Shown here one piece after another: positions 1 to 37,068 of a stretch of 37,068 nt of DNA (its first letter is position 1; each line of letters opens with the position of its first letter). The DNA comes from Promethearchaeota archaeon (lineage in GTDB: Archaea; Asgardarchaeota; Lokiarchaeia; Sigyniarchaeales; SOKP01), in assembly GCA_004524535.1 (NCBI GenBank), contig SDNY01000027.1:1-37068 (forward strand). Reading direction: 5' to 3'. The notes under the pieces are model-generated. The model did no database searches and was not told the origin of the DNA. It saw only the letters and a list, made by a program, of their open reading frames with translations. Both the position numbers and the translations under genes were made by a program.

Positions 1-28
1 AATTTAAGTAATTTTTTAATGAAATAGT

Positions 29-1234
29 TTATTTAGTTTTGCTTTTTTCTTTGGCTGCTTTCTTTTCTGCTTCTCTTTCTGCTTTTTCTCTAGCTTTTCT
101 TACTTTTTCAACCTGCTTTTTGCTTGTTTTTACATGTTTCTTCTTCAATTTAACTCTTTTTCTCTCTTTCTTCATCCCACCATATTTAGCGATTCCAACA
201 ATAGCCATTGCAATCATTAAAGGTATTACGAGATAGAATATCGCGACACCTTTCATTGCTGTTAATTGACCACCAGGTAGTAAATAATCAGAATATTCAT
301 ATGCAGCCTTAGCAAATATCAACCAGATTAAAATAGCATCGGAATTAATTACTTTTAATTTTTGACCAATAAGATCAGCTTTTTTTCCCACAAGTCCACC
401 AATACTTATAAGCAAAATGAACATATCAAAAGCAAACATGACAATCCTAGTAATAAATATTGGTAGTGTGCTACCTCCCTGTACTGTGAATAATGCAGTT
501 ATCATTAAAAAAGAAACATATCCGCCAATAAAAATGAAATAAATACCAAGCCACGCATTAAATTTTCTTGTAATAAGTGTAATTATAATTGTGGTAACAA
601 CAAGAAAAAAGATCATCAAAATAGTAATTATTGGCATCCAATACAACATAAATCTTAATGATGGGTGCACATTCTCCTTTGGTTGCAATGGAGCTTGTCC
701 TGCTATTATATTAGGGGCAAATAATATTAAAAAAATACTTATAAGAGCGCCTAATAAGAATAATCCCCACCGCACAAAAAAAGCAACTCCTTTAGGAGCT
801 TTGTAAACTTTATCGTCGAATTGAACTCCTTTTTCAAAACAAAAATACATCGCAAATAAAGCAGTGATGAAAATATAAGAAAATATTGAAACTACAAACA
901 TCAATGAGGTAAAAAGATCGATCATAGTGAAAAAGACGATATATCCGAAGAATAAATAAACACCAATAGCAATTATAAAAAAACCGAGAGCTTTACCTAT
1001 GTTTTTCCACGAAATTTTTCGGACTTCTCCGCGAAATAATGCTGTGTAGAGAAATAATAATAAGCAAAGGAATAACAGCGGTAAAAACATTAATTGTGCA
1101 AATAAGACCATCCTAGGAACGCCCGTTATGTTCGCAAAGTATAGTGTAGTGAATCCCGTGATTAACCATATAACCAGAACCAAGAATGTAATATTTCTTT
1201 TTTTAAAAAGCTGTCCCAAGTCCCCAAGTCCCAT
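29..1234 (-). CDS. Polytopic membrane protein with basic C-terminal tail, function unknown
   Basis: This 401-residue protein has about ten hydrophobic helices (roughly residues 14-34, 43-68, 83-108, 108-133, 150-174, 195-222, 228-252, 258-284, 298-318 and 328-348). A highly charged tail follows (about 353-401), built of Lys, Glu and Ala and likely helical or coiled-coil. The tail is probably cytosolic by the positive-inside rule. I recognise no transporter signature. The start is an ATG preceded by an AT-rich region with no clear Shine-Dalgarno site. It is a single gene transcribed away from hisB's promoter side, with a 144-base gap to hisB. A scaffold or regulated channel is possible, but nothing in the sequence decides this. 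Confidence 0.8.
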   Translation of the reverse strand: MGLGDLGQLFKKRNITFLVLVIWLITGFTTLYFANITGVPRMVLFAQLMFLPLLFLCLLLFLYTALFRGEVRKISWKNIGKALGFFIIAIGVYLFFGYIVFFTMIDLFTSLMFVVSIFSYIFITALFAMYFCFEKGVQFDDKVYKAPKGVAFFVRWGLFLLGALISIFLILFAPNIIAGQAPLQPKENVHPSLRFMLYWMPIITILMIFFLVVTTIIITLITRKFNAWLGIYFIFIGGYVSFLMITALFTVQGGSTLPIFITRIVMFAFDMFILLISIGGLVGKKADLIGQKLKVINSDAILIWLIFAKAAYEYSDYLLPGGQLTAMKGVAIFYLVIPLMIAMAIVGIAKYGGMKKERKRVKLKKKHVKTSKKQVEKVRKAREKAEREAEKKAAKEKSKTK

Positions 1235-1378
1235 TATAGATCATCTCATATCGTAAAAGGTTTTAAATCTTTAAAAACTATAAAGAAATTTAATTGTATA
1301 ATTGTATATAATTTTAAAAGTTTACATTTTAAAAAAAAAAAATTATGAATATTAATTCAATTTTTATATCAAATCTCC

Positions 1379-1969
1379 TTAAAGAACGCCTTTAGTAGAT
1401 GGTATCTCGTCTGAAACGACCGATTTTGCGATTTTTATCGCTCTGGCAAGAGCTTTGAATGCAGCTTCAACGATATGATGTTGATCCTCACCATAAAGAA
1501 CATGAAGATGTAAGTTCATTTTAGCATTTTCTGCGAAGGAATTGAAAAAATGTCGAATATCTTCTATGGCAACATCTTCTATATCACATTCCTCATTCAA
1601 TTTTAAATCCAAGACCAATGCCTTACGACCACTAAAATCAAGTGCACACCTGGCTAACGATTCATCCATTGGAATAAGAGCCGACCCATATCTATTTATT
1701 CCTCTCTTATCTCCTAACGCTTTCAAAAAACATTCTCCTAAGGTTATCCCTATATCTTCAATCGTGTGATGTGTTAAGTCTCCTGTTGCCTTTACTTTGA
1801 GATCGATACCGGAGTGTCGAGTCAATAAAACTAGCATGTGATCCATGAATTTATAGCTTGTGCTAATATCATTTTTGCCAGATCCATCTAAATCTAATTC
1901 GATAGTTATTTCAGTTTCAGTAGTATTCCTTGTTAGCTGTGCGGTTCTTCCCACTTTTATCAATCTCAT
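1379..1969 (-). CDS. hisB: Imidazoleglycerol-phosphate dehydratase
   Basis: HisB catalyses the dehydration of imidazole-glycerol phosphate to imidazole-acetol phosphate in histidine biosynthesis, in the cytosol. The 196-residue length is typical of the monofunctional enzyme. Visible family motifs are the N-terminal R-x-T-x-E-T-E-I stretch, FMDHMLVL, the metal-binding histidine pairs TGDLTHHTIEDIG and GEDQHHIVEAAFKALA, and the DESLARCALDFSGR segment. The two HH pairs bind manganese and build the active site in this family. No other his gene is nearby, so the pathway is dispersed. The ATG start is the expected family start. Only 32 bases separate it from the methyltransferase gene upstream on the same strand, so co-transcription is possible but functionally unmotivated. 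Confidence 0.96.
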   Translation of the reverse strand: MRLIKVGRTAQLTRNTTETEITIELDLDGSGKNDISTSYKFMDHMLVLLTRHSGIDLKVKATGDLTHHTIEDIGITLGECFLKALGDKRGINRYGSALIPMDESLARCALDFSGRKALVLDLKLNEECDIEDVAIEDIRHFFNSFAENAKMNLHLHVLYGEDQHHIVEAAFKALARAIKIAKSVVSDEIPSTKGVL

Positions 1970-2001
1970 TCTTTTTTTATTATATTAATATAGGTAAATC
2001 A

Positions 2002-3942
2002 TCAAATTAAATTTTTCATAAAATTTGAGATGTATTTTTTATTTAATTTAGAAATTTGATAAATTTTATAAACAAGAACATCAATTTTGCTTTCTAATGT
2101 ATCTCGAATCACATCATTTTCAGAAATTAATTTGACATTTTTAGCGATGGCTGACGCAATTTTTCTTTCTTCTATGGATTCTGGAATTTTTATTGGTAGA
2201 TTTTTTATCTTTTCAATTAAAATTCTTGGAAATAATTTTTTATATGAGCCAAATGATTTTATAAAAAAATAAGAAAATAACTGAGAATTGATTAATCCTA
2301 ACAGATAATGATTATCGAATTCAGGAATAGGTGATTGAATTATCTTCAAATTGTAAAATGATTGAGATGTTAAGGATAATTTGTTATCATAAGCTGCACA
2401 GATGAGATTATTTTGGCTTAATTGTCTTATAATGATACGATCTTCATATAAGTTTAAATCTTTATAGTTGATTCCTTTCTTTTTTATATTAATGTTTTTA
2501 TATTCTTTTATCTGATATCTATTAATCGAATATAAAAATGGTTTAAAATCGTCTTTTAAATCTTTAGGACTATTATCCTGAATTATATTTTCGATGGCAT
2601 TCTGGTTTAACAAGCTTTTACATTCTCTACATTTTAATTTATTTTTAGGAAGGGGAAAATACTTCTTACAAGTATTACAATAAATAACCTTGCCAGATTT
2701 ACTTAATTCTACTCCTCTGCTTAGAGATATCTTGAATCCATCGCTTCTCATTAAATCCTCCAATTTAGGAAATTCATGATTAAGGATTTTGAGAATTGCT
2801 CTATCTGTATCATTTAAATTAATTAAAAATTTATAATTCCATTTTTCTAAAGTATTTTGCTGAATTATTCTTGGGGTGCTATATTTAGACGTGGGTATGC
2901 TGATTTTAATTACGTTTTCATCTCTCTCTTTTTTAGATCTTTCTTTTTGTAATATTAATATTATATTGGAAACTATAGGATCGTCAAATTTTGGACCTGT
3001 ATAATAGATTTCTTTAATTTTTGTATTATTTTTAATATAATTTCTAATAACTGCTCGATTTGATAATACTAAAAGTGAATCTGGGACTATATATCCTAAA
3101 TAACCGCTATTTTTTAATAACCGGATTCCAAGCTCTATAAATAACTGATAATAATCATATTGCCCTATATTTGTCTCATAATCTCCATTTTCAATAATTG
3201 CCCTTATTTCTGAAGGTATATCTCTAATAAAAATATAGGGGGGATTTCCAACAACATAATCAAATTTCTGATTGTGAATATCTAATGGAAATTTTAATTT
3301 TGTTAAGGCTAATGAGTTTACATTATAGACTTCAAAAAATGGTAGCTGATACTCTTTTTCCTGCTTTCTTATTAATTTATAAATCTTGAATAAACAATAA
3401 TGTATATTAATCTGACATAAAATACAAGCAATTGGGTTTATATCTATACCATAAATATTTTGTTTAACTTTTAAAATTAAATCCTTTCCTTCTCTAAGTG
3501 ATAATTCATTCAGATTTTGTTTATTGAGCTTCTGTTTAAACCGATTAATTAAAATATTAATGGCTTGAATAATAAAACTTCCAGAACCACAGCTAATATC
3601 AATGAGTTTTCTATCATCTATATGACTCTCAGAATTATATTGAACAGCATTTAAAATGTAATCAACTACGAATAAAGGAGTATAAAATTCTCCTAAACTT
3701 TTTCTAACTTCATATTTTAGACTTTTTTCGTAAATCTTTCCTATTAAATCTAAATTTGAACTAAAATGATTAATTTCTTTCCATTTAAGGATATTATCTT
3801 TAAAATTATCGGACTTAAATAATTGTTCAATAACTTCTTTAAGAGAATCTCCATCTTTTTCGCTTTGTAAATCTTTTTCATAATATTCAATTAGTTTAAT
3901 GACTATGTTTTCCTTTTTCAAATAAATTATAAAATCTTTCAT
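2002..3942 (-). CDS. N6-adenine DNA methyltransferase (Eco57I/type IIG-like), lone
   Basis: This 646-residue protein is a gamma-class adenine methyltransferase. It has the SAM-binding motif DISCGSGSFI, the upstream GEFYTP segment and the catalytic NPPY motif in VVGNPPYIF. The C-terminal half resembles the TaqI/Eco57I-type target-recognition region and contains two Cys pairs (CNTC and CREC, about residues 426-450) that look like a zinc ribbon. No nuclease motif is visible at the N terminus and no restriction endonuclease is recognisable next door. It is therefore either an orphan methylase or the survivor of a restriction-modification or BREX-type system. The start is ATG. The 346 bases upstream hold no confident gene. 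Confidence 0.88.
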   Translation of the reverse strand: MKDFIIYLKKENIVIKLIEYYEKDLQSEKDGDSLKEVIEQLFKSDNFKDNILKWKEINHFSSNLDLIGKIYEKSLKYEVRKSLGEFYTPLFVVDYILNAVQYNSESHIDDRKLIDISCGSGSFIIQAINILINRFKQKLNKQNLNELSLREGKDLILKVKQNIYGIDINPIACILCQINIHYCLFKIYKLIRKQEKEYQLPFFEVYNVNSLALTKLKFPLDIHNQKFDYVVGNPPYIFIRDIPSEIRAIIENGDYETNIGQYDYYQLFIELGIRLLKNSGYLGYIVPDSLLVLSNRAVIRNYIKNNTKIKEIYYTGPKFDDPIVSNIILILQKERSKKERDENVIKISIPTSKYSTPRIIQQNTLEKWNYKFLINLNDTDRAILKILNHEFPKLEDLMRSDGFKISLSRGVELSKSGKVIYCNTCKKYFPLPKNKLKCRECKSLLNQNAIENIIQDNSPKDLKDDFKPFLYSINRYQIKEYKNINIKKKGINYKDLNLYEDRIIIRQLSQNNLICAAYDNKLSLTSQSFYNLKIIQSPIPEFDNHYLLGLINSQLFSYFFIKSFGSYKKLFPRILIEKIKNLPIKIPESIEERKIASAIAKNVKLISENDVIRDTLESKIDVLVYKIYQISKLNKKYISNFMKNLI

Positions 3943-4288
3943 AAAAGAACATAATTTAACGATTCTATCTCAAAAATAAGGTTTAAAATTATTTCTATTT
4001 TATTATTTGCTTTTTAATAAACTCAATAAATCTCCTTTTCGTCCCAATCCAATACAAGTTAAAAATATTGATATTTTAGATAAAACTCTAGTATTATTCA
4101 TCAACCCTTATGGTTCTCAATTTGCATTCAGAGAAACAACTAAAATTGGATGGGTTTCACGGAAAAATCAAGAAAAAAACAAGTTAATCTTTTTTTACAA
4201 AAAGAACAATATTTATATATTAAAATAAAATATATGAATCTTGGTTAAGAATTGGAAATTCAACCTTATCTAAAATTTAGAATTCAAT
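3943..4288. other. Divergent intergenic region between methyltransferase and 7TM-longin gene
   Basis: This 346-base AT-rich stretch separates divergently transcribed genes and should contain both promoters. It contains a 73-codon open frame on the plus strand (4007-4228) that begins with TTG. The frame has no recognisable domain or ribosome binding site, so it was not called as a gene. It could be a decayed remnant. Confidence 0.5.
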
Positions 4289-5404
4289 ATGATTATTACT
4301 ATAATTCTTATTTCCATCTCAATAACGATTTCTACTATTGGAATTATTTATGGTCTAACCCATCGTGAGAATTATGGAAATAAAATTAGTGTATATTTGA
4401 ACAATTTATTATTTCTTTTCTTTGGAATCTTTTTTTTTACTTTTTTTACTTTATCTTCTAATAAATATTTTAGTAAAGATATTGCATTAATATTATGGAA
4501 TATATCATTAATAATTTGGGTGATTTCAGTAGCATTGCTGAATGCAGCTCATGCATTTGCAATAGAACAAAAAAAAATCATAAATTTATCTACTTTTCTT
4601 TATTCATTTTTAGGAGGGATAAATGTTGTTTTATTACTTTCTCCAGACTCAATAAAGATAATTCAAGAAGAAAATAATTACAGTTTTATTTTTCAAAATT
4701 TTCATACATTATTTTTTACCCTAATATTAAATATTACCACCATTATTTTCATGACTCATCGATATATTCGAAATTTATCTAATTTTCGCGATAAAAAATC
4801 AAGTCTTTCATTAATGTTACTAAGCATTCCATTTTCTTATTTAATTATTATTTACTCAATATTTCTTATTACTCAAAATATTTTTATTAAAAATCTTTAT
4901 TTGCTCTCTTATTTAATATGTTTGATTTTGTCATTCTATATGATTACAAAAAGACCTTCTCTATTTTTTGAACTTACTAATAGAATCTATAATTTCATAG
5001 TTTTCCATAAAAGTGGGCTACTTTTATATTCATATAATTTTGAAACAGGCAAAGAGGGTGTAGATTCCTTCTTAAAGGGACCTATATTAATAGGAATTTC
5101 GCATATTCTTTCAAACTTCGCAGATAAAAAAGAACAATTAAACCTTCTTAAAATGGAGGAATTAGATATAGTCTTTGAATATGATAATAAATTTAGTTAT
5201 GCTATTTTGTTAATAACAAATCGTAAAAATTCTATTATTGAAAAAGGAGTACAGAGATTTATGGCAAAATTTTCTGAGCTAAATAAAGAGAATTTAATTG
5301 AGATTAGTAATTCCAACAAATTAATTGATATCTCAAAATTTAAAAATGCAAAGGAAATTATTATTGAATATTTTACTCCTTATCTTATAAAACAAATTGA
5401 ATGA
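4289..5404 (+). CDS. Seven-helix membrane protein with C-terminal longin-like domain (copy 1)
   Basis: This 371-residue protein has seven hydrophobic helices (about residues 2-24, 35-57, 66-92, 101-118, 138-160, 173-195 and 200-220), then a soluble domain from about 234 to the end. The soluble part reads as beta-beta (VFHKSGLLLYSY), alpha (LIGISHILSNF), beta-beta-beta (DIVFEYDN, FSYAILLIT), then two helices. That order (b1-b2-a1-b3-b4-b5-a2-a3) is the longin fold order, not the roadblock order, which starts with a helix. Longin and roadblock domains in Asgard archaea are associated with small-GTPase regulation. The architecture suggests a membrane sensor with a cytosolic GTPase-directed output, which is inference. 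Its neighbour at 5520 is a paralogue. The start is ATG. Confidence 0.75.
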   Translation: MIITIILISISITISTIGIIYGLTHRENYGNKISVYLNNLLFLFFGIFFFTFFTLSSNKYFSKDIALILWNISLIIWVISVALLNAAHAFAIEQKKIINLSTFLYSFLGGINVVLLLSPDSIKIIQEENNYSFIFQNFHTLFFTLILNITTIIFMTHRYIRNLSNFRDKKSSLSLMLLSIPFSYLIIIYSIFLITQNIFIKNLYLLSYLICLILSFYMITKRPSLFFELTNRIYNFIVFHKSGLLLYSYNFETGKEGVDSFLKGPILIGISHILSNFADKKEQLNLLKMEELDIVFEYDNKFSYAILLITNRKNSIIEKGVQRFMAKFSELNKENLIEISNSNKLIDISKFKNAKEIIIEYFTPYLIKQIE

Positions 5405-5519
5405 AATTCTCATTAAAATAAAACCAATCAATCTTGAATTTTTGATAAAATTATTTGTATAAAAGTCGTTATTCCGATAAAAATTTAAATAAGGTTATGC
5501 ATAATAGTCATGTTAAACA

Positions 5520-6665
5520 ATGTATAATCCTTTAACGATTTCTGTAATTATAGTTTATTTTATATGTTTAATTATAATCATATTTACAATAGTTCATGTT
5601 GCTCGTCATCATAAAAACTTCGGCACAGTTCTAAACTCAATTTTAACCATTATATCTGTCTTTTTTATTGGAATAATTTATTCTACTCTTTTTATCTTTT
5701 CTATAATTATTTATCTATCAGAATATGTCAATCTTCTACTATGGAAGTTGTCCATTATTATGGGTTTTGTATCTTTAGAAATAGTTATTCTTGTCAGTTC
5801 TTTTATGATAGAGTATAAAAAGATACCATTTTTTCCACTTTTATGTTATACAATTCTTCTTGGATTTCTAATAGGATCTCTGTTTTTCCTTGAATCAATT
5901 CAAATTATTCATAAATCATCCAATTCATCACCTTATTTAGTTATAGATACATCAGAGATTAATTTCATTTTTAATCCCTTAACAGGTTTAATAACTATCA
6001 TATTTTTAACTTTAATTTTGATTAATTTATTATATGTAGGGATTATATTATATTTCAAATCAAGAGAACCAAAAGTCATTATAGGATTTTCGATAAATGC
6101 TATTATTTTATGGAACCCATTAATATTGTATATACTTTATATTATTTTCCAATTAACTGTCTATAGAGAATTACATATTATATTTATCATGATAAATTCA
6201 ATTGTTTTATGTATAACATTAATTAAGAGACCTGAAATGTTTCAAGTATTAACAAATAAAGTCTACTTTCTTAATATTTACCATAAATCTGGAATTTTAT
6301 TATATTCTTATGAATTCGAAAAAGAAGGGATTTTGACTGATTCTGTCATATGGGGTAATATATTAATAGGTATAAACCATATACTTTCAGAGTTCATTGA
6401 TTCAAGAGATAAAATAGATATGCTTCAAACCAAAAAGGCTAAAATTATCGTCAACTACAATAATGAATATGGATTTGCTGTCTTAGTCATTTCTAACCAA
6501 AAGAATGAAATTTTAGTAAATTTAATGGAAAATTTTACGAATGATTTTAAAGATCGATATAAGAATGAACTAATGGAAATTCAAGATTTAAATAAAATAA
6601 TAGATGTATCAGATTTTAAAGATACTAGAGAGATGATCTTAAAAAATTTTAAAATTTATTTATAG
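5520..6665 (+). CDS. Seven-helix membrane protein with C-terminal longin-like domain (copy 2)
   Basis: This 381-residue paralogue of the preceding gene has the same layout: seven helices (about 5-27, 37-65, 72-95, 102-122, 152-178, 187-210 and 215-235), then a longin-like domain from about 248. The shared domain signature is YHKSGILLYSYEF, a helix around LIGINHILSEF, and hydrophobic strands ending in FAVLVISN. The loop between helices 4 and 5 is longer than in copy 1 and probably faces outside. The two genes are 115 bases apart, and a TATA-like TTTAAATAA (about 5484-5492) sits upstream of this ATG. It may therefore have its own promoter. Divergence between the copies is high, so the duplication is old and the copies may sense different ligands. 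Confidence 0.75.
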   Translation: MYNPLTISVIIVYFICLIIIIFTIVHVARHHKNFGTVLNSILTIISVFFIGIIYSTLFIFSIIIYLSEYVNLLLWKLSIIMGFVSLEIVILVSSFMIEYKKIPFFPLLCYTILLGFLIGSLFFLESIQIIHKSSNSSPYLVIDTSEINFIFNPLTGLITIIFLTLILINLLYVGIILYFKSREPKVIIGFSINAIILWNPLILYILYIIFQLTVYRELHIIFIMINSIVLCITLIKRPEMFQVLTNKVYFLNIYHKSGILLYSYEFEKEGILTDSVIWGNILIGINHILSEFIDSRDKIDMLQTKKAKIIVNYNNEYGFAVLVISNQKNEILVNLMENFTNDFKDRYKNELMEIQDLNKIIDVSDFKDTREMILKNFKIYL

Positions 6666-6717
6666 GTAATAATTTATTTAGGGCCATCTCTTTTTGAGAA
6701 TTTCTTCTATGGATGTT

Positions 6718-8331
6718 TTACCAATTTGATTTATCCTTAAGTAATTTAAATATATAACTATCGACTAATGCATCCCAGGAAGCTACTATAATATTTTCAT
6801 GCGCACCAATTGTCCCCCAAGAACTATCTTTGTCGTATGTTTCTGCTAGAACCCTCACTTTTGATGCCGTTCCTTCTTGATTTATTATTCTAACTTTAAA
6901 ATCTGATAAATCAATTTCCTTTATACTTGGATAAAAGTAGACCAATGCTTTTTTGAGTGCATTGTCAAGGGAATTAACCGGTCCGTTGCCTTCAGCTGCT
7001 GTGTGGAATAATTCATTACCAACTTTAACTTTAATAGTTGCTTCAGAGATTAAATTACCTTTATACACTTCCGTAAGTACCCTAAATCCCTCCAATTCGA
7101 AAAACTTGTTTCTATAATAATTTGGATCTTGTATGTTCATATCCATACTTCTCATTATGATTTCTAGCGATCCTTCAGCACCTTCAAATGAAAAACCCAT
7201 ATTTTCTTTTTCTTTTATTACCCCAAGGATTGCGTTAACTTTAGGATTCTTTTCTGCCAGGGCTATACCAAATTTTTTAGCCATATGCAAAATCGAACTT
7301 TTACCTGCTAATTCTGAAATTTTTATATTTCGGGAATTGCCTACTAATTCAGGTTCTATATGTTCATAAGTTCTAACGTCTTTTAACATAGCTGAAATAT
7401 GGACACCTCCCTTATGTGAAAAAGCATTTTTCCCTACGAATGGTTGATCTAGATCACCTTGCAAATTCGCCATTTCATATACAAAGTGAGAAACTTCGGT
7501 TAAATTTGTCAAATTTTCATCTCTTATACAATTTATTCCCATTTTTAATTTTAGAATAGGTATAATTGACGTTAAATCCGTATTTCCGCATCTTTCTCCA
7601 AATCCGTTAATAGTGCCTTGAATTAAATTAGCCCCATTTAAGTAACTCTCTAATGTGATTGCGTTTGCTAATCCCGAATCGTTATGAGCGTGGATTCCCA
7701 AAGGAACATCCCCCAATTTACTTTTTACATCTGTGAATATTGGTCCCAATTCATGAGGTAGTACACCTCCATTAGTATCGCATAATACAATCCAAGACGC
7801 TCCAGCATCTCTAGCGGTTTTCAATGTCTCTAATGCATATTCTTTATTGCTCTTATATCCATCAAAAAAATGTTCTGCATCATAAATTACATCCATTCCA
7901 TGTTGGTTCAAGAAATTAACGGTATCTTTTATCATTTCTAAATTTTCTTCTAGAGTTGTTTCTAAAGCTGTCTTGACATGTAATTCCCAACTTTTCCCAA
8001 AAACAGTCACATTTTCAATACCAGTCTTGAGAAAGGCTTGAATATTTTTATCCTCATCAATTTTTGTATTTTTTCTTCTTGTACTGCCGAATTGATATAT
8101 TTTTGTACCATCTACTCCCATTTCACTTATTCTTTTAAGGAATTCGATGTCTTTAGGATTAGAACCTGGCCAACCAGCCTCAATCATGGGAATATGTAAA
8201 TCCTGAATCAACCTTTCTAAGATTCTTAATTTATCTTCTATTGAAAAAGCAATACTGGTTTTTTGACAACCCTCCCGGAGTGTTGCATCATATATGTATA
8301 CATTTTTATCTTCCAATGCTATTTTCACCAT
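6718..8331 (-). CDS. cimA: (R)-citramalate synthase / 2-isopropylmalate synthase family
   Basis: This enzyme condenses acetyl-CoA with pyruvate to citramalate, the entry to isoleucine synthesis from pyruvate. Motifs of the HMG-lyase-like TIM barrel are clear: YDATLREG (metal and substrate), GIHAHNDSGLA (metal-binding HxH) and NGFGERCGNTDL. The C-terminal part (about residues 390-537) looks like the LeuA dimer regulatory domain, where feedback inhibitors bind in this family. Fit to the long bacterial-type citramalate synthase seems better than to LeuA, because of the GSTRRK and AEHFFDGYK segments. I placed the start at the ATG at 8331 (537 residues). The frame is open further upstream to 8409, but the extra 26 residues are hydrophobic/basic and match nothing in the family. 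Confidence 0.9.
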   Translation of the reverse strand: MVKIALEDKNVYIYDATLREGCQKTSIAFSIEDKLRILERLIQDLHIPMIEAGWPGSNPKDIEFLKRISEMGVDGTKIYQFGSTRRKNTKIDEDKNIQAFLKTGIENVTVFGKSWELHVKTALETTLEENLEMIKDTVNFLNQHGMDVIYDAEHFFDGYKSNKEYALETLKTARDAGASWIVLCDTNGGVLPHELGPIFTDVKSKLGDVPLGIHAHNDSGLANAITLESYLNGANLIQGTINGFGERCGNTDLTSIIPILKLKMGINCIRDENLTNLTEVSHFVYEMANLQGDLDQPFVGKNAFSHKGGVHISAMLKDVRTYEHIEPELVGNSRNIKISELAGKSSILHMAKKFGIALAEKNPKVNAILGVIKEKENMGFSFEGAEGSLEIIMRSMDMNIQDPNYYRNKFFELEGFRVLTEVYKGNLISEATIKVKVGNELFHTAAEGNGPVNSLDNALKKALVYFYPSIKEIDLSDFKVRIINQEGTASKVRVLAETYDKDSSWGTIGAHENIIVASWDALVDSYIFKLLKDKSNW

Positions 8332-8577
8332 CTTATTGAATTTTTTTTTTAATAATCGAAAAAGAAATTTTAAACCAGAAAGCGTAATAAAAGAAAAGTC
8401 AAATCGCAAAAGGAGTTTAAAATTTCTTAATGAAATTAAATAATTCCAATAATAATAATACCTATGACACTAATAGGAACTATTTTTTTCATTAGTTTTT
8501 ATATATAATTGATTATTTATATTTTTTTTTAAAAATTGGACTCATCTAAACTTAAGTATATCAATAATTTTAAATCC

Positions 8578-8585
8578 TATATAAG
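8578..8585 (+). promoter_or_regulatory. TATA box of the first RDD gene
   Basis: TATATAAG lies 43 bases upstream of the ATG at 8621. This would put an archaeal transcription start near 8605-8612 and give a very short leader. No Shine-Dalgarno site is visible in that leader. Confidence 0.45.
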
Positions 8586-8620
8586 TAATTTTAAGAATAT
8601 TCTTTTAATGGTAAAAGAAA

Positions 8621-9199
8621 ATGTCATTGAAATTTTGTCCATTTTGCGGTGGAGAATTAGATAGAGATGAAGATTTTTGTCCATCCTGCGGTTCAGATTT
8701 AAGAGAGAGAAAATTAACGGAAAAAGAAGCCATACCTGCACCAGCAATTCCTTCACCTCCATCAGAAAAAGTAGAAAAAGCTGAAATATCTGGAAAACAA
8801 ATTGCTGATGCATTACCAAGAATAGGTGCGTTGGTTATAGATTGTGTAGCAATTTCTGGACTAATTGCTTTAGCTATTATTATATTATTAATGAGTAGAT
8901 TAAATTTAATCATTCTTCTAATTATTGTTCCTTGCATAATGTTTTTCTATTTTTGGATAATGGAAATAATAACGGATGGTCGAACATTAGGAAAAATGGC
9001 TTTTAGTTTAAGGACTGTGAATGCCAAGACGCTTGAGCCCGCCAAACCAGGAGGTTATTTAGTTAATAATTTATTAAAAAGTACTCCCCTAACATTCATC
9101 ATTGATATAATAATTGGTTTTTTTGTAAATATAGGTTCTTCAAAGAAGAGATTACGAATCATGCAAAATCTCTCTAATACTTGCGTGATTCGGACTTAG
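8621..9199 (+). CDS. Zinc-ribbon RDD-family membrane protein (copy 1)
   Basis: This 192-residue protein has an N-terminal zinc ribbon (CPFCGGEL then CPSCGSDL, about residues 6-26), a Pro/Glu linker, and an RDD membrane domain. RDD landmarks are the first helix with ALVIDCVAIS, then GRTLGKMAFSLRTVNAKT, and the C-terminal LRIMQNLSNTCVIRT. RDD proteins are poorly characterised; some bacterial members are linked to sodium/proton exchange. The zinc ribbon is cytosolic and may recruit a partner. It is the first of three tandem paralogues on the same strand. The 3' end of the coding sequence holds a 12-bp stem (9155-9192). Confidence 0.85.
   Translation: MSLKFCPFCGGELDRDEDFCPSCGSDLRERKLTEKEAIPAPAIPSPPSEKVEKAEISGKQIADALPRIGALVIDCVAISGLIALAIIILLMSRLNLIILLIIVPCIMFFYFWIMEIITDGRTLGKMAFSLRTVNAKTLEPAKPGGYLVNNLLKSTPLTFIIDIIIGFFVNIGSSKKRLRIMQNLSNTCVIRT
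9155..9192 (+). repeat. Inverted repeat (hairpin) in the 3' end of RDD copy 1
   Basis: CGAATCATGCAA pairs with TTGCGTGATTCG over 12 positions (one G-T pair in RNA) around a 14-base loop, inside the last codons. The same structure recurs at 9706-9743 but not in the third copy. Confidence 0.55.
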
Positions 9200-9297
9200 T
9201 GAAATTAAAAAATATAATTTTTATTAAATAATTTTTTTTAAAAAAAGTTCCTTTTTAATAGTAAATCTAAAGTTCATATTTTCTTTCTTATTGATAT
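9200..9297 (+). repeat. Intergenic unit repeated at 9751-9857
   Basis: The spacer after RDD copy 1 resembles the spacer after copy 2: both share a TTATTAAATAATTTTTT-like core, then AAGTTCC and ATCTAAAGTTCATATTT. The tandem duplication unit therefore includes the spacer as well as the gene. The shared ATCTAAAGTTCAT may be a promoter or operator element. Confidence 0.5.
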
Positions 9298-9750
9298 ATG
9301 TCAAAAACAAAACCTATGATAAGGAAAAATAAACCATCAGATGTAGAATTCGCAAGAATTGGTTTGAGAATTCTCGCTTGGATAATTGATATTGTATTTA
9401 TTTACATAATTGCTTGGGTCCTTCTATTTTTATCCTTTTGGAGTATAGAGATTCCTTTTTTTATCATTTTAAATACTCTTGCTTATTTAATAGGTTTATT
9501 TTATTTTTGTTTGTTAGAATCAATAAATGGTCAAACATTAGGTAAATTACTTTTAGGATTAAAAACAGTGGATGAGGATACATTTGAAGTATCTTCTTTT
9601 ACTGAAAATCTAAAAAATTGTATTCTTAAATGCCATTGGTTTCCTTGCATAATAGACTTAATTATTGGTATATTCAAAAATTCTGAGGATATGAAGAAAA
9701 AATTGCGAATCATGCAAAATTTCTCTAATACTTGCGTGATTCGAACTTAG
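9298..9750 (+). CDS. RDD-family membrane protein lacking the zinc ribbon (copy 2)
   Basis: This 150-residue RDD protein has hydrophobic helices around residues 23-45, 50-75 and 110-130, the motif GQTLGKLLLGLKTVDEDT, and the C-terminal LRIMQNFSNTCVIRT, almost identical to copy 1. It starts directly at MSKTKPM, which aligns with an internal methionine (about residue 35) of copy 3. The upstream spacer also aligns with the spacer before copy 3. The simplest reading is that copy 2 lost about 100 bases encoding the zinc ribbon and now initiates at the former internal ATG. It is probably translated but may no longer contact the partner that the ribbon binds. Confidence 0.82.
   Translation: MSKTKPMIRKNKPSDVEFARIGLRILAWIIDIVFIYIIAWVLLFLSFWSIEIPFFIILNTLAYLIGLFYFCLLESINGQTLGKLLLGLKTVDEDTFEVSSFTENLKNCILKCHWFPCIIDLIIGIFKNSEDMKKKLRIMQNFSNTCVIRT
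9706..9743 (+). repeat. Inverted repeat (hairpin) in the 3' end of RDD copy 2
   Basis: This is the same 12-bp stem as at 9155-9192 (CGAATCATGCAA / TTGCGTGATTCG). Only the loop and flanks differ. It covers the last codons and ends seven bases before the stop codon ends. Confidence 0.55.
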
Positions 9751-9857
9751 TAAAATTAAAAAAATCTAATTATTATTAAATAATTTTTTATTAAAAAGTT
9801 CCTTATAGATACTAATATCTAAAGTTCATATTTTTTTTTTATTAAAGGTAAATAAAA

Positions 9858-10427
9858 ATGTCATTGAAAATTTGTGAAAAATGTGGTGCTGAAATTGGAA
9901 AGGATGAAGAATTTTGTCCATCCTGTGGCACAGATTTAAAAGATAGAAAACAAATGAATATGTCAAACACAAAACCTGAGATGAAGGAAAATAAACCATC
10001 AGAAGTAGAATTCGCAGATCTTGGTTGGAGGTTTCTAGCTTGGATAATTGATTTTTTGGTTATTTCTGCGATATATCTTTTTTTACTTATACCTTATTAC
10101 TTATGGAGAATAATTCTTCGTTATTGGTTCGTCATTGGCGTCAGTTATTACCTTATTTGGTATTTAATATGTTTATTATATTTTTTGATTTTAGAATCAA
10201 TTCTTGGTCAAACATTAGGTAAATTACTTTTAGGATTAAAGACAGTGGATGAAGAAACATTTGAAAAACCTTCTTTTATTCAAAATCTAAAAAATTGTTG
10301 TCTTAAATGCTGGTTTACTTGTTTGATTGATTTTATCATTGGAGTAAAAAAAAATTCTGATGATCCCCAAAAAAGGAAAAGAATTATGCAAAATGTATCC
10401 CATACAGTAGTTATTAAAATAACATAG
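9858..10427 (+). CDS. Zinc-ribbon RDD-family membrane protein (copy 3)
   Basis: This 189-residue protein has an N-terminal zinc ribbon (CEKCGAEI and CPSCGTDL), a short linker, and an RDD domain with GQTLGKLLLGLKTVDEETF and a C-terminal KRIMQNVSHTVVIK. It is the closest relative of copy 2 through the whole membrane domain. Its C-terminal end is more divergent and lacks the hairpin present in copies 1 and 2. The start ATG follows an A-rich leader (GGTAAATAAAA), so a weak Shine-Dalgarno site is possible. Confidence 0.85.
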   Translation: MSLKICEKCGAEIGKDEEFCPSCGTDLKDRKQMNMSNTKPEMKENKPSEVEFADLGWRFLAWIIDFLVISAIYLFLLIPYYLWRIILRYWFVIGVSYYLIWYLICLLYFLILESILGQTLGKLLLGLKTVDEETFEKPSFIQNLKNCCLKCWFTCLIDFIIGVKKNSDDPQKRKRIMQNVSHTVVIKIT

Positions 10428-10567
10428 AAAATAAATCCATGTATCTATTTAATATAAATTACTTTTTTTTTAGTATCTAAACATTTTTTAATTAGTATTT
10501 ATATACAATTGCTTAGAGAATATTAATATTATATATTTACTGAAATGAGGTTTTAAACATAGAAAAT

Positions 10568-10774
10568 TTGGAATATCAAGATTTAGAGTGGGCCAATGAT
10601 TGGAAAACCATAGTTAAAATTTTTGATACTATAGATAAATTAAAAGGTCTTTTTGGAAAATTAGATGTTTCATATCTCCGCACCATTGAACAAAAGGTCT
10701 TAATTTTAAATTTAGAAAAATATGCTTGTTCTCTGCAGAATTACATCATTGAGAAGTATTCAAAAGAATATTAA
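10568..10774 (+). CDS. Small hypothetical protein
   Basis: This is a 68-residue mixed helical protein (WKTIVKIFDTIDKLKGLF, then LNLEKYACSLQNYIIEKY) of unknown function. The only usual start in frame is TTG at 10568. The frame is open back to 10544, and a good Shine-Dalgarno-like GAGGT (10547-10551) lies 7 bases before an in-frame ATA at 10559. Initiation may therefore be at ATA, or at TTG with a long spacing. It could be a small partner of the RDD proteins upstream, but nothing proves it. Confidence 0.5.
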   Translation: MEYQDLEWANDWKTIVKIFDTIDKLKGLFGKLDVSYLRTIEQKVLILNLEKYACSLQNYIIEKYSKEY

Positions 10775-10836
10775 ATATCACCATTATCCTACAATCTAAA
10801 CTTTAGATCTTCAATATATCCGTTAACATCTAATAT

Positions 10837-10920
10837 TTATAAAGCATCAATTTGCTCTAAAATTAGTAGAGTCTCTTGGACATAATTCAATGCTTCTTCT
10901 AATTCGCCATTAATATCCAA
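10837..10920 (-). pseudogene. Remnant of a TPR-repeat protein C-terminus
   Basis: A 27-codon open frame ends in a proper stop and reads like the last helix pair of a tetratricopeptide repeat (GELEEALNYVQETLLILEQ). A stop codon lies directly upstream, and the rest of the gene is absent. TPR proteins are common in Asgard archaea. It lies immediately downstream of the VTT gene on the same strand. Confidence 0.35.
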
Positions 10921-10928
10921 TTATGTTC

Positions 10929-11639
10929 CTATTTTGATTCGTTTTTTAATTGATTCCTACCTAAAATTTTTGAGAAATCTATCCGAATTAAGAGATATGC
11001 TGAGATTAATATAACATATAATGTCACAATACTTAGAATCCAGCTTTCCCCTCCGAGTAAACTGCAGATATTTAATAAATTATATGCGAAAATTAACATC
11101 ATACAAAATTTTCCTAACCAACAAAACAAAACTGTTTTCTTCGGAGAATATTTAATTAATCCTAAAGGGACCATCAATATATCATCTGACAAGGGGGTTA
11201 AACCAAATAAAAAAATAAGAAGAGGTGCGATTTTTGGATGATTTACTAAATATTGCTCTAATTTTTTTAAATTTTTTGTTCTTTCTTCTGAAATAATTTC
11301 AGCAGAACCTCTTCCAACTATATATCCAATTAATTCCCCTATTAAACATCCAAAGCTTCCAATAAAAGCCACTAATAAAGGGATGAATAGATTGACCATG
11401 AACGGTTGAGAACTATAACACACCACCCATGTGTATGGAGTAGGAATAGGCAGAAGATTTCCTATTACACAGACCCAGAAGGTTATTATGAGCCCCGTAC
11501 CTAAATTTTGAAACGGTTCGTATTTAGAAATGTTTTCTATGGCTTCTTGATGAGCTTTATTAAAAAGAAGATCAACTGAAATAACCGTCAGAATTGCGAT
11601 TATAACAATAAATGTGGCATCTATTTTTTTTAATTTCAA
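10929..11639 (-). CDS. VTT/DedA (SNARE-associated Golgi protein-like) membrane protein
   Basis: This 236-residue membrane protein has the central VTT pattern: a hydrophobic re-entrant segment containing GSFGCLIGELIGYIVGRG, then an amphipathic helix rich in Lys, then LIFLFGLTPLSDDILMVPLG. Family members include bacterial DedA, eukaryotic TMEM41B and VMP1, and act as lipid scramblases or carriers; whether this one does is inference. The first codon is TTG at 11639; the next in-frame Met lies far inside. It is the last gene of a minus-strand series with the small tail-anchored gene (73 bases upstream) and two gelsolin-domain genes, so it may be co-transcribed with them. Confidence 0.7.
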   Translation of the reverse strand: MKLKKIDATFIVIIAILTVISVDLLFNKAHQEAIENISKYEPFQNLGTGLIITFWVCVIGNLLPIPTPYTWVVCYSSQPFMVNLFIPLLVAFIGSFGCLIGELIGYIVGRGSAEIISEERTKNLKKLEQYLVNHPKIAPLLIFLFGLTPLSDDILMVPLGLIKYSPKKTVLFCWLGKFCMMLIFAYNLLNICSLLGGESWILSIVTLYVILISAYLLIRIDFSKILGRNQLKNESK

Positions 11640-11711
11640 GATAATTAACCATTATTATTATAATAATTTAAATTAAATACAATTTTAATTGAGATGCAAT
11701 TTTAATTAAGG

Positions 11712-11855
11712 CTATGAAAAATAAAAATAACCCATTAAAAGACTTAATATTATAAGAATTAATAGGAAGATACTCCAACATTGTCTGGATTTATCTCTTT
11801 TTTTTTTAACAGCCCTAGTGGATTGACGTGGGTGTTTTCGTTTCACATGGCTCAT
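11712..11855 (-). CDS. Small tail-anchored basic protein (47 aa), function unknown
   Basis: This short gene encodes a very basic N-terminal half (residues 1-25, about ten Lys/Arg, starting MSHVKRKHP) and one hydrophobic helix (about 27-46, SIFLLILIILSLLMGYFYF) at the C terminus. That is a classic tail-anchor layout. The ATG at 11855 is in the same frame as the gelsolin-domain gene and only three bases after its stop (TAA AAC ATG). Translation coupling, or occasional stop read-through giving a membrane-anchored gelsolin-domain protein, is therefore possible. I see no match to Sec61-beta or SecE. Coding is supported by tight spacing, codon pattern and the clean helix. Confidence 0.6.
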   Translation of the reverse strand: MSHVKRKHPRQSTRAVKKKRDKSRQCWSIFLLILIILSLLMGYFYFS

Positions 11856-11858
11856 GTT

Positions 11859-12623
11859 TTACTCTTCTGAATTTTTTTCATCATTTTTTTTTGACTTTTC
11901 TTTTACAGAACTATTCTGTTTGTCTGTCTTTTCAAGCAGTTCTGTCAATACAACATTATTGTAAGAAAATAGCATTCTGGCAACATAATTTTCTGCCAAA
12001 TAAGGTCCATCAGGGACTTGTTCTTGTAATGGAAAAATCTTTTTTTCTTTTATTATTGATCCTAAATAATTTCTTTCATATTCACGGTATCCGAACAATT
12101 GATTTTTAACTATGACCATTTTCCTTTCGTAACCTTCTGGAATTCCTGTTTTTTCAAGCAGTAAAATAATTTTTTCTCTAGATAATTCCTCAAGTAATTC
12201 TAAGTCTTCTACTGTTCCAGCATATGCGGGGCCCACTTTTTTTTCTTTTTCCAAATCTCTTTCTTTAATTATTCCAACTCTTACTTTAAACCCCTTCATT
12301 TCATTCCCTTCATCAACAGCTGTTATTTTATATCCAATTCCATATTTATCTCTAATTTTAGGCGAGATCTTAGCTGCGATAAATTTCATCCGTGTGGTTG
12401 TGTTGCTTCCATGCCATAACCATACCCTAAAAAATTTATGGTCCACAAATAATAATATAAAATCGGGATCTAGCAATTCTTCTAAGGCAACACCTTCTTC
12501 GACTTCCAATTCTTCAAATTCTCCTAATTGATCGTTGAATTGAAAAACAATAAGTTTCTCTTCCTCTTTATCAGGAATTTCACCTTTTTTTAAAGTTTCA
12601 AATAGTTCTTTATCGTCTGTCAT
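11859..12623 (-). CDS. Gelsolin-fold domain protein, long form
   Basis: This 254-residue protein has one gelsolin-like domain at about residues 20-125. It shows a beta segment, FVDHKFFRVWLWHG (the VW-W-G signature), a long helix TTRMKFIAAKISPKIRDKYG, and a strand ITAVDEGNE. The remaining C-terminal half is charged and helical with a Lys/Glu-rich end. Gelsolin-domain proteins of Asgard archaea can bind and remodel actin; this activity is family knowledge and not shown here. It forms an operon with the single-domain gelsolin protein 45 bases upstream and the tail-anchored protein 3 bases downstream. The start is ATG, without a strong Shine-Dalgarno site. Confidence 0.78.
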   Translation of the reverse strand: MTDDKELFETLKKGEIPDKEEEKLIVFQFNDQLGEFEELEVEEGVALEELLDPDFILLFVDHKFFRVWLWHGSNTTTRMKFIAAKISPKIRDKYGIGYKITAVDEGNEMKGFKVRVGIIKERDLEKEKKVGPAYAGTVEDLELLEELSREKIILLLEKTGIPEGYERKMVIVKNQLFGYREYERNYLGSIIKEKKIFPLQEQVPDGPYLAENYVARMLFSYNNVVLTELLEKTDKQNSSVKEKSKKNDEKNSEE

Positions 12624-12668
12624 AATCTTGTTTTATTATAATTTTCAATTTAATTTGGAATTTTATTA

Positions 12669-13004
12669 TTATGCCAATCCAGCGCATTTTTTGAAATCTA
12701 AAGGTTCTTCTCCGTCGTCAACTGAAATGATGGTATAATCAATTCCGTATCTATCCCTTATTGTAGGTGCTAATTGTGCAGCAAGAAATTTCATTCTTGT
12801 TGTTGCCCCTCTACCCTTCCATATCCAAACTGCTTTATGCTTTGGATCGACAAAAAAAAGTACTAAATCATGATATAGTAATTCGGAAAAGAGAGTTGAT
12901 TTAGTCATATCAATTTCATCAAATTTTTCTAATATTGCATTTAATTGAAATACTAAAATGTTTTCTTTTTTTTCATTTTCAATGATTTGATGTTCGTTTG
13001 TCAT
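12669..13004 (-). CDS. Gelsolin-fold single-domain protein
   Basis: This 111-residue protein is essentially one gelsolin-like domain. It contains LVLFFVDPKHKAVWIWKG, TTRMKFLAAQLAPTIRDRYG and ISVDDGEEP, and aligns along its whole length with the N-terminal half of the next gene. It ends right after the domain. Single gelsolin domains in Asgard archaea resemble the eukaryotic gelsolin building block; actin or another filament protein is the expected partner, which is inference. It is first in the minus-strand operon, just downstream in transcription order of tRNA-Leu, which is 85 bases away. Confidence 0.78.
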   Translation of the reverse strand: MTNEHQIIENEKKENILVFQLNAILEKFDEIDMTKSTLFSELLYHDLVLFFVDPKHKAVWIWKGRGATTRMKFLAAQLAPTIRDRYGIDYTIISVDDGEEPLDFKKCAGLA

Positions 13005-13089
13005 ATTATTGGTTAAAAATTGATGTTAATAATATAATAGTAGTTAGTTTTAATTATATATTTTTTTTACTCTTTAAAACAAAATAAGT

Positions 13090-13172
13090 GCGGGAAGGGA
13101 GATTTGAACTCCCGAACTCCTACGAGACTGGATTCTGAGTCCAGCGCCTTTACCAAACTTGGCAATTCCCGC
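13090..13172 (-). tRNA. tRNA-Leu (anticodon CAG)
   Basis: This is an 83-base class II tRNA. The acceptor stem is GCGGGAA/TTCCCGC, the anticodon stem CTGGA/TCCAG encloses the loop CTCAGAA (anticodon CAG), and the variable arm is CTCGTAGGAG. The T arm is GGGAG-TTCAAAT-CTCCC. No intron and no encoded CCA are present. An accessory island of toxin-antitoxin genes begins directly beside it, at 13.3 kb. Confidence 0.96.
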
Positions 13173-13324
13173 TTATACACTCTCTCACTTAGTAATTTTA
13201 ATTAATTTTCAAATAAAGATGGACTATATTAAAATGATTTATTGTCAATTTTAAAGTTTAATAATTTATAATCAAATCAGTAAGTACAGATTTAATAAAG
13301 TAAAAACTCTTTATTTCTTTAGAG

Positions 13325-13684
13325 ATGATAGATGAAATTAATAAATGGTTTATTTTAGCAGAAAGAGATTTTATTAGCGCAAAAAAAAATTTCAAAAAGA
13401 GAATTTATTATGTTTCTGCTTTTCTCTGTCAACAATCTATTGAAAAAGCTTTAAAAGCACTTTACATCAAAAAATATCAAAAATTATTAAAAATTCATGA
13501 TTTAGTTAAATTAGCAAAAAAGGTTGGAGCAGATATTAATATTTTAGATATCTGTGCTGAATTAAATCCTATATACATCGAAACGAGATACCCTGATGTC
13601 CCAACATCCTATAATAAAGTGGATCTTAAAAAGTTATTAAAAGATACTGAAAAGGTGTTAATATGGATAAAGACGAACTTATAA
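13325..13684 (+). CDS. HEPN-domain protein (COG2250 type)
   Basis: This 119-residue helical HEPN protein reads WFILAERDFISAKKNF, then AFLCQQSIEKALKALYI, HDLVKLAKKVG and ETRYPDVP. These are the usual landmarks of the HEPN family that pairs with small nucleotidyltransferases. The RX4-6H ribonuclease motif of HepT toxins is not obvious, so RNase activity is uncertain. It overlaps the nucleotidyltransferase gene by 22 bases, which indicates a co-translated two-gene module, most likely toxin-antitoxin. The start is ATG at 13325. Confidence 0.87.
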   Translation: MIDEINKWFILAERDFISAKKNFKKRIYYVSAFLCQQSIEKALKALYIKKYQKLLKIHDLVKLAKKVGADINILDICAELNPIYIETRYPDVPTSYNKVDLKKLLKDTEKVLIWIKTNL

Positions 13685-13986
13685 TCAAATTGAAAGAGTT
13701 TAAGCAACAGGTTATTAAAAAGTATGGAGTAAAAAAGATTATTTTATTCGGGAGCTATTCCAAAGATAGCGCAAATGAACAAAGTGATGTAGACTTAATT
13801 ATTGTAGGCGATTTTGAAGGTAAAGGAAATCTACACAGGGCACCAATTTTTTATAAAGAATGGCATTTAGTTCAAAATATTGATTTGCCAGTGGATATTA
13901 TTTGTTATACATCAGAGGAATTTGATAAACTTAAAAATCAAATAACTATTGTAAAAGAAGCTATAGAAGAAGGAATGGAAATTTAA
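13663..13986 (+). CDS. Minimal nucleotidyltransferase (MNT), HEPN partner
   Basis: This 107-residue DNA-polymerase-beta-fold nucleotidyltransferase has the active-site motif LFGSYSKDSANEQSDVDLII (GS-x-D-x-D), then DLPVDIICYTSEEFD, which supplies the third acidic residue. In related MntA-HepT pairs the nucleotidyltransferase neutralises its HEPN partner by adding AMP to it. Overlap with the HEPN gene makes this a two-gene operon. T-rich sequence follows it (13998-14056) and probably ends transcription. Confidence 0.9.
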   Translation: MDKDELIIKLKEFKQQVIKKYGVKKIILFGSYSKDSANEQSDVDLIIVGDFEGKGNLHRAPIFYKEWHLVQNIDLPVDIICYTSEEFDKLKNQITIVKEAIEEGMEI

Positions 13987-13997
13987 TATTTAAAAAA

Positions 13998-14056
13998 TTT
14001 TTTTTCATATTTTTTTCTTGTAGAAAAATTAATTTTTTTATTTCTAAGATTTTTTT
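13998..14056 (+). terminator. Poly-T terminator region
   Basis: Several runs of seven to eight T residues follow the nucleotidyltransferase stop codon. This is the usual archaeal intrinsic termination signal and it separates the HEPN/MNT operon from the RHH/Fic pair. Confidence 0.45.
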
Positions 14057-14206
14057 CATATGCTTTAATGTATGAAATTCTCATTCAAAAGCAAAGTTAA
14101 ATAATCAAGATAGAGACCATACAAAAACGTATATTCTATAATAGATTATAATAATATATTATAAATTATTGCTGAGGTTTTAATACTGACAAAAGAAAAA
14201 ACGAAA

Positions 14207-14440
14207 GTGGTCCATACTGAACTTAAAGAAAATTTATCATCTCGGTTCGAAATAATCAAGTCTGCTATAGGAATCCAAAATGATGCTGAAGTTGTGCGTT
14301 TTTTAATCCAAAACTATTATAGAGAGCATTTGGAAGGAGGAATGAAAATCGCATTAGATGAAATAGAAGAAGATCGAAAAATTATCAAAAAATTTATGCA
14401 AAAATATGGAGACGAGTGGCGCAAACTCGGTGAAGATTAA
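14207..14440 (+). CDS. Ribbon-helix-helix-like antitoxin
   Basis: This 77-residue protein has an N-terminal part fitting a ribbon-helix-helix DNA-binding fold (ELKENLSSRFEIIKSAIG, then DAEVVRFLIQNYYREH). A charged helical C-terminus follows that would wrap the toxin. It probably represses its own operon and neutralises the Fic/Doc-like protein encoded next; its stop overlaps the next start (TAATG). The usual start is GTG at 14207. A Shine-Dalgarno-like GAGGT at 14174-14178 lies 7 bases before an in-frame CTG (14186), so the true start may be seven codons earlier. Confidence 0.72.
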   Translation: MVHTELKENLSSRFEIIKSAIGIQNDAEVVRFLIQNYYREHLEGGMKIALDEIEEDRKIIKKFMQKYGDEWRKLGED

Positions 14441-14823
14441 TGGTCTGGATTCCATCTATGGAGTATGTGGAAATTCTTTTTGCTGATCAGATTAAGGCAG
14501 GAAAACTCATGAATCGAGAAGGTTTAATCTCTACGTTGGATAAGGTTAAGTGGGGTATTCCTTTCCAGAATATTCCAACAATTTGGGATCAAGTATCCAT
14601 TCTTTATCAAGAAATTGTAGAAAATTATTATTATTCAGATGGAAATAGGAGATTAGGTTCTCTTTTAGCTTATATTTTTTTGTATAAAAACAATTATGAG
14701 TTTTCTCCGCCAGGAGGAGAAATTCTAAATTTTACATTGTTAGTTGCTCAAGGATTAAAATCATTTGAAGAAATAAAAAAATGGTTCCAGACAAATTCTA
14801 GTAAAATAAAAAATGAATTTTAA
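14440..14823 (+). CDS. Fic/Doc-like toxin with degenerate active site
   Basis: This 127-residue Doc-like protein reads EILFADQIKAGKLMNREGLIS, then the Fic motif region EIVENYYYSDGNRRLGSLLA, YIFLYKNNYEFSPP and a last helix. The canonical Fic motif is HxFx(D/E)GN(R/K)R. Here the catalytic histidine position is tyrosine (YYYSDGNRR), while DGNRR is intact. Classical AMP transfer or Doc-type phosphorylation should be impaired, because the histidine is the general base. It may be an inactivated toxin, or it may use a different chemistry. It overlaps the RHH gene by one base and ends eight bases before the convergent ATPase gene. Confidence 0.75.
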   Translation: MVWIPSMEYVEILFADQIKAGKLMNREGLISTLDKVKWGIPFQNIPTIWDQVSILYQEIVENYYYSDGNRRLGSLLAYIFLYKNNYEFSPPGGEILNFTLLVAQGLKSFEEIKKWFQTNSSKIKNEF

Positions 14824-14831
14824 TAATTATT

Positions 14832-16976
14832 TCATTTTAATTTCAATCCATTTTTGCAGTGAGGACAGAAGAGAGGTAATTCTTCTTGACAGACTTCTAA
14901 ATCATCGTCATTAAATAATTTTCTCCAGCACACCAAGCTTTCACCTTCCTTTAGCATGTCCCTACCATGATGTTGTGGTATGATTTTCTTTGTTTTACAC
15001 GTTTCACATATCAACAATTGTGCTTCACTTTCCAAATTTTCAATCGGTTTTTCTTTAAATTTTGGCTTGTATCTGAATAAAGTCATGCTATTAAACAATA
15101 CGAGGAGAGAAACTCCCATGTCACCAATTCCAACGGCAAGCCATAACGTCATTAATCCGATAACAGTTAGAACAGCAAACGATACCTTAACTATAATTGA
15201 TGTCCATATGTTTTGTTTTATTTTATTGTTGGTTTTTTTAGAGATATCAATGAAAGTTAATATTTTTTTCAAATCATCTCCCATAATAATTACATCAGCG
15301 GTTTCAAGAGTAACATCCGTTGCTGATGCTCCTATTGCTATGCCCAGATCAGAAATTGCTAAGGCTGGAGCATCATTGATTCCATCTCCGACCATCGCCA
15401 CACCCTTATAATGAGCCTTTAAATCTTCAATTTCTTGTAATTTTTGGTCGGGTAAAAGTTCACCATAAGTGTTAGTTATATCTAAACACTCGCCAATTGT
15501 ATTACAGACAGATTGATTGTCACCAGAGATTAAAACCGAATCAAACCCTCGTTTTTTTAAGCCATAAATAAGAAAAGGAGCGGAAATTCTTAACACATCT
15601 CTTATAGTAATAATTCCTAATAACTTCCCATTATTCCCTAATAGGACTGGGATAGTTCCTGTAATCTCTATATTCTCAAGGTCTTCCATTGGCAATTTAT
15701 AATTTAATTCTTCAAAATATCTTTGACTTCCAACAGTGAATAATTCTCCATTAATTTCCCCTTTAATTCCCTTACCTTTTAATATTTCAAAATTGTCAAC
15801 TGTAAGTAAAGGGACCTTAAGATCTTCTGCTTTTTTAATTATAGCTTTCGCAATTGGATGTTCAGATAATAATTCTAAGCTTGCAGCTAGGCTTAGTATA
15901 TCTTCTTGACTGCCTGAATAAGCAAATATCTCAAAAACTCTTAGTTTTCCTTCCGTTAATGTACCTGTTTTGTCAAATGCAAAAACCTTAATTTCATCAA
16001 TCTTTTCAATAAATTTGTTCCCTTTCACTAAGATACCTTCTCGTGCTAATTTCGTGAGTGCTGAGACATTAGCTAATGGTGTTGATAAAGTCAATGCGCA
16101 TGGACATGACACAACCAATAGAATTAATCCGCGATAGAACCAAGTATTAAAATCTAAGCCAAAAAATAAAGAAGGTATTATCATAACCGCTAACGCAGCA
16201 AATAAAATCATAGGAGTGTAATATTTTGCGAATTTTTCGATAAATTTTTCATTCCCGCTTTTATTTTGTTGGGCAATTTTTATACTTTCTGCTATTTGAG
16301 CCACTATTGTGTTTGAACTTTCTCTTAATACTTCAATTTCAATGAAACTATCAGAATTCATGCTAGCAGCAAAGATTTCATCACCCTTTTGTTTAAACAC
16401 GGGAACTGATTCTCCGGTTATTGCACTTTCGTCAAAATAAGATTCTCCCTTAACAATTACACCATCTAAGGGGGCTTTCATTCCTGGTCTAATCCCGATT
16501 ATATCCCCTGTTTTAACTTCCTCGGCAGGTACAGGAGTATATCCTTCATCAGTCTTCAATAATGCATCATTAGGAGTTAATTCAAGCAACTCTTTTATAG
16601 CATTTCTCGATTTCTCGGTTGTTAATTCTTCCAAATGCTCGGCGATCGCATAAAGCAAAATAGCAGTTGCCCCTTCCTGTCCATGTAAAATAAAAAAAGC
16701 TGCCACAGCAGCGAATAACATTAAAATGTTAGCTGTGATTTTTTTATTCACTATGTCATGAAGAGATTCTTTAATAACGCCATAGCTGGAAAATCCAATA
16801 GAGATAATTGCTAATAATTGGCTTAAAAATACTAATTCTGTTGTAAATTCAAGATAAATAGAGATAGCTAAAATAATAGCAGAAGGAATAATGAAAAACC
16901 AAAAAAATCGCTCGAAGAAGCTTTCTTCTTTATCTTCTTCAAATTCAATATCACATATTTCAGAAGAGCAACTAAT
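14832..16976 (-). CDS. P1B-type heavy-metal-exporting ATPase (Zn/Cd/Pb class)
   Basis: This is an integral membrane P-type ATPase that likely exports Zn2+, Cd2+ or Pb2+. Visible motifs are the TGES actuator loop, CPC in the sixth membrane helix (SCPCALTLSTP), FDKTGTLTEG (phosphorylated Asp), SEHPIAKAI, GDGINDAPALA, a membrane Lys (IIVKVSF) and GDMGVSLLVLFNS. The last two fit the zinc/cadmium class. The C-terminus adds a Cys-rich metal-binding tail (CETC, IPQHHGRDM, CPHC). The first usual start, GTG at 16751, would fall inside the membrane region. The same frame continues 75 codons upstream to 16976, encoding a CSSEIC motif, an acidic stretch and two more helices, with no ATG, GTG or TTG. A GGTGA site lies 6 bases before ATT at 16976. 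The start is therefore unusual or frameshifted. Confidence 0.9.
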   Translation of the reverse strand: MSCSSEICDIEFEEDKEESFFERFFWFFIIPSAIILAISIYLEFTTELVFLSQLLAIISIGFSSYGVIKESLHDIVNKKITANILMLFAAVAAFFILHGQEGATAILLYAIAEHLEELTTEKSRNAIKELLELTPNDALLKTDEGYTPVPAEEVKTGDIIGIRPGMKAPLDGVIVKGESYFDESAITGESVPVFKQKGDEIFAASMNSDSFIEIEVLRESSNTIVAQIAESIKIAQQNKSGNEKFIEKFAKYYTPMILFAALAVMIIPSLFFGLDFNTWFYRGLILLVVSCPCALTLSTPLANVSALTKLAREGILVKGNKFIEKIDEIKVFAFDKTGTLTEGKLRVFEIFAYSGSQEDILSLAASLELLSEHPIAKAIIKKAEDLKVPLLTVDNFEILKGKGIKGEINGELFTVGSQRYFEELNYKLPMEDLENIEITGTIPVLLGNNGKLLGIITIRDVLRISAPFLIYGLKKRGFDSVLISGDNQSVCNTIGECLDITNTYGELLPDQKLQEIEDLKAHYKGVAMVGDGINDAPALAISDLGIAIGASATDVTLETADVIIMGDDLKKILTFIDISKKTNNKIKQNIWTSIIVKVSFAVLTVIGLMTLWLAVGIGDMGVSLLVLFNSMTLFRYKPKFKEKPIENLESEAQLLICETCKTKKIIPQHHGRDMLKEGESLVCWRKLFNDDDLEVCQEELPLFCPHCKNGLKLK

Positions 16977-17123
16977 TCAATATCACCAATTAATAAATAC
17001 GAAAGAAATCATAAATAATTGATTTTTATATTGTATAAAAAAACACTACAACAAAATTTCCTTTTAATCGGTTATTATAATTTTCTTTTATGTGTTATAA
17101 AAAGTGTGATCTTGTTGTGGTGA

Positions 17124-17570
17124 TTACTTCTTATTTTGATTTGATAATTGATCTTTAAATTTGGAAAAAATCTGTTTTTTGAAAAGATTGAAATCACTCA
17201 GATTTTCTTGGAGAATCTCATAAATTATTTCATTATTGATTTCCATATATAAATGACCTCTTAGATTACGAAATTTTGTCATTTTAATGAGTTTTTCTTT
17301 TAATTCATCATCAATTATATCTATTTTTGCTAAATCAATAAAGATCTCACTGTATGTTTCAGGCTTTCCATTTTTATTATTTGAGAGAATATGGTTCCCA
17401 ATATCAATACATATATTTATACATGTTTCTAAAGCCCGTTGAGCACTTAAATAAAAGAGATAATTGGAAAGAAAATCATCTTTAGATTTTTTCTTTAATT
17501 CTTCTAAGATTTCAATTAATTCATCTATTTTTTTGAATCTATTCAAAATGATATTAGGATCAATAATCAT
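17124..17570 (-). CDS. hepT: HepT-like HEPN toxin
   Basis: This 148-residue HEPN (DUF86) protein has the conserved CINICIDIGNHILS and PETYSEIFIDL segments and the active motif RNLRGHLY. That motif is the RX4HXY pattern of HepT ribonuclease toxins, in which the Tyr is AMPylated by MntA to silence the enzyme. Its start overlaps the end of the nucleotidyltransferase gene by 11 bases, the usual MntA-HepT arrangement. It lies opposite in orientation to the HEPN/MNT module at 13.3-14.0 kb and belongs to a different HEPN subfamily, so it is not a simple duplicate. Confidence 0.88.
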   Translation of the reverse strand: MIIDPNIILNRFKKIDELIEILEELKKKSKDDFLSNYLFYLSAQRALETCINICIDIGNHILSNNKNGKPETYSEIFIDLAKIDIIDDELKEKLIKMTKFRNLRGHLYMEINNEIIYEILQENLSDFNLFKKQIFSKFKDQLSNQNKK

Positions 17571-18003
17571 CCTCTAATACCTCTTTTATTGAAATTTCAT
17601 CGTACATATCAAGCATCGGTTTAATTTCTTGATACATATATAATACTTTTAACTCAAATTCATGAGTAATTGTTCTATTCTTTTGAAATATAATTCTACC
17701 ATTCTTTATGACATGAAATAAAAATCGAGGTGTGGTTTTGTTAATTATCCTTAAATCAACATTAATCTTGTAGTTAAAATGACTTTCAATCTTTAGACTT
17801 AAATCAGCAAAATATAAGTGAGGTGGTTTAAAATCTTCTTTTAAAATAATACCAATATCAATATCGCTATATTCTGTTTGAGTCCCTTTAGCATAGGAAC
17901 CATATAAATATGCTATTTGAATTTCTTCATGGTTTTTAAATAAAGTTTCAATAACACGTTCTAATTCTTTTATTTGTACCATTTGGTATTTAATTCTCTT
18001 CAT
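17560..18003 (-). CDS. mntA: MntA-like nucleotidyltransferase antitoxin
   Basis: This 147-residue nucleotidyltransferase has YLYGSYAKGTQTEYSDIDIG (GSYxxGx(6)SDxD) and a downstream VDLRIIN carrying the third carboxylate. It is expected to AMPylate the HepT partner encoded immediately downstream with an 11-base overlap. The first ATG gives MKRIKYQMVQ; an internal Met at residue 8 is an alternative start. Its promoter must lie in the 18004-18070 gap, right beside the DUF166 fossil. Confidence 0.86.
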   Translation of the reverse strand: MKRIKYQMVQIKELERVIETLFKNHEEIQIAYLYGSYAKGTQTEYSDIDIGIILKEDFKPPHLYFADLSLKIESHFNYKINVDLRIINKTTPRFLFHVIKNGRIIFQKNRTITHEFELKVLYMYQEIKPMLDMYDEISIKEVLEDDY

Positions 18004-18069
18004 ATAATATAAAGAAGAGTCTTACATATTTAAATCCGAGCTGTATGGGAGATATATTGATTTTTTTTC

Positions 18070-18180
18070 TTATTTGATAACATATGCTAGTTTTTGTCCT
18101 TCTTCTTCAAGATTCAATTCCCTTCGGATGGCATTTCTAACCAAATACCCTCCAATATGGAGAATAGAATCTTTTAGAAT
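18070..18180 (-). pseudogene. Displaced 3' end of a DUF166 gene
   Basis: The minus strand encodes 36 codons plus a stop that match the C-terminus of the intact gene at 20233-21132: LKDSILHxGGYLVRNAIRRE, then a diverged LxLEE...Y(V/I)IK end. The match stops sharply at about 18180. Beyond it (from 18181) there is no similarity. The fragment lies on the same strand as the intact gene and downstream of it, with the nuclease gene between. This is the arrangement expected if an insertion carried its own replacement 3' end into the gene. Confidence 0.8.
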
Positions 18181-18392
18181 TGTAGATTAACAATGACCTA
18201 AGTATAGTCTTGAATTTTTTATTGAAATTATTAAATTGGTAGAGAATCTACATTTAAATTTAAGATTTTTTAAATTTAAATTATAGAATTTTTAGAATGT
18301 TTAAATAAAAACGAATTCATCATATTGTAGGAAAAAATTTCTTTATAAATCAATTGAAAAACTTGAGTTCGTAAAAAACAAACATAATTAAA
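18181..18392. promoter_or_regulatory. Repeat-rich leader of the zinc-finger nuclease gene
   Basis: Directly at the edge of the DUF166 fossil lies TGTAGATT (18181-18188), with its inverted copy AATCTACA at 18245-18252. A perfect 12-bp hairpin of ATTTAAATTTAA follows (18252-18281, 6-base loop). A TATA box TTTATAAA (about 18342-18349) is flanked by near-inverted ACGAATTCA (18311-18319) and TGAGTTCGT (18364-18372). The first pair could be an element end, and the pair around the TATA box could be an autoregulatory operator. Confidence 0.45.
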
Positions 18393-20225
18393 ATGTCAGA
18401 AAAACGGAAATGGATTGGAAAATGTCGTGTTGAAGAAGGATTAGATGATGAACCTGTTGTTAAGGATTTTATTAACAATTATTGCGATGATGTTGAGGTT
18501 ATTAGAAAAAATAATAGACAAGAATTAGAGATGACAAAATTTAAACCTATAACTTTTTCTAAAGCAGTAATTGAATATATTAAAAAGAGAATTAGAGTAT
18601 CGAATAACGAATTCGATAAATATCTTGATTACATGAAAGATCATGGTATAAACAATGATAAACTCCTTAAAATAATATTTTCCGAAAAGAATTTAGATGA
18701 ACTTCTGAGAAAAGCTAATATCAAAAGTGGTAAACAAAATCGACTTCAAGCAAAAAGATGTATGACAGTAATTTCCCTTGCACTTCTTAAATGTTCTAAT
18801 TATAATGACCTTCGAAATTCTTTACATGCATTAACTGGTTTATCTAATAGATATATTTATGATGTAATTAAAAAATGTATTCCCATTTTGAATAGTATAA
18901 ATCCTAGCGTAAAAATTAATAGATGGCTACCTCAAAAACCATTTGAATACAATCTCATATTAATTAATAAAATGATAAAAAAAAGAGGTTGGAAATTATT
19001 ATTTCCCAAAACTCAAGAAGAATTTGATAAGTTAAGAAAAAAACATAATCGTGAACCAGCTAGAATTCCCCTATATGTAGAATGCGATAGAGATCATAAA
19101 TTTTCTACTAATGCTTTCAATTTACAGCGAAGGGAAAAAGGTTGTAGAAAATGTGCAGATGATGATAAAATTAAATATAATATGGATACAATAAAAAAAT
19201 TGGTTAATCAGAAAGATTGGATTTTGAAATATCCTAAAAATCAAGAGCAACTTGATTTACTTGTAGAAAAACTCAATTGTGCTCCAAATGCAGCTCCTCT
19301 AAGTATCGAGTGTAGCTTAGGTCACCCAATTTTAACAAAAGCACATAGATTAAACCAAAAATTATTAAAGGATACAGAAGGCTGTTTAAAGTGTAGTCAT
19401 ATTAAAAAAAGGAAATATAATATAAATGTAGTGAATAAAATGATTAGAGATAGAGGTGCTATTCTTATTTATCCAAAAACTCAAGAACATTATAATGCTT
19501 TAAAAAAATCTCATCAGTGTAAACCCTTTAAAGTTCCTCTTAAAATAGAATGTATAAGAGGTCATATTTTTAATAGTAATGCTTCTTTAATACAACAGAA
19601 CCATTGGTGTCCTTATTGCAAACAAATTAAATCTGCTATAGGTAGACTTACTCATATCATTTTTGAATATCTTACTATTAAATATCTCCTATTAAAAGGT
19701 TGTCAAGCTGATTTCGAACAACAGATAAATCTTAATACAAAACATCAGGTTGATATTCTAGTAAAAAGAGATAGGAATTTTATGAAACATATTGAAAAAT
19801 TTCAATCTATTATTTCGATTCCTAATATTATTAGAGAAATAGCGATTGATTTTACTTTTTCTCTTGAAAAAAAGTTCATTTTATCAAAGTTTTATAAAAA
19901 TTATCAAAATAAAAATAGGTTTCTAATTGTTGTGTTGCTAGATGGAGATATTAAAAAATGTAGTGTAGAACAAATTATTCAATTTTCTTCTAATATTAAT
20001 TTTAAAAAATATATCAAAATATTATCTTTTAATGAGTTCCTCGAATTTTTATGTCTATTACAAAGAATAATCGATTGGAGATTAATTTCCAAAGACGAGA
20101 AGGGAATACTTTCGGAATTTAATAATATTTATAACCTCGCCATTGATGCTATTGATTCAGAAGAAGAGCTCAAAAAATTAATTAAAATTGGTGAAAAATT
20201 TAAAAATAAAATTGGGAATTTGTAA
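18393..20225 (+). CDS. Zinc-finger-repeat protein with PD-(D/E)XK-like domain, putative homing-type nuclease
   Basis: This 610-residue protein has a helical N-terminal part that may bind DNA (about 50-180). Three repeats of about 75 residues follow, each with a W/I-x-L-x-(Y/F)PK-x-QE segment and a CX3H...CX2C zinc site (Cys231/His235/Cys251/Cys254, Cys307/His311/Cys331/Cys334 and Cys387/His391/Cys406/Cys409). The C-terminal domain carries QINLNTKHQVDILV (Asp454) and IREIAIDFTF (Glu482, Asp486). This spacing recalls a divergent PD-(D/E)XK or Vsr-like nuclease core. The gene sits between an intact DUF166 gene and a copy of that gene's 3' end, converging with it 7 bases from its stop. A self-spreading endonuclease gene is the best guess. 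I recognise no named family, and the nuclease call is tentative. Confidence 0.7.
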   Translation: MSEKRKWIGKCRVEEGLDDEPVVKDFINNYCDDVEVIRKNNRQELEMTKFKPITFSKAVIEYIKKRIRVSNNEFDKYLDYMKDHGINNDKLLKIIFSEKNLDELLRKANIKSGKQNRLQAKRCMTVISLALLKCSNYNDLRNSLHALTGLSNRYIYDVIKKCIPILNSINPSVKINRWLPQKPFEYNLILINKMIKKRGWKLLFPKTQEEFDKLRKKHNREPARIPLYVECDRDHKFSTNAFNLQRREKGCRKCADDDKIKYNMDTIKKLVNQKDWILKYPKNQEQLDLLVEKLNCAPNAAPLSIECSLGHPILTKAHRLNQKLLKDTEGCLKCSHIKKRKYNINVVNKMIRDRGAILIYPKTQEHYNALKKSHQCKPFKVPLKIECIRGHIFNSNASLIQQNHWCPYCKQIKSAIGRLTHIIFEYLTIKYLLLKGCQADFEQQINLNTKHQVDILVKRDRNFMKHIEKFQSIISIPNIIREIAIDFTFSLEKKFILSKFYKNYQNKNRFLIVVLLDGDIKKCSVEQIIQFSSNINFKKYIKILSFNEFLEFLCLLQRIIDWRLISKDEKGILSEFNNIYNLAIDAIDSEEELKKLIKIGEKFKNKIGNL

Positions 20226-20232
20226 ATATTAT

Positions 20233-21132
20233 TTATTTTATAATATATGTTAGTCTCTCACCTATTTGCTCTTCCAATCCAAGTTCTCTTCTTATTGCAT
20301 TTCTCACTAAATAACCTCCTACATGGAGTATTGAGTCTTTTAGCATACTGTCAGCCTGCATGCTAGCATTACAAGGATAAGCGTGATGTGCTTTACTAAT
20401 TTTTTCATTAAGAGATAAATCACCATTTTCGATGTATTTTGCTCTTAACTGTTGTAATATGTAATATGTAGAACCACATGGAGCACTTTGAAGAACACAT
20501 GCGTCTACAATTGATTTTCCATCCTTACTTAATAAAAATGATACTATGGGTACTCCAATTTGAAAATGTTCTATAAAGTCATGAATATAATCATGCTTAT
20601 TAGTGAGGTGGAATCCAATTTTATTATATTCGTTATAATCTTTACTCAATGAACAAAATGGTTTTGGAAATGCCGCTTGAATACCATATTTTTCAAAATC
20701 TTCAAGCACTTGTACTTGCAATCCCGCAGGAACCCATTTAGGATCTTCTATAGGAACTATTACCGCTTTTACTCCTTTGTCTTTTAAATAAAAGGGCAGT
20801 TCTGCTAATAAATCTGGATGAATTCCTACAACTATTAAAAAATCGACAGGTGGCAAATTTTTAGGTAAATATTTTTCTGAATCTTCTACAAAATCAGGAA
20901 GACCTTCACCAATTTTCTCATAAAAATAAATTGAGCTTGCATAACCTTTTAAATTTTCGCGACATTTATCGCATTTAATATTCATTTCCAAATCTTCACA
21001 TGCTTTACAAAAATCCTCAGAATTTATCAAATTTCCTACAAATTTCGCGGTTAGCATCTCGGTATCTGGATCTACTCCATACAAAAACCCTAAAGTGTAT
21101 TTTTTATTATTTTTACTCATCACGGGATACAT
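20233..21132 (-). CDS. DUF166 family protein
   Basis: This 299-residue cytosolic protein of the archaeal DUF166 family has unknown function. It has many conserved cysteines: CKAC and CDKC near residues 42-58, then QSAPCGSTYYILQQL and HHAYPCNASM, which suggest metal or cluster binding. The C-terminal 37 codons (20233-20346) have a diverged second copy at 18070-18180, so this gene's present 3' end may have been supplied by the inserted element. The start is the ATG at 21132, giving MYPVMSK. The Met at residue 5 is an alternative, since a TATA-like ATATAATTT abuts the first ATG. Confidence 0.82.
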   Translation of the reverse strand: MYPVMSKNNKKYTLGFLYGVDPDTEMLTAKFVGNLINSEDFCKACEDLEMNIKCDKCRENLKGYASSIYFYEKIGEGLPDFVEDSEKYLPKNLPPVDFLIVVGIHPDLLAELPFYLKDKGVKAVIVPIEDPKWVPAGLQVQVLEDFEKYGIQAAFPKPFCSLSKDYNEYNKIGFHLTNKHDYIHDFIEHFQIGVPIVSFLLSKDGKSIVDACVLQSAPCGSTYYILQQLRAKYIENGDLSLNEKISKAHHAYPCNASMQADSMLKDSILHVGGYLVRNAIRRELGLEEQIGERLTYIIK

Positions 21133-21305
21133 AAATTATATGTTTTTATTTGTTTTTTTAATAATTAATAAACCATATAATTTTTTAGTAGAACATGTTC
21201 AAAGAAAGATATTCTATTTCAAAAATTAGATGCTTATAAAAGAAGAAATTGTTTTTATATATGACAATTAAAAATTTAAATTAAAATTCACGAGATACGA
21301 TTGTT

Positions 21306-22997
21306 TTGAGTGAAAAGAGTGTTGGCTTTAATTCTGACGAAAAGCTTGAAGAAATAAGTAGATTTTATAGACATAAACTCCCTTTTACTTTTAAATCTTT
21401 TATGAAAGATATAGAGATTACAAAAAAGGAGTTCTTTCTGCTGTTTTTAATTTTTAATTCGTTGGTTTTTTTGGGTCTTTATCAATTTGGAATAATAATT
21501 GGAATGCCTATTGAACATGAGAACCCTCATTTAAGAGAATTGAATTTATTTAAAGCAGTATCTATATTCAGTGGTTTTATAATAGGATTTTTACTTTCGA
21601 TATATTTTATTGATAAAATAAAGAAACCTATAAGTTTCATCAAAAGTGTTATAGTGACCTCATTAATATTAATTTTTATACAAATTCCTTTAATTTTACT
21701 TAAAATGGAAATGCTCTTGAATATCTTTTACTTTACGAATATTCTAATTCTAATTATTGCTATTATGACAACTGGTAAAATATTTCTTATTAAAACTAGT
21801 ATCTTGGAAAGAGGTAGGATAATGTCTTATTTATTATTCTTTACAATTCTATGTATCGCTATTGTTTTGGGTTCAGCACTTATCAATATCTTGATTATTA
21901 TTCCAATTGTTTTCGTAGTTCTTACAATTATTTTACTTAAGATAAATAAAGATAAATATAATATTAAGTTCCAAACATCTATAATTGAAGGGGAAAAGAA
22001 AAGTTTACTGAAAAGTTTTCAGCTCGATTTAATAAAATATTATCTCTTTTTTTTCTGTTTTAGTTTTACGGGTGGTCTTGCGTTCCCACTTCAAGATTCA
22101 ATTCAATTCGGCGTTAATGCGCTGGCAGGGAATACAGTCTTGATCTTTTCACTTGTTATAATTTATGCAATTATTATTGTGATTTTAATTGGTCTTTTAT
22201 TTGATTATGCCGGTAGAATTTTTCCACTAAATTATATTATTTTAGCAATAGCATTGGCCACGTACATACACATCTTTAGAGATAGGTATTATGATTTCCC
22301 TCTTGCGATTGTATTTAGCGCTTATATCGCTGCTCTTATGTGCGTTCCTCTCCTAATCGGAGACACAATTACGCGGGAAAATTTTGGAAGTTCATTATCC
22401 ATTTCTTATTTTATCATTATCATAGGGATGATTATTGGTTTAAGTTTTAATATGTTTATAACAGAATCATTAGAATCTAGTTCTTTTAAAGAAATTTTTC
22501 TAATGGGGACAATATTTATGTTTTGTATCATCTGTTTGTTGTTTTTAGTATATATGCGTGAGACTTTACCTCGGAAAGAGCAGGCGTGGAAAAATTTTTT
22601 ACATCATCTCTACATTATTCACGATTCTGGAATTTTACTTTACGAATATGCTTTTATAAAAGAAAAACAGACGGAGGGGAGTAGCGTTGATTCTGATTTG
22701 AGGGCAGGAGGTATAATTGGCGTAAGATCTATTTTGAAAGAAATAGTACAAGGAGAAGAAGAAGTTAAAACGATTGATAGTGGGGATAGGGTTCTTATGA
22801 TTAACCATTCTAATCAAGTTATTTTTGCTCTTATAATAAAAGAGGAATTAATTGTATTAAGAAAAAAAATGGAGGCTTTAATCGAAGATTTTAATAAGGA
22901 ATTTGGAGAACTAATTAATGAGGTTAGTTCAATTGGCGCCGCTATACACAAATTTAAACCAACTGAACATATTGTTTTGAAATATTTTGGAAATTAA
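21306..22997 (+). CDS. MFS-like 12-helix membrane protein with C-terminal longin-like domain
   Basis: This 563-residue protein has about twelve hydrophobic helices from residue 40 to 420. A loop reading LLFDYAGRIFP resembles the MFS D-x-x-G-R signature. From about residue 433 a soluble domain follows with LYIIHDSGILLYEYAF, a helix (IIGVRSILKEIVQG), three hydrophobic strands and two helices. It is the same longin-like domain as in the two 7TM proteins at 4289 and 5520. The protein may couple a transporter-like sensor to small-GTPase control; this is inference. The start is TTG at 21306, supported by a TATA-like TTTATATA at about 21253-21260. No ATG is available upstream in frame. Confidence 0.75.
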   Translation: MSEKSVGFNSDEKLEEISRFYRHKLPFTFKSFMKDIEITKKEFFLLFLIFNSLVFLGLYQFGIIIGMPIEHENPHLRELNLFKAVSIFSGFIIGFLLSIYFIDKIKKPISFIKSVIVTSLILIFIQIPLILLKMEMLLNIFYFTNILILIIAIMTTGKIFLIKTSILERGRIMSYLLFFTILCIAIVLGSALINILIIIPIVFVVLTIILLKINKDKYNIKFQTSIIEGEKKSLLKSFQLDLIKYYLFFFCFSFTGGLAFPLQDSIQFGVNALAGNTVLIFSLVIIYAIIIVILIGLLFDYAGRIFPLNYIILAIALATYIHIFRDRYYDFPLAIVFSAYIAALMCVPLLIGDTITRENFGSSLSISYFIIIIGMIIGLSFNMFITESLESSSFKEIFLMGTIFMFCIICLLFLVYMRETLPRKEQAWKNFLHHLYIIHDSGILLYEYAFIKEKQTEGSSVDSDLRAGGIIGVRSILKEIVQGEEEVKTIDSGDRVLMINHSNQVIFALIIKEELIVLRKKMEALIEDFNKEFGELINEVSSIGAAIHKFKPTEHIVLKYFGN

Positions 22998-23044
22998 ATA
23001 CTGTTGTATCGAAATTAAAATTATTCTTTTTGTTATTTTTAAAA

Positions 23045-23887
23045 ATGGATGTCCATAAGATAAAAAATAAAGTATTAAATGATTTAAGACAAGAAATCCC
23101 AGATTTAATTGAAGGAAAAGATACTTTTTCTCTTACTCGTCTTAGCAGCAAAAAAAATATAGTATATGAATTGATTTTTGATAAGAAACCAGAAAAATTA
23201 CCCAAAGAAGTAATCCTCAAACTTTTCAGAACTAACTATGCTGAAAAAGAATATAAAGCCTTAATCAAACTAGAAAAACAGGAGCTACCAATCCCTAAAG
23301 TATTATATTTTAAAAAACCTTATTTAATCCTTAAAAAACTCGAGGGTGTTAATCTTTGCGATTTTATAAATGATAACTTATTAAATATTTCCACTATAGA
23401 TGAATTAAATTTGGAGATCCGTGATAAAATTATAGTTAGCGTAAAGAAATTAGCTGAATGGATAGCTAATTTGCATAGGCAAAACATAATTACTAAGAAA
23501 AATACACTTGAGATTATTGTGTTTAACAAAGGAGATACTCGACTGAGAGATTTTATATATAATTCAACAAAAAATGTTATTTACGGCATCGATTTTGAAG
23601 AATCATATGAAGGGAATTTCTTAGACGATTTAGCTTGGATTTGTTGTTCTTTATTAGATACGAATCCTGGAATTTTTGAAATACCTGAACCAAAACATAA
23701 AATAGAGCTAATTAACTACTTTTTAAAGGAGTATTTCCGAATTAATAAGAAATTTTTGTTCTCATTCAATTATTTCGCAGAAAAATTAATTGATTATTTA
23801 AACATCGTAATTGAAAGGAGAGCTATAGAATTAAGCCCTGTTAGAAAAAATGTTATTCTGAGAAATATCTCTAAAAAATATACCTAA
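23045..23887 (+). CDS. Protein-kinase-fold phosphotransferase (APH/lipopolysaccharide-kinase-like)
   Basis: This is a 280-residue small kinase-like protein. The N-lobe has VILKLFRTNYAEKEYKALIKL (Lys and Glu pair), the hinge area has YLILKKLEGVNLCDF, and the C-lobe has LAEWIANLHRQN. The catalytic-loop equivalent is NKGDTRLRDFIYN and the metal-binding segment is YGIDFEESYEGNFLDDLAW. These fit the APH/RIO/WaaP kinase superfamily; the substrate is unknown. I start at the ATG at 23045 rather than an upstream TTG (23030), which adds five non-conserved residues. It follows the MFS-longin gene by 47 bases on the same strand and may be its partner. Confidence 0.78.
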   Translation: MDVHKIKNKVLNDLRQEIPDLIEGKDTFSLTRLSSKKNIVYELIFDKKPEKLPKEVILKLFRTNYAEKEYKALIKLEKQELPIPKVLYFKKPYLILKKLEGVNLCDFINDNLLNISTIDELNLEIRDKIIVSVKKLAEWIANLHRQNIITKKNTLEIIVFNKGDTRLRDFIYNSTKNVIYGIDFEESYEGNFLDDLAWICCSLLDTNPGIFEIPEPKHKIELINYFLKEYFRINKKFLFSFNYFAEKLIDYLNIVIERRAIELSPVRKNVILRNISKKYT

Positions 23888-24004
23888 TAACTTATAAAAA
23901 AGCACAATAGATAATATTTTTAAGTAACACATCGTTAGGTTTAATAATACATATCGAACAAAAAAATAAATTGTAATATAAAATAAAGAGATATTGAATA
24001 GAAA

Positions 24005-25252
24005 ATGAGCGATGTAGGCACAAAAGAAGTTGCGATTGGTATATTACTTATTGGACTCGTTGCGATGGCAGGATGGGTTGGATTTCTTTATGTGAATCCC
24101 GTTACTAAGACAAAAACAGAAGAAGAAGAGGAAACTATATATATTACAACTACAACAAAAGTTATCGAGGAAACAGGTTTACCAGATGATTGGGGTTTAG
24201 CAGAATTGGATGCTTCCTTTTCTGTATTTAATGAAACGGGTGGAGAGATAACAGTAAAAATGTCTGATATTTTAAATGGTATTTCTCTCTATTATAATCA
24301 AGAAGCGGACCCATTGGGTCGTAAAACACTAGAACATAAATACGAGTATATGGAATTACGAACGGTCGACGATCCATTATCAGGTCGAACTTTTACTGGT
24401 GTAAATATTTTAGATGTATTGGAATTTGCTGGTACATTTTTTGCTTGGAATATTTCTTGCAAAACAAATAATGAGGATTTATATCCCAATACTTATTTTA
24501 ATGTTTCAACTGGAGATATAGTTAATTTGGATAGTAAAAATGGTGGATACATTCCTACAATTATTGCTATTGCTGCTGATGGATTATGGTTACCTGACCT
24601 TGGTTATGGAAATTTTTCAATTATCCAAGGACAATCATCACAATCTATTTATGATCTTAAAGAAATAAGGACTCTTTCAGAATGGCAAGTAGACATAATT
24701 GTTAATGGAGATCCAAGATATCAAGTTAATAGGACAAATATTAGTGATCCTCATTATCCAGATGGATGGCATTGGGAATATCATAAGAATTTTACAGGGC
24801 CTGATAATGCATACATGGGTGGGAGAATGACATATAATCGTACATTTTGGGGAGTAAATATGTCATATATAATAAACCAAACTAATGCTAAAGATCTTAA
24901 TTATACTATGAGTGCAGTATCTGTAGATGGTTGGGCATCTGATACATATAACAATACTGATATTAACTCTGGTTTAGTTTATCCAGTAAACTATGGATAT
25001 GTTAATTATACAGATAATCCTCCTACAGGGGTTCCTTTACCAAAAACAGATCTGTTAATAACATTGGTTTATATGGAACAAAGATTCTATGAATACGGTT
25101 TATTCCCTTCTGATCCAATATGGGATAAGGGATATTACGATGGATATTATGGTGGACCGTTTCACCTCGTAATCCCTGGAATGACAAAAAATAAACATGC
25201 GGGATGTGTAAAAAGTATCATAATAACTACATATGCTGGTCCAATTCCTTAA
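24005..25252 (+). CDS. Membrane-anchored surface protein, sulfite-oxidase-fold-like, many N-glycosylation sites
   Basis: This 415-residue protein has an N-terminal membrane helix (about 9-32) and a large outside part. A region from about 75 to 215 (VKMSDILNG, then RTFTGVNILDVLEFAG and WLPDLGYG) resembles the fold of the molybdopterin-binding sulfite oxidase family. I see no conserved cofactor cysteine, so it is probably a binding domain. It carries about thirteen N-x-S/T sequons, indicating heavy glycosylation. It is followed by a 14-T run and then two related surface proteins and an ECF transporter, all on the same strand. A role in capturing a ligand for import is inferred. Confidence 0.65.
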   Translation: MSDVGTKEVAIGILLIGLVAMAGWVGFLYVNPVTKTKTEEEEETIYITTTTKVIEETGLPDDWGLAELDASFSVFNETGGEITVKMSDILNGISLYYNQEADPLGRKTLEHKYEYMELRTVDDPLSGRTFTGVNILDVLEFAGTFFAWNISCKTNNEDLYPNTYFNVSTGDIVNLDSKNGGYIPTIIAIAADGLWLPDLGYGNFSIIQGQSSQSIYDLKEIRTLSEWQVDIIVNGDPRYQVNRTNISDPHYPDGWHWEYHKNFTGPDNAYMGGRMTYNRTFWGVNMSYIINQTNAKDLNYTMSAVSVDGWASDTYNNTDINSGLVYPVNYGYVNYTDNPPTGVPLPKTDLLITLVYMEQRFYEYGLFPSDPIWDKGYYDGYYGGPFHLVIPGMTKNKHAGCVKSIIITTYAGPIP

Positions 25253-25256
25253 AATA

Positions 25257-25270
25257 TTTTTTTTTTTTTT
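25257..25270 (+). terminator. Poly-T terminator
   Basis: A run of 14 T residues starts four bases after the stop codon of the surface protein gene. This is a typical archaeal termination signal and would separate that gene from the operon starting at 25317. Confidence 0.6.
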
Positions 25271-25316
25271 AAATCAACAATCTAATATTTATTTATAGAA
25301 AACAATAATAAAAATA

Positions 25317-26264
25317 ATGAAAAAACTTAGAGTTAACCTTATTTTTTCATTAATCCTGCTTTTTTTGATAGTTAGTTGGAAAATTCCATTTTCATTTTCA
25401 TATCCTGGAGATGGGGATTGTACCGATTATCATGGAATTACTAACATTAATGCTAATTATATTGAAAATTCTCAAATTGTTTTGGATGGTGTTTCAAATG
25501 AATCTTTTTGGAATGAAATTAAAATTAAAAATGGATTTATCACAATTCCTACAGCTAATATTCTTGGCAATCCTGGAGACGAAATAATTGAAGCTAAATT
25601 AATTTTCGTTTTAAATAATCAATATATTTATATTTATTGTGAGTGGAATGATACTACTTCCAAGCCAAGTGGTATAAACATTTTTGATGGTATTTATTTC
25701 TGTTGGAATATAAACACTCCTAATTTTACTTCATATTACCCCAATGATATGAATACAGAGCATATGGGAGGAGGATTGATAGACACTTGGGGAACTGAAT
25801 TTTATTTTGGAGATTCTCATGAAAATCATTCAAGTTTTGTAGGTAATGACGGATGTATTCAAGAAGATGGATGGCATTTAGGAGAAATTAATGATATTGA
25901 AATTGGTTTTTCATATGTTGTTGATCATTCCTATTCTATTGAGATTAAAAGAAAATTAATTACAAACCATGAATATGATGTACAATTTTATAAAGGAAAA
26001 TCATATCTCTTTAATATTGGATTATTTAATGATGGATACGGGATCGATCATACGATTTCTTGGGTTTATAGGTTAAATATATTAAGTGATGATTATGCTA
26101 TTAATAATGATGATGACGATAAATCGAGTAAGAATGATACGCAACTCGATATCGGATCAATTATAATAATAGGGACCATATCAATAATTTTAATTATAGC
26201 GATAATTACATATTACAAATCTAAAATTACTAAAAATAAAACTAATATAAAAAATGCAGACTAG
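25317..26264 (+). CDS. Surface protein with ethylbenzene-dehydrogenase-type (haem-binding/DOMON-like) domain
   Basis: This 315-residue protein has a signal peptide at about 1-28 (MKKLRVNLIFSLILLFLIVS) and an exposed domain of the EB_dh type: IVLDGVSNESFWNEIKIK, then AKLIFVLNNQYIYIYCEWND, MGGGLIDTWG, HSYSIEIKRKL and FNIGLFNDGYG. A C-terminal helix anchors it (about 278-300). In the family such domains bind haem b through Met and Lys, and others bind sugars. There is no CxxCH. The stop codon overlaps the next start (11 bases), so it is co-translated with the sulfite-oxidase-fold protein, next to an ECF importer. Confidence 0.72.
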   Translation: MKKLRVNLIFSLILLFLIVSWKIPFSFSYPGDGDCTDYHGITNINANYIENSQIVLDGVSNESFWNEIKIKNGFITIPTANILGNPGDEIIEAKLIFVLNNQYIYIYCEWNDTTSKPSGINIFDGIYFCWNINTPNFTSYYPNDMNTEHMGGGLIDTWGTEFYFGDSHENHSSFVGNDGCIQEDGWHLGEINDIEIGFSYVVDHSYSIEIKRKLITNHEYDVQFYKGKSYLFNIGLFNDGYGIDHTISWVYRLNILSDDYAINNDDDDKSSKNDTQLDIGSIIIIGTISIILIIAIITYYKSKITKNKTNIKNAD

Positions 26265-26856
26265 AAATTTTAAGATTTTAGTCGCGGCAATATGCATTGG
26301 TTTAACAGCAGTTTGGCTTACTGCATATAATATTGTAAGATTAGGCATAGATCCTATTGGATATATTCAACAGAATACTTCAGGATCTTTTTCAGATGAA
26401 GAGTCAGAAGATTTAAAAACAATATTAACTATTAAAGGAAAAGTTAAAGAGGATTTACGTCTTTCATTGTCTGATCTCAAATCAGATAAATATAAACAGG
26501 TAACAGATGATTTTGACTTTAAAAATTCATATGGCACAGAATGGACTGCGGAATATACGGGAACGACTCTTTGGAGTATATTAGAAGCTGAAGGAATATT
26601 AGAATCTGATGATTTAACATTTATATTTATCGGACAAGATGGATATGAATCTCCAGTAGCTCTATCAATTGAAGATATTGCCAAGAAACATGAAAATAAA
26701 GTAATATTAGCTTATGAGCTAGAAGGTCAACCCTTAAGTGATGATAATGGTCCTGTAAGATCTATAATAGACAGAGAAGTTATACAATACCTTGAACCAA
26801 ATCATTATAATTCTCAATTTGCCGTAAAAAGTTTGAAATATGTTGAGATCAAATAG
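26254..26856 (+). CDS. Membrane-anchored cofactor-less sulfite-oxidase-fold domain protein
   Basis: This 200-residue protein has an N-terminal membrane helix (about 6-30) and one outside domain of the oxidoreductase molybdopterin-binding type: LTIKGKVKEDLRLSLSDLKS, then YTGTTLWSILEAEG, GYESPVALSIEDIA, LAYELEGQPLSDDNGPVR and FAVKSLKYVEI. The catalytic Cys that binds molybdenum in sulfite oxidase is absent: the only Cys is in the membrane helix. It is therefore a binding or assembly module and probably not an enzyme. It overlaps the preceding haem-domain gene by 11 bases, and the following ECF S gene begins 15 bases later with a good Shine-Dalgarno site, so all belong to one operon. Confidence 0.78.
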   Translation: MQTRNFKILVAAICIGLTAVWLTAYNIVRLGIDPIGYIQQNTSGSFSDEESEDLKTILTIKGKVKEDLRLSLSDLKSDKYKQVTDDFDFKNSYGTEWTAEYTGTTLWSILEAEGILESDDLTFIFIGQDGYESPVALSIEDIAKKHENKVILAYELEGQPLSDDNGPVRSIIDREVIQYLEPNHYNSQFAVKSLKYVEIK

Positions 26857-26871
26857 GAGTGATATATTAAA

Positions 26872-27510
26872 ATGAATGATAATAAACAAAAAACTGTCCA
26901 AAAAGAAGAGAATTCGAATCAATTAGAAGAATTTAAAGAAACGGGTTATAGCCAAGATAGTTCTAAAAAATTAGCAACCATTGATTTATTATATAGTACA
27001 ATCCTTGGTGTCATTGGTGGTTTTATATCTAGCTTGATTCCCTTTAGTCTATTAATTAAAGTGTGGTATCCATTGACAGGTGGTACTCAACTTATAAGTG
27101 GACACCATGTTATATGGGCGTCTATAGTCTATGGTTTAACTCGGAAAAAAAGAAATATCCTGATTACAATGTTCACAAAAGGTATTATAGAGTTTATGTT
27201 AGGAGATGTGTGGGGGTTATTAATCTTGTTTGTTAATGTTATGGAAGGTTCATGCTTGGCGGTTGGATTTTTTTGGATGGAGAAAATAGGAGAAGGGGAG
27301 ACCAAATTAGGTTGGGGAATTGCTGGTGGATTTGGTAACTTTTTTCAAGCACCATTTTTTTGGATTTTAAATCAAAGATGGCATTTGCATTGGACTTTAT
27401 GGGTCCTTGCATTTATGTTTGCTTTTATTTCAGGAATTTTAATCACAGGATTATTAGGAAAGTTAGTAAAGGAATATATAATCAAAGCTGGAGTACCTAC
27501 AACATTTTAA
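26872..27510 (+). CDS. ECF transporter substrate-binding (S) component
   Basis: This 212-residue membrane protein has a charged cytosolic N-terminus (about 1-40) and six likely helices. Its layout (LLYSTILGVIGGFISSLIPF, HHVIWASIVYGLTRKKRN, FTKGIIEFMLG, EGSCLAVGFFW, GWGIAGGFGNFF) is that of an ECF S component, perhaps of the YkoE type. The substrate is not determined. The start ATG is preceded by GGAGTGAT, one of the few strong Shine-Dalgarno sites in the window. The ATPase and T components follow directly. Confidence 0.78.
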   Translation: MNDNKQKTVQKEENSNQLEEFKETGYSQDSSKKLATIDLLYSTILGVIGGFISSLIPFSLLIKVWYPLTGGTQLISGHHVIWASIVYGLTRKKRNILITMFTKGIIEFMLGDVWGLLILFVNVMEGSCLAVGFFWMEKIGEGETKLGWGIAGGFGNFFQAPFFWILNQRWHLHWTLWVLAFMFAFISGILITGLLGKLVKEYIIKAGVPTTF

Positions 27511-27517
27511 ATGGTGA

Positions 27518-29344
27518 ATTACGTTTCTCAATTCAATTAACTCTCCAGCAATAGTTTTCAAGAATTTTTCTTTTATTTATGGTAAAGATAACTCTAAGAA
27601 CCCTGCAGTTTCAAATATAAATTTAAGTTTAAATACCGGGGATGTATTAATTTTAGCTGGTCCAAGCGGTAGTGGAAAATCAACTCTTTCTTATGCTATG
27701 AATGGAATAATTCCATGGAGACTAAAAGGATTTATGAAAGGGGATGTTGAGATTTTTAGTAAAAGCATCTGGGACTATAATTTTATGGAATTAAGTAAAA
27801 TAGTAGGTCTAATTAAGCAAAATCCCCTTGAACAATTAGTGACATTTAAAGTTAGAGATGAGATTGGATTTGGATTAGAGAATCTTAAATATTCAGCAAA
27901 TGAGATCAAGAAAAAGATTGATGAAATTGCTAAATTTATGGGAATTTCCCATTTATTAGATCGTGATATTGATCAATTAAGTGGAGGCCAAAAGCAATTA
28001 ACCATTCTCTGTTCATTTTTGGTAATGAATCCTAAAATTCTCATCTTAGATGAACCAATTGCATTTTTAGATCAAAAATCTGAAAGTCTTCTCTTAGAAA
28101 GATTGCAACGATTGGTTAAAAAATTAGATGATAAGTTAACTATTGTCATAATTGAACATAGATTATCCAGAATAATAAATATAGCAAATAAGATTGTTGT
28201 CTTAGATGATAAAGGAAAAATAAAATTCATGGGCAATATCTCAGAAATAATACATAACAAATATGATCAACTTAGAGCTTCTAACGTGAGAGTGCCTTGG
28301 ATAATTGATACTTTTTATAAATTTAAACAAGCTCTTAATTATCATAATCAAAAATTCAAGATTCCAGTTAATTTTCAGCAATTAATTGATTTAGTGGATA
28401 AATTAAATAATTTTGAACTTGAAACACTTCAAAAAATTCTCATTAATAGTGAGATAAAACCAAATTCAATGGAAAAATTCCAGAAATATAAAGATAAAAT
28501 ACATTTTGACGAGATATATCTTGAGAAATTAAAAGATACTAGATTTCAATTAATTAATGCACTCAATCCAAATATAAATGAAAAAAATCAAGAAGAAAAT
28601 TTAATTTTAGAAACTAAAAATTTATGTTTCACTTATCCTAATTCTAATATAAATGCTATTCGAGATTTATCAATTAAAATTGACCAAGGAGATTTTCTAG
28701 GACTTATAGGACCAAATGGCTCTGGAAAAACAACGTTATTATATCTCTTGGCAAATCTTTACGATCCCGCAGAAGGTATTATTTTTTATAAAGATAGAAA
28801 TTTAAGAGATCTAGACTCTTATGAATATGCCAAGAAAATTGGTTTTATTTTTCAGAATCCTGAAAATATGATTTTTAAGTCAACTTTAAAAGAAGAAATT
28901 TTATATGGTCCAAAAAATTTTGGAATAGAAAAAAAAATTACAGAAGATTATCTTTTAAAATTAATTAACCTAATAGGTAATGAAGATCCCGATAAAAATC
29001 CTTATAATTTAAGCTGGGGGCAAAAAAGGAGATTAAATTTAAGTTCTATTTTTATTTATGATCCTGAGATTATATTACTAGATGAACCATTTATTGGACA
29101 AGATCAAAGAACTATAGATTCTCTAATTGAGACTCTTTTTATTGAAAATAAGAGAGGGAAAACGATAATTATCTCTTCACACGATTACCATCTCCTCCTT
29201 AAATATACAAATAGAATTATTGAACTTAATCATGATGGAACTCTTAGAGAATATGATATGAAATTAGATTATTTTATGAAACATAACAATTTAGGACCAA
29301 TCATCCTTCTCAACAAAATTAAAGAAAAATTAGGGGCAAATTAA
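27518..29344 (+). CDS. ECF transporter fused A1-A2 ATPase
   Basis: This is a fused pair of ABC ATPase domains of about 608 residues. Domain 1 has GPSGSGKST (48-56), signature LSGGQ (154-158) and ILILDEP. Domain 2 has GPNGSGKTT (about 398-406), signature LSWGQ and IILLDEPFIGQ. The DEP and GQDQ elements fit the EcfA1/A2 pair. Family identity is sure. The first ATG in frame (27698) lies after the Walker A motif, so it cannot be the start. The frame is open back to 27518 without any ATG, GTG or TTG. An ATG at 27511, preceded closely by the S gene stop, is one frame off; a single extra base around the TTT at 27524-27526 would explain this. Confidence 0.9.
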   Translation: MTFLNSINSPAIVFKNFSFIYGKDNSKNPAVSNINLSLNTGDVLILAGPSGSGKSTLSYAMNGIIPWRLKGFMKGDVEIFSKSIWDYNFMELSKIVGLIKQNPLEQLVTFKVRDEIGFGLENLKYSANEIKKKIDEIAKFMGISHLLDRDIDQLSGGQKQLTILCSFLVMNPKILILDEPIAFLDQKSESLLLERLQRLVKKLDDKLTIVIIEHRLSRIINIANKIVVLDDKGKIKFMGNISEIIHNKYDQLRASNVRVPWIIDTFYKFKQALNYHNQKFKIPVNFQQLIDLVDKLNNFELETLQKILINSEIKPNSMEKFQKYKDKIHFDEIYLEKLKDTRFQLINALNPNINEKNQEENLILETKNLCFTYPNSNINAIRDLSIKIDQGDFLGLIGPNGSGKTTLLYLLANLYDPAEGIIFYKDRNLRDLDSYEYAKKIGFIFQNPENMIFKSTLKEEILYGPKNFGIEKKITEDYLLKLINLIGNEDPDKNPYNLSWGQKRRLNLSSIFIYDPEIILLDEPFIGQDQRTIDSLIETLFIENKRGKTIIISSHDYHLLLKYTNRIIELNHDGTLREYDMKLDYFMKHNNLGPIILLNKIKEKLGAN

Positions 29345-29347
29345 ATA

Positions 29348-30232
29348 GTGAAAAGAAAAAACAAAAACAAAATACTAGACAAGAAACAATATTTATTTGC
29401 ATATGTTCCCGGTAATTCAATTTTTCATAAATTAAATCCTCTCTCTAAATTATTTTTTTTAATCTTTCTTACGATAATTACTTTGGTGAGCAATAGTCTC
29501 ATTTTTATGGCATTCATTTTTCTAATTGTATTATTAATGGCTTTACTTAGTGGGATCTCCCTCATGAATTTAATTCATAAATTAAAGTTTATCGTTATGA
29601 TTTTAATAGTAAGTGTTATTTTGAATATTTTTTTTAACGCTATTCCAAATGAAGAAGAAGTAATTCTTTTTTATTTACTCGGATTAAAATTTTTACCAAT
29701 TCGAAAACTTGCTGTATATTATGCCCTTAAAGCAATGTTTATCGTGTTAATTCTTTACACTTCTACAATTATTTATACAAATACAACAGATATTAGAGAT
29801 TTTGTTTATGCTTTGATGAAGTTAAAAATACCATACAGATATTGCTTTGCATTAATGGTTGGGATTAGATATATTCCTATTATTGAAGAGGAGGCAAGAA
29901 CCATTTCATTAGCTCAAAGAGCAAGAGGATTTGGGTTAGAAAAAGTAAATTCAGTAAAAAAAGCTTACCGATTTATTTTTGAAAGATTAATTGCAACCTT
30001 AGTTGTGGTATTGAGAAAGGCTTATGTGACATCAATATCCATGGAAAATAGGTGTTTTGGGATTTACAAAGAAAGAACAAATTTGATAGAAATAAAATTT
30101 AAACTATTAGATATTGTTTTTATGATTATTGTTTCAATAATTTTCGTTGGAATTTTATTTTATTTATTTCAATTGCTCCCGTTACCACAATTCCCTTCTC
30201 TATATCGCATTTTTTTAAAGAATTTTAAATAA
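29348..30232 (+). CDS. ecfT: ECF transporter transmembrane (T) component
   Basis: This 294-residue membrane protein is EcfT/CbiQ-like. It has an N-terminal YVPGNSIFHKLNPLSKLFF segment, about five hydrophobic helices, and the coupling motif AQRARGFGLEK followed by a second conserved helix. This matches the two A-R-G-type coupling helices of T components. It starts with GTG, only three bases after the ATPase stop. The T component connects the S subunit to the ATPases, completing an ECF importer (S, A1A2, T) in 3.4 kb. Confidence 0.92.
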   Translation: MKRKNKNKILDKKQYLFAYVPGNSIFHKLNPLSKLFFLIFLTIITLVSNSLIFMAFIFLIVLLMALLSGISLMNLIHKLKFIVMILIVSVILNIFFNAIPNEEEVILFYLLGLKFLPIRKLAVYYALKAMFIVLILYTSTIIYTNTTDIRDFVYALMKLKIPYRYCFALMVGIRYIPIIEEEARTISLAQRARGFGLEKVNSVKKAYRFIFERLIATLVVVLRKAYVTSISMENRCFGIYKERTNLIEIKFKLLDIVFMIIVSIIFVGILFYLFQLLPLPQFPSLYRIFLKNFK

Positions 30233-30268
30233 TTTGAAAAACCGAAATAATAATATTATCATTTTATA

Positions 30269-31102
30269 CTAGTGAATATTTTTTAGAAGTTCTAAATAAT
30301 CACTATAATTTTCTCGCGTAATTGAATATTTTTTAGTAGTAGAACCCCATCTTATATTATTTCGAATATTATGTAAAAAGCCCTTTGCATTAATAATCCT
30401 AGTACCCCCAACTACATTAATTCCCCTTTTAAAGAGAGGATCGGGTAAAAATCCAGCAGTAGGCCCTATAATCGAAGTTTTTTCTGCATTTGAGCAAAAT
30501 TTTAGAATATCATCGATTGTATCGTTCAATATTGTGGTACTAGTTAATAATACTTTATTGCAGTCTTCTAAATTAGTGGGATCTAAAGTAACTACCCAGT
30601 TCTTTTCTTTTTTCACTAAATCCTCTTTTAATTCAATAATAACTAATTTATTCCCTCTTTCCTCAATCTTTTTAACAAGCGGTGGAAAAAAACCGACCAT
30701 TCCCACTATATCTTTTTCATATATGTTTAATAAGCCTAAAGAATCTGAAGTATGATCAAAGGAAAAATTAGTTTTTTTAAAAAAAAATTGACTAATTGCA
30801 TTAATAGCTCCCATACTTAAGGATTTTTTATACAAATTATTGGATGTAAAATTCTTTACTAAATCCATTGGAGAAATATCTTTATATTCTTTTGAATCGA
30901 TTTTAAGAATTTCTTTCTTGACTTCTCGAGTTAATGCTACAAAGAAAATACCGATTGAGTTATCTTCTAATATTATTGCTGCAAAATTTGATTTTTTTGC
31001 TTTCTCATCAACAGCTGGAACAATAATTTCTTTAATTAATGGAATTTGAACTCTCTTAGCAATATCATTTAAGATTACCTGATATTCGGAAGATATTGTC
31101 AT
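30269..31102 (-). CDS. DUF364/DUF4213 putative heavy-metal-chelation protein
   Basis: This 277-residue protein of the DUF4213/DUF364 family shows DIVGMVGFFPPLVKKIEERG, then LDPTNLEDCNKVLLTSTTILNDTID, IIGPTAGFLPDPLFKRGINVVGGT, and a C-terminal tail. Family members are often adjacent to metal-related or ABC importer genes, but the function is not established. It is convergent with the ECF transporter, and the AOR gene lies upstream on its own strand, so it may serve metal-pterin or tungsten handling. The start is ATG at 31102. Confidence 0.8.
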   Translation of the reverse strand: MTISSEYQVILNDIAKRVQIPLIKEIIVPAVDEKAKKSNFAAIILEDNSIGIFFVALTREVKKEILKIDSKEYKDISPMDLVKNFTSNNLYKKSLSMGAINAISQFFFKKTNFSFDHTSDSLGLLNIYEKDIVGMVGFFPPLVKKIEERGNKLVIIELKEDLVKKEKNWVVTLDPTNLEDCNKVLLTSTTILNDTIDDILKFCSNAEKTSIIGPTAGFLPDPLFKRGINVVGGTRIINAKGFLHNIRNNIRWGSTTKKYSITRENYSDYLELLKNIH

Positions 31103-31147
31103 CTTTAAATTAATTAATTGTAAAATTTAAAAGAAGTTCTAATAACT

Positions 31148-33298
31148 TTATTGATAGGGTTTAATAACGTGAATAACGTCATCAAAATCGATTCCTAACT
31201 CTTTTACTAACTCAATGGTTGGGCAACCAAACGCATTCCAACCACGTTGTTGATATACCGCCTCTTGAAGTTTAAAATACTGAATTTCTCTATATTTTCG
31301 CAAAATTTTCATTTTTTCTTCAGTAGATTTACCTTCGATATCTATATCGAGCTCTTTTAATTGGTCATCATATCTTTTTTGGCGACTTTCATATTCCATT
31401 TTTGTTACGGGTCCCATTGCTCTATAAGGTATATTGGAATCATGTTCCCTTAAACCCTTACCTTGACGAATATTAAAAATCCTTTGTAAATTATAGACAC
31501 GTTCGGACATTCGGATAAGATCATCAGGATCTGCTTTGATGCCTGTTACTGCTGTATAATAATCTGCATACCATTGAACATGTTGTGGAATTTTAGCTTG
31601 TAATAGTTCCCCTGCCATCTTAATCGGCAAATCAAAATTAGATGGAGGAGGGACGTCATTCCAAGGGAGTTTACAGAGTCCACATAACCCAAACCAAGTT
31701 CTCCATAAAGGGAACCAATACAATGCTTTAGCTTTATCTTCAAATGTCGGAATTGAATGACGCACGACATCCTCAAAAATCAACCATGCTTCATCATGTT
31801 GAGGCCCTTTGTTTGTTAAAGCATATCCTCCTTGTTGAGTGAGTGATTCTTTTGTAACATATTCAGAAAATTCAAGTCCTTTATGCTCCATACCTATATC
31901 TTGAAGAAATCGTGGGTTGCCACCATATTTAGCTGCAAATATCTCTTTCATTTTTTTAATTCCTTGACCAACGACCAGACCAAAACCCTCTCCTCGTGCC
32001 ATTTGATGAATTAATTCAATTGCGGCTTCAGCATTTCCAAACTGTAATTCAAGCCCTCCCGTGATTTCTTTATTTATAATTCCCTCTTCATAACATTCCA
32101 TCACAAACGCAATTCCAGTTCCGACTCCTATGGTATCCAAACCATAAGTATCACAGTAAAAATTTGCCTCCATAACCCATTGAGGATCCCATACACCCCA
32201 ATTTGATCCACATCCCGCAATAGTTTCATATTCAGGACCATCAATTATTACTTTTTCTCCTTTAAACTCCCCCGTCATAACTTCATAGCCTTCCACCCAG
32301 TGACTACAGCTAACGCTACACCCAAAAAAGCATCCATCTGATCCCTTTCCCGTATGTTCCCCGAAAAGATCTGCCCATACTTGGCGTTTATAAGGGATTT
32401 CTTTATCTTTAATTTCACGATGTTGTCCAAATCGAAAATTTTCAGTCGGGAGTAAATCTGTAATATTCATAATATCTGGAAGGTATCCAGTTCCTACAAT
32501 TCTCATTTGGTTCATAGAAGGATCGTAGGTTATTATTTCTTTTTTGTGTTTCCTCCCGATCTCAATTAATTTTTCTGGATCAGCAGGATTATTATTTTTA
32601 ACATCATATCGAGGAGATCGACATATTAATGCTTTAATTTTTTTATTAGCAAATACACTCCCAATTCCACCCCTACCTGCTTGTTTACAAGAAGCCCATT
32701 TCCTTTTTCGTGCATACCACGAGGAATTTAGCATCCCCCATCTTGTGTGCTTTGCGGCAGGTCCTGTACTAACTACAGAAACCATCTGTTTTTCTTTTTC
32801 CGTAGGTTCTTTCGCAAAGTTTTCTGTTAACTGTTGAGTAAGAAGATGTGATAAGTCTGAAAGATTGTCTGATTCTTCAACCTTTATAATTTGAACCATG
32901 TGATCTTGCCCATTAATAAATATCAACACATCATTTTCGGCTTTTCCTTGAATTTCGAGGGTATCAAAACCAGAATATTTTAGATAGGGTCCGAAATGCC
33001 CTCCTACATTACTGTCTATCACAATTCCAGTCAGAGGGGAAATTGCAGTAACTATAGATTTACCTCCTCCAGGATAATATGTACTGGCTCCTAAAGGACC
33101 TGTTGCCCAACAGATTTCATTTTCAGGGTCGTCCCATTTAACAATTCTGTCTTTCGGTAAGCTGTTCCACATAAGCCAAAGATCAAAACCCCTACCACCG
33201 ATGAATTTTTCTTTCATTTCATCAGTTACAGGTTTAATTTTAATTTCGTTTGTTGTTAAATTAATGTATAAAGTTCGATTTGTATATCCTCGACTCAT
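31148..33298 (-). CDS. Tungsten-dependent aldehyde:ferredoxin oxidoreductase family protein
   Basis: This is a 716-residue enzyme of the AOR family (tungstopterin plus 4Fe-4S). It has the N-terminal GYTNRTLYINLT, GGRGFDLWLMW, ATGPLGASTYYPGGGK, GRGGIGSVFANKKIKALI and the late WFGLCGLCKLPW cluster ligand. The first cluster ligands read GCFFGCSVSC, which is CX3CX3C, whereas Pyrococcus AOR has CX2CX3C. The family oxidises aldehydes or reduces acids and aromatic acyl-CoAs; the substrate is unknown. I start at the ATG at 33298 (MSRGYTN). A GTG at 33337 adds 13 residues that match nothing. Confidence 0.92.
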   Translation of the reverse strand: MSRGYTNRTLYINLTTNEIKIKPVTDEMKEKFIGGRGFDLWLMWNSLPKDRIVKWDDPENEICWATGPLGASTYYPGGGKSIVTAISPLTGIVIDSNVGGHFGPYLKYSGFDTLEIQGKAENDVLIFINGQDHMVQIIKVEESDNLSDLSHLLTQQLTENFAKEPTEKEKQMVSVVSTGPAAKHTRWGMLNSSWYARKRKWASCKQAGRGGIGSVFANKKIKALICRSPRYDVKNNNPADPEKLIEIGRKHKKEIITYDPSMNQMRIVGTGYLPDIMNITDLLPTENFRFGQHREIKDKEIPYKRQVWADLFGEHTGKGSDGCFFGCSVSCSHWVEGYEVMTGEFKGEKVIIDGPEYETIAGCGSNWGVWDPQWVMEANFYCDTYGLDTIGVGTGIAFVMECYEEGIINKEITGGLELQFGNAEAAIELIHQMARGEGFGLVVGQGIKKMKEIFAAKYGGNPRFLQDIGMEHKGLEFSEYVTKESLTQQGGYALTNKGPQHDEAWLIFEDVVRHSIPTFEDKAKALYWFPLWRTWFGLCGLCKLPWNDVPPPSNFDLPIKMAGELLQAKIPQHVQWYADYYTAVTGIKADPDDLIRMSERVYNLQRIFNIRQGKGLREHDSNIPYRAMGPVTKMEYESRQKRYDDQLKELDIDIEGKSTEEKMKILRKYREIQYFKLQEAVYQQRGWNAFGCPTIELVKELGIDFDDVIHVIKPYQ

Positions 33299-33548
33299 AT
33301 CTTGGTGGTCATACTTGAGTTCTGCTAATATCAACACATATCACATCGATTTTAAACTAGAATATTATAATTAGGATATTACTATGAAATTCTTTAATTA
33401 AATTAAGTTTAAGGTTTAATTATCTTTTATTAATCCCTTTAAAATTTAAGAAAAATTTTTTTTTCATTTTTTAATGATGTGTAACATCTTTATTTTGTTT
33501 TTAATGAAAATTACCAAAAATTTTTAGAAATAGTTCATTTTAAACTGT

Positions 33549-34418
33549 ATGGATGATATAACCGAAAAAGTTCGAGAAATACAGAAAAAATTTAAGATCA
33601 TTGGACGATCAGAGGAGCTTAAAAAAATTATTCTAGCCCGCATTGTTGGCAAGAACATATTAATTGAAGGAGAAGTAGGTGTTGGCAAAACAACACTTGC
33701 ACAGGCGATTTCGAATTATTTTGATTCAGATTTTAATCGTATTGATTGTTCAGAAGATACTCTTACTCACAATTTAGTGGGACATTGGGATCCTCCATTA
33801 GTTATTTCAAATGGATATATAGAGGATTCATATGTATATGGTCCTCTTGCTTCAGCTATGTCCAATGGTGGATGCTTATTCATAAATGAAATAAATAGAA
33901 TGCCCGAAAGTACTCAAAATGCCTTATTAACTGCATTAGACGAGAGAATTCTTGATATTCCTAAATTAAAAACAATCCACGCTACTGATAATTTCTTTGT
34001 AGTTGCCACCCTAAATCCTTCGGCTCATGTGGGTGTATCTGTATTAGGAGAAGCCATAAAAGATAGATTTATTTGGATTAAGATTGATTATCAGAAGCCG
34101 GAAGAAGAGATTGAAATTATTAAACAAGAAGTTAAACTTAATGGGGATTTAGACGATAAAATTGCTAGAATTTCCCAGGAAATAGTTCAAATAACAAGAA
34201 ATAACCCCTCACTCCGTAGAGGAAGCTCTATAAGAGGATCTATTGATTTAGCAGCGCTTATATCTCAATACGATACAAATAATAGTACCAAAAACTGGAT
34301 TGAAGCAGCTATTATGGCTCTTTATAATAAAATTGAACTTGAAGACGGTGTGTCAAAATCCAAAAAGGAAATTATAACTGAGATTGTTTTATCGGTATTG
34401 AATAGTTCGGATTTTTAG
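33549..34418 (+). CDS. MoxR-type AAA+ ATPase
   Basis: This 289-residue MoxR/CoxD-like AAA+ ATPase has Walker A EGEVGVGKTTLAQAI, then VGHWDPP, Walker B CLFINEINRMPES and sensor ATLNPSAHVGVS. It lies directly upstream of a VWA protein, and such MoxR/VWA pairs typically act as chaperones that insert metals or cofactors or remodel complexes. The ATG start at 33549 is preceded by an AT-rich leader. The stop lies close to the presumed start of the VWA gene, so translation is probably coupled. Confidence 0.92.
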   Translation: MDDITEKVREIQKKFKIIGRSEELKKIILARIVGKNILIEGEVGVGKTTLAQAISNYFDSDFNRIDCSEDTLTHNLVGHWDPPLVISNGYIEDSYVYGPLASAMSNGGCLFINEINRMPESTQNALLTALDERILDIPKLKTIHATDNFFVVATLNPSAHVGVSVLGEAIKDRFIWIKIDYQKPEEEIEIIKQEVKLNGDLDDKIARISQEIVQITRNNPSLRRGSSIRGSIDLAALISQYDTNNSTKNWIEAAIMALYNKIELEDGVSKSKKEIITEIVLSVLNSSDF

Positions 34419-34420
34419 TA

Positions 34421-35533
34421 ATCGATGATTTCTCGACGGAAAATTCCGAAGAGATTGAGAGTAAAAGGCTTAAAGTTAGACTTACGGAAAGACCTCCTGA
34501 TAAAGAGATTTTAAGATTAGAGATAATTAGAAAAAAGAAAAATAAACCCGATTATTATCGACATTTGGCAAATTCGTTAGATTATAAACAAATAAAGGAA
34601 ATGACATACTTAGCAATCCAGTATAAAAACCTTGAAGCTATTATGGGTATGCTTAAGTCAAACGTTTACGCAGCGACGGATGCCTTAGACTGCGAAGAGG
34701 GGGTAAAATTTTTTACCGAAAAATCTAAAGAATCAAATATGGTTATGCCGGAGATATATTTTTTTATTAGACGACCAATTTCTACAAAATATAAAAATAT
34801 CTTTAGAAGGCTTGCCCGTCAAAGCATTTTAAAAACGTCCCTTAAAATCACAAGCAGAGGTATTAAAGGAAAGGTAAAAAAGACTTTCCCTTATTATGAA
34901 ATTGGAATGCCTGAATTTGATTTGGATGAGACCATACAGCATAAACCTTTGAAGATCTATGAGAAAAGTTTATCTTACAATGATATATATGGAATTAAAA
35001 GGCAACAACAAAAGAGAAATGTGGTTTTAATTCTTGATACGAGTGGTAGTATGTATGGAAAAACACTATTAAATGCCGCTCTTACAACATCTGTTCTAGC
35101 CTATAATATGGAGAAAGAAAATTATGGTATAGTGCTTTTCAATTCAACAGCTATGACATTAAAAAAAATTAAAGAGAAAAAATCAGTTATTTCTATTATC
35201 GATGAAATTCTAGATTCCGAGGCTGTAGGATTTACTAACATCCAAATTGGTTTAGAGAAAGGTTTAAAACAATTAAATCAAGTTAAAGAAAATAGAAAAC
35301 ATAAATTTGGTATTTTAATTACTGATGGAAATTATAATCGTGGAGAAAATCCTCTTGCTATCTCAAAAAAATATCCTAAATTGCATGTAATAGGGATGCC
35401 CGCAGAAAATGACGCTGATAGAGGTATTGATACTTGTCGAGAACTTGCTAAAGCTGGAAAAGGAAAATTTTTTGCCGTAACCGATTATAAAGAAATTCCG
35501 AGAGCACTCATAAATTTATTATCTCAAACTTAG
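34421..35533 (+). CDS. VWA-domain protein (CoxE-like), partner of MoxR ATPase
   Basis: The VWA domain begins at ILDTSGSMYGKT (MIDAS DxSxS) and continues with ALTTSVLAYNM and ILITDGNYNR. The upstream half is helical and charged. Only a TTG at 34565 provides a usual start. However, coding in the same frame clearly continues upstream (DDFSTENSEEIESKRLKV, LTERPPDKEILRLEIIRKKK) to at least 34421, where no ATG, GTG or TTG occurs. An ATG at 34425 is one frame off and could be joined by one extra T in the TTT at 34429-34431. It pairs with the AAA+ ATPase as a metal-insertion or complex-remodelling pair. Confidence 0.83.
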   Translation: MDDFSTENSEEIESKRLKVRLTERPPDKEILRLEIIRKKKNKPDYYRHLANSLDYKQIKEMTYLAIQYKNLEAIMGMLKSNVYAATDALDCEEGVKFFTEKSKESNMVMPEIYFFIRRPISTKYKNIFRRLARQSILKTSLKITSRGIKGKVKKTFPYYEIGMPEFDLDETIQHKPLKIYEKSLSYNDIYGIKRQQQKRNVVLILDTSGSMYGKTLLNAALTTSVLAYNMEKENYGIVLFNSTAMTLKKIKEKKSVISIIDEILDSEAVGFTNIQIGLEKGLKQLNQVKENRKHKFGILITDGNYNRGENPLAISKKYPKLHVIGMPAENDADRGIDTCRELAKAGKGKFFAVTDYKEIPRALINLLSQT

Positions 35534-35667
35534 TATAAATCTATTTTAATGCTTTTAATGCTTTTATTTTTTATAATTATTAAAAATTTAAGCTCTTATA
35601 CTTTATTTATAATAAAAAAGAATTTTATTATTAAGGTCAATTCATTTTAGAGAGAGAAAAGAGAAAA

Positions 35668-36999
35668 GTGGTAAGACCACCGACAAAAAGAAATATTTGT
35701 TTGCTTTGTAAAGGTGCCCGGTTATATTGTGGGAAAAAAACATGTCCAATCTTATTAAAGCAATCTATCCTAAAATCTATCATCCCTTTTGAATGGGGAA
35801 AATCTAAACGGAATGTTGAGATTTTCGGCGCAAGTCCACCTGGATTTTTTGTTGGAAGATACAATTATCCAAATGTAGCTGTTGGTCCCCTCATCCCTTT
35901 TAAAGAATTTGAATCAAATCTCAATATTGAAGATCATCACATTCTTGATGCTCCTGAACTTTGGTTTGGCAAACAAATGGCTGAAGTTATTCAATATAGG
36001 AGTAGTTTAGTTCGGAGTAATTTTAAAATAAATATTAAAATTGACGAGCAAAAATTAAAAAATACTCCTCCGATAAGTGCTCAAAAATTATTAGAAACCT
36101 CGCAGGAACTTTCAATGGCCGCCCGTCCGGTAGATACGGAAACAAAATTGCAAAAATTAAATCTACGGATGATAATGGATAATCATGCTCTACCCGTAGG
36201 TCCTTCGGGTATTACAGAAAAAATAAGAATTACAGAAAATGTAAAGGTCCATCCAAAGGTGGATTATTGCGTATCTGATACTGATTTAAAGGCCCAAGAG
36301 GCTATATCTGAACATCTTTATCTTAAAGGAAGTGTTCCATTATCGTCAATTCAAAGAGTTTTTTCAGCAGGATTGCTTGGGGAAAAAAATAAGCGAAAAT
36401 TGGTACCTACGCGATGGGCAATAACTGCAATAGATGATATGATCTCAAAAAGATTAATTAATGAAGTTAAAAAATTCCCTGAGATTAACGATTATAGAAT
36501 TTTTGAAGCTAAATATCTTGATAATCATTTTAAAATTCTCTTGTTTCCCGGAAAATTCACCTATGAAATGAACGAAGTTTGGGCACCAAATTCATTATGG
36601 AATATTTCTCTTTCTGGAAATAATCGCAATTTAAAACCCCAAATAATGACAGATTTTGAATTTTATAGAGGCCGGAAATCATACGCAAGTAATATAACGG
36701 GTGCGTATTACGCTGCCCGAAAAGCAGTTTGCGATTATTTATTTAAATTAAGAAGACAAGCACGCATTTTAATTTTTCGAGAGGTCTCTTCTGGATATGT
36801 GGTTCCGTTAGGCGTATGGGTTATAAGGGAAACTGTAAAAAACGCTGTTGAATCGAATGAACCTATAATTTTAGATAATTTCGATGCTGCACTTAATAAA
36901 ATGACTGAAGGGCTAATTGTTGATATAAAACTCTGGAAAAAAAGTAGTAAATTAATTGATTTTATTAAAACACAAACTACTCTTGATAACTTTTTATAA
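35668..36999 (+). CDS. nreA: NreA archaeal DNA repair protein
   Basis: This 443-residue archaeal NreA-type protein has an N-terminal Cys motif (ICLLCKGARLYCGKKTCPIL, a putative zinc site), the conserved SPPGFFVGRYNYPNV, VQYRSS-like and AARPVDTE segments, and a C-terminal PIP box QTTLDNFL that would bind PCNA. NreA/NreB are involved in mitomycin C damage response in archaea. The start is GTG at 35668, preceded by a purine-rich GAGAGAAAAGAGAAAA leader. It is separated by 134 bases from the VWA gene and is probably independent. Confidence 0.93.
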   Translation: MVRPPTKRNICLLCKGARLYCGKKTCPILLKQSILKSIIPFEWGKSKRNVEIFGASPPGFFVGRYNYPNVAVGPLIPFKEFESNLNIEDHHILDAPELWFGKQMAEVIQYRSSLVRSNFKINIKIDEQKLKNTPPISAQKLLETSQELSMAARPVDTETKLQKLNLRMIMDNHALPVGPSGITEKIRITENVKVHPKVDYCVSDTDLKAQEAISEHLYLKGSVPLSSIQRVFSAGLLGEKNKRKLVPTRWAITAIDDMISKRLINEVKKFPEINDYRIFEAKYLDNHFKILLFPGKFTYEMNEVWAPNSLWNISLSGNNRNLKPQIMTDFEFYRGRKSYASNITGAYYAARKAVCDYLFKLRRQARILIFREVSSGYVVPLGVWVIRETVKNAVESNEPIILDNFDAALNKMTEGLIVDIKLWKKSSKLIDFIKTQTTLDNFL

Positions 37000-37068
37000 T
37001 GTTTTCAATTTTGATAAATATCATTCGTTTAAGCTCGGAGAGAGCTATAAATAAAGAATTTAAGTAAT

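Follow-up and report, generated by a model that had tools for sequence, protein, structure and literature searches.

A nuclease-like gene between the foreign and the displaced native 3' end of a DUF166 gene in a Lokiarchaeia genome: a probable homing element carrying a replacement gene end

How did a DUF166 gene come to be followed by a nuclease-like gene and then by a second, diverged copy of its own 3' end? The question is raised by a stretch of 37,068 nucleotides (hereafter the window, contig C78 of a 3.66-Mb genome), for which the original prediction, made from the letters alone, had proposed an element that supplies a replacement 3' end and keeps the host gene whole. The features discussed below are the following, the complete DUF166 gene being referred to as the resident gene and its separated end as the relic.

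17124 to 18003, minus strand: toxin-antitoxin-type pair (HepT/MNT), adjoining the relic; Pfam HepT-like 4e-26 and Polbeta/NTP_transf_2; absent between L015 8052 and 8064
18070 to 18184, minus strand: relic, the original native DUF166 3' end (codons ~261-299 and stop), separated from its gene; 75% nucleotide identity to the resident tail, 97/111 nt to the genome G002
18185 to 18392, plus strand: AT-rich, ORF-free spacer 5' of the nuclease gene, missing in G002
18393 to 20225, plus strand: ORF, 610-aa zinc-finger/PD-(D/E)XK nuclease-like gene, probable homing endonuclease; relatives in 22/65 family genomes
18948 to 19619, plus strand: three zinc-binding repeats (residues ~186-409), likely DNA-binding; repeated C..H..CxxC, DUF4379 in relatives, alignment
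19623 to 19982, plus strand: C-terminal probable PD-(D/E)XK catalytic domain; AlphaFold2, Foldseek, conservation
20233 to 20518, minus strand: foreign 3' segment of resident DUF166 (codons ~205-299), replacement end plus ~165 nt of apparently co-converted coding sequence; 211/286 nt to G002
20519 to 21132, minus strand: native 5' part of DUF166 (PF02593), codons 1 to ~205; Pfam DUF166 E 1.9e-47, 95% nucleotide identity to G002

A foreign end in use and a native end displaced

As had been predicted, the last ~37-38 codons of DUF166 are repeated in a diverged form on the same strand, with the nuclease-like gene in between: 18070-18180 and 20233-20346 agree at 86/115 nt (75%, E = 2e-18), in one orientation and both on the minus strand. 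The relic translates as ILKDSILHIGGYLVRNAIRRELNLEEEGQKLAYVIK and the resident tail as MLKDSILHVGGYLVRNAIRRELGLEEQIGERLTYIIK, each followed by a stop, and a search of the whole genome with the DUF166 protein found the relic independently (E = 7.5e-11). The abrupt stop of similarity that had been noticed earlier lies at ~18184, corresponding to codon ~261 of the 299 codons of DUF166. Between the tail copies there is one large ORF (18393-20225, plus strand, 610 aa), which is convergent with DUF166 (minus strand), the ends of the two genes being ~8 bp apart. No terminal inverted repeats, exact flanking direct repeats or transposase, and hence no transposon or IS features of these kinds, were found at the window element.

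The closest relatives of the window genome are Lokiarchaeota MAGs. In the same-genus Lokiarchaeota genome G002 (isolate LW60_4) the gene order is kept, with 85-95% nucleotide identity on both flanks, and an intact 299-aa DUF166 (88% aa identity) stands there without the nuclease; DUF166 is a single gene both in G002 and in G003. This empty site supports the proposal of an element, presumably a mobile one, whose replacement 3' end keeps the host gene whole. The expectation that an uninterrupted DUF166 of a relative would resemble the sequence beyond the nuclease more than the resident tail was borne out as well, the tail of G002 being identical at 97/111 nt to the relic versus 83/114 nt to the resident tail. 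At the sites where the two tails differ, G002 agrees with the relic at 22 and with the resident tail at 6 (p = 0.004). Identity of the relic to G002 is 98% over its final ~54 nt and only 84% over its first 45 nt, and the lower value counts against the reading of the locus as a homing element.

The resident gene matches G002 at 581/614 nt (95%) as far as codon ~205 and then at only 211/286 nt (74%) up to the stop, with the change point at codon 205 (delta logL 37, Fisher p ~1e-17). The comparison of the relic and of this change point with G002 therefore shows that the native end has been displaced and that a foreign end is in use. The diverged part of the resident gene, beginning near codon 205 (~20518), exceeds the repeat, so that of the unit originally proposed the imported nuclease stands and its extent does not: the imported segment comprises, along with the nuclease, the sequence from 20233 to ~20518, beyond the repeated 37 codons. 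The foreign tract thus begins ~165 bp before the junction, on the gene side, as would be expected if flanking sequence was co-converted in the repair of a double-strand break.

No donor of the foreign end was found among 50 family genes (best tail match 73% nt), and this, together with the reliance on MAG data, is the main weakness of the homing reading; all the genomes compared are metagenome-assembled, and independent assemblies share the same anatomy. Fragments of DUF166 lying at the ends of contigs (G039, G046, G057, G058 and contig C220 of G016) were dismissed as assembly breaks. Near another contig end (L017:6501-7176, contig C63 of G000), a second DUF166 5' fragment (codons ~4-91) is fused to a duplicated methyltransferase piece from 2 kb upstream, possibly through contamination or misassembly. 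As to the surroundings of the relic, nucleotidyltransferase/HEPN-type pairs at 17124-18003 and 13325-13986 of the window are absent from the otherwise colinear G002, their MNT/HepT identity resting on the first pair; the HepT/MNT pair adjoining the relic is probably a second insertion relative to G002 and a separate event.

The 610-aa protein and its relatives

The 610-aa protein itself has no Pfam match. Its translation contains three C..H..CxxC repeats, and DUF4379, a probable treble clef zinc finger, is matched by 4 of the 13 aligned family members (best E 3.9e-19); judging by these motifs, the zinc-binding repeats are likely to bind DNA. The C-terminal domain, modelled with AlphaFold2 at pLDDT 84, retrieved N.BspD6I, MspJI, the R2 endonuclease, Can2, Cap4 and EcoO109I in Foldseek searches at E values of 0.007-0.1, which are weak (none below 0.001), with probability up to 0.9. 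The PD-(D/E)XK fold recurs among many of these matches, and H421, E425, E442, D454, D486, K499, Q505 and R509 are invariant or near-invariant in the family. The modelled domain is thus probably of the PD-(D/E)XK type. We infer that the 610-aa protein is an active endonuclease cutting at the junction and that the element still moves by some route of transfer between cells.

Outside its own family the nuclease had no relatives at E <= 1e-6 across 228 phylum genomes, and a degenerate pattern gave no confirmed occurrence in GenBank phages, IMG/VR viral contigs or GTDB contigs; the lack of a viral or phage carrier in the first two of these collections counts against the homing reading. Some relatives (L081, L090, L094 and L099) share the zinc repeats and have another C-terminal domain, Vsr/EDxHD-like by sequence inspection, suggesting that catalytic domains may be swapped.

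Recurrence at other genes and short insertions at the junctions

The original prediction had named, as another possible refutation, the nuclease turning up elsewhere without a gene tail, and the outcome is mixed: about 20 of the 23 relatives of the window nuclease have no detectable flanking relic, but two others clearly have a relic of another gene on one side and its complete copy on the other. One of these, in G005 (L087), is flanked by a complete AIR-synthase-like gene and by the 5' half of that gene, left as a relic, at a site that is empty in two same-genus genomes. Most 60-nt windows of the relic agree with G009 at 92-100%, while the resident gene is ~58% identical to the native gene in its 5' half and ~95% native in the remainder. 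The foreign 5' half (~98% to that of G005) is also found in G006 (L178, contig C46), together with the intron described below and a native promoter, and with neither nuclease nor relic in the available part of the contig; its sequence makes this allele likely to be the state after loss of the element. The second relative, in G047 (L084), separates a complete thiolase gene from a relic of its 5' end, and in G057 a relative 84% identical in DNA occurs at the same thiolase gene with no relic. Flank duplications at L011, L093 and L013 were discounted, being AT-rich, of low complexity or inside an ORF, and those at L152 and L154 (29-35% aa identity) have the appearance of tandem paralogues and not of relics.

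The same anatomy is found with an unrelated, HNH-like nuclease. At L074 of G016, codons 1-129 of DUF166 form a 5' fragment that is separated from a complete DUF166 by the gene of a 664-aa protein, which shows HNH-like motifs by inspection, has no Pfam match and has relatives in 22/65 family genomes. HNH-like nuclease loci are accompanied by a 5' end relic of a zinc alcohol dehydrogenase in G023 (L155), where the relic is 98.4% identical to the native gene of G019 and the resident 5' end 72%, and by a 5' end relic of a ChlI-type ATPase in G047 (L162). In G000 (L165) a helicase 3' end relic is found, in reversed order and with the nuclease broken. In 6/7 loci of both nuclease families the complete gene is on the 3' side of the nuclease and the relic on its 5' side, and it is from this near-constant order that the moving unit would be best described as a nuclease plus a replacement gene end. 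With a convergent target, as in the window, the 3' end is replaced, and with a co-directional target the 5' end. In the two further cases with close relatives (G005 and G023) the relic is native, for the most part at 98-100%, and the resident 5' end foreign (~58-72%), so that the outcome is that of the window. Flanking relics accompany 7 of ~40 nuclease loci versus 6 of 133 other ORFs, two of those six resembling real relics, and the excess at nuclease loci is suggestive only. Two loci with the nuclease absent were also seen, namely a partial DUF166 duplicate around an ABC transporter (L073:3338-6757, G022) and a duplicated 5' end of an S-adenosylmethionine synthetase gene flanking a transporter (L167:1471-4846, G001).

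At some genes a short insertion accompanies the junction. The resident AIR-synthase-like copies of G005 and G006 carry 30 nt with an in-frame stop exactly at the relic end; the insertion occurs at the same codon in eight genomes of four genera (L087:7719-7785; L178, L209, L211, L212, L213, L207, L208) and is 29 nt long in G013 and G014, where the frame is broken too. All eight fit one bulge-helix-bulge motif, in which a central helix of 4 bp, ACGU/(A,G)CGU, is combined with bulges of 3 nt, an intron stem of 9 bp and an exon-exon helix; pairing is present in 98.3% of cells versus 29-58% with the partners slid, compensatory changes occur at two pairs, and cuts after the second base of each bulge give back the native codons (H-V-T-R). 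The zinc alcohol dehydrogenase (L155:6260-6400) has a 29-nt insertion with a perfect motif at the codon of the relic end, and its predicted splice product is restored to R-C-G-I-C-G-S-D. Thiolase genes of one genus contain up to four ORF-breaking insertions of 29-32 nt per genome at six or more sites, most of them with the motif (L082:5339-6683, L084:7857-9137, L227-L246), and gene callers would list such genes as broken. We predict from these motifs that the 29-32 nt insertions which fit them are bulge-helix-bulge mRNA introns removed by splicing. Translational bypass of the 30-nt insertions was ranked lower, because the canonical bulge-helix-bulge cut gives native codons and some thiolase sites are without identical take-off and landing codons. 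The ChlI-type ATPase gene (L162:5560-5720) is interrupted after GSMNPE, away from the relic junction, by 30-odd nt with a strong hairpin, which is possibly another short intron.

Introns in archaeal protein-coding genes are known in cbf5, being 16-44 nt long with no nuclease attached (PMC2738675), and many tRNA introns have been described in other Asgard genomes (PMC11291895). The 29-30 nt introns near some of the nucleases reported here fit the same motif as those of cbf5; however, the latter are nuclease-free (PMC2738675), the former are predicted, and the window DUF166 has none, its resident copy carrying no 29-30 nt insertion and its presumed cut site being merely different in sequence. 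A wider proposal, on which our judgement is evenly balanced, is that Lokiarchaea have a general gene-end-replacing homing system, in which free-standing nucleases of unrelated families would travel together with one end of the gene they target. At certain genes a bulge-helix-bulge mRNA intron of 29-30 nt, positioned precisely where the nuclease cuts, would travel as well and so be spread by a nuclease lying outside it. If true, this would be a route to intron gain in archaeal protein genes and would account for genes with several short introns.

Explanations of the locus and comparison with known systems

The observations to be explained are the empty site, the foreign resident end, the native relic, the abrupt boundary and the recurrence at other genes with two nuclease families. 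With considerable confidence we assume that the window contains a free-standing homing-endonuclease element which brings along a substitute for one end of the gene it targets. The nuclease would cut uninvaded DUF166 alleles near codon 261, in the conserved LKDSILHxGGYL stretch, and the break would be repaired from a donor allele with the order DUF166, nuclease, old tail. The block copied in would consist of the diverged 3' end of the donor and the nuclease gene, with ~165 bp of upstream coding sequence co-converted, and the recipient's own 3' end would be stranded beyond the nuclease as the relic. DUF166 would remain full length and would resist re-cutting, because the presumed cut site has a different sequence in the new end.

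Alternatively, circular DNA with the nuclease and a DUF166 fragment could have been integrated by ordinary homologous recombination in a Campbell-type single crossover, the nuclease playing no part, and the similar partial-gene duplications at the two nuclease-free loci of G022 and G001 favour such an event. A single crossover, however, is expected to place the switch between host and foreign sequence inside the duplicated stretch, at codon 261 or later, whereas it was observed at codon ~205 in the resident copy; moreover, the relic is host-like towards its end, and two unrelated nuclease families share the anatomy in a near-constant orientation, so we consider this origin unlikely. Even less credible is the remnant of an old tandem DUF166 duplication, between whose copies the nuclease was inserted or exposed. 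Tandem remnants are common and both tails have one orientation, but G002 and G003 have a single DUF166, of the two tails it is the relic that is closer to the related gene, and a resident body with 95% and an end with 74% identity to G002 would not be expected from a duplication. The out-of-place sequence is the resident gene, only from codon ~205, and not the relic, which disfavours the duplication that the original prediction had itself named as its possible refutation.

The adjoining HepT/MNT pair, and the frequent occurrence of PD-(D/E)XK folds among defence nucleases, would suit a gene for defence or restriction that belongs to a toxin-antitoxin/defence island and landed at the gene end by chance, the foreign DUF166 end being the product of ordinary gene conversion. 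Yet PADLOC gave no match for either nuclease family and the replacement of gene ends recurs at unrelated genes, and we give this coincidence about as little credence as the tandem duplication. Least probable of all is an integrase-driven element with its site inside DUF166. Integrative elements such as e14 and phage 21 at icd and SXT at prfC do insert within a coding gene and complete it with an end of their own, and the outcome for the target gene is identical. They use an integrase and att core repeats, however, and the window element has neither: its single ORF has no integrase domain, the ends share no identical core repeat (75% over 115 nt), and the foreign tract reaches past the junction.

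To our knowledge, the replacement of gene ends by a homing nuclease, which is the explanation preferred here, is known solely from fungal mitochondria; no description of a gene-end-replacing endonuclease in archaea was found in the literature searched, the coverage of which was partial. The free-standing homing endonucleases of T-even phages (Seg and Mob), known for intronless and collaborative homing, resemble the window element in the intron-free nuclease gene near its target, the break repair and the co-conversion of flanks, but the account of them mentions no target gene whose own end was left behind as a relic (PMC2988022).

The closest likeness is to the mobile endonuclease ORFs (mORFs) of fungal mitochondria, found inserted at atp6 of Allomyces and at atp6, atp9, cox2 and nad3 of Glomus, where a foreign C-terminus is joined in frame and the native C-terminus is displaced, the native one being 91-98% and the foreign one 64-81% identical to a close relative (PMC3630166). 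In the window, too, an endonuclease-like ORF lies between a complete gene and the displaced native end, and the displaced end is the one resembling the close relative while the in-frame end is foreign. The mORFs encode LAGLIDADG or GIY-YIG enzymes, whereas the window nuclease belongs to no Pfam family and its predicted fold points to PD-(D/E)XK; they are confined to mitochondrial DNA and to 3' ends, whereas an archaeal chromosome, both 3' and 5' ends, and zinc-finger PD-(D/E)XK-like as well as HNH-like enzymes are involved here. By this comparison the window element appears mORF-like and, together with the loci at other genes, would extend the mORF pattern to an archaeal chromosome, to both gene ends and to other nuclease families. 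That several conserved Lokiarchaeota genes are affected, at 5' as well as 3' ends and by nucleases of two unrelated families, suggests that the strategy is general and not an organelle oddity, and such transfer of parts of genes would produce hybrid genes that confuse gene trees.
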